This document shows positions 1-59,816 of a stretch of 59,816 nucleotides of DNA, in pieces. The stretch lies in assembly GCA_027451445.1 (NCBI GenBank), contig DAIDJG010000306.1, positions 1 through 59,816 of the forward strand, in the 5' to 3' direction. The DNA is from Singulisphaera sp. (lineage in GTDB: Bacteria > Planctomycetota > Planctomycetia > Isosphaerales > Isosphaeraceae). Made by a program: the position numbers and the translations under genes. The notes under the pieces are model-generated. The model searched no databases, had not been told where the DNA came from, and saw only the letters and a list, made by a program, of their open reading frames with translations. The first letter of the stretch is position 1. Each line of letters opens with the position of its first letter.

Positions 1-56
1 CACTCCACCTTACGCCGCGACTGCCGAGACCGGAACGGTCTTCACCACCTCCCTCG

Positions 57-368
57 TCATCGCCCCACCATCCACGTCGCAACCGGTGAGCTGGCCCCCA
101 CTGGCCCGAAAAAGTGGTACCCAGCCGGACTGAAACCGACAGTCGTTGCATCGCCCCAGCCGGCCGCACTGTACCATGCGCAGCCGTGAAGCTGCAGAAT
201 GGCTTCGTTTACCATGATGGTGTCGCGCCGCTCCCAGAAGCCTTTCGGGTTTTCTTCGTGGGGTGCCAGCAGCAAGTGCTCGGGACCAACATAGGCTCCG
301 GCCAGGTTGATGAGTCGGGTCAGCATGGATGTGCCGGACCGATGCATCCCGAGGACGATGAACTGCAT
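57..368 (-). pseudogene. Truncated sulfotransferase-family N-terminus
   Basis: The first 70 residues look like a PAPS-dependent sulfotransferase. The start FIVLGMHRSGTSMLTRL is the 5'-phosphosulfate-binding loop of the family, followed by PHEENPKGFWERRD, typical of the bacterial Sulfotransfer_3 type. The frame ends after about 103 residues in unrelated sequence, whereas family members are 200-300 residues. I found no continuation in the other two frames down to position 1, so the gene is probably truncated. The ATG at 368 is preferred over the GTG at 374 because GAAGAG lies upstream. It lies downstream of the glycosyltransferase/methyltransferase gene on the same strand, so it may once have belonged to a glycan-decorating group. 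Confidence 0.6.
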
Positions 369-495
369 GGGCACGGTCTCTTCACCTAGAGCGCTTAACG
401 GTTGGGTTGCACACGATCAGCCACCGACAGTCCCCGCTCTACACCATCTCAAACTTCTGGACGCGCCTTAACGTTACGGGCGAGCGTAAAGCATC

Positions 496-601
496 CTCCC
501 TCCCCCCATCGTGGGGGAGGGCTGGGGTGGGGGGGCCATCGCACGGCCATGGGTTGCCTGGAACCCCCCACCCCAACCCTCCCCCACAAGGGGGGAGGGA
601 G
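496..601. repeat. C/G-tract inverted repeat
   Basis: Arms of about 38 bp at 496-534 and 564-601 differ at only a few positions and flank a 29-bp loop. Each arm alternates C-runs and G-runs. The same style of element lies inside the cheA-like gene at 18700-18802, so this is a dispersed family. Confidence 0.7.
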
Positions 602-606
602 TTCTG

Positions 607-664
607 ATGCTTCTGTGTTTTGATTGGTTGTCACCGTGCGCAATCCAACCGTTCGGCGCTCTAG
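607..664 (+). repeat. Dispersed 40-60 bp repeat, copy 1
   Basis: The core TCACCGTGCGCAATCCAACC followed by GTTCGGCGCTCTA recurs with two changes at 8890-8943. Diverged inverted copies lie at 387-413 and 59679-59715. No protein is encoded. Function unknown. Confidence 0.6.
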
Positions 665-696
665 GCGCGGCCCGACTCTTGACCGTCGACCGGAAA

Positions 697-3600
697 TCAA
701 CCGGACGCTTGGCGACGGTTTTCGATAACCGCCAGCCCAAGCCCGTCGTCTTCGCGGACTCCTAGCGACGCGCCCCCGAGCCGAACGACGCCGTATCCGG
801 CGCGCTCGATCCGATCGAGTGCCGCACCGACGTTTGCATGAACATGGGACGGATCGTGGATCAGAATGAGACCGCCCGGGCAGACGAGGCGTGTGGCAAG
901 CTGGAACTCGGCCCACACGTGCTCCTCGGTGTGCGTGGTGTTCAGCAGGGCTGCTTCGTAGGTCTCGCCGGCTGTGAGCGCCGCCTCCATGCCGCGCAAT
1001 GAGTCGGCCAGGCGGGGCTCGATCCGTGCGCGCAGTGGCTTGGGCAGGAACGCCCAGAGGACGTCACGATTGGCATAAGCGGTGTTGTCGAGAGTGACGA
1101 CCTTGCCGCCATCGCGGTGCGCGACGGCCGAAGCGAGGCATGCGGTCAATACACCGTGCGCCGTTCCGGTCTCCAGTACGCGGATACATCCGCTGGCACG
1201 GATAAGGTGATGCAACAGCGCCAGCAAGGGCCAGATTGAGCGGTCAGCCACTCGGCCGTTCTGGGCATCGGTCGTACCGTAGAACGACCTGGCCAGGACC
1301 GACGTGCCGCGCTCGCCGACCCAGGCGCGCAAGGCGTGCAGGAAGTCGGCGTAGGCATCGCCGCCGCCGGCGCTGACGAGCGGATCGGGAACGCGGGAGA
1401 AGCGGCCGCCCCAGGCGTCGAGCTTTGACCGGCCGCCTCCGCAAAAGTGGAGCACGCGCACGATGTTGCCGCGCCAGACGGCGCGGGGCCCCGTCGGGTC
1501 TTCGACCTTCTCCACGTCCTGATAGTACATTTGCAGGTTGAAGATGGGATCCAGCTCCACACCGCAGTCGAGCCGCGCCAGCGCGAGGTTGAAGAAGAAC
1601 TGGTTCCTGAACCCGATGTCGGGCCGCTCGTCGACCCACCCCGCGGCGCCGGTCCAGCGGCGAATCGTGGCGTCAAGCCGCAGGAGCGCGGAACGGCTGC
1701 CTGCAAACAGGCCATCGTTGACTATGAGCGAGTAACGGCCCAGCTCATCCAGCTCGATCCCGAACCGCGCGAGGTCGTCGGGTGTGCTCCAGTACATGCG
1801 CCGGACCGAGTCGAAGAGATCCGCATGGCGCGGCTCGTTCGCCTCGCGGCAAGCGAGGAGGCTGCCGGCCGGCAGGGCGTCGAGCGCCGCGAAGATTGGA
1901 TCGAGCCGGCCCAGGATGATCATGTCGGCATCGAGGCAAAGGAACTGTTCGGCGTCGACCACCAGCGCCGCCGAATAGAGTGCGGACTTGACGGTCGGGT
2001 TCAGGACGGACGTGCGGGTGCAAGGGACCAAGGTCGCCCCGTGCTTCGCGGCGACCCGGACGCACTCGGCGTCGGCGTCGATCGCGAAGACCACGCGCAG
2101 GGCGTCCGGACAGCCACCCCGCGCGCCCAGGGAACCGAGCATGTCATCAAGCAGTCCCGTATAGCCGGGCGAGACCACGGTGGCGATGCACTGCCGCGCT
2201 CGCAACGGGACTATGGGCCGGGCGATCGTACAGCGACCGAGGCAATCCGTCAGGGTCTCAGGTACGGGCACTGTATCAGAGATTGGCTCGGACGGAACAG
2301 CGACAACCGCACTCGGAGTGAGCCCCGCAGCGTGCTGGAGCTGAGGGAGCAGTTCGAGGGGGAAGCCGCGGGGCGGCTCAACGCGCTGCCAGCCGCCCGC
2401 GTCAACCGACACCCCCGGTTCGAATGTCCAGGCGTTGCGGCCATGCCGGACGTAGACGAAGTGTCCCCGGTTATCGAGCTTGCGCAAGCGCTTTTGGCGG
2501 TTCAGCGCGTGACTCAGAAAAGCGGCGTCTTCCGCCAGGTCCTGGTCCGGGTAGCGCGCTCCCTCATCCCAGAGCGATCGGTGAAACGCGATCGTGCCGC
2601 CGTGCACATCGCCGACGAACATCCGCCGGTGCAGCGTCTCGTCGGTCGACCAGAACGTGTCCGGGAGCGACAGAACGGAGGAGTTGGCGAGGCCCGTCAC
2701 GTCGGCCTCGTCGGCCACGATTGGTGCCACCTGGTAGCTCAACCGCGCTGGGGCGTGCCAGTCGTCGTCGTCCCAGTGCACGATAATCTCGCCGCGCGCC
2801 TCCACGCACGCGAGGTTCCGCTTCTCGCCGATGGTCGACTTGCCGGTCAGCCGCACGTAGCGCACGTTGGGCAGACCGTGTACGAGGTCGCCGACGGGGT
2901 CGTCGCCGTCGTCGACAATCACGAGCTCGCGCGCCGGGTAGTCCTGCCGCTCGAAATGGCGCAGCGCGAGCGCGACGAACGCGCGCCGGTCCCGAGTGGG
3001 CACGATGCAAGAGACGAGCGGGGGACGCACGATCTCGAGCGGCAGCGGATCGGGATGCCCGACGTCGGGCAACGGCTTCGGACCGGATCGGAGGAACGTT
3101 TGCGCGTCGAATGATTCGCCGACGAAATTGCCCGCGGTCCGCACGCCGTCGTTGGGTGCACCCGGCCAGACGGTCGACGTCTCGCCGATGTGCTGCGCGA
3201 GCGAGGGGCTGTGATAGTAGACTGGGAATCGCGCCGCGTGCGCCCAACGCCCGACCACACCGTCGGTGTCGTCGAGCCCGAGCCTCGCTCCGGTCTTGCG
3301 GTGATCGACGATGCCCGGGTGGGCGAGCAGCGCACGGACCGCCGCGTTCGGGAACACGAACGTCAACGCGCCGACCACACCCCCGCCCGCAGCAACCTTC
3401 ACCCAGCCGGCCTCTTCGCGCGCGTAGGGCGCGGGGCAATAAACCGACACGAGTCCGACGCGGTCCCCCGGCCAGAGCTCGGCTTCCAGGAAAGCCCGGA
3501 CCCCGCTGCAGAACACGGTGTCGTCCTGCACCATCAGGTAGGCGTCGGCCTCGGGGTCGCGCAGGTAGAGCTCGCCCAGGCTCAGGAACCAGTTCGGCCA

Positions 3601-4299
3601 CTCGCCGAGTGCCTCCGAGCGCGGTGTCACCGGTAGGTGGGCAAACTCCGCCGGAATCTCGGCCCCAGGCTCGACAAAAAGGCGAGGAGTCTCCCAGCCC
3701 GCAAGACGCAGGCTTTCCAGGCACCGAGCCAGCGTGGGAACTTCCCTCGGTGCGGTCGTGACGCCGACGGCCCAATTCCGTACGCCGCCGCGCGTCAGCT
3801 TGGGCGTGAAGTCGCGGCAGCTCTGGCACTCGCGCAGTGTCGTGCGGTCGTGTAACAGGTGATGGCACGCGAAGACGGGTACGCGAACGGTCCCTCGGTT
3901 CGACGCGCGCGTGGCCGAGGAGATTTGTGCGCCTCGGTGAATGCAGTCTCCTTCGTTGACACCGCGCGCCGGGTCGAGACCGACCGCGTCGGCCCCGTCG
4001 AGGTTGCCCAGGGCCCAAAGCTTCATCGCGACGGCGTGCTCGCGTGCTTCAGCCGACAGATCGTCGCTTTGCGCCGCGTCCTTCGTCATGAGGAACAGGA
4101 GCGACGCGACCACCGGGTTCAATTCTCGCGGCGAAGGCTCGCGCTCGCACGAACAAGCGCCACACGTTGCGCGGGGCACCCGGCTGTAGGGCGATTCTCC
4201 ATTGTCCGCGAGCCGTTCCAGGAGTGCACATCGCGCCCGTTCGTCTTTGCCCGTGCCCTGAACCTCATACCGGAACGGGCACTCCTCAAGCCGTCGCAT
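697..4299 (-). CDS. Multidomain glycosyltransferase-methyltransferase fusion
   Basis: About 1200 residues with four enzyme-like modules. Residue numbers count from the upstream GTG at 4314; the ATG at 4299 is preferred because it overlaps the preceding small gene less. An N-terminal Cys/His-rich stretch (residues 12-167, including CGACSC and CQSCRDF) resembles metal-binding modules. A first GT-A-like domain (about 180-400) carries MVQDDTVF. A family 2 glycosyltransferase (about 432-640) has VSCIVPTRDR and WDDDDW. A GT8-like domain (about 705-960) has CLDADMI. A class I SAM methyltransferase (about 1025-1200) has RVLETGTAHG. Such fusions usually build surface or secreted glycans; acceptor and sugars cannot be told. 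No membrane segment is obvious, so it is probably cytoplasmic. Confidence 0.85.
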   Translation of the reverse strand: MRRLEECPFRYEVQGTGKDERARCALLERLADNGESPYSRVPRATCGACSCEREPSPRELNPVVASLLFLMTKDAAQSDDLSAEAREHAVAMKLWALGNLDGADAVGLDPARGVNEGDCIHRGAQISSATRASNRGTVRVPVFACHHLLHDRTTLRECQSCRDFTPKLTRGGVRNWAVGVTTAPREVPTLARCLESLRLAGWETPRLFVEPGAEIPAEFAHLPVTPRSEALGEWPNWFLSLGELYLRDPEADAYLMVQDDTVFCSGVRAFLEAELWPGDRVGLVSVYCPAPYAREEAGWVKVAAGGGVVGALTFVFPNAAVRALLAHPGIVDHRKTGARLGLDDTDGVVGRWAHAARFPVYYHSPSLAQHIGETSTVWPGAPNDGVRTAGNFVGESFDAQTFLRSGPKPLPDVGHPDPLPLEIVRPPLVSCIVPTRDRRAFVALALRHFERQDYPARELVIVDDGDDPVGDLVHGLPNVRYVRLTGKSTIGEKRNLACVEARGEIIVHWDDDDWHAPARLSYQVAPIVADEADVTGLANSSVLSLPDTFWSTDETLHRRMFVGDVHGGTIAFHRSLWDEGARYPDQDLAEDAAFLSHALNRQKRLRKLDNRGHFVYVRHGRNAWTFEPGVSVDAGGWQRVEPPRGFPLELLPQLQHAAGLTPSAVVAVPSEPISDTVPVPETLTDCLGRCTIARPIVPLRARQCIATVVSPGYTGLLDDMLGSLGARGGCPDALRVVFAIDADAECVRVAAKHGATLVPCTRTSVLNPTVKSALYSAALVVDAEQFLCLDADMIILGRLDPIFAALDALPAGSLLACREANEPRHADLFDSVRRMYWSTPDDLARFGIELDELGRYSLIVNDGLFAGSRSALLRLDATIRRWTGAAGWVDERPDIGFRNQFFFNLALARLDCGVELDPIFNLQMYYQDVEKVEDPTGPRAVWRGNIVRVLHFCGGGRSKLDAWGGRFSRVPDPLVSAGGGDAYADFLHALRAWVGERGTSVLARSFYGTTDAQNGRVADRSIWPLLALLHHLIRASGCIRVLETGTAHGVLTACLASAVAHRDGGKVVTLDNTAYANRDVLWAFLPKPLRARIEPRLADSLRGMEAALTAGETYEAALLNTTHTEEHVWAEFQLATRLVCPGGLILIHDPSHVHANVGAALDRIERAGYGVVRLGGASLGVREDDGLGLAVIENRRQASG

Positions 4300-4528
4300 C
4301 GGCGCTTTGTCCACCCTTTTTCGGCTGCACGCAATACTGCACGATGCAGTAGTTCATGGGTGTGAGTGACGACGCAGTCGGTGGAGTGCCGGCTATGTAA
4401 CCGGACGCACACTGGTTATCACAGATGTCGTAGCTCGTGCCGTTATATTGCCAGACAACAAACCCCGAAGGACAGCCAGTCGTTGGGGGTGAAATCGGAT
4501 TGCTGCAGCCGCAGCCGCCGTTGCTCAT
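4286..4528 (-). CDS. Small Cys-rich protein, unknown function
   Basis: Eighty residues beginning MSNGGCGCSNPISPPTTGC, with seven cysteines, many Gly/Ser/Thr/Asn and a basic tail (QPKKGG). There is no signal peptide or membrane segment. The ATG at 4528 is taken because the peptide begins sensibly there; an upstream in-frame start at 4552 would add eight residues. The 3' end overlaps the ATG of the downstream glycosyltransferase/methyltransferase by 14 nt, so the two are probably translationally coupled. A peptide substrate modified by that enzyme is one idea, without direct evidence. I do not recognise a family. Confidence 0.55.
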   Translation of the reverse strand: MSNGGCGCSNPISPPTTGCPSGFVVWQYNGTSYDICDNQCASGYIAGTPPTASSLTPMNYCIVQYCVQPKKGGQSADATA

Positions 4529-4574
4529 CTTTGATCTCCCATGGGACCACACGAACGGTTCGCCAATATCTTAT

Positions 4575-4587
4575 GCTTGTAACAAGC
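4575..4587. promoter_or_regulatory. Short palindrome upstream of Cys-rich gene
   Basis: GCTTGT-A-ACAAGC is a 6-bp dyad in the 93-bp space between the kinase stop and the small Cys-rich gene, about 47 bp before its ATG. It could be a repressor operator or chance. Confidence 0.2.
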
Positions 4588-4621
4588 GTGCCGCAACAGG
4601 TTGCTCATGCAATCGTTGAGA

Positions 4622-7600
4622 TTATCGAACCGTCCGCGCGATCCGAAAGCCGCCCGAGTACAGGGTCATAGTGACGTGCGCTCCGTAACGGACGCCCGAG
4701 CGCAGATTGCGAGCAGGTGCATTGAATGCCCCGCCGCGCACACTCCGAGTTCCTTCGTGAGTGACGATCGGTGCGTCAATGACCGGACCGTCCGCCGGAG
4801 GCGTGGGATAGGGAATCACGAACGAGTCCTGACACCACTCTTCGCCGTTGCCGAGCATGTCGAACAATCCCAGGTCGTTGGGTTTCAGTGAGCCGGCAGG
4901 GCTTGGCTCTTCAAGATCGGCACTCATCGTCCACATATAGCGAAACATGTAGGTTGGGCTGTCCCCGAACGGACGTTCCGCCGTGCTCCCGGCACGGCAC
5001 GAGTACTCCCACTCCGCCTCGGTAGGGAGCCGGTAGCCGGAACGATTCAGGTAATCCGGATAGGGGAGAAATCCGTTCGTCATCAAAACCGTCTCGGGCG
5101 GATAGCACTGCTGGTCCTCGGTCAGGCCCTCGATCTCGCCGAGCCAGCGGCAATAACTCATGGCGTGGCCAATCATAAGTTCGATCGCTGGCGTCCGCGA
5201 CGGGTGATACTGACCGCGCCGGTATTGCGGGCGAAAGGCCTGGTATTGTTCGATCGTTGTCTCTTCGGTCGCGATGGCAAACGAGCGGCCGATCAGGCGA
5301 CGGTGCCGGGTATCGTCCCTCCGGAACTTCGGCCCCCCGTCCCCGGATCCCATCACAAACTCGACCGGACCGCGGACGATCGCGAGCGTGTGTCCCTTGG
5401 TATTGACGTACCAATCTCGGTCCGACGGCATGTCCGCCGAGGCCATGGCTTGCCGCCGCTGCATCATCTCGTCCTGCCGTCCCCAGCGTTTTAAGAGCCA
5501 CTCCGCCGCGGAGTGAACGCCGGGATCGGGGTCGTCCGTGAAGTACGAGACGATTCGGGGGATCAACTCGGTGCGCTCGGCAGGCGAAATCTGAGAGTTC
5601 GAGTATTCACCGAGGGTGAGCAGCAGAGCCCGACGGGCGGACACGTCGGTTTCGCGCGTCAGCCGGTCCGTGATGATCTCAGGCGCGACCTGAGAGGGCG
5701 CGGCCCGGTGGATCAGGGTCGTACGCAGGTCGTCCACGGGCCGCTGACGAAAAAGCGGCCAGACCGGCTCAGGCTTTCCCAGTGCAAGCAGCGCCAAGGC
5801 AAGATTCGCCCGCTTTCGCGTCGTGGCGGCCGGATCACTCCCTTCGCTTCGGAGCGACTCCGCGAGGTCGGATTCGAGGAGCGCAAGAGCCGGCCGGCCA
5901 AAGGCCGCCAGCTTGGATTGAAGGACCACGGACTGGTCTCGTTCGGCCACGTGCAGCAGATCGATCACGGGCCGAGGGTCGTCAACGGTATCCGCAAACA
6001 CGAAGGCGGCGGCGTCGGCCTCGCCAGGGTTCTCGGCACGTCGAAATGCGGAGGCGAGGTCGTCGCGCAGCCAGTGCTGCACGGGCCGCAGCAGGCTCGA
6101 CCATTCGGCGAGTGTGAATCGGTTCATCGCCACCAGCCACGAAACGATCTCCGACGCGTGCGTTCGCCACGCGGCGCTGTTGGGGTCGAGGGTCGCCAGC
6201 GCGCACGCGGCGCGAAGGCGCCGTCCCTTATCCTCTCGGGGGGCTTCCAGCGTTCGTTGGAGCGATTTCGACGCCTTGCCGGCCCAGGGCTTGAGGGCCT
6301 CGCGGATGATCGTCAGCTCGGCTGGATTCGCAGTCAAGATCCGCTCTTCCAGGTAGGCCGACTGGGACGGGTCGGATGGCAAGAGCGCCAGGGCAAGCGG
6401 GAGCCGCGCAGGAGCGTCGCGGGAGACCTGCGCGAGGCGACGTCGGAGGATCGGGTCCGTCCAGCGCCGATAGCCTTCGAAATCACGGATCCGCCGGGGG
6501 AGCCGCGTGACCTCCACCTGTCCAAGCGTGTCGACCAGAGATTCAGCCCGTCTCGCGGCACTCTGCTCGCGGGCCCAGGCCATGATCGCACCGAGAGCGA
6601 GCACAGCGAGGAACACGACGGCGACCAGGCCGGCTGTCGACGGGTGTCGTACGACCCACTTCCACGCTCGCTCGGCCGGGCCCGCGGGCCGAGCCTGGAT
6701 CGGCTTCCCGTCGAGGAACCGTTCCAGTTCGTCGGCCAGCTCGCCACTCGTCTTGTAGCGCGCCTCGGGCTTCTTTTCCAGGCACTTCAGGCAAATCGTC
6801 TCGAGATCGCGCGCCACGGCTCTGTTGAGCAGTCGAGGCGCAACGGGGTCCTCGTCGAGAACCTGGCGCAGCGTTTCGATCGCCTCGGCCGCGCGGAAGG
6901 GCGGGCGGCCGGTAATCATCTCGTAGAGCGTTGCACCCAGATTGTAAATATCCGAGGCGGGGCCGATCGTCGACAGCCCGCGGACCTGTTCGGGCGACAT
7001 GTAGCTGGGCGTTCCGAGGCGGTCGCCGGTCTGGGTCATCCTCGAATCATTTGCCAGCGATTTCGCCAGCCCGAAGTCGGCAATCAACGGGCGGCCGTCC
7101 CGATCCACGAGGATGTTCGACGGCTTGATATCGCGGTGAAGAATCTCTTTCTGATGTGCGTACTCGACCGCCCGAGCGATGGGCACCATCAGGCGCGCGG
7201 CGGCTTGATTGTCAAACGGTCCTCCCCGGAGCATGACGGCCAGGCTCCGCCCGTCCACGTAGCGCATCGCGTAATACGGGTGGGTGCCGAACGCACCGAC
7301 ATCGTAGACAGTGACGATGTGATCGTGCGTTAGGCCCGCCATCGCGGTGGCTTCGAGGTGGAACCGTCGCACGGCCGATTGGGAAAGGCGTGGGCCGTTT
7401 TCGCCCGTGAGCTCGGGCGTGACGCACTTGAGCGCAACGATGCGGTTCGCACTCCGCTGGCGGGCGAGGTAAACGATGCCCATGCCGCCCCGGCCCAGCA
7501 TTTTGAGGATGAGGTAGTCACCCAGCTCGAACTTTCGAATGGTCGTTGCGTCGGGCGCGAGCGAGAAGCCGTCTTGATCGTCCTCAAGCAGGGTCGTCGG

Positions 7601-7846
7601 CGCCCTTGTCGGCTGCTCGACGTCGTGATTCGGCGAATCTTGTAGACCCCAATCCGGGAACCACGACTGCGTGTTGGGAATGTTGATCGACGCCACGGTA
7701 TCGGGGAGCCCCGAGGGATCATCCACGGGGTGATTCGGATCATCGGGCTCCGTGGGAGCCAGCGCGTCGCCGTTGCGCCCTGACTTTCGAGGCGGGTGCT
7801 TCTGGTTCGCGCCGTTACCCTCGTGCTGAGACGATGGATGATCCAT
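4622..7846 (-). CDS. Ser/Thr protein kinase with C-terminal SUMF1 domain
   Basis: A Hanks-type kinase of about 1074 residues. Residue numbers here count from a TTG seven codons upstream. The N-terminus (1-110) is polar and low-complexity. The kinase domain (about 117-390) has all key motifs: glycine loop LGRGGMGIVYLA, K147 in VALKCV, HRDIKPSN at 244 and DFGLA at 264. One membrane helix (about 414-436) follows, then a HEAT-like helical region. A formylglycine-enzyme/sulfatase-modifying-factor domain fills the end (about 840-1081), with GYRLPTEAEWEYSCRAG and SVRGGAFN. SUMF1-like domains on planctomycete kinases are thought to bind ligands rather than oxidise cysteine. The ATG at 7846 has GGGAG just upstream. 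It is followed by the Cys-rich gene on the same strand. Confidence 0.9.
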   Translation of the reverse strand: MDHPSSQHEGNGANQKHPPRKSGRNGDALAPTEPDDPNHPVDDPSGLPDTVASINIPNTQSWFPDWGLQDSPNHDVEQPTRAPTTLLEDDQDGFSLAPDATTIRKFELGDYLILKMLGRGGMGIVYLARQRSANRIVALKCVTPELTGENGPRLSQSAVRRFHLEATAMAGLTHDHIVTVYDVGAFGTHPYYAMRYVDGRSLAVMLRGGPFDNQAAARLMVPIARAVEYAHQKEILHRDIKPSNILVDRDGRPLIADFGLAKSLANDSRMTQTGDRLGTPSYMSPEQVRGLSTIGPASDIYNLGATLYEMITGRPPFRAAEAIETLRQVLDEDPVAPRLLNRAVARDLETICLKCLEKKPEARYKTSGELADELERFLDGKPIQARPAGPAERAWKWVVRHPSTAGLVAVVFLAVLALGAIMAWAREQSAARRAESLVDTLGQVEVTRLPRRIRDFEGYRRWTDPILRRRLAQVSRDAPARLPLALALLPSDPSQSAYLEERILTANPAELTIIREALKPWAGKASKSLQRTLEAPREDKGRRLRAACALATLDPNSAAWRTHASEIVSWLVAMNRFTLAEWSSLLRPVQHWLRDDLASAFRRAENPGEADAAAFVFADTVDDPRPVIDLLHVAERDQSVVLQSKLAAFGRPALALLESDLAESLRSEGSDPAATTRKRANLALALLALGKPEPVWPLFRQRPVDDLRTTLIHRAAPSQVAPEIITDRLTRETDVSARRALLLTLGEYSNSQISPAERTELIPRIVSYFTDDPDPGVHSAAEWLLKRWGRQDEMMQRRQAMASADMPSDRDWYVNTKGHTLAIVRGPVEFVMGSGDGGPKFRRDDTRHRRLIGRSFAIATEETTIEQYQAFRPQYRRGQYHPSRTPAIELMIGHAMSYCRWLGEIEGLTEDQQCYPPETVLMTNGFLPYPDYLNRSGYRLPTEAEWEYSCRAGSTAERPFGDSPTYMFRYMWTMSADLEEPSPAGSLKPNDLGLFDMLGNGEEWCQDSFVIPYPTPPADGPVIDAPIVTHEGTRSVRGGAFNAPARNLRSGVRYGAHVTMTLYSGGFRIARTVR

Positions 7847-8356
7847 GATCTCCCATTCCCCGCTCAACCAAGCCGACCATCGCTCCCAGCCGGGTGCGCA
7901 CCGCGACGATTCTATGACCAGCAGTAAAGGTTACCTGGTTTTAGCCTTATGTGCCATGCCTGCGATCGAGGAACCCTCTCACGCCAATGACTCCTGGTGA
8001 TCGCGATCCTAGATCCTGACGTTTGCTCAACGTACGGGCGCTAGGCTTCCCAAGTCTCCGCCCCCGGGTCATGGTTTGCCGAAGCGAACCACGCGCCTTT
8101 GTGAGCGCTCAACCGTCATCGATGACGAAAAACTTACCACACCAAAATCGCGCGGAGCCCGGGAAAACACCGCGTCGAATCACCATCGCGGGTGGCAAGA
8201 GCTAACGACTTACCCGGAGCATATAAAGTAGGGAGTTGTGTGAGTCCCGGATCTCCGCGTTGTTCCGGGCAACGGCTCATGGCGACGTTCCGATTCGACG
8301 TTGGCTCATGAATCTGTCGCACCACGGCAAGGCAGAGTCCTGTCTCGCGGGGGACG

Positions 8357-8478
8357 CTACCGCATGCGAGGGATACGAACCGTCGGGGACGCACACAGAG
8401 CACATCCGCGGCACATGACGCCGCGCTCGAACGCGCTTCATTCACAGGACGTCGTGCCGGCTATGAGCCCGCATGCGC
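8357..8478 (+). repeat. Direct duplication, left copy
   Basis: This segment matches 8941-9058 across blocks such as CGCGCTCGAACGCGCTTCAT and CACAGAGCA, with scattered substitutions and small indels. The two copies flank the MITE-like element. Confidence 0.55.
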
Positions 8479-8502
8479 GCGGCCAATTTGGTAATTCGTA
8501 AA

Positions 8503-8880
8503 CGCTCGCCGGTTGGATCGCGAAAATGGGAGAGGTCGGGTGGCTGGGTCGAGCCCACAGGGCGATGCCCCCGGACGTTTAGATCGTCCGCGCGGACTGG
8601 GGACATCGCGCTGCGGGCTCGACCTCAGCCACCCGCCCGTGCATCTCTTCGGTATTCTGTACGAAGGTATATTTCGGATATTTCGTAAATCTCGGAGCAA
8701 TTTTCGTGCACCTCTTCGGTGACCTGCACGGAGGTATATTTCGGATATTTCGTGAATCTCGTAAGCGCTCGCCAGTCGGTGCGCGAAGCTGGGAAACGTT
8801 GGGTGGCTGCGGGCTTGACCGTAGCCACCGGCCCTCGGCGGGCATCTGCTAAAGATATGGCGCGCACCAACTGGCGAGTG
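8503..8880 (+). mobile_element. MITE-like element with terminal inverted repeats, copy A
   Basis: The ends are inverted relatives: CGCTCGCCGGTTGGATCGCG at 8503 and CGCGCACCAACTGGCGAGTG at 8861. A third TIR-like copy is internal at about 8764. Inside are a hairpin-forming segment (about 8540-8640) and two tandem units of about 57 bp (8639-8696 and 8706-8762) that share GGTATATTTCGGATATTTCG. The same order of parts occurs in reverse complement at 52477-52929. It encodes nothing, so it would depend on a transposase elsewhere. The classification is inferred from structure. Confidence 0.55.
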
Positions 8881-8889
8881 CTAGGGTTT

Positions 8890-8943
8890 CTTCTGCATTT
8901 GGATAGGTTGTCACCGTGCGTAATCCAACCATTCGGCGCTCTA
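8890..8943 (+). repeat. Dispersed 40-60 bp repeat, copy 2
   Basis: TCACCGTGCGTAATCCAACC followed by ATTCGGCGCTCTA matches 607-664 with two substitutions in the core. It abuts the right end of the MITE-like element. Confidence 0.6.
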
Positions 8944-9058
8944 CCGCCTGCGAAGGGATACGATTCTTGGGGCACCGACACAGAGCAGATTGGAGGCACG
9001 CCGCGCTCGAACGCGCTCCATTCACGGGACGATCGTGCCGGCTACGAGCGCGCGCAAC
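8941..9058 (+). repeat. Direct duplication, right copy
   Basis: Partner of 8357-8478, in the same orientation and separated from it by the MITE-like element. Confidence 0.55.
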
Positions 9059-9111
9059 GACGAGTCCGTCTTGACGACCGCCGAAAACGAGATTGCGCAT
9101 GTGCGCGCGCG

Positions 9112-9162
9112 ATTCGGTAATTCGGAACCCCAAGGCTAAAAAGGGGTTCCGAATTACCGAAT
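9112..9162. repeat. Perfect 20-bp hairpin
   Basis: Arms 9112-9131 and 9143-9162 are perfectly complementary over 20 bp around an 11-nt A-rich loop. There is no T-run and no adjacent gene end, so it is not an obvious terminator. Parts of the arm recur alone near 9177 and 9487. Confidence 0.65.
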
Positions 9163-9712
9163 GGGAGATTTGGGCGGTTATTCGGAAGGTCAAGGGGCAT
9201 AATAGGTTATGGCGATATGCGCGATCATGGGCGAAAAATGGCAGATACAAGCCGGATCCGAGGACACGTGAATGGAGCGAGAGATTGGCTTGGCGAGCGG
9301 CCGTCGCGATTTCGTGGCATGGCACGTGTTCCACATTGCCGGTGCATGCGCGGGCGAGGATCGGGGTTCGTTCGCCGACGTACCGGATCTCGGTGCTTCA
9401 AAGCCCGGGGCCGCGACGGGAGCGTGGAATTGCGTTCCTTGCCTGGGATCGGTTCCGAAGATGGACGACCCATCGCCGAAGTCACTCGGTAATTCGGAAG
9501 TTACCTTGTGCCGGCGGGAGTTGCGCGTTTCCGAGTGGTCTTCCGAAAGGAATTCTGAGGCGGCGGCGGATGGAAGATCCTCACGAAAGGGGGACTGCCT
9601 CCGAGTCTTCGAGGTACCTGTCTCCCTTTTGTTAGGGCTTTTTAGTCTTTCGCGTTACGAGAGACAATTCGCTTCACATGGCAAGCCCCATGACGGACAC
9701 CGGCCGGGCCGA

Positions 9713-10441
9713 TCAGGGATAAGTCCGTTCGATAATCGCTCGAAGTTCGGCGGGATATCGCGTCCACGCACTTTGATATGCGGCTTCTAAAGGGGCGCGG
9801 ATATAGCGGGTCTCGGATAGGAACAGCGGAGCGGACGGAAGCGGATCGCCAATGCCGACGGACTCCACGTAAGCCGTGGGAATCTCGCCTGCGAGATAGG
9901 ACGCAACGATCAGCGGCTTGCCGGGGGGCGCTTCAAACGGCTCATCACCCAGTTCGTCCCAGATCGCTTTGTGAATGCCCTGAGGATCACGAGGTGTCGG
10001 CGGGAAGAGGTCGATGACTAAGAGATTCACGCCTTGATTAAGGATGTCAGCGGCCTTCTCGACAAAGGAGCGTAGGGCGGAGTGGCTGGATTTGTTTCCG
10101 GGTGAAAGGATTTCGATCACGGCGACGACTGTTCCGTACCCGTGGCGAATGACTACGCGGTCGGCCCGTTTCGCGTAAGTTAGGGTCTCAATCCGGGAGA
10201 TGACACGGGCGGTCGGCGGCGCCTCTGTGACGGCTATTCCACCCTCAGACCCTTTTTTCGGCTCGCGCGTCTGAAGCGTGACGACGTCCGGGATGGGTCG
10301 GCCCGTGACCTGTTCCACCATCGCGATATAGCCCGGCGGCAGCAGTCCAGCATTCAGGGCGTAACGGATTTCCATTGCCCAAGACTGGTGGAAGTCGTGA
10401 AAAGCACCCGCCTCGACGCGGGTCCAATCGTGCACTGGCAT
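9713..10441 (-). CDS. DUF4058 family protein
   Basis: About 242 residues starting MPVHDWTRVEAGAFHDFHQ, the typical N-terminus of DUF4058, a family expanded in planctomycetes and cyanobacteria with no assigned function. The middle (VVAVIEILSPGNKSSHSALR) resembles a PD-(D/E)XK-like core, suggesting a nuclease-related fold. The ATG at 10441 is chosen because family members begin MPVHDW; the longer frame to 10477 adds atypical residues. It stands alone between the repeat-rich gap and the aldolase gene. Confidence 0.8.
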   Translation of the reverse strand: MPVHDWTRVEAGAFHDFHQSWAMEIRYALNAGLLPPGYIAMVEQVTGRPIPDVVTLQTREPKKGSEGGIAVTEAPPTARVISRIETLTYAKRADRVVIRHGYGTVVAVIEILSPGNKSSHSALRSFVEKAADILNQGVNLLVIDLFPPTPRDPQGIHKAIWDELGDEPFEAPPGKPLIVASYLAGEIPTAYVESVGIGDPLPSAPLFLSETRYIRAPLEAAYQSAWTRYPAELRAIIERTYP

Positions 10442-10529
10442 GTCCTGAACTCCTCGGGCCGATCTCAATTGTAGCATTACCTCGAAGATCCTCGATACCG
10501 AGTTTCGCCCGGTTCGTCGTAATCACGTG

Positions 10530-11828
10530 TCAGTCCAGTCCAAACGCCCCCTTCAACTCCACAATCACCTCGTCCGACATCGGCGAGATGGTCCCCTGGT
10601 TCAACCCCAAGGCACCGATCATCGCTTCTGCCGTCGATTCCAGGACTTCGAGACGGTCGAACGCGTCGAGAATGCTCGTGCCGCAGACCTGGACGCCGTC
10701 GTTTTCCAGGATCAGGACAGGATTGCGCAATGAAGCGAGCTGGGCCAGATCGTCGCCGCCTCGGAGGGAGACGTCGTAGGGGACGCGACGGACGTCACGC
10801 AGGAAGACGTAGCTTTCGGGTATCGTACGCGTGTCGAGCGCAGCGTCGGTAACGCTGAAGGCGGTGGCATTGACGGGATAGGCGTTGACAATCGCCTGGA
10901 TCGCGGGATGCCGTTCGTAAATCGCCCAGTGATTTGGGCACGCCACGCTCGGGACTTTCCCTTCGTCGGGAACGCCGCGGCGGACGAGGACGATGTGGTG
11001 GACGTCGAGCGTCTGGCGGTCGACGCGATGGGGCGTGATCAGGAACGAGTCGCCGTCAAGGCGCGCGGAAAAGGCCCCTTCGGTGCTGATCATCAGGCGC
11101 TGCTGGTAGCTGCGGCGGACGAATTCGCAGAGCTGTCGACGCAGCTCTTTTTCGAGGCTCACGACCGGTCCGGTCCGAATGGGTGCGGAAGCCGGAACCG
11201 CGGGTCGAGAGCGCGTAGCGTCGACGTCGCTCAGGTAGCGGACGTTGCCGAGTTGGGTGCCTTTAAGGATCGTTTTCGCCGTGAACTCCAGCGTCTCGAA
11301 CCGCTCGAACGCGTTCTGGAGACTGGCGCCGCCGGTCACAACCCCGTGGTTCTCGAGCACAACGCAGCCGAATCCTACGGCGAACGTCCGGGCGATGCTC
11401 TGACCGAGTGCCTCACTGCCAGGGAGGGCGTAGGGCGCGAAGCCCACCTCGCCGCAGACCTGGCGGGCCTGGGGGAGCAATCGGGTGTCGGGCACGCGCC
11501 GGCTGATGCTGAACGCAACGAGCGCCACCGGGTGCGCGTGGACGATCCCCTTGAGTTCCGGCCGCGCCTCGTAGATGGCCCGATGGAACGGGAACTCGGA
11601 GGAGGGGGGATGCGGACCTTCCGCGGTCCCATCGGAACGCACCCGGATGATGTCCTCTCGGCGCAGGCTTCCCTTGTCGACGCGCGCGGGGGTGATCCAG
11701 ATATCGCCGTCGTCGTCGCGGATGGAGAGGTTGCCGCCGGAGGTGGTCGTCATCCGGTAGCGATAGATCCGCTCCATCGTCCGCATGATCTCGTCGCGCG
11801 GGTGGATCAGGGCTCCCTGGCCGATCAT
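10530..11828 (-). CDS. Tandem class II aldolase/adducin protein, second half degenerate
   Basis: About 432 residues built from two class II aldolase/adducin domains. The first (about 5-205) keeps the zinc and catalytic set: E78 in SSEFPFH, H97 and H99 in VHAHP, H161 in ENHG, plus the phosphate loop TSGGNLSIR. The second (about 225-425) is recognisably homologous but has NAYP for HAHP and ENDG for ENHG and lacks the glutamate, so it should not bind zinc or catalyse retro-aldol cleavage. The family includes L-fuculose- and L-ribulose-phosphate enzymes; the substrate is unknown. The ATG at 11828 has a strong GGAGGTG upstream. It is divergent from the Wsp-like cluster. Confidence 0.85.
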   Translation of the reverse strand: MIGQGALIHPRDEIMRTMERIYRYRMTTTSGGNLSIRDDDGDIWITPARVDKGSLRREDIIRVRSDGTAEGPHPPSSEFPFHRAIYEARPELKGIVHAHPVALVAFSISRRVPDTRLLPQARQVCGEVGFAPYALPGSEALGQSIARTFAVGFGCVVLENHGVVTGGASLQNAFERFETLEFTAKTILKGTQLGNVRYLSDVDATRSRPAVPASAPIRTGPVVSLEKELRRQLCEFVRRSYQQRLMISTEGAFSARLDGDSFLITPHRVDRQTLDVHHIVLVRRGVPDEGKVPSVACPNHWAIYERHPAIQAIVNAYPVNATAFSVTDAALDTRTIPESYVFLRDVRRVPYDVSLRGGDDLAQLASLRNPVLILENDGVQVCGTSILDAFDRLEVLESTAEAMIGALGLNQGTISPMSDEVIVELKGAFGLD

Positions 11829-11967
11829 GCACACCTCCTCGAGCTGGGGTTCGACGTTCACGTTCCACCCGAAGATAGCGGGACGGGAAAGCCGGGTGGA
11901 GGGGCCACTGATCGGACGGTCGGACGGAAGACATGCGGGAAATGCCTGCGCCTTCGTTTTCGTCGAA

Positions 11968-11973
11968 TATAAT
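11968..11973 (+). promoter_or_regulatory. Possible -10 box for the binding-protein/chemosensory genes
   Basis: TATAAT lies in an AT-rich patch of an otherwise GC-rich divergent intergenic space, about 60 bp before the likely TTG start at 12032. No good -35 hexamer sits 16-18 bp upstream, so it may depend on an activator or another sigma factor, or be chance. Confidence 0.3.
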
Positions 11974-12031
11974 TGTTGGGTAAACCGTGCGGTTCGATCT
12001 TCTCGTTCGACCACTGGTGGGAGTGTGCGCG

Positions 12032-13312
12032 TTGAGGGCGAAACTGCTGCTGGGAATTGGCGTGGTCGGGCTTCTGCTCGCCGCCGGAGGATATTTCCTG
12101 TTTGCCGGGGAGGGGTTACGTCCGCCGATCGTGGTCGGTTTGCTGCACTCGCAGTCGGGGTCGTTGGACGCGAGCGAAAAAGTCCTGCTCGAAGCTGAAA
12201 TGCTTGCGATTGAGGAGCTCAACGCCCACGGGGGTGTGCTGAATCGGCCGGTGAAAGCGATTGTCGCGGATGGCCGTTCGAATCCCGGGACGTTTGCGGA
12301 CCAAGCCAGGCGGTTGATCACCCAGGATAAGGTCAGCGTGATCTTCGGGTGCGCGTGGTCTCCCTGCCGGAAGAGCGTGAAGACCGTCGTGGAGGAAAAT
12401 GACCACCTGCTGTTCTACCCTGTTACGTTCGAGGGCCTGGAGCAGTCGCCCAACATCGTCTATACGGCGGGACCCGCGAATCAGCAGGTCACGCCGGCGA
12501 TGAGTTGGTGCAGGGAGGTGTTGAAGGCGAAGTCATTCTTCCTGGTTGGCACCGACTCGGTGGGATCACGCGGGCTGAACGCGCTCGCGCTCGTTGATAT
12601 CAATGCGCTCGGCGCGAAGGTGGCCGGTGACGAGTACGTTCTCCCCGGCGCAACCGATCTGGGAAGGGTCGTCGAGAAGATTCAAGAGGCGGATCCCGAC
12701 GTGGTGATTTGCTCGCTCGAAGGCGATTCCAATCGGCCGTTCTTCGAGCGGCTTCAACAGGCGGGAGTCAAATCGGAAGACCTACCGGTGATGTCATTCA
12801 CCGTGGGCGAGGAGGAGCTGCGCACGCTCCCTCCGCGCGCGATGACCGGCCATTACGCGGCATGGAATTACATGCAGAGCATCGACCGCCCGGAGAATCA
12901 GGAATTCATCCGCCGATTCCAGACGAGGTACGGCAAAGATCGGGTGGTTAACGACGGCATCGTCTGCGCGTACAACAGCGTGCGCCTGTGGGCCCAGGCC
13001 GTGAACGCGGCGAGGACCACGGAAGCCGCGGCCGTACGCAAGGCGGTCGGCCGGCAAAGTCTCGATGCGCCCGAAGGAATCGTTTCCATCGATTCCCGGA
13101 TCCTCCAGAATTGGCGGCCGTTCTATCTGGGCAAGATCCGGGCCGATGGTCAGTTCGACATCGTATTTACGCTGACCAAATCGATCCCCCCGGTGCCATT
13201 CCCCAAGACGAGACCGAAAGCCGAGTGGGAGAGCTTTCTTGCCGACCTGAACGGCCGTTGGGGCGGACAGTGGTTCAATCCGGGCGGTACGGGGAAGGTT
13301 GCAACACAATGA
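12032..13312 (+). CDS. UrtA-like periplasmic binding protein
   Basis: About 426 residues of the type 1 periplasmic-binding fold, closest to the urea/short-chain-amide branch (UrtA, FmdD, AmiC). Recognisable features are VGLLHSQSGSLDASE near the start, ITQDKVSVIFGCAWSPCRKS, LLFYPVTFEG and PANQQ. The N-terminus MRAKLLLGIGVVGLLLAAGG is a signal peptide or anchor. I take the TTG at 12032 because GGTGGGAG sits eight bases upstream; a GTG at 11987 gives a longer form. No permease or ATPase follows. The next gene is a chemoreceptor, so the protein may present a ligand to it. A foldback repeat fills the space to the receptor gene. Confidence 0.85.
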   Translation: MRAKLLLGIGVVGLLLAAGGYFLFAGEGLRPPIVVGLLHSQSGSLDASEKVLLEAEMLAIEELNAHGGVLNRPVKAIVADGRSNPGTFADQARRLITQDKVSVIFGCAWSPCRKSVKTVVEENDHLLFYPVTFEGLEQSPNIVYTAGPANQQVTPAMSWCREVLKAKSFFLVGTDSVGSRGLNALALVDINALGAKVAGDEYVLPGATDLGRVVEKIQEADPDVVICSLEGDSNRPFFERLQQAGVKSEDLPVMSFTVGEEELRTLPPRAMTGHYAAWNYMQSIDRPENQEFIRRFQTRYGKDRVVNDGIVCAYNSVRLWAQAVNAARTTEAAAVRKAVGRQSLDAPEGIVSIDSRILQNWRPFYLGKIRADGQFDIVFTLTKSIPPVPFPKTRPKAEWESFLADLNGRWGGQWFNPGGTGKVATQ

Positions 13313-13371
13313 TGGGACGAGGACGAGAGTGGTTTACGTTAGATCGCCTCGCAGTAGCGTTGCGCACAGCC

Positions 13372-13536
13372 GGGAGGGCGAGGCTCCGTCCGAGCCAGCC
13401 TTGATCCATCGGCGAGTCTTCGAGCGGATGGATCATCGCGCGCCGCCCAGCGGTTTGCGTCATTACGCGCAGTGTTCAGAGGACTCGAAGACTCGTCCTC
13501 CGAACGAGGCTGGCTCGGACGGAGCCTCGCCCTCCC
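13372..13536. repeat. Foldback repeat between binding protein and receptor genes
   Basis: Perfect 29-bp arms (13372-13400 and 13508-13536), extended imperfectly to about 53 bp each, flank a loop of roughly 60 bp. The arm contains GGCGAGGCTCCGTCCGAGCC. A single arm with few changes recurs at 15735-15803. It occupies most of the 319-bp gap, which shows nothing else, and could form a terminator or attenuator-like hairpin in mRNA. Confidence 0.7.
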
Positions 13537-13631
13537 AAAGGCATGTCGATACCAAACATAAATGATCGCGGCGTGGCGTGGCGTGCGGTCCGTGGGTGAG
13601 CGACACCTAAGGCTCGAATCTTCAGACGATC

Positions 13632-15704
13632 ATGGCTAACCAGACGGGACATCGTATGCGTCGCCGTAAGTTTCTCTTCCCCAAGATCGGGATCGCCACG
13701 CGGCTGTTGTTTTGGTTCTTGCTGATTTCGTTTGTTCCGAGCGTTCTGCTCACTGCGATCACGGGGTATCTGTCGCGCCGATCGTTGGAGATTTCGGTTC
13801 GCGACCGGCTGTGGCTCGTCACCGACTCGAAGACGACGCAGCTCGAAAACTTCGTTCAGGAGCGCCGGGGAGACGCGGCGGTGCTCGGCAGTGCACCTGG
13901 GATTATCGACGCCGTAACCCAGCTCGAGGCGATGCTCAAGAAGGTATCCACCGGATCGCCCGAGTATCAGAAAGCCGCCGAGCCATACGAGCAAAACATC
14001 GCGCGGTTTGCGGAGATTTATGGGTACAGAAACATCCATTTGCTCGATCTGGACGGTGTGTTTCTGCTCTCGTACAAGCCGGAGTTCGAGATCGGGTCAA
14101 GCGTCTTGACCGGGAGGATGAAGGATACGGAGCTGGCAGACGTCTTTGTTCGGTCTCGGTCGCTGCTGCAATCCGCCCTGTCGGACTATCAGAGGTATCC
14201 AGGAAAGCGCGAGCCTGCCGCGTTCATCGCGGGACCGGTCTTCAAGGAAGGGGTCGTCGTTGGTTTCGTGATCTTTGAGTTCGGTAACGATCAGGTGTTC
14301 CGCGTGTTCGCGGATTATGCAGGGCTCGGCGAAACGGGCGAAACGCTGGTGGCCATGCGAACCGGCGATGAGTTCTCGTTTGTGTCCCCTTCCCGGTTCG
14401 ACTCCTCGGCGGCGCTGAGCCGTCGGCATCGGATTGATGACTCGCGCGCGACCGGCATGCAGCGCGCGGTGCAAGGGGAACGGGGGTACGGCGTCGTGAA
14501 GGACCAGCGGGGTGAGACGGTCGTCGCGGCGTGGTCGTATCTGCCCTCGTTCCGCTGGGGCATGGTCGTCAAGCAAGACATCGACGAGGCGTTCGAGCTG
14601 GTTTATCATCAGCGGCTGGCGATGATCGGGCTCATGATCGTGATGGGATTGGTCGTGGTATTGGTGGCTCTCGTGGTGGCGCGTGCCCTCTCGCAGCCAA
14701 TCCGCGAGGTGGCCCTCGTGGCGAACGCGGTTGCCGCGGGGGACCTGACGCAGCAGGTGACTTCTACCGCACCAGGCGAGGCGGGGCTGCTGTTGGATGC
14801 TGTGCGCACGATGACGCGCGACCTGCGCACGTTGATCGGCAAGATTCAGAAGTCGAGCGTCGCGCTCATGTCCACTGCCACGGAAATCGCCGCGACCTCG
14901 AGGCAACAGGAGCAGACCGTCGTCGACTACGGTGCCTCGACCAACGAGGCCGCCGCGGCCGTCAACGAGATCTATGCGACGAGCCAGGAATTGCTCAAGA
15001 CCATGAACGAGGTCAATAACGTGGCCGGACAGACGGCGCGAATGGCTTCGACCGGTCAGGAGGAGCTGACCGGCATGGACCGCACGATGCACTTGCTCGC
15101 CGACTCGACCGGCTCGATTAGCGCCAAGCTGTCGGTGATCAGCGAACGCGCGGCGAACATCAACCTCGTAGTGTCGACGATCACCAAGGTGGCCGATCAG
15201 ACGAACCTGCTCTCAATCAACGCCGCGATCGAGGCGGAGAAGGCGGGTGAGTATGGGCTCGGATTTCTCGTCGTCGCCCGCGAGATCCGCCGGCTAGCCG
15301 ACCAGACCGCCGTGGCCACGCTCGACATCGAGCGCATGGTCAAGGAGATGCAGTCGAGCGTCGCCGCGGGTGTGATGGAAATGGACAAATTCAGCGATCA
15401 GGTGCGCCAGGGGGTCGGCGAAGTCGAAAACATCGGCGCTCAGCTCGGACAGATTATCACGGCCGTACAAGGCCTGACGGAACGGTTCGAGCACGTGACT
15501 GAGGGAATGCGGGTTCAGGCCCAGGGCGCCGACCAGATCCGCGAGGCGGTGATTCGCATCAACGAGGGAGCGAACCAGACGTCGATCTCGCTCCGGGAAT
15601 TCAACAAGGCTACGTCGTTTCTGCGCGAGGCGGTGGGTGGGCTGAAGGACGAGGTGTCGCGATTTACCCTGGGAGACACGACGCCGGGTGACCGATCATC
15701 GTGA
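13632..15704 (+). CDS. Methyl-accepting chemotaxis protein, WspA-like
   Basis: A 690-residue transmembrane receptor. TM1 is at about 23-46 and a large extracytoplasmic domain, probably double Cache, at about 50-320. TM2 is at about 328-351, HAMP at about 351-405 and the signalling coiled coil at about 405-680. The tip region reads NAAIEAEKAGEYGLGFLVVA, then RRLADQTAVATLDIE and GVMEMDKFS. From memory these match the surface sensor WspA rather than flagellar receptors. The Cache-like sensor differs from the WspA ligand domain, so the input probably differs. It is the first gene of the chemosensory operon. The ATG at 13632 has a weak ribosome site; the ATG at 13656 is possible. Confidence 0.9.
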   Translation: MANQTGHRMRRRKFLFPKIGIATRLLFWFLLISFVPSVLLTAITGYLSRRSLEISVRDRLWLVTDSKTTQLENFVQERRGDAAVLGSAPGIIDAVTQLEAMLKKVSTGSPEYQKAAEPYEQNIARFAEIYGYRNIHLLDLDGVFLLSYKPEFEIGSSVLTGRMKDTELADVFVRSRSLLQSALSDYQRYPGKREPAAFIAGPVFKEGVVVGFVIFEFGNDQVFRVFADYAGLGETGETLVAMRTGDEFSFVSPSRFDSSAALSRRHRIDDSRATGMQRAVQGERGYGVVKDQRGETVVAAWSYLPSFRWGMVVKQDIDEAFELVYHQRLAMIGLMIVMGLVVVLVALVVARALSQPIREVALVANAVAAGDLTQQVTSTAPGEAGLLLDAVRTMTRDLRTLIGKIQKSSVALMSTATEIAATSRQQEQTVVDYGASTNEAAAAVNEIYATSQELLKTMNEVNNVAGQTARMASTGQEELTGMDRTMHLLADSTGSISAKLSVISERAANINLVVSTITKVADQTNLLSINAAIEAEKAGEYGLGFLVVAREIRRLADQTAVATLDIERMVKEMQSSVAAGVMEMDKFSDQVRQGVGEVENIGAQLGQIITAVQGLTERFEHVTEGMRVQAQGADQIREAVIRINEGANQTSISLREFNKATSFLREAVGGLKDEVSRFTLGDTTPGDRSS

Positions 15705-15734
15705 TGGCCGGCGGCCCGTTGCCGCGGGTTTTCA

Positions 15735-15803
15735 CGCGATGATCCAAAGGCTCGAAGACTCGCCGTTGGATCAAGGCTGGCTCGGACGGAGCCTCGCCCT
15801 CCC
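15735..15803 (-). repeat. Single arm of the foldback repeat, upstream of cheW
   Basis: About 69 bp matching the reverse complement of 13372-13440 with few differences. It lies in the 145-bp space between the receptor stop and the CheW start. It keeps an open frame running into the CheW frame, which could mislead start-site prediction. Confidence 0.65.
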
Positions 15804-15849
15804 GAAGAAAGATGTGTTTGAAAGTACGGGGTGTATTCGGGAGGCGGGG

Positions 15850-16317
15850 ATGCTGCTCCTGATGTTCCGAGCGGCGGATGAGCTGTATGCGGTCGACGCC
15901 AAGTGCGTGGTCGAGGTCGTCCCGCGCGTGGCGCTTCGTGCCTTGCCCCATGCGCAGGGTTTCGTCGCGGGTGTCTTTCCCTACCGGGGCCGGGTTGTGC
16001 CGGTGATCGACGTGGGACTCATGCTCGGGGGGGCTGGGGCACGACCGCTCTTGAGCACGCGGATCATCGTCGCTGACGTATCGGCGCGGAACCAACTCTC
16101 GGTTCACCGGCTGGGGTTGATTGCCGAGCAGGTCAGCGGCGTGTCGCGGTTCGAACAGGAGCAGAAGGTTGCGGAGTCGATGGCATGGGAGCAAGCGCCT
16201 TACCTGGGTGCGATGTTCCAGGCCGAAGACGGGCTCGTTCAGGTCATCAACGTCGATCGGATCTTGACCGACTCGCTCCGCGATGCGCTCTTTGGGGACG
16301 TGATGGAGACGTCGTAA
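15850..16317 (+). CDS. CheW-like adaptor, WspB-like
   Basis: A 155-residue CheW domain that bridges receptor and histidine kinase. The start MLLLMFRAADELYAVDA is typical of CheW, followed by VVEVVPRVALRALPHA, YRGRVVPVIDVGLML and a C-terminal VIN-VDRIL strand. The ATG at 15850 has GGGAGGCGGGG upstream; a longer frame from 15688 would add 54 residues encoded by the foldback repeat, so I reject it. The stop codon directly abuts the ATG of the CheR gene. By order and type it corresponds to WspB. Confidence 0.85.
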   Translation: MLLLMFRAADELYAVDAKCVVEVVPRVALRALPHAQGFVAGVFPYRGRVVPVIDVGLMLGGAGARPLLSTRIIVADVSARNQLSVHRLGLIAEQVSGVSRFEQEQKVAESMAWEQAPYLGAMFQAEDGLVQVINVDRILTDSLRDALFGDVMETS

Positions 16318-17565
16318 ATGCCCCACGTCCAGGTTGCAAAACTGCTCGCACAGCAGATCGGTCTCGACCCCGAGACGGTGGGTCTCGGGCTGATTCGCCG
16401 TGCGATGCATGCGCGGATGTCGAGCCTTGGTGTGGGGAGTCCCGAAGAATACCTTGTGCGTCTCCGCGGTTGCCATGATGAGCTGCAAGCGCTGGTCGAG
16501 GAGGTGGTTGTCCCCGAGAGCTGGTTCTTCCGAGACGATTGTCCGTTCGCCCTGTTTCGCGATTACGTTCGCAACGGCTGGATTGCCGACCCGTCGCGGG
16601 CGCCTCTACGCATCCTGAGCATTCCTTGCGCGGCGGGCGAAGAACCGTACTCGATTGCACTCGCGCTCATCGAACTGGGTCTGCCGTCGTCTCGGTTCGT
16701 CATTGACGCTGTGGACGTCAGCACGCAGGCGCTGGAACGAGCGCGGCGAGGGGTTTACGGCAGGAGTGCGTTTCGGGGCAACGACCTCGGCTTCCGCACT
16801 CGCTTTTTTCACGAGCACGCTCAGGGCTTCGAGCTCGATGAGGCGGTGCGCAATCTCGTTCGGTTCCGGCGCGGGAACCTGCTCGCGGCGGATGTGCTCA
16901 AGGATGAGGCGCCCTACGACGTGATTCTGTGCCGCAATCTCCTCATTTATTTTGATGACGATGCGCGACGGCGTGCGGTCGACTCACTCGATCGGCTGCT
17001 CGCGCATCCCGGTCTTTTGTTCCTGGGTCACGCGGAACGGCTGGCAAGCGACGAGCGGCGGTTTGAGCCGGTACCGCGCGCGGGGTGCTTTGCCTATCAG
17101 CGAGTGGAAAAGAAGGCGCCAGTCGAGCGAGTTGTACTCCCCGGCGCGGCAATGTCGAAACCCAAACGGTCCCCGATAGTTGTCACTCGATCGCAGCCCC
17201 TTCCTCTGCCAACGGAGCCGCGAAAGCCGGTTGTCTCATCGGCCTTAGCGTCGTTGGAACAAGCGGCAGCGCTGGCGGGCCAAGGCAAGAACGCGGACGC
17301 GGCGGCGCTCTGCGAATCCGTGCTCCGCGAGAATGGCGCCAACATTTCGGCTCTTTTCCTTCTTGGCATGATCCGGCAGTCGCTTGGTGCTTTCACCGAG
17401 GCCGAGGCCAGCTTGCGCAAAGTGGTCTACCTTGATCCTCAGCACGACGAAGCGCTCCTGGCTCTTGCGCTCATCGCGGAACGCCGTGGTGATCACGCGG
17501 CTGCGGCGGGCTTTCGGCGCAGGGCGGAACGTGCGCATCGCACGGCGCGGAAGGGGACGCCATGA
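16318..17565 (+). CDS. CheR-type methyltransferase with TPRs, WspC-like
   Basis: A 415-residue chemoreceptor glutamate methyltransferase. An N-terminal helical CheR subdomain precedes a SAM-binding domain with ILSIPCAAGEEPYSIAL (about 98-114) and ILCRNLLIYFDDDARRRAV (about 202-220). A linker of about 65 residues leads to TPR-like repeats (about 300-405; AALCESVLRENGANISALFL, EAEASLRKVVYLDPQHDEAL). CheR with C-terminal TPRs is the architecture of WspC. It probably methylates the receptor at 13632 to set adaptation, opposed by the CheB-like esterase. Start abuts the previous stop; the last four bases overlap the next gene. Confidence 0.9.
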   Translation: MPHVQVAKLLAQQIGLDPETVGLGLIRRAMHARMSSLGVGSPEEYLVRLRGCHDELQALVEEVVVPESWFFRDDCPFALFRDYVRNGWIADPSRAPLRILSIPCAAGEEPYSIALALIELGLPSSRFVIDAVDVSTQALERARRGVYGRSAFRGNDLGFRTRFFHEHAQGFELDEAVRNLVRFRRGNLLAADVLKDEAPYDVILCRNLLIYFDDDARRRAVDSLDRLLAHPGLLFLGHAERLASDERRFEPVPRAGCFAYQRVEKKAPVERVVLPGAAMSKPKRSPIVVTRSQPLPLPTEPRKPVVSSALASLEQAAALAGQGKNADAAALCESVLRENGANISALFLLGMIRQSLGAFTEAEASLRKVVYLDPQHDEALLALALIAERRGDHAAAAGFRRRAERAHRTARKGTP

Positions 17566-18233
17566 GTACAGGGCTCGCGCTGGCCAACGACTGCTGGAAT
17601 CGCATCGGGGTGTCAGGCGATCGCACCTGCCCGGAGCTGGACAAGTTCATTCACTGCCGCAACTGTCCGGTGTTCGCCTCCGCCGCGCGAGCCTTCTTCG
17701 ACCGCGCCGCACCGGCGGATTATCTTGCGGAATGGACCGCGGTTCTGAGCGGTCCTCAGGAGTCGGCGCTTTGCGATGCGGACAGCGTGAGTCTTCTGAT
17801 CTTCCGACTGCACGGCGACTGGCTCGCGCTGAGCACACGCTCGGTGGTCGAGGTGACGTCCGTTCGCACCGTGCATCGGATCCCGCACCGAACCAACGCG
17901 ATCCTTGCGGGGCTGGTGAACCTGCGAGGACAGTTGCACCTGTGCGTCTCGTTGCACGGCTTGCTCGACGTCGCGACGCCGGCGGGTCCACCGACGCATG
18001 GCGCCGCTTCACGGATGGTCGTCATCGCGCAGAATGCGGAACTGTGGGTCTTCGCTGCGGATGAGGTGCTGGGCGTCCACCGCGTCCCTCGGAACGTCCT
18101 GCGCGGGGCGCCTTCGACGCTCGCGAACCCGTCGGTGAGTTTCAGTCAGGCCGTGTTTGGCTGGGAGGGGCGGAGCGTGGGGTTTCTCGATGAGCAACGA
18201 GTGTTCTCCGGATTGAGGAGCCTGAACGCGTGA
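17562..18233 (+). CDS. CheW-like adaptor with Cys-rich N-terminus, WspD-like
   Basis: A 223-residue second CheW. The first 60 residues contain CWNRIGVSGDRTCPEL and HCRNCPVFA, four cysteines in a pattern I recall from WspD; they may bind metal, but this is not established. The CheW fold follows (about 75-215: LLIFRLHGDWLALSTRSVVE, LAGLVNLRGQLHLCVSLHGL, FLDEQRVF). It overlaps the CheR and CheA genes by four bases on each side, so the genes are translationally coupled. Together with the first CheW it would assemble receptor and kinase. Confidence 0.9.
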   Translation: MSTGLALANDCWNRIGVSGDRTCPELDKFIHCRNCPVFASAARAFFDRAAPADYLAEWTAVLSGPQESALCDADSVSLLIFRLHGDWLALSTRSVVEVTSVRTVHRIPHRTNAILAGLVNLRGQLHLCVSLHGLLDVATPAGPPTHGAASRMVVIAQNAELWVFAADEVLGVHRVPRNVLRGAPSTLANPSVSFSQAVFGWEGRSVGFLDEQRVFSGLRSLNA

Positions 18234-20695
18234 GCGATGACCTCAGCGGCTTCTCCATGATGGAGCTGTTCCGGGCCGAGACGGAAAGTCAGACGGCGAT
18301 CCTTTCGTCGGGCCTGCTCGCGCTCGAGGGGGCCGACGCCTCGCCCGAGACGATCGAGCCGATGATGCGGGCGGCACACTCGCTCAAGGGGGCCGCGCGG
18401 ATTGTCGGCGTCGAGGCCGCGGTACGGATCGCGCACGCAATGGAGGATTGCTTCGTCGCCGCGCAGCGGGGACAGATCAGGATCCGGCCGATCGACGTGG
18501 ATGTGCTGCTCGGTGCGGTGGATGTCCTGACGCAAATCTCGCAGGTGGCGGATGACGAGGTGGCGTCATGGCATGCGGAGCACGAGCCGGAGGTTGCGGC
18601 GCTGGTCGATGTGCTTACGAGGATCCGGGAGAGGCGTGGTGAGTCGGAGGTTCAGGGGGAGTCGGCGCTACCAGACCAGGGCGTCGGCGAGGCGGGAGGC
18701 CCACCCCCCCTAACCCCCCCTTCCCAAGGGGGGGAAGAATTGAGTGCTCCGCCGGAAAATCAAAACTCCCCCCCTTGGGAAGGGGGGGTAAGGGGGGGTG
18801 GGGAGGAAGCGGCCGAAATCGCAGGCGAAGCCCCGTCGGACTTGGCGCCCACCGAGGAACTGGCCCCCCCGCCCGTTACGCACCCGGAAGCACCCATTGC
18901 GAAGAACGAGAGTCCCGAAGCACCCCCTAAACCCCCTCAGCCCGAGCGCGTCGTGCGCGTAACCGCCGACAGCCTATCGCGCCTCGTCGGGCTCGCGGGT
19001 GAATCGCTCGTTCAGTCGCGGCAACTTCGTCCACTCGTTGACTCGCTTCAAACTCTGCGCAATCGCCAATCTCAACTCACGGAAACGCTGCACGCGTTAG
19101 AAGAACGTCTGGCGACGAACACGCCCGCCGCGCTTGCCGCCGCGCGCGAGCTTCTGGGCCGCGCGAAGACGCAGGCGGGTGAATGCTCGCAACGCCTGCT
19201 GGACCGGCTCGAGGCGGTTGAGAACTTCGCACGAGGGAGCGAGGACCTCTCGGGCCGGCTGCATCACGAGGTGCTCTCCAGTCGGATGCGCCCGCTGGCC
19301 GACGGCATCAAAGGGTTCCCTCGTCTCGTGCGTGACGTGTCGCGGCAGTTGGGGAAGAAGGTGGAGTTCGAGGTGCGCGGCGAGAATACCGGCGTCGATC
19401 GCGACATCCTCGACAAACTCGAAGCGCCGCTCAACCACCTGATCCGCAACGCACTCGATCACGCCATCGAGCTGCCCGAAGAGCGCGCAGCCTCGCGTAA
19501 GAACGCGGTGGGCACGATCCGACTCGAGGCGCGTCATCGCGCGGGGATGTTGCAGATCACGCTGACCGACGACGGCCGGGGGATCGACTCGACGCGGTTG
19601 CGGGCCAAGGTGGTGGAGCGCGGACTGGCCACGCGTGCGATGGCCGAGCGACTGAGCGAGGCGGAACTACTCGAGTTCCTGTTTCTGCCGGGATTCTCGA
19701 CCAAGGAGGCGGTCACGGAACTGTCGGGTCGCGGGGTGGGACTCGACGTCGTTCAGAGCATGGTGCGGGCCGTCGGCGGCTTCGTCCGGGTGAGCACCCA
19801 ACTGGGCAAGGGGACTCGTTTCTCGCTACAGCTTCCCATTACGCGGTCGGTGGTCCGTGCATTGCTCGTGCGCATTGGTGGCGAGCCTTATGCCTTTCCG
19901 CTGAACCGAATCGATCGTATTCTGGTATTAGGGCACGCGGATATCAAAGTCCTCGAAGGGCGGAGGCATTTCCTCATGGATGACCAGCCCGTAGGACTTG
20001 TCGACGCAGCACAGGTTTTGGAGCTCTCGTCGGGGGCATCTCACGACGCTGCGCTTTCGGTCGTTGTCGCGAGCGATCGGAGCCACCGGTTTGGCATGAT
20101 CGTCGACGAGTTTCTGGGCGAGCGCGACCTTGAGGTGCGGCCGCTTGACCCTCGGCTGGGCAAGGTGCCGGACATCAACAGTGCGTCCGTGCTGGAGGAT
20201 GGGTTCCCTGTGCTGATCATCGACGTTGAGGACATGGTCCGTTCGATCGACAACCTCCTGAGCGGGCGGCGGCTGAAGGCGGTGCCGGGGGACTCCGAGA
20301 CGGGCCGAGCGCATGCCTTGAAGCGGGTCCTGGTGGTCGACGATTCGCTGACGGTGCGCGAGCTGGAGCGGCAGATGCTCGAAGGGCGGGGCTATTCCGT
20401 GAGCATCGCCGTGGACGGACTCGACGGCTGGAACGCGGTACGCGCGGGCCATTACGACCTCGTGATCAGCGACGTGGACATGCCCCGCATGGACGGCATT
20501 CAGCTTGTTCAGTCGATCAAGAACGACGCCCGGCTGAAGGCGCTTCCCGTCGTGATCGTGTCGTACAAGGATCGTCCCGAAGATCGCATGCGGGGGCTCG
20601 ACGCGGGAGCGGATGCGTACCTGACGAAGAGCAGCTTCCACGACCAGACCTTGCTCGAAACGGTGGTGGACCTGATCGGAGAGTCGCAGGGATGA
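18230..20695 (+). CDS. CheA-type histidine kinase with receiver domain, WspE-like
   Basis: An 821-residue hybrid kinase. The Hpt domain (about 8-110) has phosphoacceptor H50 in AAHSLKGAAR. A proline-rich linker (about 125-240) contains an in-frame palindromic repeat. Dimerisation helices are at about 245-345. The ATPase domain (about 345-520) has HLIRNALDHAIE, DDGRGID and SGRGVGLDVV. A CheW-like domain (about 525-665) and a receiver (about 690-815; phospho-Asp D748 in VISDVDMPRMDG) complete it. This is the WspE layout. It should phosphorylate its own receiver, the CheB receiver and the terminal response regulator. GTG start overlapping the CheW stop; the last four bases overlap the CheB gene. 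Confidence 0.92.
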   Translation: MSDDLSGFSMMELFRAETESQTAILSSGLLALEGADASPETIEPMMRAAHSLKGAARIVGVEAAVRIAHAMEDCFVAAQRGQIRIRPIDVDVLLGAVDVLTQISQVADDEVASWHAEHEPEVAALVDVLTRIRERRGESEVQGESALPDQGVGEAGGPPPLTPPSQGGEELSAPPENQNSPPWEGGVRGGGEEAAEIAGEAPSDLAPTEELAPPPVTHPEAPIAKNESPEAPPKPPQPERVVRVTADSLSRLVGLAGESLVQSRQLRPLVDSLQTLRNRQSQLTETLHALEERLATNTPAALAAARELLGRAKTQAGECSQRLLDRLEAVENFARGSEDLSGRLHHEVLSSRMRPLADGIKGFPRLVRDVSRQLGKKVEFEVRGENTGVDRDILDKLEAPLNHLIRNALDHAIELPEERAASRKNAVGTIRLEARHRAGMLQITLTDDGRGIDSTRLRAKVVERGLATRAMAERLSEAELLEFLFLPGFSTKEAVTELSGRGVGLDVVQSMVRAVGGFVRVSTQLGKGTRFSLQLPITRSVVRALLVRIGGEPYAFPLNRIDRILVLGHADIKVLEGRRHFLMDDQPVGLVDAAQVLELSSGASHDAALSVVVASDRSHRFGMIVDEFLGERDLEVRPLDPRLGKVPDINSASVLEDGFPVLIIDVEDMVRSIDNLLSGRRLKAVPGDSETGRAHALKRVLVVDDSLTVRELERQMLEGRGYSVSIAVDGLDGWNAVRAGHYDLVISDVDMPRMDGIQLVQSIKNDARLKALPVVIVSYKDRPEDRMRGLDAGADAYLTKSSFHDQTLLETVVDLIGESQG
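18700..18802. repeat. In-frame palindromic repeat inside the CheA linker
   Basis: Arms 18700-18734 and 18768-18802 match at 34 of 35 positions as inverted complements, with a 33-nt spacer. The repeat is translated in frame as PPLTPPSQGGE and later SPPWEGGVRGGG. The sequence style resembles repeats found in intergenic positions of many genomes, including 496-601 here. Confidence 0.8.
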
Positions 20696-21705
20696 GGATC
20701 GGGATCGTCAACGACATGGCGCTGGCGCGCGAAGCCCTGCGACGGGTGATCGTCTCGGCCGGCGTCCACCAGGTGGCCTGGACCGCCCACGACGGCGCCG
20801 AGGCCGTGGCGTTGGCGGCGAGCGACCGTCCCGACCTGATCCTGATGGATCTCATCATGCCGAGGATGGACGGCGTGGAGGCGACCCGCAGGATCATGGC
20901 CGAAACGCCTTGCCCGATCGTGATCGTGACCTCCTCGGTCAACGGGCACATGAACAAGGTTTACGCGGCGATGTTCAACGGCGCACTCGACGTGACCGCA
21001 ACGCCCTCGCTCGGTCCTCGGGGTGAGGTGGAGGGGGCGTCAGGATTGCTCGAGAAGATTGCGACGATCGGCATGCTCGTCGGCGCGGGAGCCGCCGCAA
21101 AGCGCAGTGAGCGACGATCGCAGCCTGCGTGTCTGTTCGACCAGCCCCCGCTCGTTCTTCTTGGAGCGTCAACGGGTGGCCCCGAAGCCCTGGGGGCGGT
21201 GCTCGAGCCGCTCGCGAAGCGTTTTGATGTTTGTGTGATTATGATACAGCACCTCGATGCGATCTTCTTCTCCGACCTTGCCCAGCGGTTAGGGGCGCGT
21301 TCAGGACGCTCGATCACGCTGGCTGCCGAGGGGGACCGGCCGGCGCCCGGACGGTGGCTGCTCGCGGGGACGGAAGACCACCTGGTGATGAGCGCAGGCG
21401 GAAGGCTGAGCTACAACATCGAACCGAGGCAACTGTGTTTTCGACCTTCGGTCGACGTGTTCTTTGCAAGCGTCGCGGTTCACTGGCAGGCGCCGGGCGT
21501 GGCGGCTTTGCTGACGGGAATGGGGCGAGACGGGGCTTCGGGTTTGAAGACGCTCCGGGAACTGGGCTGGCACACAATCGCTCAGGATAAGGAAACGAGC
21601 GCCATCTGGGGGATGCCGAAAGTCGCGGCGGACATCGGGGCGGCCGTTGAGGTCTTGCCCATCTCTCGCATTGGCGAGTCGATCGCCGCAAAGATTCCAA
21701 GATGA
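20692..21705 (+). CDS. CheB-type methylesterase, WspF-like
   Basis: A 337-residue two-domain protein. The receiver (about 1-120) has phospho-Asp D53 in LILMDLIMPRMDG. The methylesterase domain (about 150-335) shows the full catalytic triad: S160 in LGASTGGPEAL, H187 in IMIQHLD and D280 in LTGMGRDGASGL. It would remove methyl groups from the receptor when phosphorylated by the CheA-like kinase, resetting the system. The ATG overlaps the CheA stop by four bases. Corresponds to WspF in the order of the cluster. Confidence 0.92.
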   Translation: MRIGIVNDMALAREALRRVIVSAGVHQVAWTAHDGAEAVALAASDRPDLILMDLIMPRMDGVEATRRIMAETPCPIVIVTSSVNGHMNKVYAAMFNGALDVTATPSLGPRGEVEGASGLLEKIATIGMLVGAGAAAKRSERRSQPACLFDQPPLVLLGASTGGPEALGAVLEPLAKRFDVCVIMIQHLDAIFFSDLAQRLGARSGRSITLAAEGDRPAPGRWLLAGTEDHLVMSAGGRLSYNIEPRQLCFRPSVDVFFASVAVHWQAPGVAALLTGMGRDGASGLKTLRELGWHTIAQDKETSAIWGMPKVAADIGAAVEVLPISRIGESIAAKIPR

Positions 21706-21744
21706 GCCTGAGTCGGACCACCAGCCTTGACGAGGGGATGCCGC

Positions 21745-22947
21745 ATGAGCAGCGAGCCGAAACTGACCGAGCACAAGGTTACGGTGTTGTTGATCGACGA
21801 TCAGCCGATGATCGGCGAATTCGTGCGCCGGATGCTCGCGGGGGAGCCGGATATCAGTTTTCATTTCTGCAAGGACGGAGCGCGTGCTGTCGAGCAGGCG
21901 GACCAGGTCCAGCCGACCTTGATTCTCCAGGATCTGGTCATGCCTGACGTCGACGGACTGTCGCTCGTGAAGGCGTTTCGCGAGCACGAGTCCACGCGCG
22001 AGATCCCGATGATCGTCCTCTCCACCAAGGAGGAGCCGGCCATCAAGGCCGAGGCATTCGGCCTGGGCGCAAACGACTACCTGGTCAAGTTCCCCGACCG
22101 CCTCGAGCTCCTGGCTCGCATCCGATATCACTCGAAGGGCTACATCAACCTCCTCCAGCGCAACGAGGCCTACAAGGCGCTTCAGGAAAGCCAGCGCCAA
22201 CTCGCACATGACGTCGCCCAGGCGGCCAAATACGTCCGTTCGCTCCTGCCCGAAAAGCGCAAGCGAGGCGCTGTGCGGACCGACTGGCGGTTCATCCCTT
22301 CCGCACAGCTCAGCGGTGACACCTTCGGCTACGATTGGCTCGACGACGAGCACTTTGCGTTTTACCTGATCGATGTCAGCGGCCACGGCGTCGGTCCGGC
22401 GTTGATGTCAGTGTCGGCCTTGAATGCAATACGATCGCAGTCGTTGCCGCAGACCGATTTCCGACAGCCGGGGCAGGTGCTCGCGGCTCTGAACCGCGCG
22501 TTTCAGATGGACCAGCAGAACGGTCTCTACTTCACGATCTGGTACGGCATCTACCACAAATCGGAGCGACGCATCGAGTACTCCGGCGGCGGTCATCCCC
22601 CGGCCCTTCTGCTGACCGGACCCTCGGAGGAACAGGCGGCGGTTAAGGTCCTGGACTCGCAAGGTCCGATGGTCGGCGCCGATCTCGACATCGAATACGG
22701 TACGGCGAGTTGCCCCGTTGAGGATTTTGGAAGGCTCTTTCTCTTCAGCGACGGCGTCTACGAGATCGAGAAGGTCGACAAGACGATGTGGCCGTTCAGC
22801 GAGTTTATCGACTACATGAAGCAGCCGACTCCTGCGGGGGAGTCGCGGATGGATCTGCTCACGGTGCACGCACGGCAGCTCCAGGGGGTGGATGAGTTCA
22901 AGGATGACTTTTCCATCGTTGAGTTTGAGTTCGCCCCGAAAGAATAG
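21745..22947 (+). CDS. Response regulator: WspR-like receiver fused to PP2C phosphatase
   Basis: A 400-residue output protein. The receiver (about 12-130) has the acidic pair at 18-19, phospho-Asp D63 in LILQDLVMPDVDG and LSTKEEP. The following stalk (RYHSKGYINLLQRNEAYKAL) resembles the helix that links receiver and GGDEF in WspR, as I recall it. Instead of GGDEF there is a PP2C/SpoIIE-type phosphatase (about 180-395) with LSGDTFGYD, LIDVSGHGVGPALMS, LFSDGVYE and DDFSIVEFEF, all expected metal-site motifs. The predicted role is phosphorylation-controlled dephosphorylation of an anti-sigma-antagonist-type protein; no such partner lies in the window. The ATG at 21745 has GAGGGG upstream. Confidence 0.9.
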   Translation: MSSEPKLTEHKVTVLLIDDQPMIGEFVRRMLAGEPDISFHFCKDGARAVEQADQVQPTLILQDLVMPDVDGLSLVKAFREHESTREIPMIVLSTKEEPAIKAEAFGLGANDYLVKFPDRLELLARIRYHSKGYINLLQRNEAYKALQESQRQLAHDVAQAAKYVRSLLPEKRKRGAVRTDWRFIPSAQLSGDTFGYDWLDDEHFAFYLIDVSGHGVGPALMSVSALNAIRSQSLPQTDFRQPGQVLAALNRAFQMDQQNGLYFTIWYGIYHKSERRIEYSGGGHPPALLLTGPSEEQAAVKVLDSQGPMVGADLDIEYGTASCPVEDFGRLFLFSDGVYEIEKVDKTMWPFSEFIDYMKQPTPAGESRMDLLTVHARQLQGVDEFKDDFSIVEFEFAPKE

Positions 22948-23076
22948 TTAGCGATCGTGTTTGTAGCAAGGATCGGGACGACGTGCGAATTTCGGGGATG
23001 GCGACGCGAATATCTATGTGCTGCTGCGTGAGATCGCTCCCCGATTGACCACGTTCGTCAGCCGAAGGTGATCGCG

Positions 23077-23328
23077 ATGCACTTCTTCGATCCAGGGTAC
23101 ATCCTGAAGCAGTTGCAACGGGCGGTGCCCAAGGGGCTCGTGCCGAAGCGTACTCGACTGACAAATCGTGCCATCATGGATGGTTGTGGCGTTTGTTCGT
23201 CTTGCCACGAGTTTGTCCACGTGACGGCATCGGCAGGAGCGAGCAACGCGGTTTGTCCGAACTGCGGCTGTGGGATAGGGCCGGACAATCCGCTGCGACC
23301 GCTCGGTTTTCACGACGATGAGCCGTAA
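23077..23328 (+). CDS. Small putative zinc-ribbon protein
   Basis: Eighty-three residues starting MHFFDPGYILKQLQRAVPKG. Two Cys pairs (CGVCSSC and CPNCGCG, about 20 residues apart) look like a treble-clef or zinc-ribbon site. The ATG at 23077 has AAGGTG upstream. It follows the phosphatase gene by 129 bp on the same strand and might be a late member of that transcript. No family recognised, and the gene could be spurious. Confidence 0.4.
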   Translation: MHFFDPGYILKQLQRAVPKGLVPKRTRLTNRAIMDGCGVCSSCHEFVHVTASAGASNAVCPNCGCGIGPDNPLRPLGFHDDEP

Positions 23329-23472
23329 TCAACGCGGCTCATCACAGTTCGATCTCTGAGAGCTTCTCCTTATCTCGCAAGGAGTTGGGGCATTTACGTC
23401 ACTTCCGTGGCGCATTTTCCACAATTCTCTTCGGTCAAGCGCGCGCTTTCAGTCCGACGTCGCGTTTATAGG

Positions 23473-23503
23473 GTTGTGAGGATGAGACGAACGCCCTCAC
23501 AAC
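23473..23503. terminator. Hairpin between convergent genes
   Basis: Nine-base arms GTTGTGAGG (23473-23481) and CCTCACAAC (23495-23503), without a T-run. It lies between the plus-strand chemosensory operon and the minus-strand DUF1501 gene, where a two-way terminator is expected. Confidence 0.4.
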
Positions 23504-23507
23504 AAAT

Positions 23508-23565
23508 GGGGCCGCCAGCCTTGAACGTATCCTTCGGGGGGAGGAGAACCAAGGCTGGCGGCCCC
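23508..23565. terminator. Strong 16-bp hairpin between convergent genes
   Basis: Perfect 16-bp GC-rich arms (23508-23523 and 23550-23565; GGGGCCGCCAGCCTTG and its complement) around a 26-nt loop, about 60 bp past the DUF1501 stop. A likely bidirectional terminator, or another palindromic repeat. The rest of 23329-23625 shows nothing. Confidence 0.5.
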
Positions 23566-23625
23566 TCCACATTTCGAACCGAGGCGGAACCGGTATACGG
23601 GCCAAGGACTTCCGACTGCTGGGGC

Positions 23626-25059
23626 CTATGCCAGGATGGAGCGCACCACGTTCCCATGCACATCCGTCAACCTGCGGTCGATACCGTTGTGGCGGAACGT
23701 CAGGCGCTCGTGGTCGATCCCCAGGAGGTGCAGGATCGTGGCGTGGAGGTCATAGGAATAGGTGCGGTCGGTTGCGGCCTGCCAGGACCAGGGATCACTC
23801 TCGCCGTACGTCGCCCCTCCCTTAACGCCTGAGCCCGCGAGCCAGGCGATGCCGGTGCCGCCGTTGTGGTCGCGACCGGTGGCACCCTGGGTGAAGGGCA
23901 TGCGGCCAAACTCGGTGCTCCATACGACGAGGGTGTCGTCGAGCAGCCCGCGCGTTTTCAGATCTTTCAGCAAGGCCGCGACAGGTCGGTCGACCGTACG
24001 CGCGATCGAAGGAAGCTCGGTGAGGATGTTCGAGTGGTTATCCCAGTTGTTGCTCGGTCCACCCGCGCCGCTCCAGACCTGCACGAAGCGTACGCCCCGC
24101 TCCAGCAAGCGCCGGCTGAGCAGACAGCGGCGGCCGAAGTCGGCCGTGACGGGATCGTCGAGTCCGTAAAGACGTTGCGTGGGCTCTGTCTCCCCGGAGA
24201 GGTCGAGCGCTTCCGGCGCGCTGAGCTGCATTCGCGCTGCGAGCTCATAGGACGCGACACGCGCCTCCAAACGCGAATCGCCGTCGTTCGCCTCGGCGTG
24301 CTGGCGATTCAGACGAGAGAGAAGCTCGAGGCCTTCTCGCTCACTATCGCGGGTCAGATAGGTTGGAGGCGACGCCGGGAAGAGGTCGGGAATCGGGCTC
24401 GGTGCGCCGGCGTTGATGATGGTCCCCTGGTGGGATTGCGGCAGGAACCCGGCGGTGAAGTTGCCCTTGGCGTTGTAGGGGAGCCCGCGCGGGTCGGGCA
24501 GGACCACGAACGTCGGCAGGTTGTCGCTCAACGCCCCCAGCCCGTACGAGAGCCAGGCGCCCATGCACGGGAAACCCGGCATCAGGAACCCGGTGTTCAT
24601 CATGTAGCTGCCTGGTCCGTGGACGTTCGTCTTCGACGCCAGGGCCATCAGGAACGCCATGTCGTCGACGCAGCCCGCCAGGTGCGGGAACACTGCGCTC
24701 ACCCAGCGGCCGCTCTCGCCGTGCTGCCGAAACGCGAAGGGGCTTTTCATCACGTTGCCCGGTGTGCTCGTCGGCGCTTCGACGTGCTCGCCGGGGTCGA
24801 ACTTCTGCCCGTCACGCTTCACGAGCTCGGGCTTGAAGTCGAACGTGTCCATCTGGCTGACGCCACCGTTCATGAACAGTTGAACGACGCGTTTCACCTT
24901 CGCCGGGTGGTGCAACCCTCCGTTCAGGTCGGCCCGAGGGTGCGGTCGCTCCGTTGCCGCGAGCAGATCATGGCGCCCGAGCAGGTGTGCAAGCGCGACG
25001 CCACCCAGACCCCCGCCTGCGCTCCAGAGGAGCTCGCGACGATTCAGAGGAGAGTTCAT
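23626..25059 (-). CDS. DUF1501 protein, Tat-exported
   Basis: A 477-residue planctomycete DUF1501 protein, distantly related to the sulfatase/alkaline phosphatase fold. The N-terminus NRRELLWSAGGGLGGVALAH is a twin-arginine signal. Internal family marks are VVQLFMNGGVSQMDTFD, ERGVRFVQVWSG, WDNHSNI and TEFGRMPFTQGATGRDHN. The natural substrate of the family is not established; involvement in sulfated polysaccharide use is often suggested. It follows the DUF1549/DUF1553 gene with only 12 bp between them, the usual pairing in this phylum, so the two are one transcript and likely cooperate in the periplasm. Confidence 0.92.
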   Translation of the reverse strand: MNSPLNRRELLWSAGGGLGGVALAHLLGRHDLLAATERPHPRADLNGGLHHPAKVKRVVQLFMNGGVSQMDTFDFKPELVKRDGQKFDPGEHVEAPTSTPGNVMKSPFAFRQHGESGRWVSAVFPHLAGCVDDMAFLMALASKTNVHGPGSYMMNTGFLMPGFPCMGAWLSYGLGALSDNLPTFVVLPDPRGLPYNAKGNFTAGFLPQSHQGTIINAGAPSPIPDLFPASPPTYLTRDSEREGLELLSRLNRQHAEANDGDSRLEARVASYELAARMQLSAPEALDLSGETEPTQRLYGLDDPVTADFGRRCLLSRRLLERGVRFVQVWSGAGGPSNNWDNHSNILTELPSIARTVDRPVAALLKDLKTRGLLDDTLVVWSTEFGRMPFTQGATGRDHNGGTGIAWLAGSGVKGGATYGESDPWSWQAATDRTYSYDLHATILHLLGIDHERLTFRHNGIDRRLTDVHGNVVRSILA

Positions 25060-25071
25060 GGTGGGGTCCTC

Positions 25072-28000
25072 TTAATTGACAAAAATAAACTCGTTCGAGT
25101 TTATCAGCATTCGGCAGAAGTTTGCGAGTCCATGGCGCTGCACGTAGGCTTGCCATGCCTGAGCTTCATCGGGCGTCGGCGGGCGGCCAAGTGCGAGCTC
25201 GTGGGCGGTGGCGATTTGTCGGTCGAGGGCCGTCAGCGCTTCGAGTCGGTGGGCAAAATGCTCGCACTGGCGAAGGACGAAGGCGTCGTTGAGCAGGGCG
25301 AGTGATTGCAACGGTGTGATCGAGACGTTGCGCACTGCCGTCAACTGAGAGGCGTCGGCGCTGTCGAGACTGTCCATGAACGGGTCGGGCAGGGTGCGGA
25401 AGAGAAAACGGTAGACACTCCGGCGCCCGGCGCCGGGGGCGTCCCAGTTGAACTGGGAGTAGTCGACGACGGGAGTCACGTGGACCCCGGGCCGCAGCGC
25501 GAAGTGCTGGACCGAGGGGCCGCCCATCGCGGGGTCAAGGCGGCCGGAGATCTGGAGGACGGCGTCGCGTACCTCTTCAGCATCGAGCCGGGTCCGGTTC
25601 ATGCGCCAGAGGAGCCGATTTTCGCCGTCGATGGCCGCAGCGCGCGGGTCGTTTCGCGATGCCTGGCGGTAGACGGCGCTCGTCACGATCCAGCGGTGCA
25701 AGCGCTTGAGTGAGCCTCCTTCGTCCTGGAACGTGGCCGTAAGCCAGTCGAGAAGCTCGGGGTGGCTCGGTGTCCCGCCCATCCGGCCGAAGTCGTTGGG
25801 TGTGTCGACGATCCCTCGGCCGAAATGGAGGTGCCAGACGCGGTTGACGATCGAGCGCCAGGTGAGTGGATTTCGTGGGTCGCTGATCCACCGGGCCAGC
25901 GCAGCCCGGCGCGCGGCTTCGTCGTTCGGGTCGGCGAGCGTGAAGCGCGAGGGCAGGGGATCGAGGCACGACAGAGCGCCGGGGTTTGCGAGCGCGCCCG
26001 GTTTGTGGATATCACCTCGTGCCAGCACATGAACCGGCCTCGGGCCGCCGGGTGGCTTGTGGCTTCCATCGGGCGCGAAGTCGCTGGCTCCGGCGTAAAC
26101 GAGCTGTTGCGGGGGTAGAGCCGCAAGGTCGCGTTCGAGGACTTCGGTCAGGTAGTGGCGACCAAGCTCGATCTTTTGCTCGCGGGTGCGCGCTTCGGGT
26201 GCGACCGCAAACAAGCCCGCAATGGTCGCGGGAATGGCCTTCAGGCGGGTGGGACGCGCGGCGCTGGTGATTGAGAGGCGGAACCGGCCGATCGGGTGCT
26301 GGGCGGGGAACGTCTGCTGGAGCACGATGGTCAAGTTCGTGCCCCCCTCGAAGCCAGCGTCGTCCTTGAGCTCGAACACGGCCTCGTGAGGCTTGGCCAC
26401 CTCGGGATAAATGCCCCACGCCGTCTGCGGATTCCCGTCGATCGCCGCAGCCACGCCCCAGCCTGCCTGATCGAAATCCGCGACAGCGCGCGCGACCGGC
26501 AACGGACGAGACTCTTCGGTCCTGGTAAGGGGCGCTGCTGAGATCCGGAACTCGGTCAGATGGAGATTGCCGTTGTCGTTACGCCCGGGTCCATGGCTCG
26601 GCAGGCGGTCATCGGGGAGGACTTCGAGCCGGACCGCGGTAATCCCGCGGAGGTCAGTCCGTGCCGTGATCGTCGTGGTCTCCTGTGTCGGCCGGGTACC
26701 TTCGGAGAGGATCGAGAGGTCGGCTTGTTTGCTCAAAGTTGCATTGCCGGCCGACTTCAAATCACTCGGGTCAAGCACGGTCCAAACGATGCGTGAGGCT
26801 CGCTGTTCGGCTTCCCAGGATGCGATCTCGGCCTGCATGGACGGTTCAAGGAATGTACCGAGCAGCGCGGGGTCGCCGCGTCTGAGAGCGGCGAGGCGAG
26901 ACGTGAGGTCATGTCGGCGGCGCTGGACGACCGGGTCAGGATCGTAGGGGCGGTTGGCGCGTTCGATCCCGGCGAAGTCGGCCTGGAGCGCGTAGTAGTC
27001 GGCCTGGGTGATCGGGTCGAACTTGTGGTCGTGACAGCGGGCGCAGTGGGCCGTCACACTTATAAAGGTCGAGAATGTTGTGGAGACGATATCGTCGCGA
27101 TCAAGGTAGCGACCGATCTGGCGGTCGATGCTGTCCTCGCGAATGTCGCGCAAGGAGCTTTCGTCCCAGGGGCCGGCGGCGAGAAAACCGAGCGCTACGG
27201 TGAGCTTTGGTTCGTCCGGATAGAGCGCGTCGGCGGCGATCTGCTCCTCGATAAAGCGGGCGTACGGCGTGTCGCGATTGAACGCGGCAATCAGGTAGTC
27301 GCGATAGGGCCAGGCGTTGGGACGAACGCGATCCTGATCGTGGCCGTGGGTCTCGGCGAAGTGAACGGCGTCCATCCAGTGCCTCGCCCAGCGCTCGCCG
27401 TACTGGGGACTCTCGAGCAACCGATCAACGAGCCGTTCGTACGCATTGGGATCCGAGTCAGCCAGGAACGCAGCGATGTTTTCGGGCGATGGCGGTAGGC
27501 CGGTTAGATCAAACGAAAGGCGCCGGATGAGGGTGCGTCGATCGGCCTCGGGCGCCGGGCTCAAGCCCTTCTCACGTAGCGTGGCCAGGATAAAGGCATC
27601 GATCGGTGTGCGCGCCCAGCGTTGGCCTTCGGGATCGAGTTGTGGGAGCGGAGGGCGCACGACCGCCTTCAGCGACCACCAATCGCGCGCGAGGCTCGCG
27701 GCGGAGGGGGGCGGTCCGCTACGAGGGTCGGGTGCTCCCATTTCGACCCAGCGACGAAAGTCGGCGACGACTCCGGACGGGAGCTGCGATTTGGGCGGCA
27801 TTTTGGGCGCTTCGCCGGTTTGTGCAATCGCCTGGATCAAGAGACTGTCGCCCGGATTGCCGGGCTCAACCGCAGGTCCGGTCTCACCGCCTGTGCGCAC
27901 GCCGTCCCGGCTGTCGAGTCGTAGTCCGCCCTTGGGCTTCGGGGTCGAGGCGGAGTGGCAGCGGTAACAATGTTCGATCAGAACCGGCCGGATCTTCGCT

Positions 28001-28101
28001 TCGAAGAAGGTGATGCCAGCCGGGTCATCCGCGGCGCTGGCGCGCGCAGGGATGCTGAGAACCAGGAAGCAGAGGAACAACCCGGGGCGAGGACATCGCA
28101 T
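25072..28101 (-). CDS. PSD1-type protein: cytochrome c, DUF1549 and DUF1553
   Basis: About 1009 residues with signal peptide MRCPRPGLFLCFLVLSIPAR. A planctomycete cytochrome-c domain follows (heme motif CYRCH in LIEHCYRCHSAS), then DUF1549 (FDLTGLPPSPENIAAFLADS, RWARHWMDAVHF) with a second CxxCH (HCARCHDHKFDPI), a Gly/Ser-containing binding region in the middle, and C-terminal DUF1553 (PLTWRSIVNRVWHLHFGRG). The family is massively expanded in planctomycetes, always exported, and presumed to oxidise a substrate together with the DUF1501 partner encoded just downstream. I start at the ATG at 28101 because the signal peptide begins there; the longer frame reaches 28227. Confidence 0.92.
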   Translation of the reverse strand: MRCPRPGLFLCFLVLSIPARASAADDPAGITFFEAKIRPVLIEHCYRCHSASTPKPKGGLRLDSRDGVRTGGETGPAVEPGNPGDSLLIQAIAQTGEAPKMPPKSQLPSGVVADFRRWVEMGAPDPRSGPPPSAASLARDWWSLKAVVRPPLPQLDPEGQRWARTPIDAFILATLREKGLSPAPEADRRTLIRRLSFDLTGLPPSPENIAAFLADSDPNAYERLVDRLLESPQYGERWARHWMDAVHFAETHGHDQDRVRPNAWPYRDYLIAAFNRDTPYARFIEEQIAADALYPDEPKLTVALGFLAAGPWDESSLRDIREDSIDRQIGRYLDRDDIVSTTFSTFISVTAHCARCHDHKFDPITQADYYALQADFAGIERANRPYDPDPVVQRRRHDLTSRLAALRRGDPALLGTFLEPSMQAEIASWEAEQRASRIVWTVLDPSDLKSAGNATLSKQADLSILSEGTRPTQETTTITARTDLRGITAVRLEVLPDDRLPSHGPGRNDNGNLHLTEFRISAAPLTRTEESRPLPVARAVADFDQAGWGVAAAIDGNPQTAWGIYPEVAKPHEAVFELKDDAGFEGGTNLTIVLQQTFPAQHPIGRFRLSITSAARPTRLKAIPATIAGLFAVAPEARTREQKIELGRHYLTEVLERDLAALPPQQLVYAGASDFAPDGSHKPPGGPRPVHVLARGDIHKPGALANPGALSCLDPLPSRFTLADPNDEAARRAALARWISDPRNPLTWRSIVNRVWHLHFGRGIVDTPNDFGRMGGTPSHPELLDWLTATFQDEGGSLKRLHRWIVTSAVYRQASRNDPRAAAIDGENRLLWRMNRTRLDAEEVRDAVLQISGRLDPAMGGPSVQHFALRPGVHVTPVVDYSQFNWDAPGAGRRSVYRFLFRTLPDPFMDSLDSADASQLTAVRNVSITPLQSLALLNDAFVLRQCEHFAHRLEALTALDRQIATAHELALGRPPTPDEAQAWQAYVQRHGLANFCRMLINSNEFIFVN

Positions 28102-28294
28102 GGGCAGGACCTTGCGAGGACCGTAGGAGGGATTGTGGGCTGCCGTTCTGGATTCCAGGTGGGTGGCAGACCACCGAATGATGATAACCGGCTCGTCCTG
28201 CCTGAACCAGCCCGGCGCGGTCGCCACGATCCCCAGCGACCTGCCGCCAAATCGGATCGAGATCGGCTGCGCCGGCGCAAGGGTGGCATGATCA

Positions 28295-29668
28295 TCATCG
28301 CGAGTCGGTCCGGCGCTTGGGTTCGGGGCCCGCCGATTCCGAGTGGGAAGTCGCTGTCAGATCACTCCGGTGGATGCGGCCTCCCTTCATCACGAACGCG
28401 ACGTTTTCGAGAACGGTTACATCCTGAAGCGGGTCTCCGGTCACAGCGATCAAATCCGCGTAGCGCCCGGGGACGACCGAACCCACTTGGTTCGAGCGAT
28501 CGAGCAATTCCGCGGCGCGGCTGGTTGCCGAGCGAATCGCCTGTGCTGGGGTAAGTCCGTAGCGAACCATCAGCGCGAATTGCTTCGCATTGTCACCATG
28601 CGGATAGACGCCTGCATCGGTCCCAAAGGCGATCTTCACGCCGGCCTTCACGCACTTCGCGAAGTTTTCGCGCTGGACCTGGCCGACCTCACGCTCCTTG
28701 TCGATCGACTCCTGAGGAAGATGGATCTCCTTGGCGCGGCCGAGCAAGTAGTCGTCATTGTAGATGTCGGAAACCAGCCAGGTGCCGTGATCGATCATGG
28801 CGCGGATTCCCTCATCGTCGATCAAACTCCCGTGTTCGATGGAGTCGACGCCGGCACTCACGGCGTTTTTGATCCCCAGCGCCCCATGAGCGTGCGCGGC
28901 GACTTTGCGCCCGAGCGCATGCGCTTCCTTCACGGCGACGATCAGTTCGTCCACCGAAAACTGGGGTGAGCCGGGCGGATCACCGCGCGACATCACGCCC
29001 CCGCTCGCATTGATCTTGATGACGTCAACGCCGTACTTGATCTGCGCACGAACCACGTGGCGGACTTGGTCCACCCCATCGGCGATCTGGAAATCGCGCT
29101 CCTCGGGATACATCATCATGTGTACGGAAGGCGAGTATTTGTTCAGGTCGCCGTGGCCGCCCGTCATCGAAATGGCTGGGCCGCTCGCGACAATGCGGGG
29201 GCCGGGGATGAACCCTTCGTTGATCGCCTCGCGTAGGTCGACGGCCATGAAGGGGCGTGAGCCGAGGTCGCGCACGGTTGTGAAGCCGGCATCGAGCGTT
29301 TTGCGCGCGTTGACAACTGCTGCGAAGCCGCTGGTAAACGGCGTGCGCTTGAACTTGTTGACCTCGTCGAAGTTGTCAGCCCGCGAGCCGAGATGAGTGT
29401 GACAGTCGATGAGGCCCGGCAAAACGGTTGTGCTGGAGAGGTCGATAACCTTCGCTCCCTCGGGGATTGTGATCTCCGCGGCTGGACCAACCGCCTTGAT
29501 GCGCTCGCCTTCGACGACGATGCCCTGGTTGTTCTTGGCGGTTTCGCCCGTGCCATCGAACAGACGCCCGGCGCGAACATAAACGACCGGCGCGGCGGCT
29601 TCGACCGAGGGAATCGCGCATGCCGTCAGAAGAGCCATGCCGACTGTAAGGGACTTGATCGACATCAT
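28295..29668 (-). CDS. Exported amidohydrolase (prolidase-like)
   Basis: About 457 residues of the amidohydrolase superfamily with signal peptide SLTVGMALLTACAIPSVEA. The TIM-barrel metal ligands are all visible: HTH in LIDCHTHLG, the lysine in DVIKINASGG (often carboxylated), H in AAHAHG, H in SIEHGS and D in FGTDAGV. The fold resembles Xaa-Pro dipeptidases and imidazolonepropionase-like enzymes that hydrolyse dipeptides or cyclic amides. The C-terminal 20 residues are polar and variable. Start chosen at the MMSIK methionine pair before the signal peptide. No operon partner is obvious. Confidence 0.88.
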   Translation of the reverse strand: MMSIKSLTVGMALLTACAIPSVEAAAPVVYVRAGRLFDGTGETAKNNQGIVVEGERIKAVGPAAEITIPEGAKVIDLSSTTVLPGLIDCHTHLGSRADNFDEVNKFKRTPFTSGFAAVVNARKTLDAGFTTVRDLGSRPFMAVDLREAINEGFIPGPRIVASGPAISMTGGHGDLNKYSPSVHMMMYPEERDFQIADGVDQVRHVVRAQIKYGVDVIKINASGGVMSRGDPPGSPQFSVDELIVAVKEAHALGRKVAAHAHGALGIKNAVSAGVDSIEHGSLIDDEGIRAMIDHGTWLVSDIYNDDYLLGRAKEIHLPQESIDKEREVGQVQRENFAKCVKAGVKIAFGTDAGVYPHGDNAKQFALMVRYGLTPAQAIRSATSRAAELLDRSNQVGSVVPGRYADLIAVTGDPLQDVTVLENVAFVMKGGRIHRSDLTATSHSESAGPEPKRRTDSR

Positions 29669-29806
29669 CAAAGGCAGGTTCCTTCCACAACGTGAGACAT
29701 TCCTTGGGCGATTCTCGACGCGAATGCAAGGCGCAACGGCAGACGCCCGGTGATGGATTGGCTTCCGCATCATCGGTCATCTGCCGATTGCGAACTCTGT
29801 CAGTCG

Positions 29807-30940
29807 TTAGAACGAGTTGGCATCGAGCGGCTCGTTGCCGGCGCGCGTCCCAATCGACCACCATGTGTACAGTTGGATCTGGTCCTTAATATACCTCACC
29901 GATCCGTCGCACATGCACATATTGACGCCTCCCGGAGAGTGCATACTGGTCGGGGGAGAGGCGCCGTAGATGTCCAAGCCGATGTTATCGATCGCGACGT
30001 TGGAGCATTGCCGACCGTTGGGCTGGGCCACGTGATTGTACATGCTGTAGTTCGCGTAGTACGGCATGCTCATTTGCCAGCTCGTGCCGCGCTGGGTTGA
30101 TGTGGCGAGCGTACCGGGCGGAACGGCGTTGCAGCCAGCCAGGAACAGAATCACTTGCTGGGGCGCCTGGATCAAGTTGAAGGGATTGGTGGCGAAGGTG
30201 GTGGGGAAAAACCCACGCATTTCGGCCTGCTTCCCGGTTCCCGCGCGCACTTGAAGCGAGTTGCCCGTCACGGCCTCGCTCCAGAGGCCGGTGTTGCTCG
30301 TGCCGTCCTGGATTCCGGCCAGGGTGACGATTCCGGCGTTCTGAGTCTGGGGGTAACCCCAAGGGGTGTTCACGCCAAGGCTCACCGGGGTGCTCGGTGG
30401 GTTCAAGGGAGAGAACGCTCCGCTGTAACCGTTGAGGATGAAGGGTCCGCCCATGTTCCCGACGTAGTTCGAGAGCGACGAACGGAGGATCTTGTTATCG
30501 GACGGGCACAGAAAGAGCCCGACCTGCATATTGAAGACTGTGGTGTTGGCCCACCAGGTAATGGGCCCGGAGGTGTTCGGCGGATAGGACCCGTAGACGC
30601 CCGCCTGGACGTTGTAATTGTTGAAGATCGTGCCCTGCTCGATGTAGGGCAAGATACTGACGAACGGGCTCACGCCGAAACCCCAGCAGGATGGGAGTCC
30701 GGTCGCGAAATTGAGCGCCGGACAAGGGTAGATTGACCCTGAGGGGAGACACTGGTAGGCCGACTCATAATTGTGAACGGACAGCCCCAGTTGCTTCAAG
30801 TTGTTGGCGCACTGCGACCGCCGCGCCGCCTCGCGCGCCGATTGGACGGCGGGGAGCAGCAACGCGACCAGCACGGCAATGATCGCGATGACGACCAGAA
30901 GCTCAATCAGCGTGAAACCCCGAGAACGAACAAGGCGCAT
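29807..30940 (-). CDS. DUF1559 protein with prepilin-type N-terminus
   Basis: A 377-residue pseudopilin-like protein. It begins [19 protein letters not shown]: a short basic leader, the GFTLIE prepilin-peptidase site and a hydrophobic helix (about 8-32). Next comes [19 protein letters not shown], the hallmark of DUF1559. The C-terminus has [17 protein letters not shown], the family's closing motif. These proteins are exported, processed by a type IV prepilin peptidase and expanded to many paralogues in planctomycetes; their roles are mostly unknown. The ATG at 30940 has AAGGAG upstream. A small lipoprotein gene lies just upstream on the same strand. Confidence 0.93.
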
Positions 30941-31127
30941 ACCGAACTCCTTCCCTTGCGTGTGGATGAACGATTTCATGGAGACAAGGCCGAAGGGACG
31001 GGATGGCCAGAGCCGTGGATTCACCCGCAGGTCGCGTGGTGCCGGCCCTGGTCGTACGAGAGAGATCCGGGGGGGACCGAGCCCATTAAAGGACTGTGGA
31101 AGCACGCGTGGTGTACTCTTTAGATGA

Positions 31128-31340
31128 TTATTTTTTGGCCTCCGCAGGTTTGTCCGCTTTTCCACCGGGTGTGAAGGTAGGGGCCTTCAATTCGGAAGTG
31201 CCTCCACCGGGTGGACCGCCGGGACCGGAGTTGGGTTCCACGGCCGGGGCAGTCTCCACCGGTTCCGCACATCCTCCCCACAGCGGAAGGCTGACCAGAA
31301 ACACTGCGAAGACACGACGTATCCGCGATGCGACGCCCAT
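31128..31340 (-). CDS. Small probable lipoprotein
   Basis: About 70 residues: [20 protein letters not shown] is a signal peptide, followed by WGGC as an imperfect lipobox, then a Pro/Gly/Ala-rich tail ending in [10 protein letters not shown]. Small proline-rich lipoproteins often lie next to DUF1559 genes in planctomycetes. It precedes the DUF1559 gene by about 190 bp on the same strand and could be co-expressed. No enzymatic domain. Confidence 0.55.
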
Positions 31341-31781
31341 AGTCCCTCCCGAGTCGACCTCACGGCCGGTTGGGCGAACCTCCAGCCGAAGGAAGGTCGG
31401 CGCGTTTGCGTTGTCGTCGGACTCCACAGGGACACAATTCGACGTGACCGTATGGATCAGGTGTTCGACCTCTGTCCGACATCTCGTTCAATGTATAAGG
31501 AGACCGGAGTCAGTTCAAACGAATTTCCTTGCCGGCCATGATTTTGTCATCGGAGGGTAGCACGCGGGCATTTTTCGAGACGCGAGGACGCCATGCCGCG
31601 TGTCGAAACTGACACTTGGCCGACGGCACCCGCTGCTTGCGTGCCGTGGCACGCCCCAATTGCAAGCCGGACCGCGCGACGACGCGCGGCCTCGTATTTG
31701 CAACATGTCCCTGTGTGGCTGTCCGTTATTCCTGAGAGGATTTTGCTCAGAGAGCCGGGATACCGCATAAGGATGAATGCC
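31341..31781. other. Divergent intergenic region
   Basis: This 441-bp space between the lipoprotein gene and the PH-domain gene should contain promoters for both. I see no repeat, hairpin or clear promoter hexamers. Confidence 0.4.
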
Positions 31782-32444
31782 ATGGCCGACAAACAACCGG
31801 GATCGTTCCCGATTACAAACCAATTCACGACTGCCGACATGACTCCTGGCGCAGCGGTTCCTGAACACAATGCGGACGAGCGCCCGATACCGCTGCGGAC
31901 CTCTCCGACGCCCGTTTCCCATCCTGATGAGGGGACTGGTATCGTGGGTGAAACTCTGGTTTGGGAGGCATCGTACTCACTCTGGAATTTCGCCGGACGG
32001 CTGGTGTTGTGCACCCTCCTGACGCTCGCGTGGGTTGGGTTCACACTCTACACGAGGCGGCTTGGGCGCGGCGGTTCGGGTGGCGTCGTCACCACGCTTG
32101 GAATCGCGCTGGCAGCGCTTTGGATCTGGTTGATCTGCCGGATTCTCCTGGCCCGCTTCCAGCATTACTACCGGTTGACGACGCGCCGGCTTTTCATCTC
32201 AACCGGGATCCTCATGCGCCGGCGAGACCAACTGGAGCTGCTGCGGGTTGAGGACGTCTTCACGAAGCAGAGCCTGGTCGGCCGTTGGTTGTCGATTGGA
32301 ACGGTGGTCGTGGTCTCTTCGGAGGAATCGCTGCCGAGGGTTGCCCTCCCGGGCGTTGCAAATGCGAAGCACGTCATGGACCTGATATGGCACCACGCGC
32401 GCGCAGAGCGCGACCAACGGAGCGTGAAGGTGCAAGAGATTTAA
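31782..32444 (+). CDS. Membrane PH-domain protein
   Basis: About 220 residues. After a polar N-terminus of some 55 residues come two membrane helices (LWNFAGRLVLCTLLTLAWVG and TTLGIALAALWIWLICRILL), then a bacterial PH (bPH2/YdbS-type) domain with YYRLTTRRLFISTGIL, QLELLRVEDV and SIGTVVVVSSEES. Such proteins are integral membrane proteins of unclear role in envelope stress. The ATG at 31782 has AAGGA nine bases upstream. The last 71 bp overlap, in opposite orientation, the end of the thioredoxin-fold gene. Confidence 0.8.
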   Translation: MADKQPGSFPITNQFTTADMTPGAAVPEHNADERPIPLRTSPTPVSHPDEGTGIVGETLVWEASYSLWNFAGRLVLCTLLTLAWVGFTLYTRRLGRGGSGGVVTTLGIALAALWIWLICRILLARFQHYYRLTTRRLFISTGILMRRRDQLELLRVEDVFTKQSLVGRWLSIGTVVVVSSEESLPRVALPGVANAKHVMDLIWHHARAERDQRSVKVQEI

Positions 32445-33078
32445 GTTTGTGTGGAAACAAGATGTTCAAAAGACCATCATTCAACGAAGCAAATCGCGTA
32501 CGTCCCAAGGGCTCGAGCGAATCGAGCCACGTCTCGGCCTGGTCGGCCAGGCGCGCCAGCGTCGCGTGATCGCTTCCTCGGGCAATGACGCCGATCTGCC
32601 CGTCGTCGTCGATCAAAAAATGGACCGGCAGTTGGCGGGCGGTGACGCCGTACGCCCGTTGGGTTTCCTCGGACGCGATGTAGACCGGCAAAGAGCCTTT
32701 GAGTGCTTTCGAAGCGGCCTTCACGGCGTCCGCGCTATCGCGATCGACAGCCACAACAACCACCGAAAAGCGACTTCTCCCCTGAAGCTGTTTTGTGACG
32801 CTCGCCAGATCTTCGATCACGGCACGGTCGGCCGGCGCCGTGGCGGACCAGAACATGATCCAGACGATCTTGCCACGGAGACCGACGAGGAGTAGCGGCT
32901 CGGAGGTCTGCACATCGAGTAGACGGAGTGGAGGAGGCGATGTGCCTACCTTTGGCGGATTGCGCGGAGGAGTGTGACCGAGGTGGTTCCAGACAACCCA
33001 TCCGATCGCCGCGCTCGTTGCTACGGCCAACACAGCGTTGATCCAGTCGATTCGCGGGCGATCTGTCTCGTTATTCAC
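32374..33078 (-). CDS. Thioredoxin-fold protein lacking redox cysteines
   Basis: A 234-residue TlpA/AhpC-TSA-like protein with one N-terminal membrane helix (about 14-32), facing the periplasm. The fold is clear: LLLVGLRGKIVWIMFWSATA, then VVVVAVDRDS and LPVHFLIDDDGQIGVIARG with the cis-proline loop. The redox site is WSATAP, where active relatives have WCxxC, so it cannot act as a thiol oxidoreductase in the usual way; binding or scaffolding is possible. The ATG overlaps the fucosidase stop by four bases, so the two are co-translated. The 3' end overlaps the PH-domain gene. Confidence 0.8.
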   Translation of the reverse strand: MNNETDRPRIDWINAVLAVATSAAIGWVVWNHLGHTPPRNPPKVGTSPPPLRLLDVQTSEPLLLVGLRGKIVWIMFWSATAPADRAVIEDLASVTKQLQGRSRFSVVVVAVDRDSADAVKAASKALKGSLPVYIASEETQRAYGVTARQLPVHFLIDDDGQIGVIARGSDHATLARLADQAETWLDSLEPLGRTRFASLNDGLLNILFPHKLKSLAPSRSVGRALRARGAISGP

Positions 33079-34415
33079 CGTCGGCGACCCTGAGGACCTT
33101 CAAGCACTTCGGGAGCCAGTACGATCACCGTGTCGATCCTGGTGCGATCCTTTTCAGGAATCGAGATGCGAAGCTGGCCTCCGGATTGGGTGGCACTCAA
33201 AGGCGCCGAACTGCCGAAAAGTCGAACGTTGAACCCGACGTAGGCTTCAGGGAGGTGGATCGTTGCGTCGGGATTGAGCACATGGAGGAACACCGCCTCG
33301 GGCTGGTTGCGCACGAGTTTGGTTGTCGAAACTCCCCAGGCTTGCGGAGGGAATGGTCCCTGGCGCGTGGCATAAATGGTCTCGCCGTGCGTATCGAGCC
33401 ACTTGCCGATCGCTTGCAGCCGGTCGCGCGTTTCCGGCCCTGTGGAGCCGTTGGGCCAGAGGCTGATATTAAGGAGGAGGTTCGCGCCCCGCCCGGCTGC
33501 GCTGGCGAGCATCTGAATGAGTTGTTCGGAGCTCTTGAACCGCTTGTCAGCCACGTTGTGGCCCCACGAACCGTTGATCGTCAGGCACGTTTCGAGTGGC
33601 AGATTGGGCTCGGGGGGAGCGTTGTTGTACCCTGCCTTGTTTTCGCCGGGGAGATCCTGCTCAAAGACTTGAAAGTCCTCTCCCGAGAGCGGTTTGCTGT
33701 GATGATTGTTGCCGACGAGCGCGCTCGGTAGCAACTCGTGGATCATCCGGTAAGTCGTTTCGAGGTCCCAGTCGGCATCCGGCCGGTCCCAGGCGCCGTC
33801 GAACCAGATGCCGTCGATCGGCCCATACTGGGTGCAGAGTTCGCGGATCTGACCCTGGTAGTCGGCAATGTACTGTTTCCAGTTCCCCTTGTCCGGGCGC
33901 CCGTTGGAACGGCCGCTGTCGCCGCGCGGATAATAATCGGGATGATGCCAGTCGAGCAGCGAGTAGTAGACGAAGAGCTTGATAGCGTGTTTGCTGCACG
34001 CGTCGGCGAGCGCCTTCAGAGGGTCCTTCGCGTACGGAGTGGCATCCACAACGTCGTAACGGCTGAGTTTGCTGTCAAACATGCAGAAGCCATCATGATG
34101 CTTCGCCGTGAAGGTGATGTATCTGGCGCCCGCGGCCTTGGCCATGCGGACCAGCGCGTCGGCGTCGAACTCGCCCGGATCGAAACGCGGGGGGAGCTTT
34201 TCGTACTCGGCGACCGGCAGATGGTCGCGCTCCATGACCCACTCACTCTTGCCCAGGAGCGAGTACACGCCCCAGTGGATGAAGAGCCCGAATTTCGCGT
34301 CGCGGAACCATGTACGGGCTTCCGCGCTCGGTGTGGGTGTGGAACCCTCGTCGGCAGTTGCCAGGCCGGAGCCAGCGATCAATCCCCAGACGGAAACGAG
34401 CACTCCGAGGCGCAT
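33075..34415 (-). CDS. Alpha-L-fucosidase, GH29
   Basis: A 446-residue exported glycoside hydrolase family 29 enzyme. Signal peptide RLGVLVSVWGLIAGSGLATA; catalytic TIM barrel from WFRDAKFGLFIHWGVYSL through GARYITFTAKHHDGFCMFDS and LFVYYSLLDWHHPDYY. The expected nucleophile is the Asp in IDGIWFDGAWDR. A C-terminal beta-sandwich follows. It releases L-fucose from glycans, consistent with the algal- and mucin-polysaccharide lifestyle of planctomycetes. The ATG at 34415 has GGAGGGG upstream. Translationally coupled to the thioredoxin-fold gene. Confidence 0.92.
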   Translation of the reverse strand: MRLGVLVSVWGLIAGSGLATADEGSTPTPSAEARTWFRDAKFGLFIHWGVYSLLGKSEWVMERDHLPVAEYEKLPPRFDPGEFDADALVRMAKAAGARYITFTAKHHDGFCMFDSKLSRYDVVDATPYAKDPLKALADACSKHAIKLFVYYSLLDWHHPDYYPRGDSGRSNGRPDKGNWKQYIADYQGQIRELCTQYGPIDGIWFDGAWDRPDADWDLETTYRMIHELLPSALVGNNHHSKPLSGEDFQVFEQDLPGENKAGYNNAPPEPNLPLETCLTINGSWGHNVADKRFKSSEQLIQMLASAAGRGANLLLNISLWPNGSTGPETRDRLQAIGKWLDTHGETIYATRQGPFPPQAWGVSTTKLVRNQPEAVFLHVLNPDATIHLPEAYVGFNVRLFGSSAPLSATQSGGQLRISIPEKDRTRIDTVIVLAPEVLEGPQGRRR

Positions 34416-34497
34416 GGGGGTCCCCTCCCTGAAACAACCTCGCCGCTCCATACGAAGTTCAGGGGCGGTTTGAGGACCGCCCCGGATCGTTGCCGTT

Positions 34498-34980
34498 TCA
34501 GGCGACGCTGGCCACAAGGTCGTCACTCAGCCGTTCGAGAACTTCACGCGTCATCTGGCAGTCGGCCGTGCGGCGCTGGCGCGTCGTCTCGTCAAACACC
34601 ACGCGTGCGAGATGCAGGGTCCCCTGACGATTCAGCCGGACTTCGTAAAAGCTGCGAAGCTGCGCCCGGGGCGTCGGGGCCTGGCTCCGCAATTCAACCT
34701 CGCCGGCCTCGATGTCGTGCTCCAGAACGATGAGTGGTTCCATCAGGTAGGTCACGCGTGCAGCGACGCGGTCGCCCCATGCCTTCAAGGCCTCGGGGGA
34801 CCACTCGGCGCGTGTCGCGGTGGCGAAATCCAGGGCACTGAAGGCAAGGCCGACGGAGCCCGCGGCCGTGAGGTGAAGCGTCAGTCGATTCGTCCCCTCA
34901 TCGGCGGTAACGCTACCGGGAAAGATCCCGGCACTGTTATAAGCATCAACCTCGGCGACGATCTTTCGGCTCAGGCTCAT
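34498..34980 (-). CDS. Unknown protein behind SpoVR gene
   Basis: About 160 residues, MSLSRKIVAEVDAYNSAGIF at the start, with no membrane segment and no motif I recognise. Alternating hydrophobic stretches (TNRLTLHLTAAGSVGLAFSA, FYEVRLNRQGTLHLARVVFD) suggest a beta-rich fold. The ATG at 34980 has GGAGG upstream and overlaps the end of the SpoVR gene by 35 bp, so it is very probably in the same transcript and may be connected to that stress module. Confidence 0.65.
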   Translation of the reverse strand: MSLSRKIVAEVDAYNSAGIFPGSVTADEGTNRLTLHLTAAGSVGLAFSALDFATATRAEWSPEALKAWGDRVAARVTYLMEPLIVLEHDIEAGEVELRSQAPTPRAQLRSFYEVRLNRQGTLHLARVVFDETTRQRRTADCQMTREVLERLSDDLVASVA

Positions 34981-36499
34981 GGGAATTTCCTCCCAGCGGG
35001 CGGATCGTGTGATCCGACCCGTCAAATGACAAAAGTGTAGCCCGCCCATCGACGACCGTCTCAATATGGACCGGCCTCGTCCACAAGCGGTGAAGGTGAC
35101 GTAACGTGTCCTGCGCGTGGTCGAGCTTCAAGTCGACCCCGAAATGGTCGTGGTGCAGATAAAGCTCACCACGGTTCCGGTAGTTGCCATCCCTGACCCG
35201 GATGATCGGCTGGCCGAAGTTGGTCAGCCCGAACAGCAAACGATCCTTGATCTTCTTGAACTCGCGGCTTTCGATCTCGTAGGTTTCGTTCTGATCATTA
35301 TGCTTAAAACTGAACATGTTGTGGCGGCGGCAGAAATCCGGCGTGAGGAAGGTGTCGACGAAGGTCACGTCGTTGTGAATCCGCCGAACCTCGAAGATCT
35401 TCTGGCGTCCCAGGCCAAGCTGTTTGTCCCACTTGCGGCGAGTTTCGTAATTGTCACACTCTTCCCATTCCGGGCCGAACTGCCCCTTATTCCAGCGCTC
35501 TTCAATGTCACGCAGGAGCTCGATCCCAAGCTTGTAGGGATTAAGCCGGCCCGGCTGCGTGGCCATGGTGCCGGAATGGTGGTCGGCGTAGTCGACCAGC
35601 TCGGAAGGACTGAGGGTGCGGGTCGTCATGATCGTCGAGTGCCAGAACGACGCCCATCCTTCGTTCATGATCTTGGTCTGCCCTTGGGGAGCGAAATAAT
35701 AAGCCTCGTCACGAACGATCCCCAGAACGTCCCGCTGCCATGGGTTCAAGGGTGCATGCTCCATGAGGAAGAGGAGCACGTCGCGTTCCGGCTGTTCGGG
35801 GAATTGTTGGGGTTTTTGCTTTTCGGACTCCTTCTTCTTGGCCTGTTGCTTGAGGACCTCGGGCGGGTTGACGAACGAGTCCATATAGCCTTTGCTCTGG
35901 AACTTCTGGACTCCCGAGTTCTCCTCGTCATCCTTTTCGGTGAAATCGTAACGGTTCTGTGTATCTCGGCGCTTGATTCCTGGGAGGTGGATGTCGATCA
36001 GGTTCTCGAGCGACAGGCAGCTATCGATAAAGCTTTCCACGGCGTCCTCGCCGTGTCGCTCCATGTAGTTGCGGATGCGGTTGCCGTGGTTGGCCGTTTC
36101 GTCCATCATCTTGCGGCTGGTGTGGCCGAAGTAGATGTTGTTCTTGAAGAAGTCGTTGTGACCGTACACGTGGGCCATGACGAGCTTCTGATCGACCCAC
36201 TGATTACAGCGCAGGAGGTACGCGTAGCAGGGGTCGTTGTTGATCACCATTTCGTAGATCTTCTGGAGTCCGTAGCGATACCCCTTGGCGAGCTGCTGAT
36301 ACTCCATGCCGAAGCGCCAGTGGGGATAGCGTGTGGGGAACCCGCCGAGCGCGGCGATCTCAGACAGCTCGTCGTAGTCGAGCACCTCGAAGATGGTGTC
36401 ATAGAAGTCGAGCCCGAACTCGCGCGCATGCTGCTCGGTTTCGAGCTGGAGCTCGCGGAGGTCGGCGGGAAGGTCGTGTTCGGTGCTCATGGTCGACAT
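34946..36499 (-). CDS. SpoVR/YcgB family protein
   Basis: A 517-residue SpoVR family protein. Marks are FYDTIFEVLDYDELSEIAAL, GGFPTRYPHWRFGMEYQQL, NNDPCYAYLLRCNQWVDQKL, GHNDFF and MNEGWASFWHSTIM. The Bacillus homologue is needed for spore cortex formation; the family is generally stress-linked and encoded with PrkA and YhbH, as here (39276 and 42244). Its biochemistry is not established. An insert of charged, KKKESEKQKPQ-type sequence is seen in the middle. ATG at 36499 with AGAGG upstream. Confidence 0.93.
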   Translation of the reverse strand: MSTMSTEHDLPADLRELQLETEQHAREFGLDFYDTIFEVLDYDELSEIAALGGFPTRYPHWRFGMEYQQLAKGYRYGLQKIYEMVINNDPCYAYLLRCNQWVDQKLVMAHVYGHNDFFKNNIYFGHTSRKMMDETANHGNRIRNYMERHGEDAVESFIDSCLSLENLIDIHLPGIKRRDTQNRYDFTEKDDEENSGVQKFQSKGYMDSFVNPPEVLKQQAKKKESEKQKPQQFPEQPERDVLLFLMEHAPLNPWQRDVLGIVRDEAYYFAPQGQTKIMNEGWASFWHSTIMTTRTLSPSELVDYADHHSGTMATQPGRLNPYKLGIELLRDIEERWNKGQFGPEWEECDNYETRRKWDKQLGLGRQKIFEVRRIHNDVTFVDTFLTPDFCRRHNMFSFKHNDQNETYEIESREFKKIKDRLLFGLTNFGQPIIRVRDGNYRNRGELYLHHDHFGVDLKLDHAQDTLRHLHRLWTRPVHIETVVDGRATLLSFDGSDHTIRPLGGNSHEPEPKDRRRG

Positions 36500-36528
36500 G
36501 GCGAATGGCCTCTATGGAACAAGCCCGA

Positions 36529-37131
36529 TCAGGGCAAAATATCTTTGACGGCGATGATGCCGATGGGTTGGCCCCCGAGGACGATGGGGAACGTGTCTTC
36601 GGGGCCGTAAACGTGTTCTTGTTCGTACGCGGCTTTCTTTCCTTTTCCGGCGGGCTGCGAGTAGACCTCGACGATTCGCTTAGGGAGGTTGACGATGAGG
36701 TAGATGGGTACCCCCGCGGCCGCGTAGCCGCGCCATTTGCGCCCGCGGTCGCGTGCGTAAGTCGTATCGGCGACTTCGATCAGGAAGGCGATATCGGCGG
36801 TGGTGGGGTCTGCCTGTCGGTAACGCTCGTTGGGTCCTCGCACGACGGCGATGTCGGGCTCGGGCCGCCAGTAACGGCCGAGGACGACCGAATCTTGGTG
36901 CCGGACCATCCAATCGGCTGGCAAGAGAGGGCCAACCAGTTGGTCGAGTTGATGCCGCGTGAAACTGTGTGGCGGGTTTTTTGTCATGGAGCGCACCAAC
37001 AGGCCGTCGAGCAACTCCACGCGAGCGTGGGGCGGCAAGATACCGTCGACGATCATACGGAGGTACTGGTCCACGTTCAGCCGATAGGGGCCGGTACGGC
37101 GCTTCGTTGTGGATTGGATGTCCGTGGCCAT
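36529..37131 (-). CDS. Uma2 family protein
   Basis: A 200-residue Uma2 (DUF820) protein of the PD-(D/E)XK nuclease-like superfamily. The core shows VELLDGLLV, PEPDIAVVRG, IAFLIEVADTTYARDRGRKW and AGVPIYLIVNL, giving the expected acidic residues and a lysine. Uma2 genes are very numerous in planctomycetes and cyanobacteria; function is not known. It lies 29 bp upstream of the SpoVR gene on the same strand and is a close tandem relative of the next gene. Confidence 0.85.
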   Translation of the reverse strand: MATDIQSTTKRRTGPYRLNVDQYLRMIVDGILPPHARVELLDGLLVRSMTKNPPHSFTRHQLDQLVGPLLPADWMVRHQDSVVLGRYWRPEPDIAVVRGPNERYRQADPTTADIAFLIEVADTTYARDRGRKWRGYAAAGVPIYLIVNLPKRIVEVYSQPAGKGKKAAYEQEHVYGPEDTFPIVLGGQPIGIIAVKDILP

Positions 37132-37159
37132 TACGTCGTGTCCTCAACGTTCGGCGAGC

Positions 37160-37786
37160 TCATTTCAAATTGGATTGGCCCGGTCGGGGCAGGATATCTG
37201 TGACGGCGATCATGCCAAGGGGTTGGTCCCCAAGGACGATGGGGAACGTGTCTTCGGGGCCGTAGATGCGCGATTCTACGTAGCGAGCGCCTCTCACCCT
37301 GCCGGAGGGCTGTGTGTGAACCTCAACACTGCGCATCGCAAGATTAACGATGAGGTAGAGAGGAACGCCTTCGGCCGCGTAACCCCGCCACTTGACTCCC
37401 CGGTCGCGGGCGTATGTCGAATCGGAAACCTCGATGAAAAGTGCGATATCCGCGACAGTGGGATCCTGTGCGCAGTAACGGTCATCGGGTCCGCGCACGA
37501 CGCTGATATCTGGTTCCGGGCGCCAATGGCGGCCAAGAACGACCGGTTTCTCCTCGCGAACGAGCCAATTCTCGCTTAGGAGACTGCGCAGCACGGTTTC
37601 AAGTCGGCCGACGGTAAAGCTGTGCGGAGGGTGCTTGGTCATAAAGCGCACCAAAACGCCGTTGAGCAGCTCGACGCGGACGGAGTGTGGAAGAATGCCG
37701 CCTTCGATCATCCGGAGGTACTGGTCCACGTCCAGCCGGTAGAGGCCGGTGCGGGGCTTGGTCGTTGTCTGCGTGTCCGTGGCCAT
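37160..37786 (-). CDS. Uma2 family protein, tandem paralogue
   Basis: About 208 residues, clearly a paralogue of its neighbour at 36529: both begin MATD and share RTG-YRL-VDQYLRMI and YGPEDTFPIVLG. Core motifs are VELLNGVLVRF, PEPDISVVRG and IALFIEVSDSTYARDRGVKW. I use the ATG at 37786, which aligns with the paralogue and has GAGGA upstream. Only 28 bp separate it from the next Uma2 gene. Confidence 0.85.
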   Translation of the reverse strand: MATDTQTTTKPRTGLYRLDVDQYLRMIEGGILPHSVRVELLNGVLVRFMTKHPPHSFTVGRLETVLRSLLSENWLVREEKPVVLGRHWRPEPDISVVRGPDDRYCAQDPTVADIALFIEVSDSTYARDRGVKWRGYAAEGVPLYLIVNLAMRSVEVHTQPSGRVRGARYVESRIYGPEDTFPIVLGDQPLGMIAVTDILPRPGQSNLK

Positions 37787-37808
37787 GAGGATCATCCTCG
37801 ACTTGGAA

Positions 37809-38086
37809 TCAAGCCTGCTGTGCACCTTCCCGGCGATACCTGGACAGTTGTTCTTTGGCCCACCGACGAAGGTCCTTGATCCATTCGTTTTCGGGGACGT
37901 TTTGTGGTCGGCTCACCCACTCCAAGACTTCGGTTTCCTTCAGATTCGCGGTCGGCGACGTTCGCCGCGTAGCCAGAGCAGCGTGGAATAGCCCTTCCAG
38001 CCGATGTCGTCGAGCTCGACACATTGGTCGAACTCGGCCTTTGAGGATGTGCGGGGCTCAGTCGTTATCTGGGTGCCAGTCGCCAT
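37809..38086 (-). pseudogene. Uma2 remnant with internal deletion
   Basis: From the ATG at 38086 the first ~50 codons (VELDDIGWKGYSTLLWLRGE and onward) resemble the start of the intact Uma2 gene at 38108 (VELRDIDWKGYTTILRLRGE). They end in a frameshift and stop. In another frame the sequence continues as KETEVLEWVSRPQNVPENEW, resembling that gene's C-terminus (ATEVQDWVTRPLANDDTAW). About 120 residues of core are missing. This is a decayed duplicate of its neighbour. Confidence 0.7.
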
Positions 38087-38107
38087 GAGATCGACCTCCA
38101 GGACGTT

Positions 38108-38791
38108 TCAGGGACCACTCACTCCGGGGCGGGGTCGCAGAACGAGTACATTTCGGACCCAGCGCCGCAGCTCGATGAGCCAGGCTGTGTCGTCATTTGC
38201 GAGGGGCCGTGTAACCCAGTCCTGCACCTCGGTGGCGTTGAGGAAAGGGAATGCCGAACTCGTCTTTGACTCGGTATACGTTCCGTTCGTTTGTAGGATG
38301 AGAAACCTCAACTCGTCATCCTCCAAGACCCACACTTCAGGCACACCAAGTCTTTGGTAGACCTCAAGGGCCGGTTCCACAGGATTTGTGTGAACGACCT
38401 CAATCGCTAGGTCAGGCGGGGGATCAACCTTCAAGTTGATCTTTGCCTTACCCCTTACGCGGGCGGCGTTTGCGAGATAGTACGTTTCATCTCCTTCGAC
38501 ACCTCCCTTCTTCCGGCGCCGGCGAAAGGTCGTTGACCCAGTCTGAAAACAGGGAAGCTGAAACTCCTCGACGACCACCATCACGAAGCGGTCCAAGATC
38601 TTTCGGTAACGCTCGTGCGGCAGGGATGTCGTCATAAGAACGAGGTTCCCGTCCAGGTAGAGAATGCGTGGTCTGGGGCGTTCACCTCGAAGTCGCAGAA
38701 TCGTGGTGTATCCCTTCCAATCGATGTCGCGCAGCTCTACGCGATGGTCGATTTGGGCGGTGGATGTTCGTGTTGGAGTTGCCGTCGCCAT
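38108..38791 (-). CDS. Uma2 family protein
   Basis: A 227-residue Uma2 protein of a different subtype from the 36529/37160 pair. Marks are RILYLDGNLVLM, PHERYRKILDRFVMVVVEEF, PPDLAIEVVHTNPVEPALEV and YQRLGVPEVWVLEDDELRF. Where many relatives have KLE before YRRLGVPEVW, this one has ALE, so the putative catalytic lysine may be absent. The gene next door (37809-38086) is its deleted duplicate. Confidence 0.82.
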   Translation of the reverse strand: MATATPTRTSTAQIDHRVELRDIDWKGYTTILRLRGERPRPRILYLDGNLVLMTTSLPHERYRKILDRFVMVVVEEFQLPCFQTGSTTFRRRRKKGGVEGDETYYLANAARVRGKAKINLKVDPPPDLAIEVVHTNPVEPALEVYQRLGVPEVWVLEDDELRFLILQTNGTYTESKTSSAFPFLNATEVQDWVTRPLANDDTAWLIELRRWVRNVLVLRPRPGVSGP

Positions 38792-38814
38792 CGCACAGTC
38801 CTGAGCAAAAAGGC

Positions 38815-39246
38815 TTAGTCGAGCGAATACCCCGCGAAGAACAGCTCAGAAGCCTGGTCGCCGTCATAGGCGACGATGTAGGCCCCCAACCCCCGATCGA
38901 TCCATTCCCACAGTTCACTCCCATCCCGTTCGATCATTTCGCGCGTCGGCTTCTCGGTGCCGAACAGCGCGACGAGTTGTTCGGAGGCCATCGGCTTGAC
39001 CATGCCGAAGTCGAAGTTGTCCGCACCGATCTCCCAGGGTTCGTCGCTCACTCCGAACATGTCGAGGACGGTTCCCGTCCCGCTGGCACCCATCTGCGCG
39101 AACGCCTCGTCGATCGTCGCGGGAGGATTGCGAGGGTCGAGCATTCGAAAGCGGCCGGCTTCAAATTCCCGTTGCTTGAGCGCCTCCAGGGCTGCTCCGA
39201 CGTCTTTCTGATAGGGCACAAAGTAGGACCAAGGTTCAGCGCCCAT
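38815..39246 (-). CDS. Conserved-looking hypothetical protein
   Basis: A 143-residue acidic protein beginning MGAEPWSYFVPYQKDVGAAL, with LDPRNPPATIDEAFAQMGAS and a Trp/Asp-rich end (ELWEWIDRGLGAYIVAYDGD). No membrane segment or enzyme motif. I have an impression of similar proteins in planctomycetes and actinobacteria but cannot name the family. It sits directly downstream of the YhbH gene (29 bp), inside the PrkA-YhbH-SpoVR stretch. Confidence 0.7.
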   Translation of the reverse strand: MGAEPWSYFVPYQKDVGAALEALKQREFEAGRFRMLDPRNPPATIDEAFAQMGASGTGTVLDMFGVSDEPWEIGADNFDFGMVKPMASEQLVALFGTEKPTREMIERDGSELWEWIDRGLGAYIVAYDGDQASELFFAGYSLD

Positions 39247-39275
39247 AGGTTCGCCCTCGCGGTCAAGAAGGGGCC

Positions 39276-40379
39276 TCAGCGCCCCCGGCCCAGGAACTCC
39301 TTGATCGATTCGTAGATCCCTTCCTTATTACGGATCTCCGACAGCGCCAGGTTGGGGACATCGTCGAACGCTTCTTCGAGCTCGCGGTAAAACTCGCCCG
39401 AGCCGTAGGGGCTCTCGACCTGGCCGTAGCCGAACAGGTTGCACTTGGGGAGGAACTGATCGCGCACCAGGGAGATACAGTTGCGGTTGTCTTCGCCCCA
39501 GTTGTCGCCGTCGGAGAAGTGGAGGACGTAGATGTTCCAGTCGATCGGGGGATGCTCGGCCTCGATGATCTTGTTCGCCAGGTTGTACGCCGAGCTGATG
39601 CGCGTGCCACCGCTTTCGCGCGTGTGGTAGAACGTGTGCTGGTCGACCTCGCGCGCGACGGCGTCGTGAATGATGTAGCGGGTGGTCACGCCGTCGTACT
39701 GGCTCTTGAGCCAGGTGTCGATCCAGAACGCCTCGATCCGGACGATCTCCTTCTGGTCGTCGGTCATCGAGCCCGACACGTCCATCAGGTAGAGGATCAC
39801 CGCGTTCGAGTGGGGCAGTGGGACCGGGTTCCAGGATCGGTAGAGTTTGTCCTCGCGAACGGGGATGACCATCGGGTCGGCCGGGTCGTACGTATTCGAG
39901 GCGATCTGCCGCTTGAGCGCCTTCTTGTAGGTGCGCTTGAAGTGGCGCAGACTTTCCGGCCCGGCCTGGCGGATGCCCGTGTACTTGTCCTTCTCCTCGA
40001 TGATGTTCGCCTTCCCCTTAGGCTGAATCCGGGGTAGTTCCAACCCTTCGCCGAGGATCTGGGCCAGTTCGTCGAGCGTCAGTTCGACCTCGAGGATGTG
40101 ATGTCCCGGCGCATCGCCCGCGCCGCTGCCGGCCTCGCCGTCGCCCGAGCGGCCGATCGGTGTGCCGACATCCCCCGGCCCCTGGCCGACGCCGCCGCCT
40201 CCCTTCGTGCCGTAGCGGAACTCCGGCAAGTCGATGGACGGCATTGGGATCGACACAAAGTCGCCCCCTGTCTTGCCGATCATCTCACCCTGAGTGATGT
40301 ATTTGCGCAGATCGCTTTTGATCTTTCCGCGCACGATCTGCTTGAACCGGTTAGCGTCTCGTTCGATATTTCGCACCAC
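39276..40379 (-). CDS. yhbH: YhbH/YeaH family (DUF444) protein
   Basis: A 367-residue DUF444 protein with a C-terminal von Willebrand factor A-like domain. It begins [19 protein letters not shown], shows a glycine-rich linker (about 80-115), a MIDAS-type motif DVSGSM (about residue 200), [16 protein letters not shown] and [13 protein letters not shown]. In other bacteria it is encoded with the kinase PrkA/YeaG and acts in nitrogen-starvation or sporulation stress. Start is GTG at 40379 with GAGGG upstream. The PrkA gene is upstream beyond two Uma2 genes. Confidence 0.93.
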
Positions 40380-40723
40380 GGCTGTTGAACCCTCGCCGTT
40401 GGGGGACCAGCCGACCCGTGCCGTTGCTCCAGGCGCCGCGCCGACCTCGACTGCTTATCCTCACGTCGTCCCGCCCGGACCACAGGGCGCAGGTCTTCAC
40501 GCCCGCGGCCCAAGGGTCCGACCGCGACTTCAGATGGCAAAGATCAAAAATAGGGGAACCGGTCGAAGAATGACCGACAGGCGGGTGGATGTTTCGCGTT
40601 CGAAGCTGCCTGCTCGACCAGCACTGTTCCGCTGTGGAGCTACCCGCAAGACTTCACAGCAAATTCTATACCGGGGGTGGTTGTCTATTCAAGATGAGTT
40701 CGGGAAATAAGGTGGTTTTGGGG
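40380..40723. other. Intergenic region upstream of yhbH
   Basis: This 344-bp stretch holds no gene. A weak sigma70-like pair occurs on the minus strand (see 40664-40692); otherwise nothing is recognised. Confidence 0.4.
40664..40692 (-). promoter_or_regulatory. Possible promoter for yhbH
   Basis: On the minus strand TTGAAT (40687-40692) and TAGAAT (40664-40669) are separated by 17 bp, in an AT-richer part of the gap before yhbH. The match to consensus is moderate and the leader would be about 280 nt. Confidence 0.25.
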
Positions 40724-41392
40724 CTATTCTGAGTTTCGTGGAAGGATGTCATCGACGGCGATGTTGCCGACGATTTGGCCGTCCAGCACGACGGGAATCT
40801 CGGCTCCAGGGCCGTAGAATTCGGACTGCGAATAGCGGTGAGGTTTCGCTGAACCGGAAGGCTGGGAATACACCTCAACGCGTCGCTTGGGGATGTTTAC
40901 GAGCCAGTAGACGGGGATGCTCTCGCAGGCGTAGGTCTCTAGCACTTCCCCGGAATCGACGGCGACGCTCGAGTCGGACACCTCGACGATTAAGGCCACG
41001 TCGCGCGCGGTGACGAGCCGCGTCTCGTAGTCTTCGATTAGCCCGCGAACAACCTTGAGATCAGGCTCGGGTGCGCTGTCGTCACCGAGAATGACAGGGC
41101 CGTCTTGCTCGACGAACCAGCCCTCTGGCATAAGCCGGTCAAGCCGTTTGTAGGCCTTGTTCAAACTGGACGTGTGTCGGCTGCCTTTGGTCATCCGCTC
41201 AACAAGCCCTCCGTGCCAAAGGAAGACGGGATCCTTCTCCGTAAAGATTCCGCAATCGACCATCCGTTGGTAACGGTCCACGGTGATTCGGTGAGGGCGA
41301 AAGCCGGGCGTGGCCGGAGTTGCGGCCGCAGATACGTCTGAGACGTCGTTCGTCCCCAGCAGTGCGGTGGATTGCATGTTGCCGGTTGCCAT
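40724..41392 (-). CDS. Uma2 family protein
   Basis: A 222-residue Uma2 protein that forms a tandem pair with the gene at 41501: both start MATGNMQ and have PGFRPHRITVDRY. Core motifs are PEPDLKVVRG, VALIVEVSDSSVAVDSGEVL and IPVYWLVNIPKRRVEVYSQP. The position often occupied by lysine after the second acidic strand is not obvious here. It lies between the PrkA and YhbH genes on the same strand. Confidence 0.85.
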   Translation of the reverse strand: MATGNMQSTALLGTNDVSDVSAAATPATPGFRPHRITVDRYQRMVDCGIFTEKDPVFLWHGGLVERMTKGSRHTSSLNKAYKRLDRLMPEGWFVEQDGPVILGDDSAPEPDLKVVRGLIEDYETRLVTARDVALIVEVSDSSVAVDSGEVLETYACESIPVYWLVNIPKRRVEVYSQPSGSAKPHRYSQSEFYGPGAEIPVVLDGQIVGNIAVDDILPRNSE

Positions 41393-41500
41393 ATCGTTCT
41401 GGTCCTCGACCGTTTCTTTGCAGGCACCGAACTGGACCCACGCCGCGATCGCGCCCCGCGTTCGTAGAGCGTCAGCACTCGCGTTTGTCTGATTCGGGGC

Positions 41501-42148
41501 TCAAAAAAGCACGTCCCGTACATTGACTCGGCCGATCTCCCGGCCGTCGAGGATAACGGGAAGTGAATCATCAACGCCGTAGTGCCGGAATTCCGCGTAT
41601 CCTGAGCCTTTTGGCTGGCTGTAAACCTCGAATCGTTGATCCAGGATGTTCACGAGCCAATAACAAGGAATCTTCTCTTCGGCATATTTTCGAAGCACCT
41701 CGCCGGAATCGACTGACAGCGACGAGTCGGCGATTTCGATGACGAGCGCCACATCTTGGGATGAAGGGATTCGGCCCTCGTAGTCGCGCACTCGTCCCCG
41801 CACGAAGATGAAGTCCGGCTCGGGTTCCGAGTCGTCTCCAAGGACGGCCGGTTGCTCCTGGCGGAGATGCCAGCCCGCAGGCACAAGTGGGAACAAAACC
41901 TCAGCCAGGGCAGTGTGCGTGTTCGTGTGTCTATGTCCCTTGGTCATCTTGTCAACGAGCTGTCCTTTCCAGAGAAAGATCGGTTCGTTCTCGCCGAAGA
42001 TGTTTGCCGCGATCATCTGGTGATAGCGGTCGACCGTGATTCGGTGAGGGCGAAAACCGGGCGCGGGCGGAGACGATGACACTGGGACGTCATCTGCTTC
42101 GTGCGGTGCGAGTATTTCGGTGGCCTGCATATTTCCCGTTGCCATCAA
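41501..42148 (-). CDS. Uma2 family protein, tandem paralogue
   Basis: A 215-residue Uma2 protein, partner of the gene at 40724 (PGFRPHRITVDRYHQMI, PEPDFIFVRG, VALVIEIADSSLSVDSGEVL, KIPCYWLVNI). Two consecutive ATGs mark the start. It is the first gene after prkA on this strand, 95 bp downstream. Confidence 0.85.
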   Translation of the reverse strand: MMATGNMQATEILAPHEADDVPVSSSPPAPGFRPHRITVDRYHQMIAANIFGENEPIFLWKGQLVDKMTKGHRHTNTHTALAEVLFPLVPAGWHLRQEQPAVLGDDSEPEPDFIFVRGRVRDYEGRIPSSQDVALVIEIADSSLSVDSGEVLRKYAEEKIPCYWLVNILDQRFEVYSQPKGSGYAEFRHYGVDDSLPVILDGREIGRVNVRDVLF

Positions 42149-42243
42149 GTTCCCGCCCCCTGTCCGTTTCTTTCTCTGGATCTGAGCGTAACGCGGGGCG
42201 CGACCGCGCCCCGCGTTCGAGAGCCCCGCGTGTCATCGCCGCT

Positions 42244-44301
<2,058 letters not shown>

Positions 44302-44668
44302 AGTGATATCCCTCCTGAAGCAGGATCCGTCGAGCGCAGCGCCTCGCGAGGGAGGAGGGGGCCGTGCTTGGCCCGCCGTTCGCGCGCGGCGGTGAACGCC
44401 TCGAGACGAGGTTGGTCCGAATTGTCAACCTAACGCGGGGAAGAAGCCTGAGTCGAGGGTTGCCTTCGGGCCGGGCCGTCTGGCAAAAGGGGTCCGAGGG
44501 AACGGGCGAAGTGGCCTCCATGGCGGACTCGGCTGCTCGGTTTCAAGAAACCGCGGGCCCGTCCCATGTATTACAACCCTTATCCCGAATTTATGTCAAG
44601 CGAAGCACGCGCCCACGCCATCGTCGTCACGGACAATGATGCCGCAACCCCGCACGCGGTTCGCAAGC
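44302..44668. other. Intergenic region upstream of prkA
   Basis: No gene in this 367-bp stretch. It contains the prkA ribosome site and a good candidate promoter at 44570-44599. Confidence 0.45.
44570..44599 (-). promoter_or_regulatory. Candidate sigma70-type promoter for prkA
   Basis: On the minus strand a perfect TTGACA (44594-44599) and TGTAAT (44570-44575) are 18 bp apart in the only AT-rich patch of this gap. Transcription would begin near 44562, giving a leader of about 260 nt. Confidence 0.45.
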
Positions 44669-46051
44669 CTACGCGGTGGATGCTCCCGAAGGAGCAGCAG
44701 CCGTCTCGACATCAGTCTCTGTCGCCGACTCCTTGATCGGCTCAACCCGAGTCGCCAGCGGGAGCGAGCGTTCGCCCAGCTCGACCAAAGCCGCGAGTGT
44801 CAGCAGGCCGATGGGCAGCGACGCATAGTGCGCGTAGCCGTCGGCCGCCGATAAGACCCACGTCTGAGCCGGCAAGGTCAGAACAATCAGGTACGCCAGC
44901 GCCGAGAGCACACCCGTCGCCGCTCCGGCAACGCCGAGTGCTACGGCAAGTCGTCCTCCTTCGTGGCGAAGCATTCGCCAGAAGACATGCATCGTTCCTC
45001 CCAAGCTGCCCCGCGACCACACGAAGGCTCCAGCCAACCCAACGAGAGGCAAAGCGCATGCCTGGACGTCCGCCAAGCCCCAACCCAGAAGCTGCCAGCG
45101 AACGTATTGCCCGAGTATCGCGGTCGTTGAGGCGGCCGGAATATTCACCGACGCAAGCAGCACGGCCGTGGCCAGATAGCGCGAAGGCATCACGAGCACG
45201 CACGCGAGTGCGGCAATCGGGGTGAGCTCGATGGCAGGGTACGGATCAAGCGGTCCACTACCAACATCCGTCGCCGTCGCGTTGCGCAGCTCAACGAGCA
45301 GCCAGGCGAGCAGGAAGCCATCGCTCAGCGCCATCAAGACAGGAACCACGATCACTTCGATCATGAGGCAGTTGCCCAAGGGTAATTCCCCAGCGCCGCT
45401 GCCGAGTGAAATCAAGCGGTAGAGAATGAGAAGGCCGGAGCCCATCCAGAGCAGGTTGCCCCACCCTGGACGAGCCGCTCGACCAGCGACCGCGTACGGA
45501 GCGAGGTTTCCCCAGCGCTCGGCACAAACGCGAAAGACCAGGAGCGTGGTGGAAATGAGAAGGACCAAGTTGGTGCTCAGTGCGAGCACGTCGCGCAACG
45601 GTGTTAGCGCGGCCAGCGAGCCTTGTTCGATGGCGAGCTCGCTCAAGCTCCGCGACTTCGTCAAAAGCTGGAGGTCCGCCTTGGCGCCTTCATTCCGGTA
45701 ATTGAGCGTCTGACTACCGGTCCACGCCACGACCGTCATCCCGATCGTGACTGCGACGACCCTTGCCGAAATCCGCAGACGGGTGAGCGCCTGTCCGAGC
45801 AGTCGGAAGTGCGCCGGGATGTCGAACGCCTGTCTCAAAAAGGACGGCGGTCCCTGAACCAGAAGACCGAGCAGAAGCAGCGCCCCAAGGCCACCCAGCC
45901 AGAGCCAAAGTCCCCAGAGGCTTGGCGACGCGTCGGGCGAGCAGAGCGTCTGGCTCGCACACCAACGTCGCAACGCCAACGGAGCCAGTGAACTCGGACC
46001 GATGCCTGGGGCCGTTTGTGCCCAGACGACTGGCAATGTCGTCCATCCCAT
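44669..46051 (-). CDS. Polytopic membrane protein, unknown
   Basis: A 460-residue protein with about nine or ten hydrophobic segments (for example LWLWLGGLGALLLLGLLVQG, VVAVTIGMTVVAWTGSQTL, LVLLISTTLLVFRVCAE, GVLSALAYLIVLTLPAQTWV) and an acidic soluble tail (ESATETDVETAAAP). No transporter or enzyme motif is recognised. It lies downstream of the cyclase-like gene on the same strand beyond a repeat. Confidence 0.75.
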   Translation of the reverse strand: MGWTTLPVVWAQTAPGIGPSSLAPLALRRWCASQTLCSPDASPSLWGLWLWLGGLGALLLLGLLVQGPPSFLRQAFDIPAHFRLLGQALTRLRISARVVAVTIGMTVVAWTGSQTLNYRNEGAKADLQLLTKSRSLSELAIEQGSLAALTPLRDVLALSTNLVLLISTTLLVFRVCAERWGNLAPYAVAGRAARPGWGNLLWMGSGLLILYRLISLGSGAGELPLGNCLMIEVIVVPVLMALSDGFLLAWLLVELRNATATDVGSGPLDPYPAIELTPIAALACVLVMPSRYLATAVLLASVNIPAASTTAILGQYVRWQLLGWGLADVQACALPLVGLAGAFVWSRGSLGGTMHVFWRMLRHEGGRLAVALGVAGAATGVLSALAYLIVLTLPAQTWVLSAADGYAHYASLPIGLLTLAALVELGERSLPLATRVEPIKESATETDVETAAAPSGASTA

Positions 46052-46381
46052 CGGCGCTCCGCCTCCTCCCCGACCACCTGTTCCGCCCAGTCCACAACGA
46101 TTGTACTCGGAGTCAACGCGCCGGGCCAGAGACCGGGATCACAATTGTCAGAGGCAGGCATCGGAATGGGAAATGGCAGATGGCGAATGCAAGATGACAG
46201 ATGGCGAATGCAAGATGGCAGATGACAGTCGACTGATGCAAATGACGAGCTTACGCGGAGGCTTCCAGATGGCAAGACATTGAATAATAATATTCATTTA
46301 TGTTTATTATCTTTGAATTTTCATCCGCCATCTTGCATCTGCCATTTGGCATTTGCCATCCCTATCCATAATCCCAATCGC
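46052..46381. repeat. Foldback-like repeat with AT-rich centre
   Basis: No gene. Tandem units sharing GATGGCGAATGCAAGATG occur at about 46172-46228, and inverted relatives (CCATCTTGCATCTGCCATTT) at about 46320-46361. Between them lies a marked AT-rich stretch (about 46279-46320). The layout resembles 48889-49005 on the other side of the next gene. Confidence 0.6.
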
Positions 46382-48865
46382 TCATCTCCGATTCCCCGAC
46401 ACGCTCGAGCGCCGCAAATCATCGTCCGCCCGAGGCGTAAGTGCAGGCGGGATCTTCGGCTCGTCGTACAGCCGGAGGAACCGGTAGTAGACCTCCAGTG
46501 AAAGCGTTGCGAGCGTGGTGCAATAGATCCGGCCTCCCCAGTTCCCGTATTCGCTATCGTCAGGGTCCCAACTGCCGGTCTGGTGCCCCTTCCGACGCTG
46601 TCTGCGCACGATCTGGTCGCGCGCCTGGGCATTCCAGCGCGTCCAGGCCGAACCGCCGTGTTGGTAGAGCGCGAGCGTACCGTAGTACCAGTAGTAGAGG
46701 TTGTACTCGTAGTGGTCTGGTCCGTTGTCGAGGAGGTATTGCGCGGCCTCGTCGCTGGTGGGACCAGGGCCGCCGACGCCGAGGAACTGACGGCAGACCC
46801 AGGCCTCGGCGGTCATCGACGGGGCCACCTTGCGATTGGGCAGGTAGCGGGAAAGTCCCTTGTGGGGTCCTGCCGCGACCAGGTCGAGCCACTTGAGCGC
46901 ACCGGTCTGCATATTCGAGGGCACTGGGACGCCCACGAGCTTCGCCGACTTCAACGCGAGCACCACCCAGCCGAGGATGCTCGTATCGCCGTGCGGTTCG
47001 GCTGGCGAATAGCGCCAGGACATCCCGTCGCGAGCGCGCGCCCGAACCAGAAACCCCGTAGCGCGCTCGATGGGCCGCCGCAAGCGAGGATCACCCGAGA
47101 GCGCGTACGCTTCGCAAAGCGCAAGCGTGGCCATGGCATGACAGTACATGCCGATGGATCGGCTCTCGCCTCGGAGGTCGCCGTCGGGCTTTTGCTCCCT
47201 CAGGAGGAAGTCGATCCCGCGCGCGACGGTCCGGGCATACTTGCCGTCCTTCTGTGTGTAGCCGGCGCCGAGGTAGGCGAGGAGTGAGAGACTGGTGAGG
47301 GCGGTATCGGCCTCCCAGTACTGGCATTCGCCGAAGCAGGTCTCGCCGGGCGGACAGTGTGTCGTGAAATCATCGTCGCCCGGCTTGGGGGTGCCGTCAT
47401 CGAGCTTGCCGGTTCCGCCATCCCAGCGCCCGTCGCTGTCTTGATGCCTCGCCAGCCAGTCGAGTGCGCGTTCGACCGCCTGCTCGCTCTCGACGCTTGC
47501 TCCCGCGCGCTGGGCCAGCGCCGAGCGGTTGGGATCGAGCCGGGAACGGTAGACCTCAGGAACTTCCAGCAGGGCACGTCCACCCAGTTCGCCGCTCACC
47601 TCCGGAAGCCTCGTTGCACTCTCCGGAGTGGCGCGCGCAAGCGCGAGCGGCCCAGCATCATTTGCCGCTCGTCGCGGTACCGAAAGCTCCGGCGAACGGG
47701 TGGGGCGCACGGCCCGGCTCAAGTCGGCTTCCGGCAGCATGGTGCGCGGTGGTGGTACGGCGGTCGACTTCACAACCTCCGTCGAGACACCAGACGAACC
47801 AGGATCACCCGCGTCGAGCACCTTCGGGGCGTCGCCGCGGTCGACGCCGGTCGGTTCGATGCGTGTGGCCAGTTCCGCTCCACCCCCCGACGTCGGCGGT
47901 AAAACAACCGGCGGCCGCGACCCCGGCGACGGACCCGACGCGTTTCGGTTCCCCTGGCCACCCGGCCGCAACGACCGATCGCGCACGCTCGGCTCCCGAA
48001 ACGCTGGCCCTGAGGGCAGATCGGGAGCCGCGTTCACGGCGGGTGCGGCAACCTCCTTGTCGCTCGGCGATGCGACATCCCCGGGCGCAGGCTCAGTTGC
48101 TCCCACAGGCTCTTCTCCCCGGGTCGCGACTTTTTCCCTGATCGACGGGGCGGTAAGCGAGGGAATCTCCGAACGTTCCGAAGCCTTCCCGTTCCCCGCC
48201 GGCTGCGGATTCCCCCGCTCGGCCCGCAATGACTTGGGGCTCTCCGGGAAGGGGATCGGATCGTCGATGGACAATTCGTGACGTTTCTCCACAGGGGCCA
48301 CGTCGTTCGGATCGCCCAGCGCGGGAGCCGTGATACGCTCGACCGTCTTGGGTTCTTCGGGTGCAGCACGTTTCTCCGGGGGAGGCGGAGCCGGCGTTGC
48401 CGTGTCTGGTGTCGCTCGATCGGGGCCCAACGCGTCGCCCTGGGGTTTTTCGATCGCCAGCATCCCCACCTCGGGCCGAGGGGCAGTCACGGCACGCTCC
48501 GCCAGCGCAACAGCCTCGCGCGGACGGTCGAACGTGGGCGTCGCTCGTACTCCCGCAGGGCCCTTTACGCCTTTGCCTTCGCTCCAGGGCGCAACGCGGA
48601 TCTGACGAATCCGCTCCCGGGTCGCGGGTTCTTCCTTGCCGTTCGGCTGGAAGGCCAGGAGAACGACGGGCACTGTGCTCCCATAAAGTGCAAGCCCAGA
48701 GTGCACGGCGACCGAGAGCACCAGGCACTTCCGCAAGGCCCGCCGAGACCCCCAGCTCGTCCACGCCATCAAGGCCAGCAAGAACACGACTGCACCCAGG
48801 CTCGCCCAGACGGCCAGATCGATCCGCAGCAGGTTCAGGAACGGTTCCAGGTTCAGACCGATCAT
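46382..48865 (-). CDS. Membrane-anchored protein with squalene-cyclase-like toroid
   Basis: An 827-residue protein. Two N-terminal membrane helices (about 17-36 and 47-70) are followed by a Pro/Ala/Glu-rich linker of about 350 residues. The C-terminal alpha-toroid (about 455-800) resembles the squalene-hopene/prenyltransferase repeat: ALDWLARHQDSDGRWDGG, FLLREQKPDGDLRG and YWYYGTLALYQHGG. The DxDD protonation motif of true cyclases is not evident, so it is unlikely to make hopanoids. Such proteins sit beside TPR proteins in planctomycetes; a TPR gene is next upstream. Function unknown. Confidence 0.8.
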   Translation of the reverse strand: MIGLNLEPFLNLLRIDLAVWASLGAVVFLLALMAWTSWGSRRALRKCLVLSVAVHSGLALYGSTVPVVLLAFQPNGKEEPATRERIRQIRVAPWSEGKGVKGPAGVRATPTFDRPREAVALAERAVTAPRPEVGMLAIEKPQGDALGPDRATPDTATPAPPPPEKRAAPEEPKTVERITAPALGDPNDVAPVEKRHELSIDDPIPFPESPKSLRAERGNPQPAGNGKASERSEIPSLTAPSIREKVATRGEEPVGATEPAPGDVASPSDKEVAAPAVNAAPDLPSGPAFREPSVRDRSLRPGGQGNRNASGPSPGSRPPVVLPPTSGGGAELATRIEPTGVDRGDAPKVLDAGDPGSSGVSTEVVKSTAVPPPRTMLPEADLSRAVRPTRSPELSVPRRAANDAGPLALARATPESATRLPEVSGELGGRALLEVPEVYRSRLDPNRSALAQRAGASVESEQAVERALDWLARHQDSDGRWDGGTGKLDDGTPKPGDDDFTTHCPPGETCFGECQYWEADTALTSLSLLAYLGAGYTQKDGKYARTVARGIDFLLREQKPDGDLRGESRSIGMYCHAMATLALCEAYALSGDPRLRRPIERATGFLVRARARDGMSWRYSPAEPHGDTSILGWVVLALKSAKLVGVPVPSNMQTGALKWLDLVAAGPHKGLSRYLPNRKVAPSMTAEAWVCRQFLGVGGPGPTSDEAAQYLLDNGPDHYEYNLYYWYYGTLALYQHGGSAWTRWNAQARDQIVRRQRRKGHQTGSWDPDDSEYGNWGGRIYCTTLATLSLEVYYRFLRLYDEPKIPPALTPRADDDLRRSSVSGNRR

Positions 48866-48888
48866 CGTGAGACCTTAAAAAAGAGGTC

Positions 48889-49005
48889 TATCCGCAGATG
48901 TCGCAGATGAACGCAGATAAAATCAAATTTATTTAGCTATATAATAATATTAATTTTATTTGTGATTTAGTTTTTATCTGCGTTCATCTGCGACATCTGC
49001 GGATA
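48889..49005. repeat. Perfect 34-bp foldback repeat with AT-rich loop
   Basis: Arms 48889-48922 and 48972-49005 are perfectly complementary over 34 bp (containing CAGATGTCGCAGATGAACGC), with a 49-bp AT-rich loop (48923-48971). Sequences of this wording recur in many unrelated genomes, to my recollection. It lies between the TPR gene and the cyclase-like gene and may act as a terminator. Confidence 0.8.
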
Positions 49006-49022
49006 AATGCCTTTTCTGGATT

Positions 49023-52000
49023 TCATTTCGAGGATTTCTCGGTGTCGGGATTGCCCGTCGTCACGGACGGTTCGGTCACGCGTTTGCGGGCCGCTTCGAG
49101 CCGGGGTTGGGCCGCCTCGGCGCTGGGGTCCTTGGGGAACTTGGTGCGGAGCCGTTCGTAGGTTTCGACCGCGTCGGCCCACTCGCCGAGCTGTTCGTAG
49201 ACTTTTGCCGCTTCGAGGAGTGCGGCGGCCTGTGCGGAGGGGGCGTCGAAGAGGATGTCGACCTTGAGGAATTCGCGGAGGGCGTCGTGATACGCCTTCT
49301 GGTGGAAGAACGTTTCCCCGCGCATCAGTTGAGCACGGGCCGCGAGGTCGCCGCCTTTGCGGGCCTTGATCACAGTGTCATACGCAGCGCGGGCCTCGTC
49401 GAAGCGGGGCGGGCTCAGGCTCTGGAGGGCGCGACCTCGTGCGTATTCGATGTCAGCGACCCGAGCGTCCTCGGGTGCGTCTTTCTTGAGCGCATCGGCC
49501 TCGTCGAGCACGTCCTTCCAGCGGCCGAGGGCGACCAACGCCTGGAGCCGGCGTTCGCGAATCGACAGGGCGAAGCCTTCCGGATCGCCGGGCGCGGCAG
49601 GCTCTGCGGCGAGGGCGGCGAACGCCTCCTCGGCGGTCTTGGGGTCGTCGGACCGCAGGGCGACATCGGCACGCCGGAATTTGGCTTCGCGGCGGTACAC
49701 GCTCTCCGGAAATTCCTTGAGAAACCGGTCGAGCGACTTCGCGGCGCCGGGCCAATCCTTGCGCTCCGCCTGCGTCCGGCCAAGGAGGAGCAGGGCGGGC
49801 TCGACGAGCCGCGGCTCCGCCTGGGATCCCTCGGCGACGATCGGCTCGACCAGGGTGACGACTTTCTCGCTATCACCTGACTTTCGCGCGGAGAGCGCGA
49901 GATTGAACCGAGCGTCGGCCGCGTGAGGGCTCTCCGGGAACTCGTTCAGGAGCCGATCGAAGACCTTGTCGGCCTCTGCGCCTTTGTTGGCGTCGACCAG
50001 CGCCCAGCCCCATTCGATCAGGGCCTCGTCGAGCCCGATGCCTGCGTCTTTTTTCGGATCGGGGTGATCGGCGACGAACTTCTCGAACGCTGCGGCGGCC
50101 TCCGCAGCGTGGTTCGACTCGCGCAGGAGCCGCGCGCGGCTGAGCTGCGCGAGGGCGGCTTCCTTCGATTGAGGGTACTTCGTCACAACGACGTCGAACG
50201 CCGCCAGGGCGGGCTCGGTCTGGCCGGCCCGTTCGAAGGCGCGGCCGCGGCCGAGCGCTGCGTCCGGAGCCAGGGGATCATCGGGCTTTGTGTCCAGCAG
50301 AACGGCGAACGTTGCGGCGGCGTCGGCCGGCTGGTTCGCTTCGAGCTGCGCCCAGCCCAGACCGGAGCGTGCCCTGGTCTGGAGTGCAGGTTCACTGGAC
50401 TCGGCCACGAGCCGGAAGAGTGCAATCGCCCGGTCATACTGTTTGGCGGCGAGTGCGGCTTCGGCAAACCGAAGCCGGGTCGTGCCCAGTGTCTTGCTCT
50501 TCGGGAACCGCGTCCCGAGGTCGTCGAGCGCCCTGGTCGCTTCGTCAGCCTGTCCTTGTTCGAGATACGCAAGCGCCAGGCGAGCCAGCGCATGGTCGGC
50601 CACTTCGCCGTCCGGCTTGGCGTCGAGGTACTTCTTGAGGGCGGGGATCGCCTCGGCGTATCGCTTGGCGTCGAAGTGCCCCTGACCGACGAGGAACTGA
50701 GCCTCGGTCGCCGCGGGTGCGGCGGGTGTCTCCACGAGCGAGTCGAGGAGCTCCTTGGCCTTCTCCGGCTGCTTGTCGGCCTGGTACGCCAGGCTCAAAT
50801 AATAGCGCTCGCTCTGGGCCGTCGCTGCTGTCGGATTGTCGTCGGCCAGCGACGCGTTGAGCAGTGTGATCGCTTCCTTCGCCTGCCCGGCTCCGAGCAA
50901 CGCGCGGGCCTCGATCAGACGGACATCGGCGCGCAAAGGGCTCTGCGGGAACCGCTCGGCGAACGAGGCGCTGAGTGCCTTCGCACCATCCCTGTCGCCC
51001 GCTTCGAGTGCAAGCCTCGCCGCGTGGAGCAGCGCGTCGTCCGCCCAATCGTCCTTGGGGTCAACCTCGGCCGCCTTGAGAAACCGAGCGCGTGCGTCGT
51101 CTGTCTGCTTCAGCTTCTCTTGCGCCTCGGCCGACCGGAAGAGCAGGGCGGCGGTGAGGGGCGACCGGTCGAACCGATTCAGGGCATCGTCGAACGTCGC
51201 GAGTGCCTCGGCGGCCTGACCGCGTTCGAGCCGTGCGGTGCCGAGGTCAAACGCGGCCTGCGCTTTGAGGGTCTGCGCTGCGTCGCCCGTGATGAGGGCC
51301 TGGAAGCCTTTCTCCGCGTCTTCGAACCGGTCGAGCTTCACCAGCGATTCTGCCCTGCGCAGGCGGGCCTCGCCCAGGAGCGTGCTCTGCGGCGCAACAT
51401 TCTCCAGTGTCTCGAACGCCTCGATCGCGCGCGGATATTCGCTCGCCCTGAGGTGGACGAGGCCGATGTGGAACCAGGCCTTGTCGGCCCAGTCCGGTCC
51501 GCCGTGTTCAGCGAGGTCGGCAAATACCTTGAGGGCTGCTTCCGACTCTCCCTTTTGACGGGCGAGCGTTTGTCCCAGCCCGAGCTTCGCCCGATCAGCC
51601 AGCCGGCCCTTGGGGAAGTCCGCCAGTGACTTCTCGTAGGCAAGGCGAGCCTGCGGCAAGTCGCCGAGTCGCAAACAAACGTCGCCGAGGTAGGTCCAGG
51701 CGGTTTCGTTAAAGCGGTGTTTGGGATACGTCGCCGTGTACGTCTCCAGCGCCCGACGCGCGGCGGGGATGTCGCCGAGCATGTACGCGGCCTCTCCCAC
51801 GCGGTACTGCGCCGTCGGCACGTTGGGATGGTCGGGCGCCGTGTTCAGGAACTCTTCGAATGCCTTGCGCGCCTGGGCATACTGCCCCTGAAACAGCCGC
51901 GCGCTGGCCAGTCCGAACCGGCCCTCATTCGCAAAGGGACCGGGCTGAGCATCCTTCAAGAACCGCTCGTATTCCCGCGCAGCGTCCTTGTACCGGCGCT

Positions 52001-52187
52001 CGCGAAACAGGCCGTTGGCAAAGTTCAGGTCTTCGGGCACATTGCGCGCGGGCGCGTTTTGCACCTGCGCCGTCGCGTTGCCGACCAGGTTGATTCCCAG
52101 AGTGAGCGCCAGCGTCCAGGACGCCAGCCACGGGCGGGCTTGAGACGAGCGGAAGGGCACGGGTCCGTCTCCCTTGGACGTCGGCAT
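49023..52187 (-). CDS. Exported TPR-repeat protein
   Basis: A 1054-residue protein with an N-terminal signal peptide or anchor (SWTLALTLGINLVGNATAQ) and then an almost continuous array of TPR-like helical pairs in the YbgF/BamD style (DAAREYERFLKDAQPGPFAN, ARKAFEEFLNTAPDHPNVP, DAVETYERLRTKFPKDPSAE). Probably a periplasmic scaffold. It is upstream of the toroid protein gene on the same strand; TPR and toroid proteins are commonly neighbours in planctomycetes, often with ExbB/ExbD, which are absent here. The charged tail ends EPSVTTGNPDTEKSSK. Confidence 0.88.
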   Translation of the reverse strand: MPTSKGDGPVPFRSSQARPWLASWTLALTLGINLVGNATAQVQNAPARNVPEDLNFANGLFRERRYKDAAREYERFLKDAQPGPFANEGRFGLASARLFQGQYAQARKAFEEFLNTAPDHPNVPTAQYRVGEAAYMLGDIPAARRALETYTATYPKHRFNETAWTYLGDVCLRLGDLPQARLAYEKSLADFPKGRLADRAKLGLGQTLARQKGESEAALKVFADLAEHGGPDWADKAWFHIGLVHLRASEYPRAIEAFETLENVAPQSTLLGEARLRRAESLVKLDRFEDAEKGFQALITGDAAQTLKAQAAFDLGTARLERGQAAEALATFDDALNRFDRSPLTAALLFRSAEAQEKLKQTDDARARFLKAAEVDPKDDWADDALLHAARLALEAGDRDGAKALSASFAERFPQSPLRADVRLIEARALLGAGQAKEAITLLNASLADDNPTAATAQSERYYLSLAYQADKQPEKAKELLDSLVETPAAPAATEAQFLVGQGHFDAKRYAEAIPALKKYLDAKPDGEVADHALARLALAYLEQGQADEATRALDDLGTRFPKSKTLGTTRLRFAEAALAAKQYDRAIALFRLVAESSEPALQTRARSGLGWAQLEANQPADAAATFAVLLDTKPDDPLAPDAALGRGRAFERAGQTEPALAAFDVVVTKYPQSKEAALAQLSRARLLRESNHAAEAAAAFEKFVADHPDPKKDAGIGLDEALIEWGWALVDANKGAEADKVFDRLLNEFPESPHAADARFNLALSARKSGDSEKVVTLVEPIVAEGSQAEPRLVEPALLLLGRTQAERKDWPGAAKSLDRFLKEFPESVYRREAKFRRADVALRSDDPKTAEEAFAALAAEPAAPGDPEGFALSIRERRLQALVALGRWKDVLDEADALKKDAPEDARVADIEYARGRALQSLSPPRFDEARAAYDTVIKARKGGDLAARAQLMRGETFFHQKAYHDALREFLKVDILFDAPSAQAAALLEAAKVYEQLGEWADAVETYERLRTKFPKDPSAEAAQPRLEAARKRVTEPSVTTGNPDTEKSSK

Positions 52188-53301
52188 CCCGAAACGTCAC
52201 TACGTGATGAGGATCGGAAGCGGGTACCAGGGACGCGCAATTCCCTGCGTCGTCCTCGAGGCACGTCGAAATTCGTTATACCCGTTTTCGCCGTTTTCAC
52301 TCAAGGCGAGGGGGCGCGTTCCCTCGATAGGCGCTACGCCACAGTCATTGCAGCGCGGCTGGTCCGACCAATCCAAAAGCACAGCGCGAAGGATGTTGCC
52401 TGAACCTCGGGCTGTGCGCAAAGATTCGCACATGGTATTCGAAAAACGCCACTGAAATATCCGAAGAATTCCCTAACGTTCGCCAGTTGGTGCGCGCTAT
52501 GTCATGAGGAGATGTCCGCCGCGGGTAAGTGGCTGGGTCGAGCCCGCACGAGCGACACCCCCCTCGATCGGCGCAGATACCCCAAACACCCGAACCTATC
52601 ATCCTTGCGGAGTCGATCCCAGTCCGCCAAAATTTCTCATGTTTCCCGCGCCAACAGGCGTGCGCTCACGAGATTTACGAGATATCCGAAATATACCCCC
52701 GCACAGGTCCTGGAATAGGTGCACGAAGAACGCTCCGAGATTTACGAATTATCCGAAATATACCTCCGTACAGACCACACAACACGTGCACGGGCGGGTG
52801 GCCGGGGTCGAACCTGGACGGGCGATGCCCTTGACCGTGTGGGCGGTCCAAAACGTCCGGGGCATCGCTCTTGCACGCTCGACCCTGGCCACCCAACGTT
52901 TCCCACCTCCGCGCACCAACTGACGAGCGCGTACAAGAATCCTGAGAAATGCTGTCTGACGCGTGTCATAGATCGCGGCCAGTTGGGTGCGTGGCGGCTC
53001 TCTCTCCATCGAGCCAGGTCGTCGCGCCCTGGTGGATTGGATCGGACCCGCCGGGGTTGCCGGCATGTCAGGAATTTGCCGAACTATTGTACACTAAGTG
53101 TCCAGGAAAGTCAATCGGTCCGATGAGAAACAGATCATCCCGAAATTGCCTCCGTGCTGTCCTTTCGGCGAGTCATGGAATCGTCCGCGTGTAGAGCCAT
53201 GGATGAAACACCGATGAGGAATTCTCTGAATCTTGAATCCATGTTTCAACGGTGTCTCATCCTTGGCCGTGACCTCTTTAAACTAGAAATCTCCGCCCGA
53301 A
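52188..53301. other. Intergenic region with MITE-like element
   Basis: This 1.1-kb gap has no credible gene. It contains the inverted copy of the MITE-like element (52477-52929). Nothing is recognised in 52188-52470; 52930-53301 shows only AT-richer patches near 53085 and 53270. Confidence 0.55.
52477..52929 (-). mobile_element. MITE-like element with terminal inverted repeats, copy B
   Basis: Relative of 8503-8880 in reverse orientation. Ends are CGTTCGCCAGTTGGTGCGCG at 52477 and, inverted, GCGCACCAACTGACGAGCG at 52911-52929. Two internal units (52669-52724 and 52736-52791) share ATCCGAAATATAC, and the hairpin-forming segment lies at about 52795-52900. It is about 75 bp longer than copy A, mostly in the part left of 52660. 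Confidence 0.55.
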
Positions 53302-54321
53302 TCATTTCTTGAGTTCGTGGCTCTCGACCTTCACTCCCTTCTCGTATCCGTTGAAACCGAACTTGTGCGGATGAAACTCACCGACGATCGCCACGTCGCT
53401 CTTGGGCGAAATCTTCTCGTCCATCCCGATGGCCCAGTACGTTGCGTTCACAAGCATCCGCCGCGTCCCTTCGCTCTCCAGGTCGGGTGCGGCCCCCATT
53501 GTGGTGTTGAAAACGCGTCCTGTCTTGCCCGAGTCGTTCTTGTACGACTTGATCCACGCGACAGGCATCATCGGGTCGTTCTTCTTCCCCTTGGCAGGCT
53601 CGCTGTCGGGCTTCATTCCGTCGAGGACCTGCCCGAGAACCAGGGGCTGGCTATCGCCTGGCAGAGGCAAACGCACGCCGTAGACGTCAGTGCTACCCCA
53701 GATGTCGCCGTCCTTGATCCCTCGCAAAATGGGATGGCTCTCCATGCCCGGCGCGATGATTCCACGGGTGCTCTGCTTGCCGTGATCGCCGTGATGGCTG
53801 ATCCAGGTCTCGCCGAGAATCTGGCGGCCGAAGCCGCCGTCCCACTCCTTGCTTTGCCAGGAGAAGCGGGAGAATTCCTTGCTCTTCGGATTGTTGAACG
53901 CGTGTGTCGCGGTGCGCATGCCGATGATGGGCCGGCCGGAGTCGACGTACTCGGCGACGTATTTCATCTGGTCGTCGGGCAGGTTGCGGAAGCGCGTGAA
54001 GAGGATCATCAAGTCGGCCGTCTTGAGCGCCTCGAGCCCTGGGATGTTGTCATTCTGGTTCGGGTCGATCGTGCCGTCCTTGCCGATGGCGAACAGCACC
54101 GTGCACTTGAACCCGTGGCGAACCGCCAGGATCTTGCCCAGTTGCGGCAGGGCCTCTTCGGAGCGGTACTCCTCGTCGCCGCTGATCAGGACGATATGTT
54201 TCCCGCGGCCTGGCCCTTCTGACCCTTCGTAGACGACCCACGGGTCCGCCGCTCGCGCCTGGGCGCCAAGCATAAGGAACAGGGACAGGATCAGGCCGAA
54301 GGGATGGGCTGTTCGCAGCAT
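53302..54321 (-). CDS. Exported ThuA-like protein
   Basis: A 339-residue protein with signal peptide RTAHPFGLILSLFLMLGAQA. The body resembles the ThuA-like class I glutamine amidotransferase-related fold: GKHIVLISGDEEYRSEEALP, LKTADLMILFTRFRNLPDDQ, YVDSGRPIIGMRTATHAF and GRVFNTTMGAAPDLESEGTR. ThuA-like proteins are linked to sugar use in other bacteria; exported forms abound in planctomycetes, with unknown substrate. It stands alone. Confidence 0.85.
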   Translation of the reverse strand: MLRTAHPFGLILSLFLMLGAQARAADPWVVYEGSEGPGRGKHIVLISGDEEYRSEEALPQLGKILAVRHGFKCTVLFAIGKDGTIDPNQNDNIPGLEALKTADLMILFTRFRNLPDDQMKYVAEYVDSGRPIIGMRTATHAFNNPKSKEFSRFSWQSKEWDGGFGRQILGETWISHHGDHGKQSTRGIIAPGMESHPILRGIKDGDIWGSTDVYGVRLPLPGDSQPLVLGQVLDGMKPDSEPAKGKKNDPMMPVAWIKSYKNDSGKTGRVFNTTMGAAPDLESEGTRRMLVNATYWAIGMDEKISPKSDVAIVGEFHPHKFGFNGYEKGVKVESHELKK

Positions 54322-54585
54322 CGTTGTGCTCTTGCCTTTCTACCGGGGTGCGAAGTAAGGAGGATCGGCATCGCCGGTGGCATCTTATCGCTGACAGGTG
54401 CGGCGTGAAAGCATCCAGCGCGACCGTGAGCGGTGGTGTTGCGAGCCTGCCGTTGTTCTCAGCCGATGGATTGGGATGGTATGCGTGGACAGCATGATTG
54501 GGTTAAACTCATCGAACGAAGCCGTTTTGCCCACGCCCACGGCCGTCGGGATCAATCCGCGGTTCGCTGTTCAGAGGAGTGTCGG

Positions 54586-54780
54586 ATGCACTACAAGCTC
54601 CCGCTCGTGTTCGAACCCCAGCCCGAGGGCGGATTCACCGTTACGTCGCCCCTGCTTCCAGAGCTGGTTACGGAGGGGGACACCCTGGAAGACGCGTTGG
54701 AAAACGTGCGGGATGCCCTTGTGGCCGTGATCGAGCTGTACCGCGATATGGGCAAAGCGCTCCCACCCACTTGGCAATGA
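54586..54780 (+). CDS. hicB: HicB family antitoxin, orphan
   Basis: A 64-residue HicB-type protein: LPLVFEPQPEGGFTVTSPLL, GDTLEDALENVRDALVAVIE. It is the partial RNase H-like fold that binds the HicA toxin. The ATG at 54586 has GAGGAG upstream. A toxin gene would be expected adjacent, but the frame starting at the overlapping ATG (54777) gives 48 residues without HicA features, and the upstream side has none. It may be an orphan or have lost its toxin. Confidence 0.75.
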   Translation: MHYKLPLVFEPQPEGGFTVTSPLLPELVTEGDTLEDALENVRDALVAVIELYRDMGKALPPTWQ

Positions 54781-54822
54781 AAGCCGTGCGGAGGCGCTAC
54801 CGGATCGTTGCGATCGCAGGGT

Positions 54823-55758
54823 TCAGTCGACCAGCCGGAGTTCCTCGAGCGACTGCGCCCGGAGCAGATCAAGTTGAAGTCGACTTAGTGCTTCAGACGA
54901 CAGCGATTCGACCTTCTGCCTGACTTCTGGGGCCAATGTACCGAACTTGGCTTCCATCTGCCGCAAGGCGGTCCGACGCTCGCCCAGTTCGATGCCCGCC
55001 TCGATACCGCGTTCGTAGGTGGTTTTCATGAGGGGTTCGACCTCTTGATAGCGTTTGGTGTGCAACAACGATTGCAGTTGTTCCTTCTGAGTGTCGTTCA
55101 GATCCGCGTACGGTTCCAAGCATTCGGCTACGAGGAAGCGCCGAAAATCATTTTCGGCCGAGCCGGCGATGAGTTTCAACCCCTCAGCGTACAGTTCGGC
55201 CCGCCTGTCCGGTGGTTGCCGCATGAGGGCGCTGAGTGCTATGCCCAACAGGTTCTCTCCAGTCGCGTATGCCATACCGTCCAGCGCCGGCAGTCCGACG
55301 TACGCGTACGCAAAGCGAATGATCGGGTGATCCCAGAACGTTTCCTCTTAGACGTCCCAGCCTATGCCATCCAATCCGACGCGCAAGAACAGCGCTATCG
55401 GCAGCACCGGCAGCCCGGTGTCCCGGCGCAGTTGGACGTAGTAGTCGAACATTCGCGGCTGCAAGGACGCGGAGCTGGCGCGCGACTCGACCTCGACATG
55501 AACCAAGGCGGCCAAGTCATGGACACCAGGACGTAGCGGCGGTGCGTCCGCTCGTACCTTCAATCGGGCCACGAGATCGAGTTGACGCTTTTCCCCTTGG
55601 GGAGGGGCGAGGAACACTTCCTTATCAAGCCAGTCGATATTTTGGAATTCGAATCGCGTTGCCCAGTCCGGGAAGAAGCACTGGAAGAACGACTCGAAAA
55701 ACTCCTTCAGTAACACTTTGAGACGCTGGTCGTGATCGTGATCGGTAGACTGCGACAT
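54823..55758 (-). pseudogene. PD-(D/E)XK transposase-family gene broken by an in-frame stop
   Basis: Two pieces in the same frame make one protein of about 310 residues. The upstream piece (55348-55758) begins MSQSTDHDHDQRLKVLLKEF and has RFEFQNIDWLDKEVFL, QLDLVARLKV and HVEVESR. A TAA at 55348-55350 interrupts it; directly after come EETFWDHPIIRFAYAYVGLP and then the second piece (ATG at 55275, MAYATGENLLGIALSALMRQ). Such proteins (Rpn/YhgA-like nuclease relatives) have one uninterrupted frame, so the stop is probably a point mutation in a tyrosine codon. A sequencing error is also possible. Confidence 0.7.
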
Positions 55759-55872
55759 CGACGTCCCCCTCGGAGCGGAGCCGAAGCTGCTGGACGAGAC
55801 GAACGCGCAACGGACAGAACCGTTCGAACGATCAGCGCTCGCTCGCCTCTCCTGAAGCGACCGGTCCTTTTC

Positions 55873-58404
55873 TCACCGACTGATCTTCGTCGGCAACTTC
55901 CCCAGCGTGTCCCCATTCGCCTTGAACCCACCCCCATCGACGTCGACGAAGATCGGGTTCGAGACAGCCACCGGTAGCTCGTTCCCGTGCTCGGGCCCCA
56001 TTACCGGCCCGAGCTTTGACTGCTCGCCGATCGCGACGACGATCACATGGGAATCCTTCTCTAGCCTGAGCGGGATGTCCTGCTCGAACTTGACCGTGCC
56101 GTTCGAGAAGCGTTCCGGCGACGACCGCCGCGTGAAGTTCAGCGGCTCGGCGGCCACTCCGTTGAGGAAGACCTGAACGCGGTCCACATCGAACCAGTTG
56201 GGGCACTGCACGCGCACCGAAAGCGTGGTCTTGCCGCCGGGACCGGCAAGATCGTCGCCCGGGATAGCCTCGTTCGTCGGGCGTTCGCCGGCGCGAAGTT
56301 TGACCTCCAGGAACGGGCCGGTCGACATCACGAGATGCCCGCGCTCGGCGGCGTGCACGACGTCGAGAGCGCGGATCTCGGCCGGGTCGTCGGTGGGGCT
56401 CTTGAGATAGTTCCGCAGCCAGCCCGAGCCGTGGAAGTTGTAGTGGGCGTCGGTGTTCGACACGCCGGGGATGCGCCGGCCCTGGTTCAGAAGCTGGAGC
56501 CAGTTGCGGATCGTGTTGTTCTGCATCCGCCCCTCGTAGGGGACGAGCGCGTCGCCGAAGATCGTGCGGAGCGGATGGACCTCGATGACGTCCATGTGGC
56601 CGAACATGCCGCTGAAGCCGGAGTCGGGTTCGCCGTCGCCGTTGCGGTCGCGGAACATCCAGCCGATGTCGGGGTGATTGACCTGCACGAGCTTGTCGCT
56701 AGCGCCGTCCCAGAGCGCCAGGCGCTCGATCTGGATGGCGGGGTCCGAGTCCGCCGTCGGCCCGCCACCGTCCTGCGTGTTCGGCCGAAGGACCAGCGGG
56801 AACGCGTTCTGGTGGTTCAGCGGCAAGGGGCTTCCCGTCAGCTCGATGCCCACGCAGGTACCCATTCGCCGCTCGGCCCCCAGGCGCTTCAGGTGCGGGT
56901 CGTAGGTCGAGAGGCGGTTGTGCTCGGTGCAGGGGGCGTATTCGACGTGCTCGCAAAGCAGGTTGAGCACCCTTCCGAGCTGGCTCGACGTGTTGTCGCC
57001 CGACGGGCTGGAGTGACTGTGAAAATCGGCACTGATCCAGCCGTCGGTCTTCACCGCGCGGATCAGCTTCGCCGCCAGGGAAGTCTCCTTGCCTCGCTGT
57101 ACGTCGAGTTGAGTGAACACTGCATTATATTCCGGCCCATAGCTCACGATCACGTCGTACGAGCCCGGGTCGAGCACGCGTCGAAACTGGCCGTCGGGAC
57201 TGTAGTACACGTTCTTGATGGCGAACTCACCGCTGTCCGGCCCGAAGTCGGGAGTCGGCGTCCCTTCGCGGCCGATGAACTGAATTTTGCAGGGGATGGG
57301 GCCGCCCTGCTCGTCGCTGATCCGGGCGACGACAGCACCGGCCTCGGGAAGTTCGACGGCAAGCGTGGGACCGGCGTCCGCGGAGAGTGGAACCTCCTTC
57401 TTGCCGTGCCCCAGCGCCGAGATGCTGAGCGTGCCGGCGGTCATCAGAACCGACAACTCGCCGCGATCATCGGTTCGACCCCATGCGTTGCGCTTATCGC
57501 CGACGGTGAGGACGACGTCCGCGCCAACGATCGGCTTCCCTGCCGTGTCCTTCACGGTCACCCCTACGGACCGATCGGGCTTGCCGCCCCATTCGGTGGC
57601 GACCCGCTTCAGATCGAACAGATTCGCGCCCGGAACGATGCGGCGAGTCAGTCGATACGACGCACCGGGCGCGAGCGAGACGACCGTCTTACCCTCGGCG
57701 TTCCGGTAGCGAACCATAAGCTGGCGCGCGTTCGAGCCCAGCACGACGTGTCCCTCGCCGAGTACGCCGTACGCCTGGCCGAAGTGCTTGTCGTAGGCCC
57801 AGAAGAGGTCGGCTGCGCCGTCGGGTCCATGCTCGAACGACCGGTCGGCGCGGATCGCGTCCACGAGCTCCACGTCCACCGGCGACTTGCCGCGGTTGGT
57901 GAATGTCGTCGAGAGCTCCACGTACGGCTTGCCGTCTTCGAGCGTGTACGAGACCTCGGTGTCCGGCTCTTTCTCCCGAGGCGCGGCGACCAGGCGGATC
58001 GTCACGCGGTGGCCGCGGACAAACACGCGGTCGAGCTCACTCGCGTCGTAGGTCTCCGGCGCTTCGACGTTGATCCCACCAAACCTCAGCTCACGAAGCT
58101 GCGCCCCGGGATAGTAGGCCGAGAGCTGATCGCTCTGGCGGTCGCGCCGCGTGAGGTCGATCAGGCAGCCGCCGACATCGCGCACGGTCATGTTGGCGTT
58201 CCGTCCCCGCCTGGGATGGGCGACGACCGCGACGAGCTGGTCGTTGCGCAGGACGAAGTCGCCGTAGATTGCATCGACTTCTTTTCCCTGCGGAACGTAC
58301 TCGTGCCAGGTCTGAGGTGAGAGCGCCACGAGATCGGCGGCCCGCACGGGCGCGGTGCAGACGACAAGAAGAAGGAGCGGCAGAAATGTTCGAGGATTCT
58401 TCAT
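55873..58404 (-). CDS. Exported CehA/McbA-type PHP metallohydrolase
   Basis: An 843-residue exported protein (signal peptide NPRTFLPLLLLVVCTAPVRA). The first 280 residues are beta-rich; a carboxypeptidase-regulatory-like domain follows (about 290-345; VTVKDTAGKPIVGADVVLTV). A PHP metal-dependent hydrolase domain starts near 450 with DFHSHSSPSGDN, CTEHN, LVQVNHPD and GVSNTDAH as metal-binding motifs. It ends with a beta-sandwich (about 750-843). CehA and McbA hydrolyse carbaryl, but the natural substrate here is unknown; a phosphoester or carbamate is possible. Confidence 0.88.
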   Translation of the reverse strand: MKNPRTFLPLLLLVVCTAPVRAADLVALSPQTWHEYVPQGKEVDAIYGDFVLRNDQLVAVVAHPRRGRNANMTVRDVGGCLIDLTRRDRQSDQLSAYYPGAQLRELRFGGINVEAPETYDASELDRVFVRGHRVTIRLVAAPREKEPDTEVSYTLEDGKPYVELSTTFTNRGKSPVDVELVDAIRADRSFEHGPDGAADLFWAYDKHFGQAYGVLGEGHVVLGSNARQLMVRYRNAEGKTVVSLAPGASYRLTRRIVPGANLFDLKRVATEWGGKPDRSVGVTVKDTAGKPIVGADVVLTVGDKRNAWGRTDDRGELSVLMTAGTLSISALGHGKKEVPLSADAGPTLAVELPEAGAVVARISDEQGGPIPCKIQFIGREGTPTPDFGPDSGEFAIKNVYYSPDGQFRRVLDPGSYDVIVSYGPEYNAVFTQLDVQRGKETSLAAKLIRAVKTDGWISADFHSHSSPSGDNTSSQLGRVLNLLCEHVEYAPCTEHNRLSTYDPHLKRLGAERRMGTCVGIELTGSPLPLNHQNAFPLVLRPNTQDGGGPTADSDPAIQIERLALWDGASDKLVQVNHPDIGWMFRDRNGDGEPDSGFSGMFGHMDVIEVHPLRTIFGDALVPYEGRMQNNTIRNWLQLLNQGRRIPGVSNTDAHYNFHGSGWLRNYLKSPTDDPAEIRALDVVHAAERGHLVMSTGPFLEVKLRAGERPTNEAIPGDDLAGPGGKTTLSVRVQCPNWFDVDRVQVFLNGVAAEPLNFTRRSSPERFSNGTVKFEQDIPLRLEKDSHVIVVAIGEQSKLGPVMGPEHGNELPVAVSNPIFVDVDGGGFKANGDTLGKLPTKISR

Positions 58405-58610
58405 GGTGTCAACTCTTGGTTGTATAAAGTGCGCTAACCTACCGATGATTCCCGATCGAGCAAGGCAGGTATGCCGCGTGGTTCATTTTCCGGGCGTTCA
58501 GTAATACCGGTGCGAGTGAACGCACTACAAGTGAATTCTCGGTGAGCGTCCGCGGCTTCCTTCGGTAGGAGTTCACGTCGTGCGGGCCGAACCTCGCGTT
58601 CTCAGACGGA

Positions 58611-59600
58611 TCAGCGGTGAATCTTTGCCTCGGGTAAGCCGGCTTGCAGTCGTTCAACCCCTTTTTGCGTGACATAAGTCTTGTTGAGAAAGACCTCTCG
58701 GAGGGTTTTCAGTCCTGCCAGATGCATGAGGCCTGAGTCGGTGACACTGGTTCCCGCTAGACTCAGTTTCCGGAGGCTTTTCCAGGCCTCAAGATTGTGC
58801 AGTCCTCCGTCGGTGATCTTGTCACTGTGGACGATGAACTCCTCGAGCCTTGAGAGACCTTTCAGGGAACTCAGCCCCTTGTCGGTTACCCCAGCGTCGG
58901 GTAACCAGAGGATTCTCAACTCGGTCAAGCCTGCGAGATGTTCGAGTCCGGCATCGGTAACCTGAGTTTCGGCCAGTCGCAATTGGCGAAGATTGCGTTT
59001 CTCCTTCAAATGGGCCATACCGTCGTCCGTGATCTTGCACCCATTGAGGTTCAGGACCTCCAATTCGGGCCACGCGTGCGAATGACGCAAAACGGTGTCG
59101 CTGACCTGAGTCTGGTCCAAGGTGAGAATCTGGAGCCTGGACATCCCCTCGAGATAGACGAGACCCGCGTCACTGACCGAGTTTCCCCCGATGTTGAGCA
59201 TTCGGAGGTTCTTAAGGTTGCGGAGGTGCTGAAGGCCCTTGTCCGTTACACGGGCGTGGGAGATTGCGAGTCGCTCGAGCTTGGTCAGCCCTTCAATGTG
59301 CTTCAGGTTATCATCGCTAACTTCCGTAAGTCGCGCGTATAAAACCCGAAGTTCCGGCAAATCGGCCAGCGACGGGAAGATCCTCTTGGCGCCGGTCGCG
59401 ATGTCCACCTCGATGGCTGGCTTGCCGACGCCGTTCTCGTCCCGCACCACCTTCGACCCCGCTTCTTCGATGCGACGAATCGCTAACTCTTGCCGTGCCG
59501 ACGGCTCCTGGCCGAGAACCGGCGGAGAATCGCCGTACGCGAGTATCCACGCGCTGATGCACCAGAGCCAGCACGGGGATCGATCAACAAACGCGTTCAT
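58611..59600 (-). CDS. Exported leucine-rich-repeat protein
   Basis: A 329-residue protein with an N-terminal hydrophobic signal (PCWLWCISAWILAYGDSPPV). From about 85 onward it contains about ten LRRs of 24 residues, in the T(D)xGLxxLxxLxxLRxLxL style seen in planctomycetes (VTDKGLQHLRNLKNLRMLNI, VTDAGLEHLAGLTELRILWL). Expected to be a periplasmic or surface binding scaffold. Between it and the PHP gene are 206 bp with no feature. Confidence 0.87.
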   Translation of the reverse strand: MNAFVDRSPCWLWCISAWILAYGDSPPVLGQEPSARQELAIRRIEEAGSKVVRDENGVGKPAIEVDIATGAKRIFPSLADLPELRVLYARLTEVSDDNLKHIEGLTKLERLAISHARVTDKGLQHLRNLKNLRMLNIGGNSVSDAGLVYLEGMSRLQILTLDQTQVSDTVLRHSHAWPELEVLNLNGCKITDDGMAHLKEKRNLRQLRLAETQVTDAGLEHLAGLTELRILWLPDAGVTDKGLSSLKGLSRLEEFIVHSDKITDGGLHNLEAWKSLRKLSLAGTSVTDSGLMHLAGLKTLREVFLNKTYVTQKGVERLQAGLPEAKIHR

Positions 59601-59678
59601 AAGCGAGGCACCTTCGGTGTGCGTAGCGTGATTTACGATCGGCGTGGATTCATCCTAACTCCCGACTCGATTCCGAGC

Positions 59679-59715
59679 CTAGAGCGTGCAACGCTTGGAT
59701 TGCGCACGGTGTCTA
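59679..59715 (-). repeat. Dispersed repeat, inverted diverged copy
   Basis: The reverse complement of this stretch resembles the core of 607-664, with the shared words GGATTGCGCACGGTG and TAGAGCG at matching spacing. Confidence 0.45.
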
Positions 59716-59759
59716 GCGATCGCGAGCGTTCGGTGTAGGGTGGGTCGGAACGCCGCGCA

Positions 59760-59816
59760 GCGGCGCGAGGCCCACCGGCGAGGGCGATCGCTCAATCCCG
59801 GTGGGCCTCGCGCCGC
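59760..59816. repeat. Perfect 19-bp palindrome at the window edge
   Basis: Arms 59760-59778 and 59798-59816 are complementary over 19 bp (GCGGCGCGAGGCCCACCGG) around a 19-nt loop; the repeat may extend beyond the window. It resembles GTGGGCCTCGCGCC-type repeats common in other genomes, to my recollection. Confidence 0.6.

Follow-up and report, generated by a model that had tools for sequence, protein, structure and literature searches.

Composite hairpin MITEs and their 8-bp target duplications in a genome of the Isosphaeraceae

Described miniature elements include TIMEs, which are MITEs derived from Tn3, and TIME-COMPs, which are composites of two such elements (PMC4133298). The nearest published analogue of the elements analysed here is the TIME-COMP, in which two gene-poor inverted-repeat miniatures bracket a stretch of DNA and are mobilised together with it in trans, generating a target duplication (PMC4133298). 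TIMEs present 38-bp Tn3-type ends, 5-bp duplications and kilobase-long gene cargo (PMC4133298), whereas the present elements have ends of about 24 bp, 8-bp duplications and a cargo of 0.1-0.4 kb made up of repeats or non-coding DNA. Furthermore, no link to Tn3, from which TIMEs derive, was seen for the present elements.

Other described systems share part of this design. BrickBuilt, from Porphyromonas gingivalis, is likewise an intergenic, multi-copy MITE with internal tandem repeats and inverted-repeat ends, but it is built from 23-bp units without spacers, and not from 57-bp units that recur at a 67-bp spacing and are enclosed by two hairpin MITEs (PMC4596501). QMITE2, from Coxiella burnetii, is also a bacterial MITE; its duplications measure 7-9 bp and its ends 23-29 bp, and its predicted stem-loop is very stable. 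It differs in sequence and host, and the review passages that describe it mention no compound form (PMC10969869). The ends of the IS66 family have been described as 20-30 bp long, starting with GTAAGCG and accompanied by 8-bp repeats (PMC11946415), and the present elements resemble this family, including its single-ORF ISBst12 group, in their 8-bp duplication and GTAAGCG left tip (PMC11946415, PMC12898284).

A limited literature search returned no description of such elements in the Isosphaeraceae, which is weak evidence of novelty. The family adds a further case to a class of mobile DNA that is already known, and it does not seem to be a new system. The analysis documents composite MITEs in the Isosphaeraceae, with clear duplication evidence for movement as units, and it leaves knowledge of transposition unchanged.

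Two compound copies in the window and their family

The window, that is, the whole stretch of 59,816 nucleotides analysed, corresponds to contig 306 in the draft genome of a member of the family Isosphaeraceae, which comprises 10.9 Mb in 622 contigs. It contains two old copies of a compound element, copy 1 at 8498-8885 (plus strand, 388 bp) and copy 2 at 52472-52934 (minus strand, 463 bp), with boundaries set by alignment to the family and by the register of the target-site duplications. A previous sequence-only reading had placed these segments at 8503-8880 and 52477-52929; the segments are real, and their true ends lie 5 bp further out on each side. The same reading had proposed opposite-strand copies with the same order of parts, and alignment to the family confirmed this arrangement, which runs in both copies from an end through a hairpin, two 57-bp units, an internal end in the same direction and a second hairpin to an inverted end. 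The two tandem 57-bp units that it had reported are also present, with the correction that the 57 conserved bases recur every 67 bp.

In copy 1, the left terminal end GTAAACGCTCGCCGGTTGGATCGCG (8498-8522, plus strand) is followed on the same strand by hairpin 1 (8538-8634, about -77 kcal/mol as RNA), the two 67-bp-period units (8638-8694, with 57 conserved bases, and 8705-8761), the internal end copy GTAAGCGCTCGCCAGTCGGTGCGCG (8761-8785) and a remnant of hairpin 2 (8802-8829), which has collapsed through the loss of about 75 bp relative to copy 2. The inverted right terminal end, with tip CCTAGCACTCGCCAGTTGGTGCGCG, occupies 8861-8885 on the minus strand. In copy 2, the left terminal end GTACGCGCTCGTCAGTTGGTGCGCG (52910-52934), hairpin 1 (52796-52894, about -67 kcal/mol as RNA), the first (52736-52792) and second (52669-52725) 67-bp-period units, the internal end copy GTGAGCGCACGCCTGTTGGCGCGGG (52647-52671) and a decayed hairpin 2 (52529-52624, about -38 kcal/mol as RNA) lie on the minus strand, and the inverted right terminal end CCTAACGTTCGCCAGTTGGTGCGCG (52472-52496) on the plus strand. 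Copy 2 retains a target-site duplication at 7 of 8 positions (AAGAATTC at 52464-52471 and its partner AAGAATCC at 52935-52942). The flanks of copy 1 (GGTAATTC at 8490-8497 on the left, GTTTCTTC on the right) agree at just 5 of 8, the duplication being eroded or lost.

Both copies are intergenic, as had been stated, and the genes on each side were checked. Copy 1 lies between a gene with kinase and FGE-sulfatase domains (4622-7867, minus strand) and a DUF4058 gene (9713-10477, minus strand), copy 2 between a TPR gene (49023-52187, minus strand) and a ThuA gene (53302-54321, minus strand), and no ORF of at least 150 aa is found inside either copy. The end word has six matches in the window with up to two mismatches, against 1.16 expected. 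Where alignable with BLASTN, the copies are about 78% identical, and since their longest identical run is only 20 bp, the 44-kb inversion between them that had been envisaged is unlikely to arise by recombination now. On either side of copy 1 lies another repeat, direct and imperfect (8369-8500 and 8936-9162). Copy 1 is located at GGTAATTC of the first of these repeats, and the second continues into an inverted repeat whose 20-bp arms match perfectly, ATTCGGTAATTCGGAACCCC (9112-9131/9143-9162).

BLASTN searches of the genome with the two window copies returned 108 and 81 matching pieces, respectively, many of them overlapping or on both strands. The genome-wide search for the end sequence that the sequence-only reading had suggested gave 30 matches to the 24-bp end with up to two mismatches, against none for the reversed control. 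The window segments are hence two of dozens of dispersed copies in the host genome, a point that the sequence-only reading had missed. Just two diverged copies without conserved boundaries, the outcome which that reading had set against its own proposal, is not what was found: copies are many and their boundaries fixed. Profile searches over the family loci outlined a grammar of the form E-H-T-T-E-H-E', in which E stands for an end, H for a hairpin and T for a tandem unit, together with simpler forms; in compounds, two tandem units, at times one or three, lie between two hairpin MITEs. The elements are short (191-795 bp), lack a transposase gene, present fixed inverted ends and constant 8-bp duplications, and are dispersed in multiple copies. 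The MITE-like, compound build with terminal and internal repeats had thus been rightly recognized, and it is now backed by target-site duplications. An autonomous parent is often unknown for accepted MITEs and hence not strictly defining.

Named records with the same end as the window elements, by which the relatives of this genome were judged to be Isosphaeraceae, are an Isosphaeraceae MAG and Singulisphaera. The exact end pattern had two matches in the Isosphaeraceae among GTDB contigs, and the one Singulisphaera match checked presented lone ends only, without a transposase. Many contigs, such as C95, C203, C355, C37, C489 and C143, terminate within hairpin MITEs, and the palindromes of these elements are the likely reason for the contig breaks. 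One end pair, in L110, was left out, the contig start folding back on itself.

Target duplications and the movement of compounds

Duplications were scored in a register fixed by the end sequence, using mismatched end pairs as the null. Among 73 end pairs of the window family (family A), 11 presented an exact 8-bp duplication and 15 agreed at seven or more of the eight positions, against 0.4% and 0.8% in the null, which is approximate because its pairs share loci; two of the 11 exact pairs belong to a sister family caught by the same loose search. Exact duplications were identified around simple elements of 191-193 bp (C419, GGCAGATT; C475, GAAATATC) and around compounds spanning 387-634 bp (C176, AAGTTTTT; C253, GAAATTTA; C610, GATAGTTC; C425, GAGTTTTT; C570, GATATTTC; and also C589 and C272), and the compound at C274 matches at 8 of 8 positions (GAAAAATG) after a 1-bp shift in register. 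For duplications that read GATATTTC, its complement or GAAATATC, the flanks are an intergenic T-core motif and the identity may stem from this repeated target, making it weaker evidence; the remaining elements with exact duplications lie in unrelated flanks. Overall, simple elements and compounds (387-795 bp) both carry 8-bp duplications.

The T-core motif TTTCGGATATYTCGTAAATCTCGGA, made up of 9-bp iterations such as TATTTCGGA, has 62 occurrences in the genome, and its reversed control has none. Its sites include 8672-8696 and 52734-52758 in the window and L129-L135, and a sizeable share of them lie outside compounds.

Given such a target, compounds could be immobile as units, with simple MITEs repeatedly inserting side by side in a 67-bp repeat or hotspot motif. 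Several copies indeed occupy precisely the position GATATTTC^GTAAATC within the T-core motif; this motif is a favoured target, and nesting certainly occurs. However, many compounds that present unrelated flanks and exact outer duplications of their own have the internal junction AATCTC|GTAAGCG in common, with minor differences. A 795-bp compound consisting of two hairpin MITEs and about 400 bp of non-coding DNA occupies two sites (C13 and C468) with the same core and different duplications, AAAAGCCC (8 of 8) at one and AAAAAGTT/GAAAAGTT (7 of 8) at the other. Because copies with one internal junction occupy different target sites, the compounds appear to transpose as units, and these distinct outer duplications around a single inner junction largely refute the alternative as regards unit mobility. 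As a whole, side-by-side insertion into a hotspot is an improbable account of the compounds.

The composite organization, with two MITEs and a core behaving as one unit within a single outer duplication, was hence observed, and a 497-bp unit with an exact duplication on both sides (L363) was also detected. In G027, a near-complete relative, pairs of MITEs enclose an AT-rich hairpin, and these compounds show exact outer duplications AGTTTTTC, AAAAAAGG and CTTTTTTT. The cargo between the two MITEs at its loci L184, L185 and L187 is the AT-rich hairpin TTTAACCACGAATNACACNAATNACACGAAT, a different repeat. The compound design thus arose with different cargo, and the compounds of relatives in other genera are independent. 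In G001, a genome of the same genus inspected as a possible empty site, the region upstream of the TPR gene is alike over about 140 bp and then differs, without a clean empty site.

These data point to the following history. The simple 191-193-bp unit is a long hairpin enclosed by two inverted ends. As both simple units and compounds lie between exact 8-bp target duplications, a transposase supplied in trans has moved both, using the outermost ends only. The founding compound probably arose from two simple MITEs lying on either side of a pair of 67-bp repeats, with loss of the inner right end; from there it reached several sites as a unit, its internal junction being preserved, and the copies then decayed. 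The window segments are thus very probably copies of a non-autonomous composite MITE whose simple and compound forms were moved in trans, with an IS66-family transposase as the leading candidate helper, and a host function is not required to explain the element.

The duplications bear as well on the idea that these are extragenic palindromes of the REP/BIME type, moved by an IS200/IS605-like RAYT protein. With such sequences the elements share an intergenic location, palindromic structure, multiple copies and clustering. However, RAYT/IS200-type movement is not known to generate a target duplication, and the present units, of 181-795 bp, have inverted ends of about 24 bp and 8-bp duplications, which refute this reading and leave it a negligible probability. 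REPs themselves measure 20-40 bp (PMC3733652).

The sister family, family B, is a 181-bp hairpin MITE with a different hairpin and CCTGGCGCCCAAC tips, CCTGG being found at both. Its ends gave 54 matches, against none in the control, and exact duplications were present in 17 of 25 distinct elements. With a mean identity of 91%, as against about 78% between the window copies, family B is younger than the window family.

Folding and variation of the hairpin

The sequence-only reading had suggested that the element might encode a structured RNA and that it should be folded. The fold revealed a very stable hairpin, with a consensus of about -106 kcal/mol as RNA, an average of about -77 kcal/mol among copies and a lowest stability of about -38 kcal/mol. 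The host could then be retaining the element for a functional RNA fold, such as an attenuator, terminator or sRNA. Besides the stability of the hairpin, this would be consistent with the finding that, across 27 hairpin copies in which 91.8% of stem cells pair, 10 stem pairs carry changes in both partners, where shuffles gave 3.9 (the RNAalifold fold being partial, counts over the complete stem relied on a hand-written structure). Nevertheless, of the 17 cells with double changes, 8 represent a single subfamily marker (column 8/95), copies decay to the lowest value given above, and the palindrome is part of the mobile unit in all families. Moreover, Rfam returned no family match above the gathering score in the window, and elsewhere only weak sub-threshold matches, mostly to microRNA hairpins. 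Much of the hairpin variation comes down to a single subfamily marker together with decay; the structured-RNA suggestion is unsupported, and retention for an RNA function is very unlikely. The hairpin fits a once-perfect palindrome that is decaying slowly, with perhaps some pressure or templated repair maintaining its pairing.

Ends and candidate helper transposase

The composite MITE has unequal tips. In family A, the ends, of about 24 bp, present GTAAGCG at one side and CCTAG or CCTGG at the other, the end sequences being GTAAGCGCTCGSC and CCTRGCGCTCGSC, and a few copies (C419) show near-GTAA tips at both ends. IS66 copies of the Isosphaeraceae have GTAAGCG-type ends and 8-bp duplications, for instance AAATAACC and ATATCAGA. 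The MITEs share the duplication length and carry the GTAAGCG tip at one end instead of both; in addition, they lack an internal transposase, and their inner end CCAGTTGGTGCGCG is absent from the IS66 copies examined. The GTAAGCG tip and the 8-bp duplication suggest a helper of the IS66 family, against which stand the CCTAG/CCTGG tips, unlike those of the IS66 copies of the host and its relatives; we give this assignment an even chance.

A transposase gene with matching ends, for which the sequence-only reading had proposed to look, was not found; the tips of one IS66 relative are similar in part. Six matches to PF03050 were identified in the genome. The copy at C304 encodes an intact 478-aa frame, has an 8-bp duplication GTAGTTCA and agrees with the MITE tip at 12 of 20 tip positions. 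No autonomous element with both matching ends was detected in any locus searched, whether in the host genome, an incomplete draft, or in relatives. No such element was found between the widely spaced ends in relatives by local tblastn with two IS66 proteins, a search that distant IS66 or other transposases could escape, and tblastn with IS66 in the family loci was likewise negative. Because the opposite tip differs and no transposase element with matching ends was found, the element is filed as a MITE and not as a proven IS66 derivative.

The unequal tips (GTAAGCGCTCG and CCTRGCGCTCG) are conserved across several genera of the Isosphaeraceae, on MITEs with quite different interiors. They could be the signature of a not yet described transposase lineage, one whose ends are unequal and which has supported compound hairpin MITEs throughout the family, a prospect that we consider rather unlikely.

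Among the candidate parents, the intact IS66 copies at C145, C542 and C474 were discarded for lack of matching ends, C304 offering only a partial match. A subterminal match, CGCTCGCCAATTG, in the decayed copy at C50 was also rejected as the parent's end, alignment with C304 having placed the true ends elsewhere. This decayed copy (L159, G000:C50) is internally deleted, and the full-length copy at L157 (G000:C304) is nearly identical to it (96-97%).
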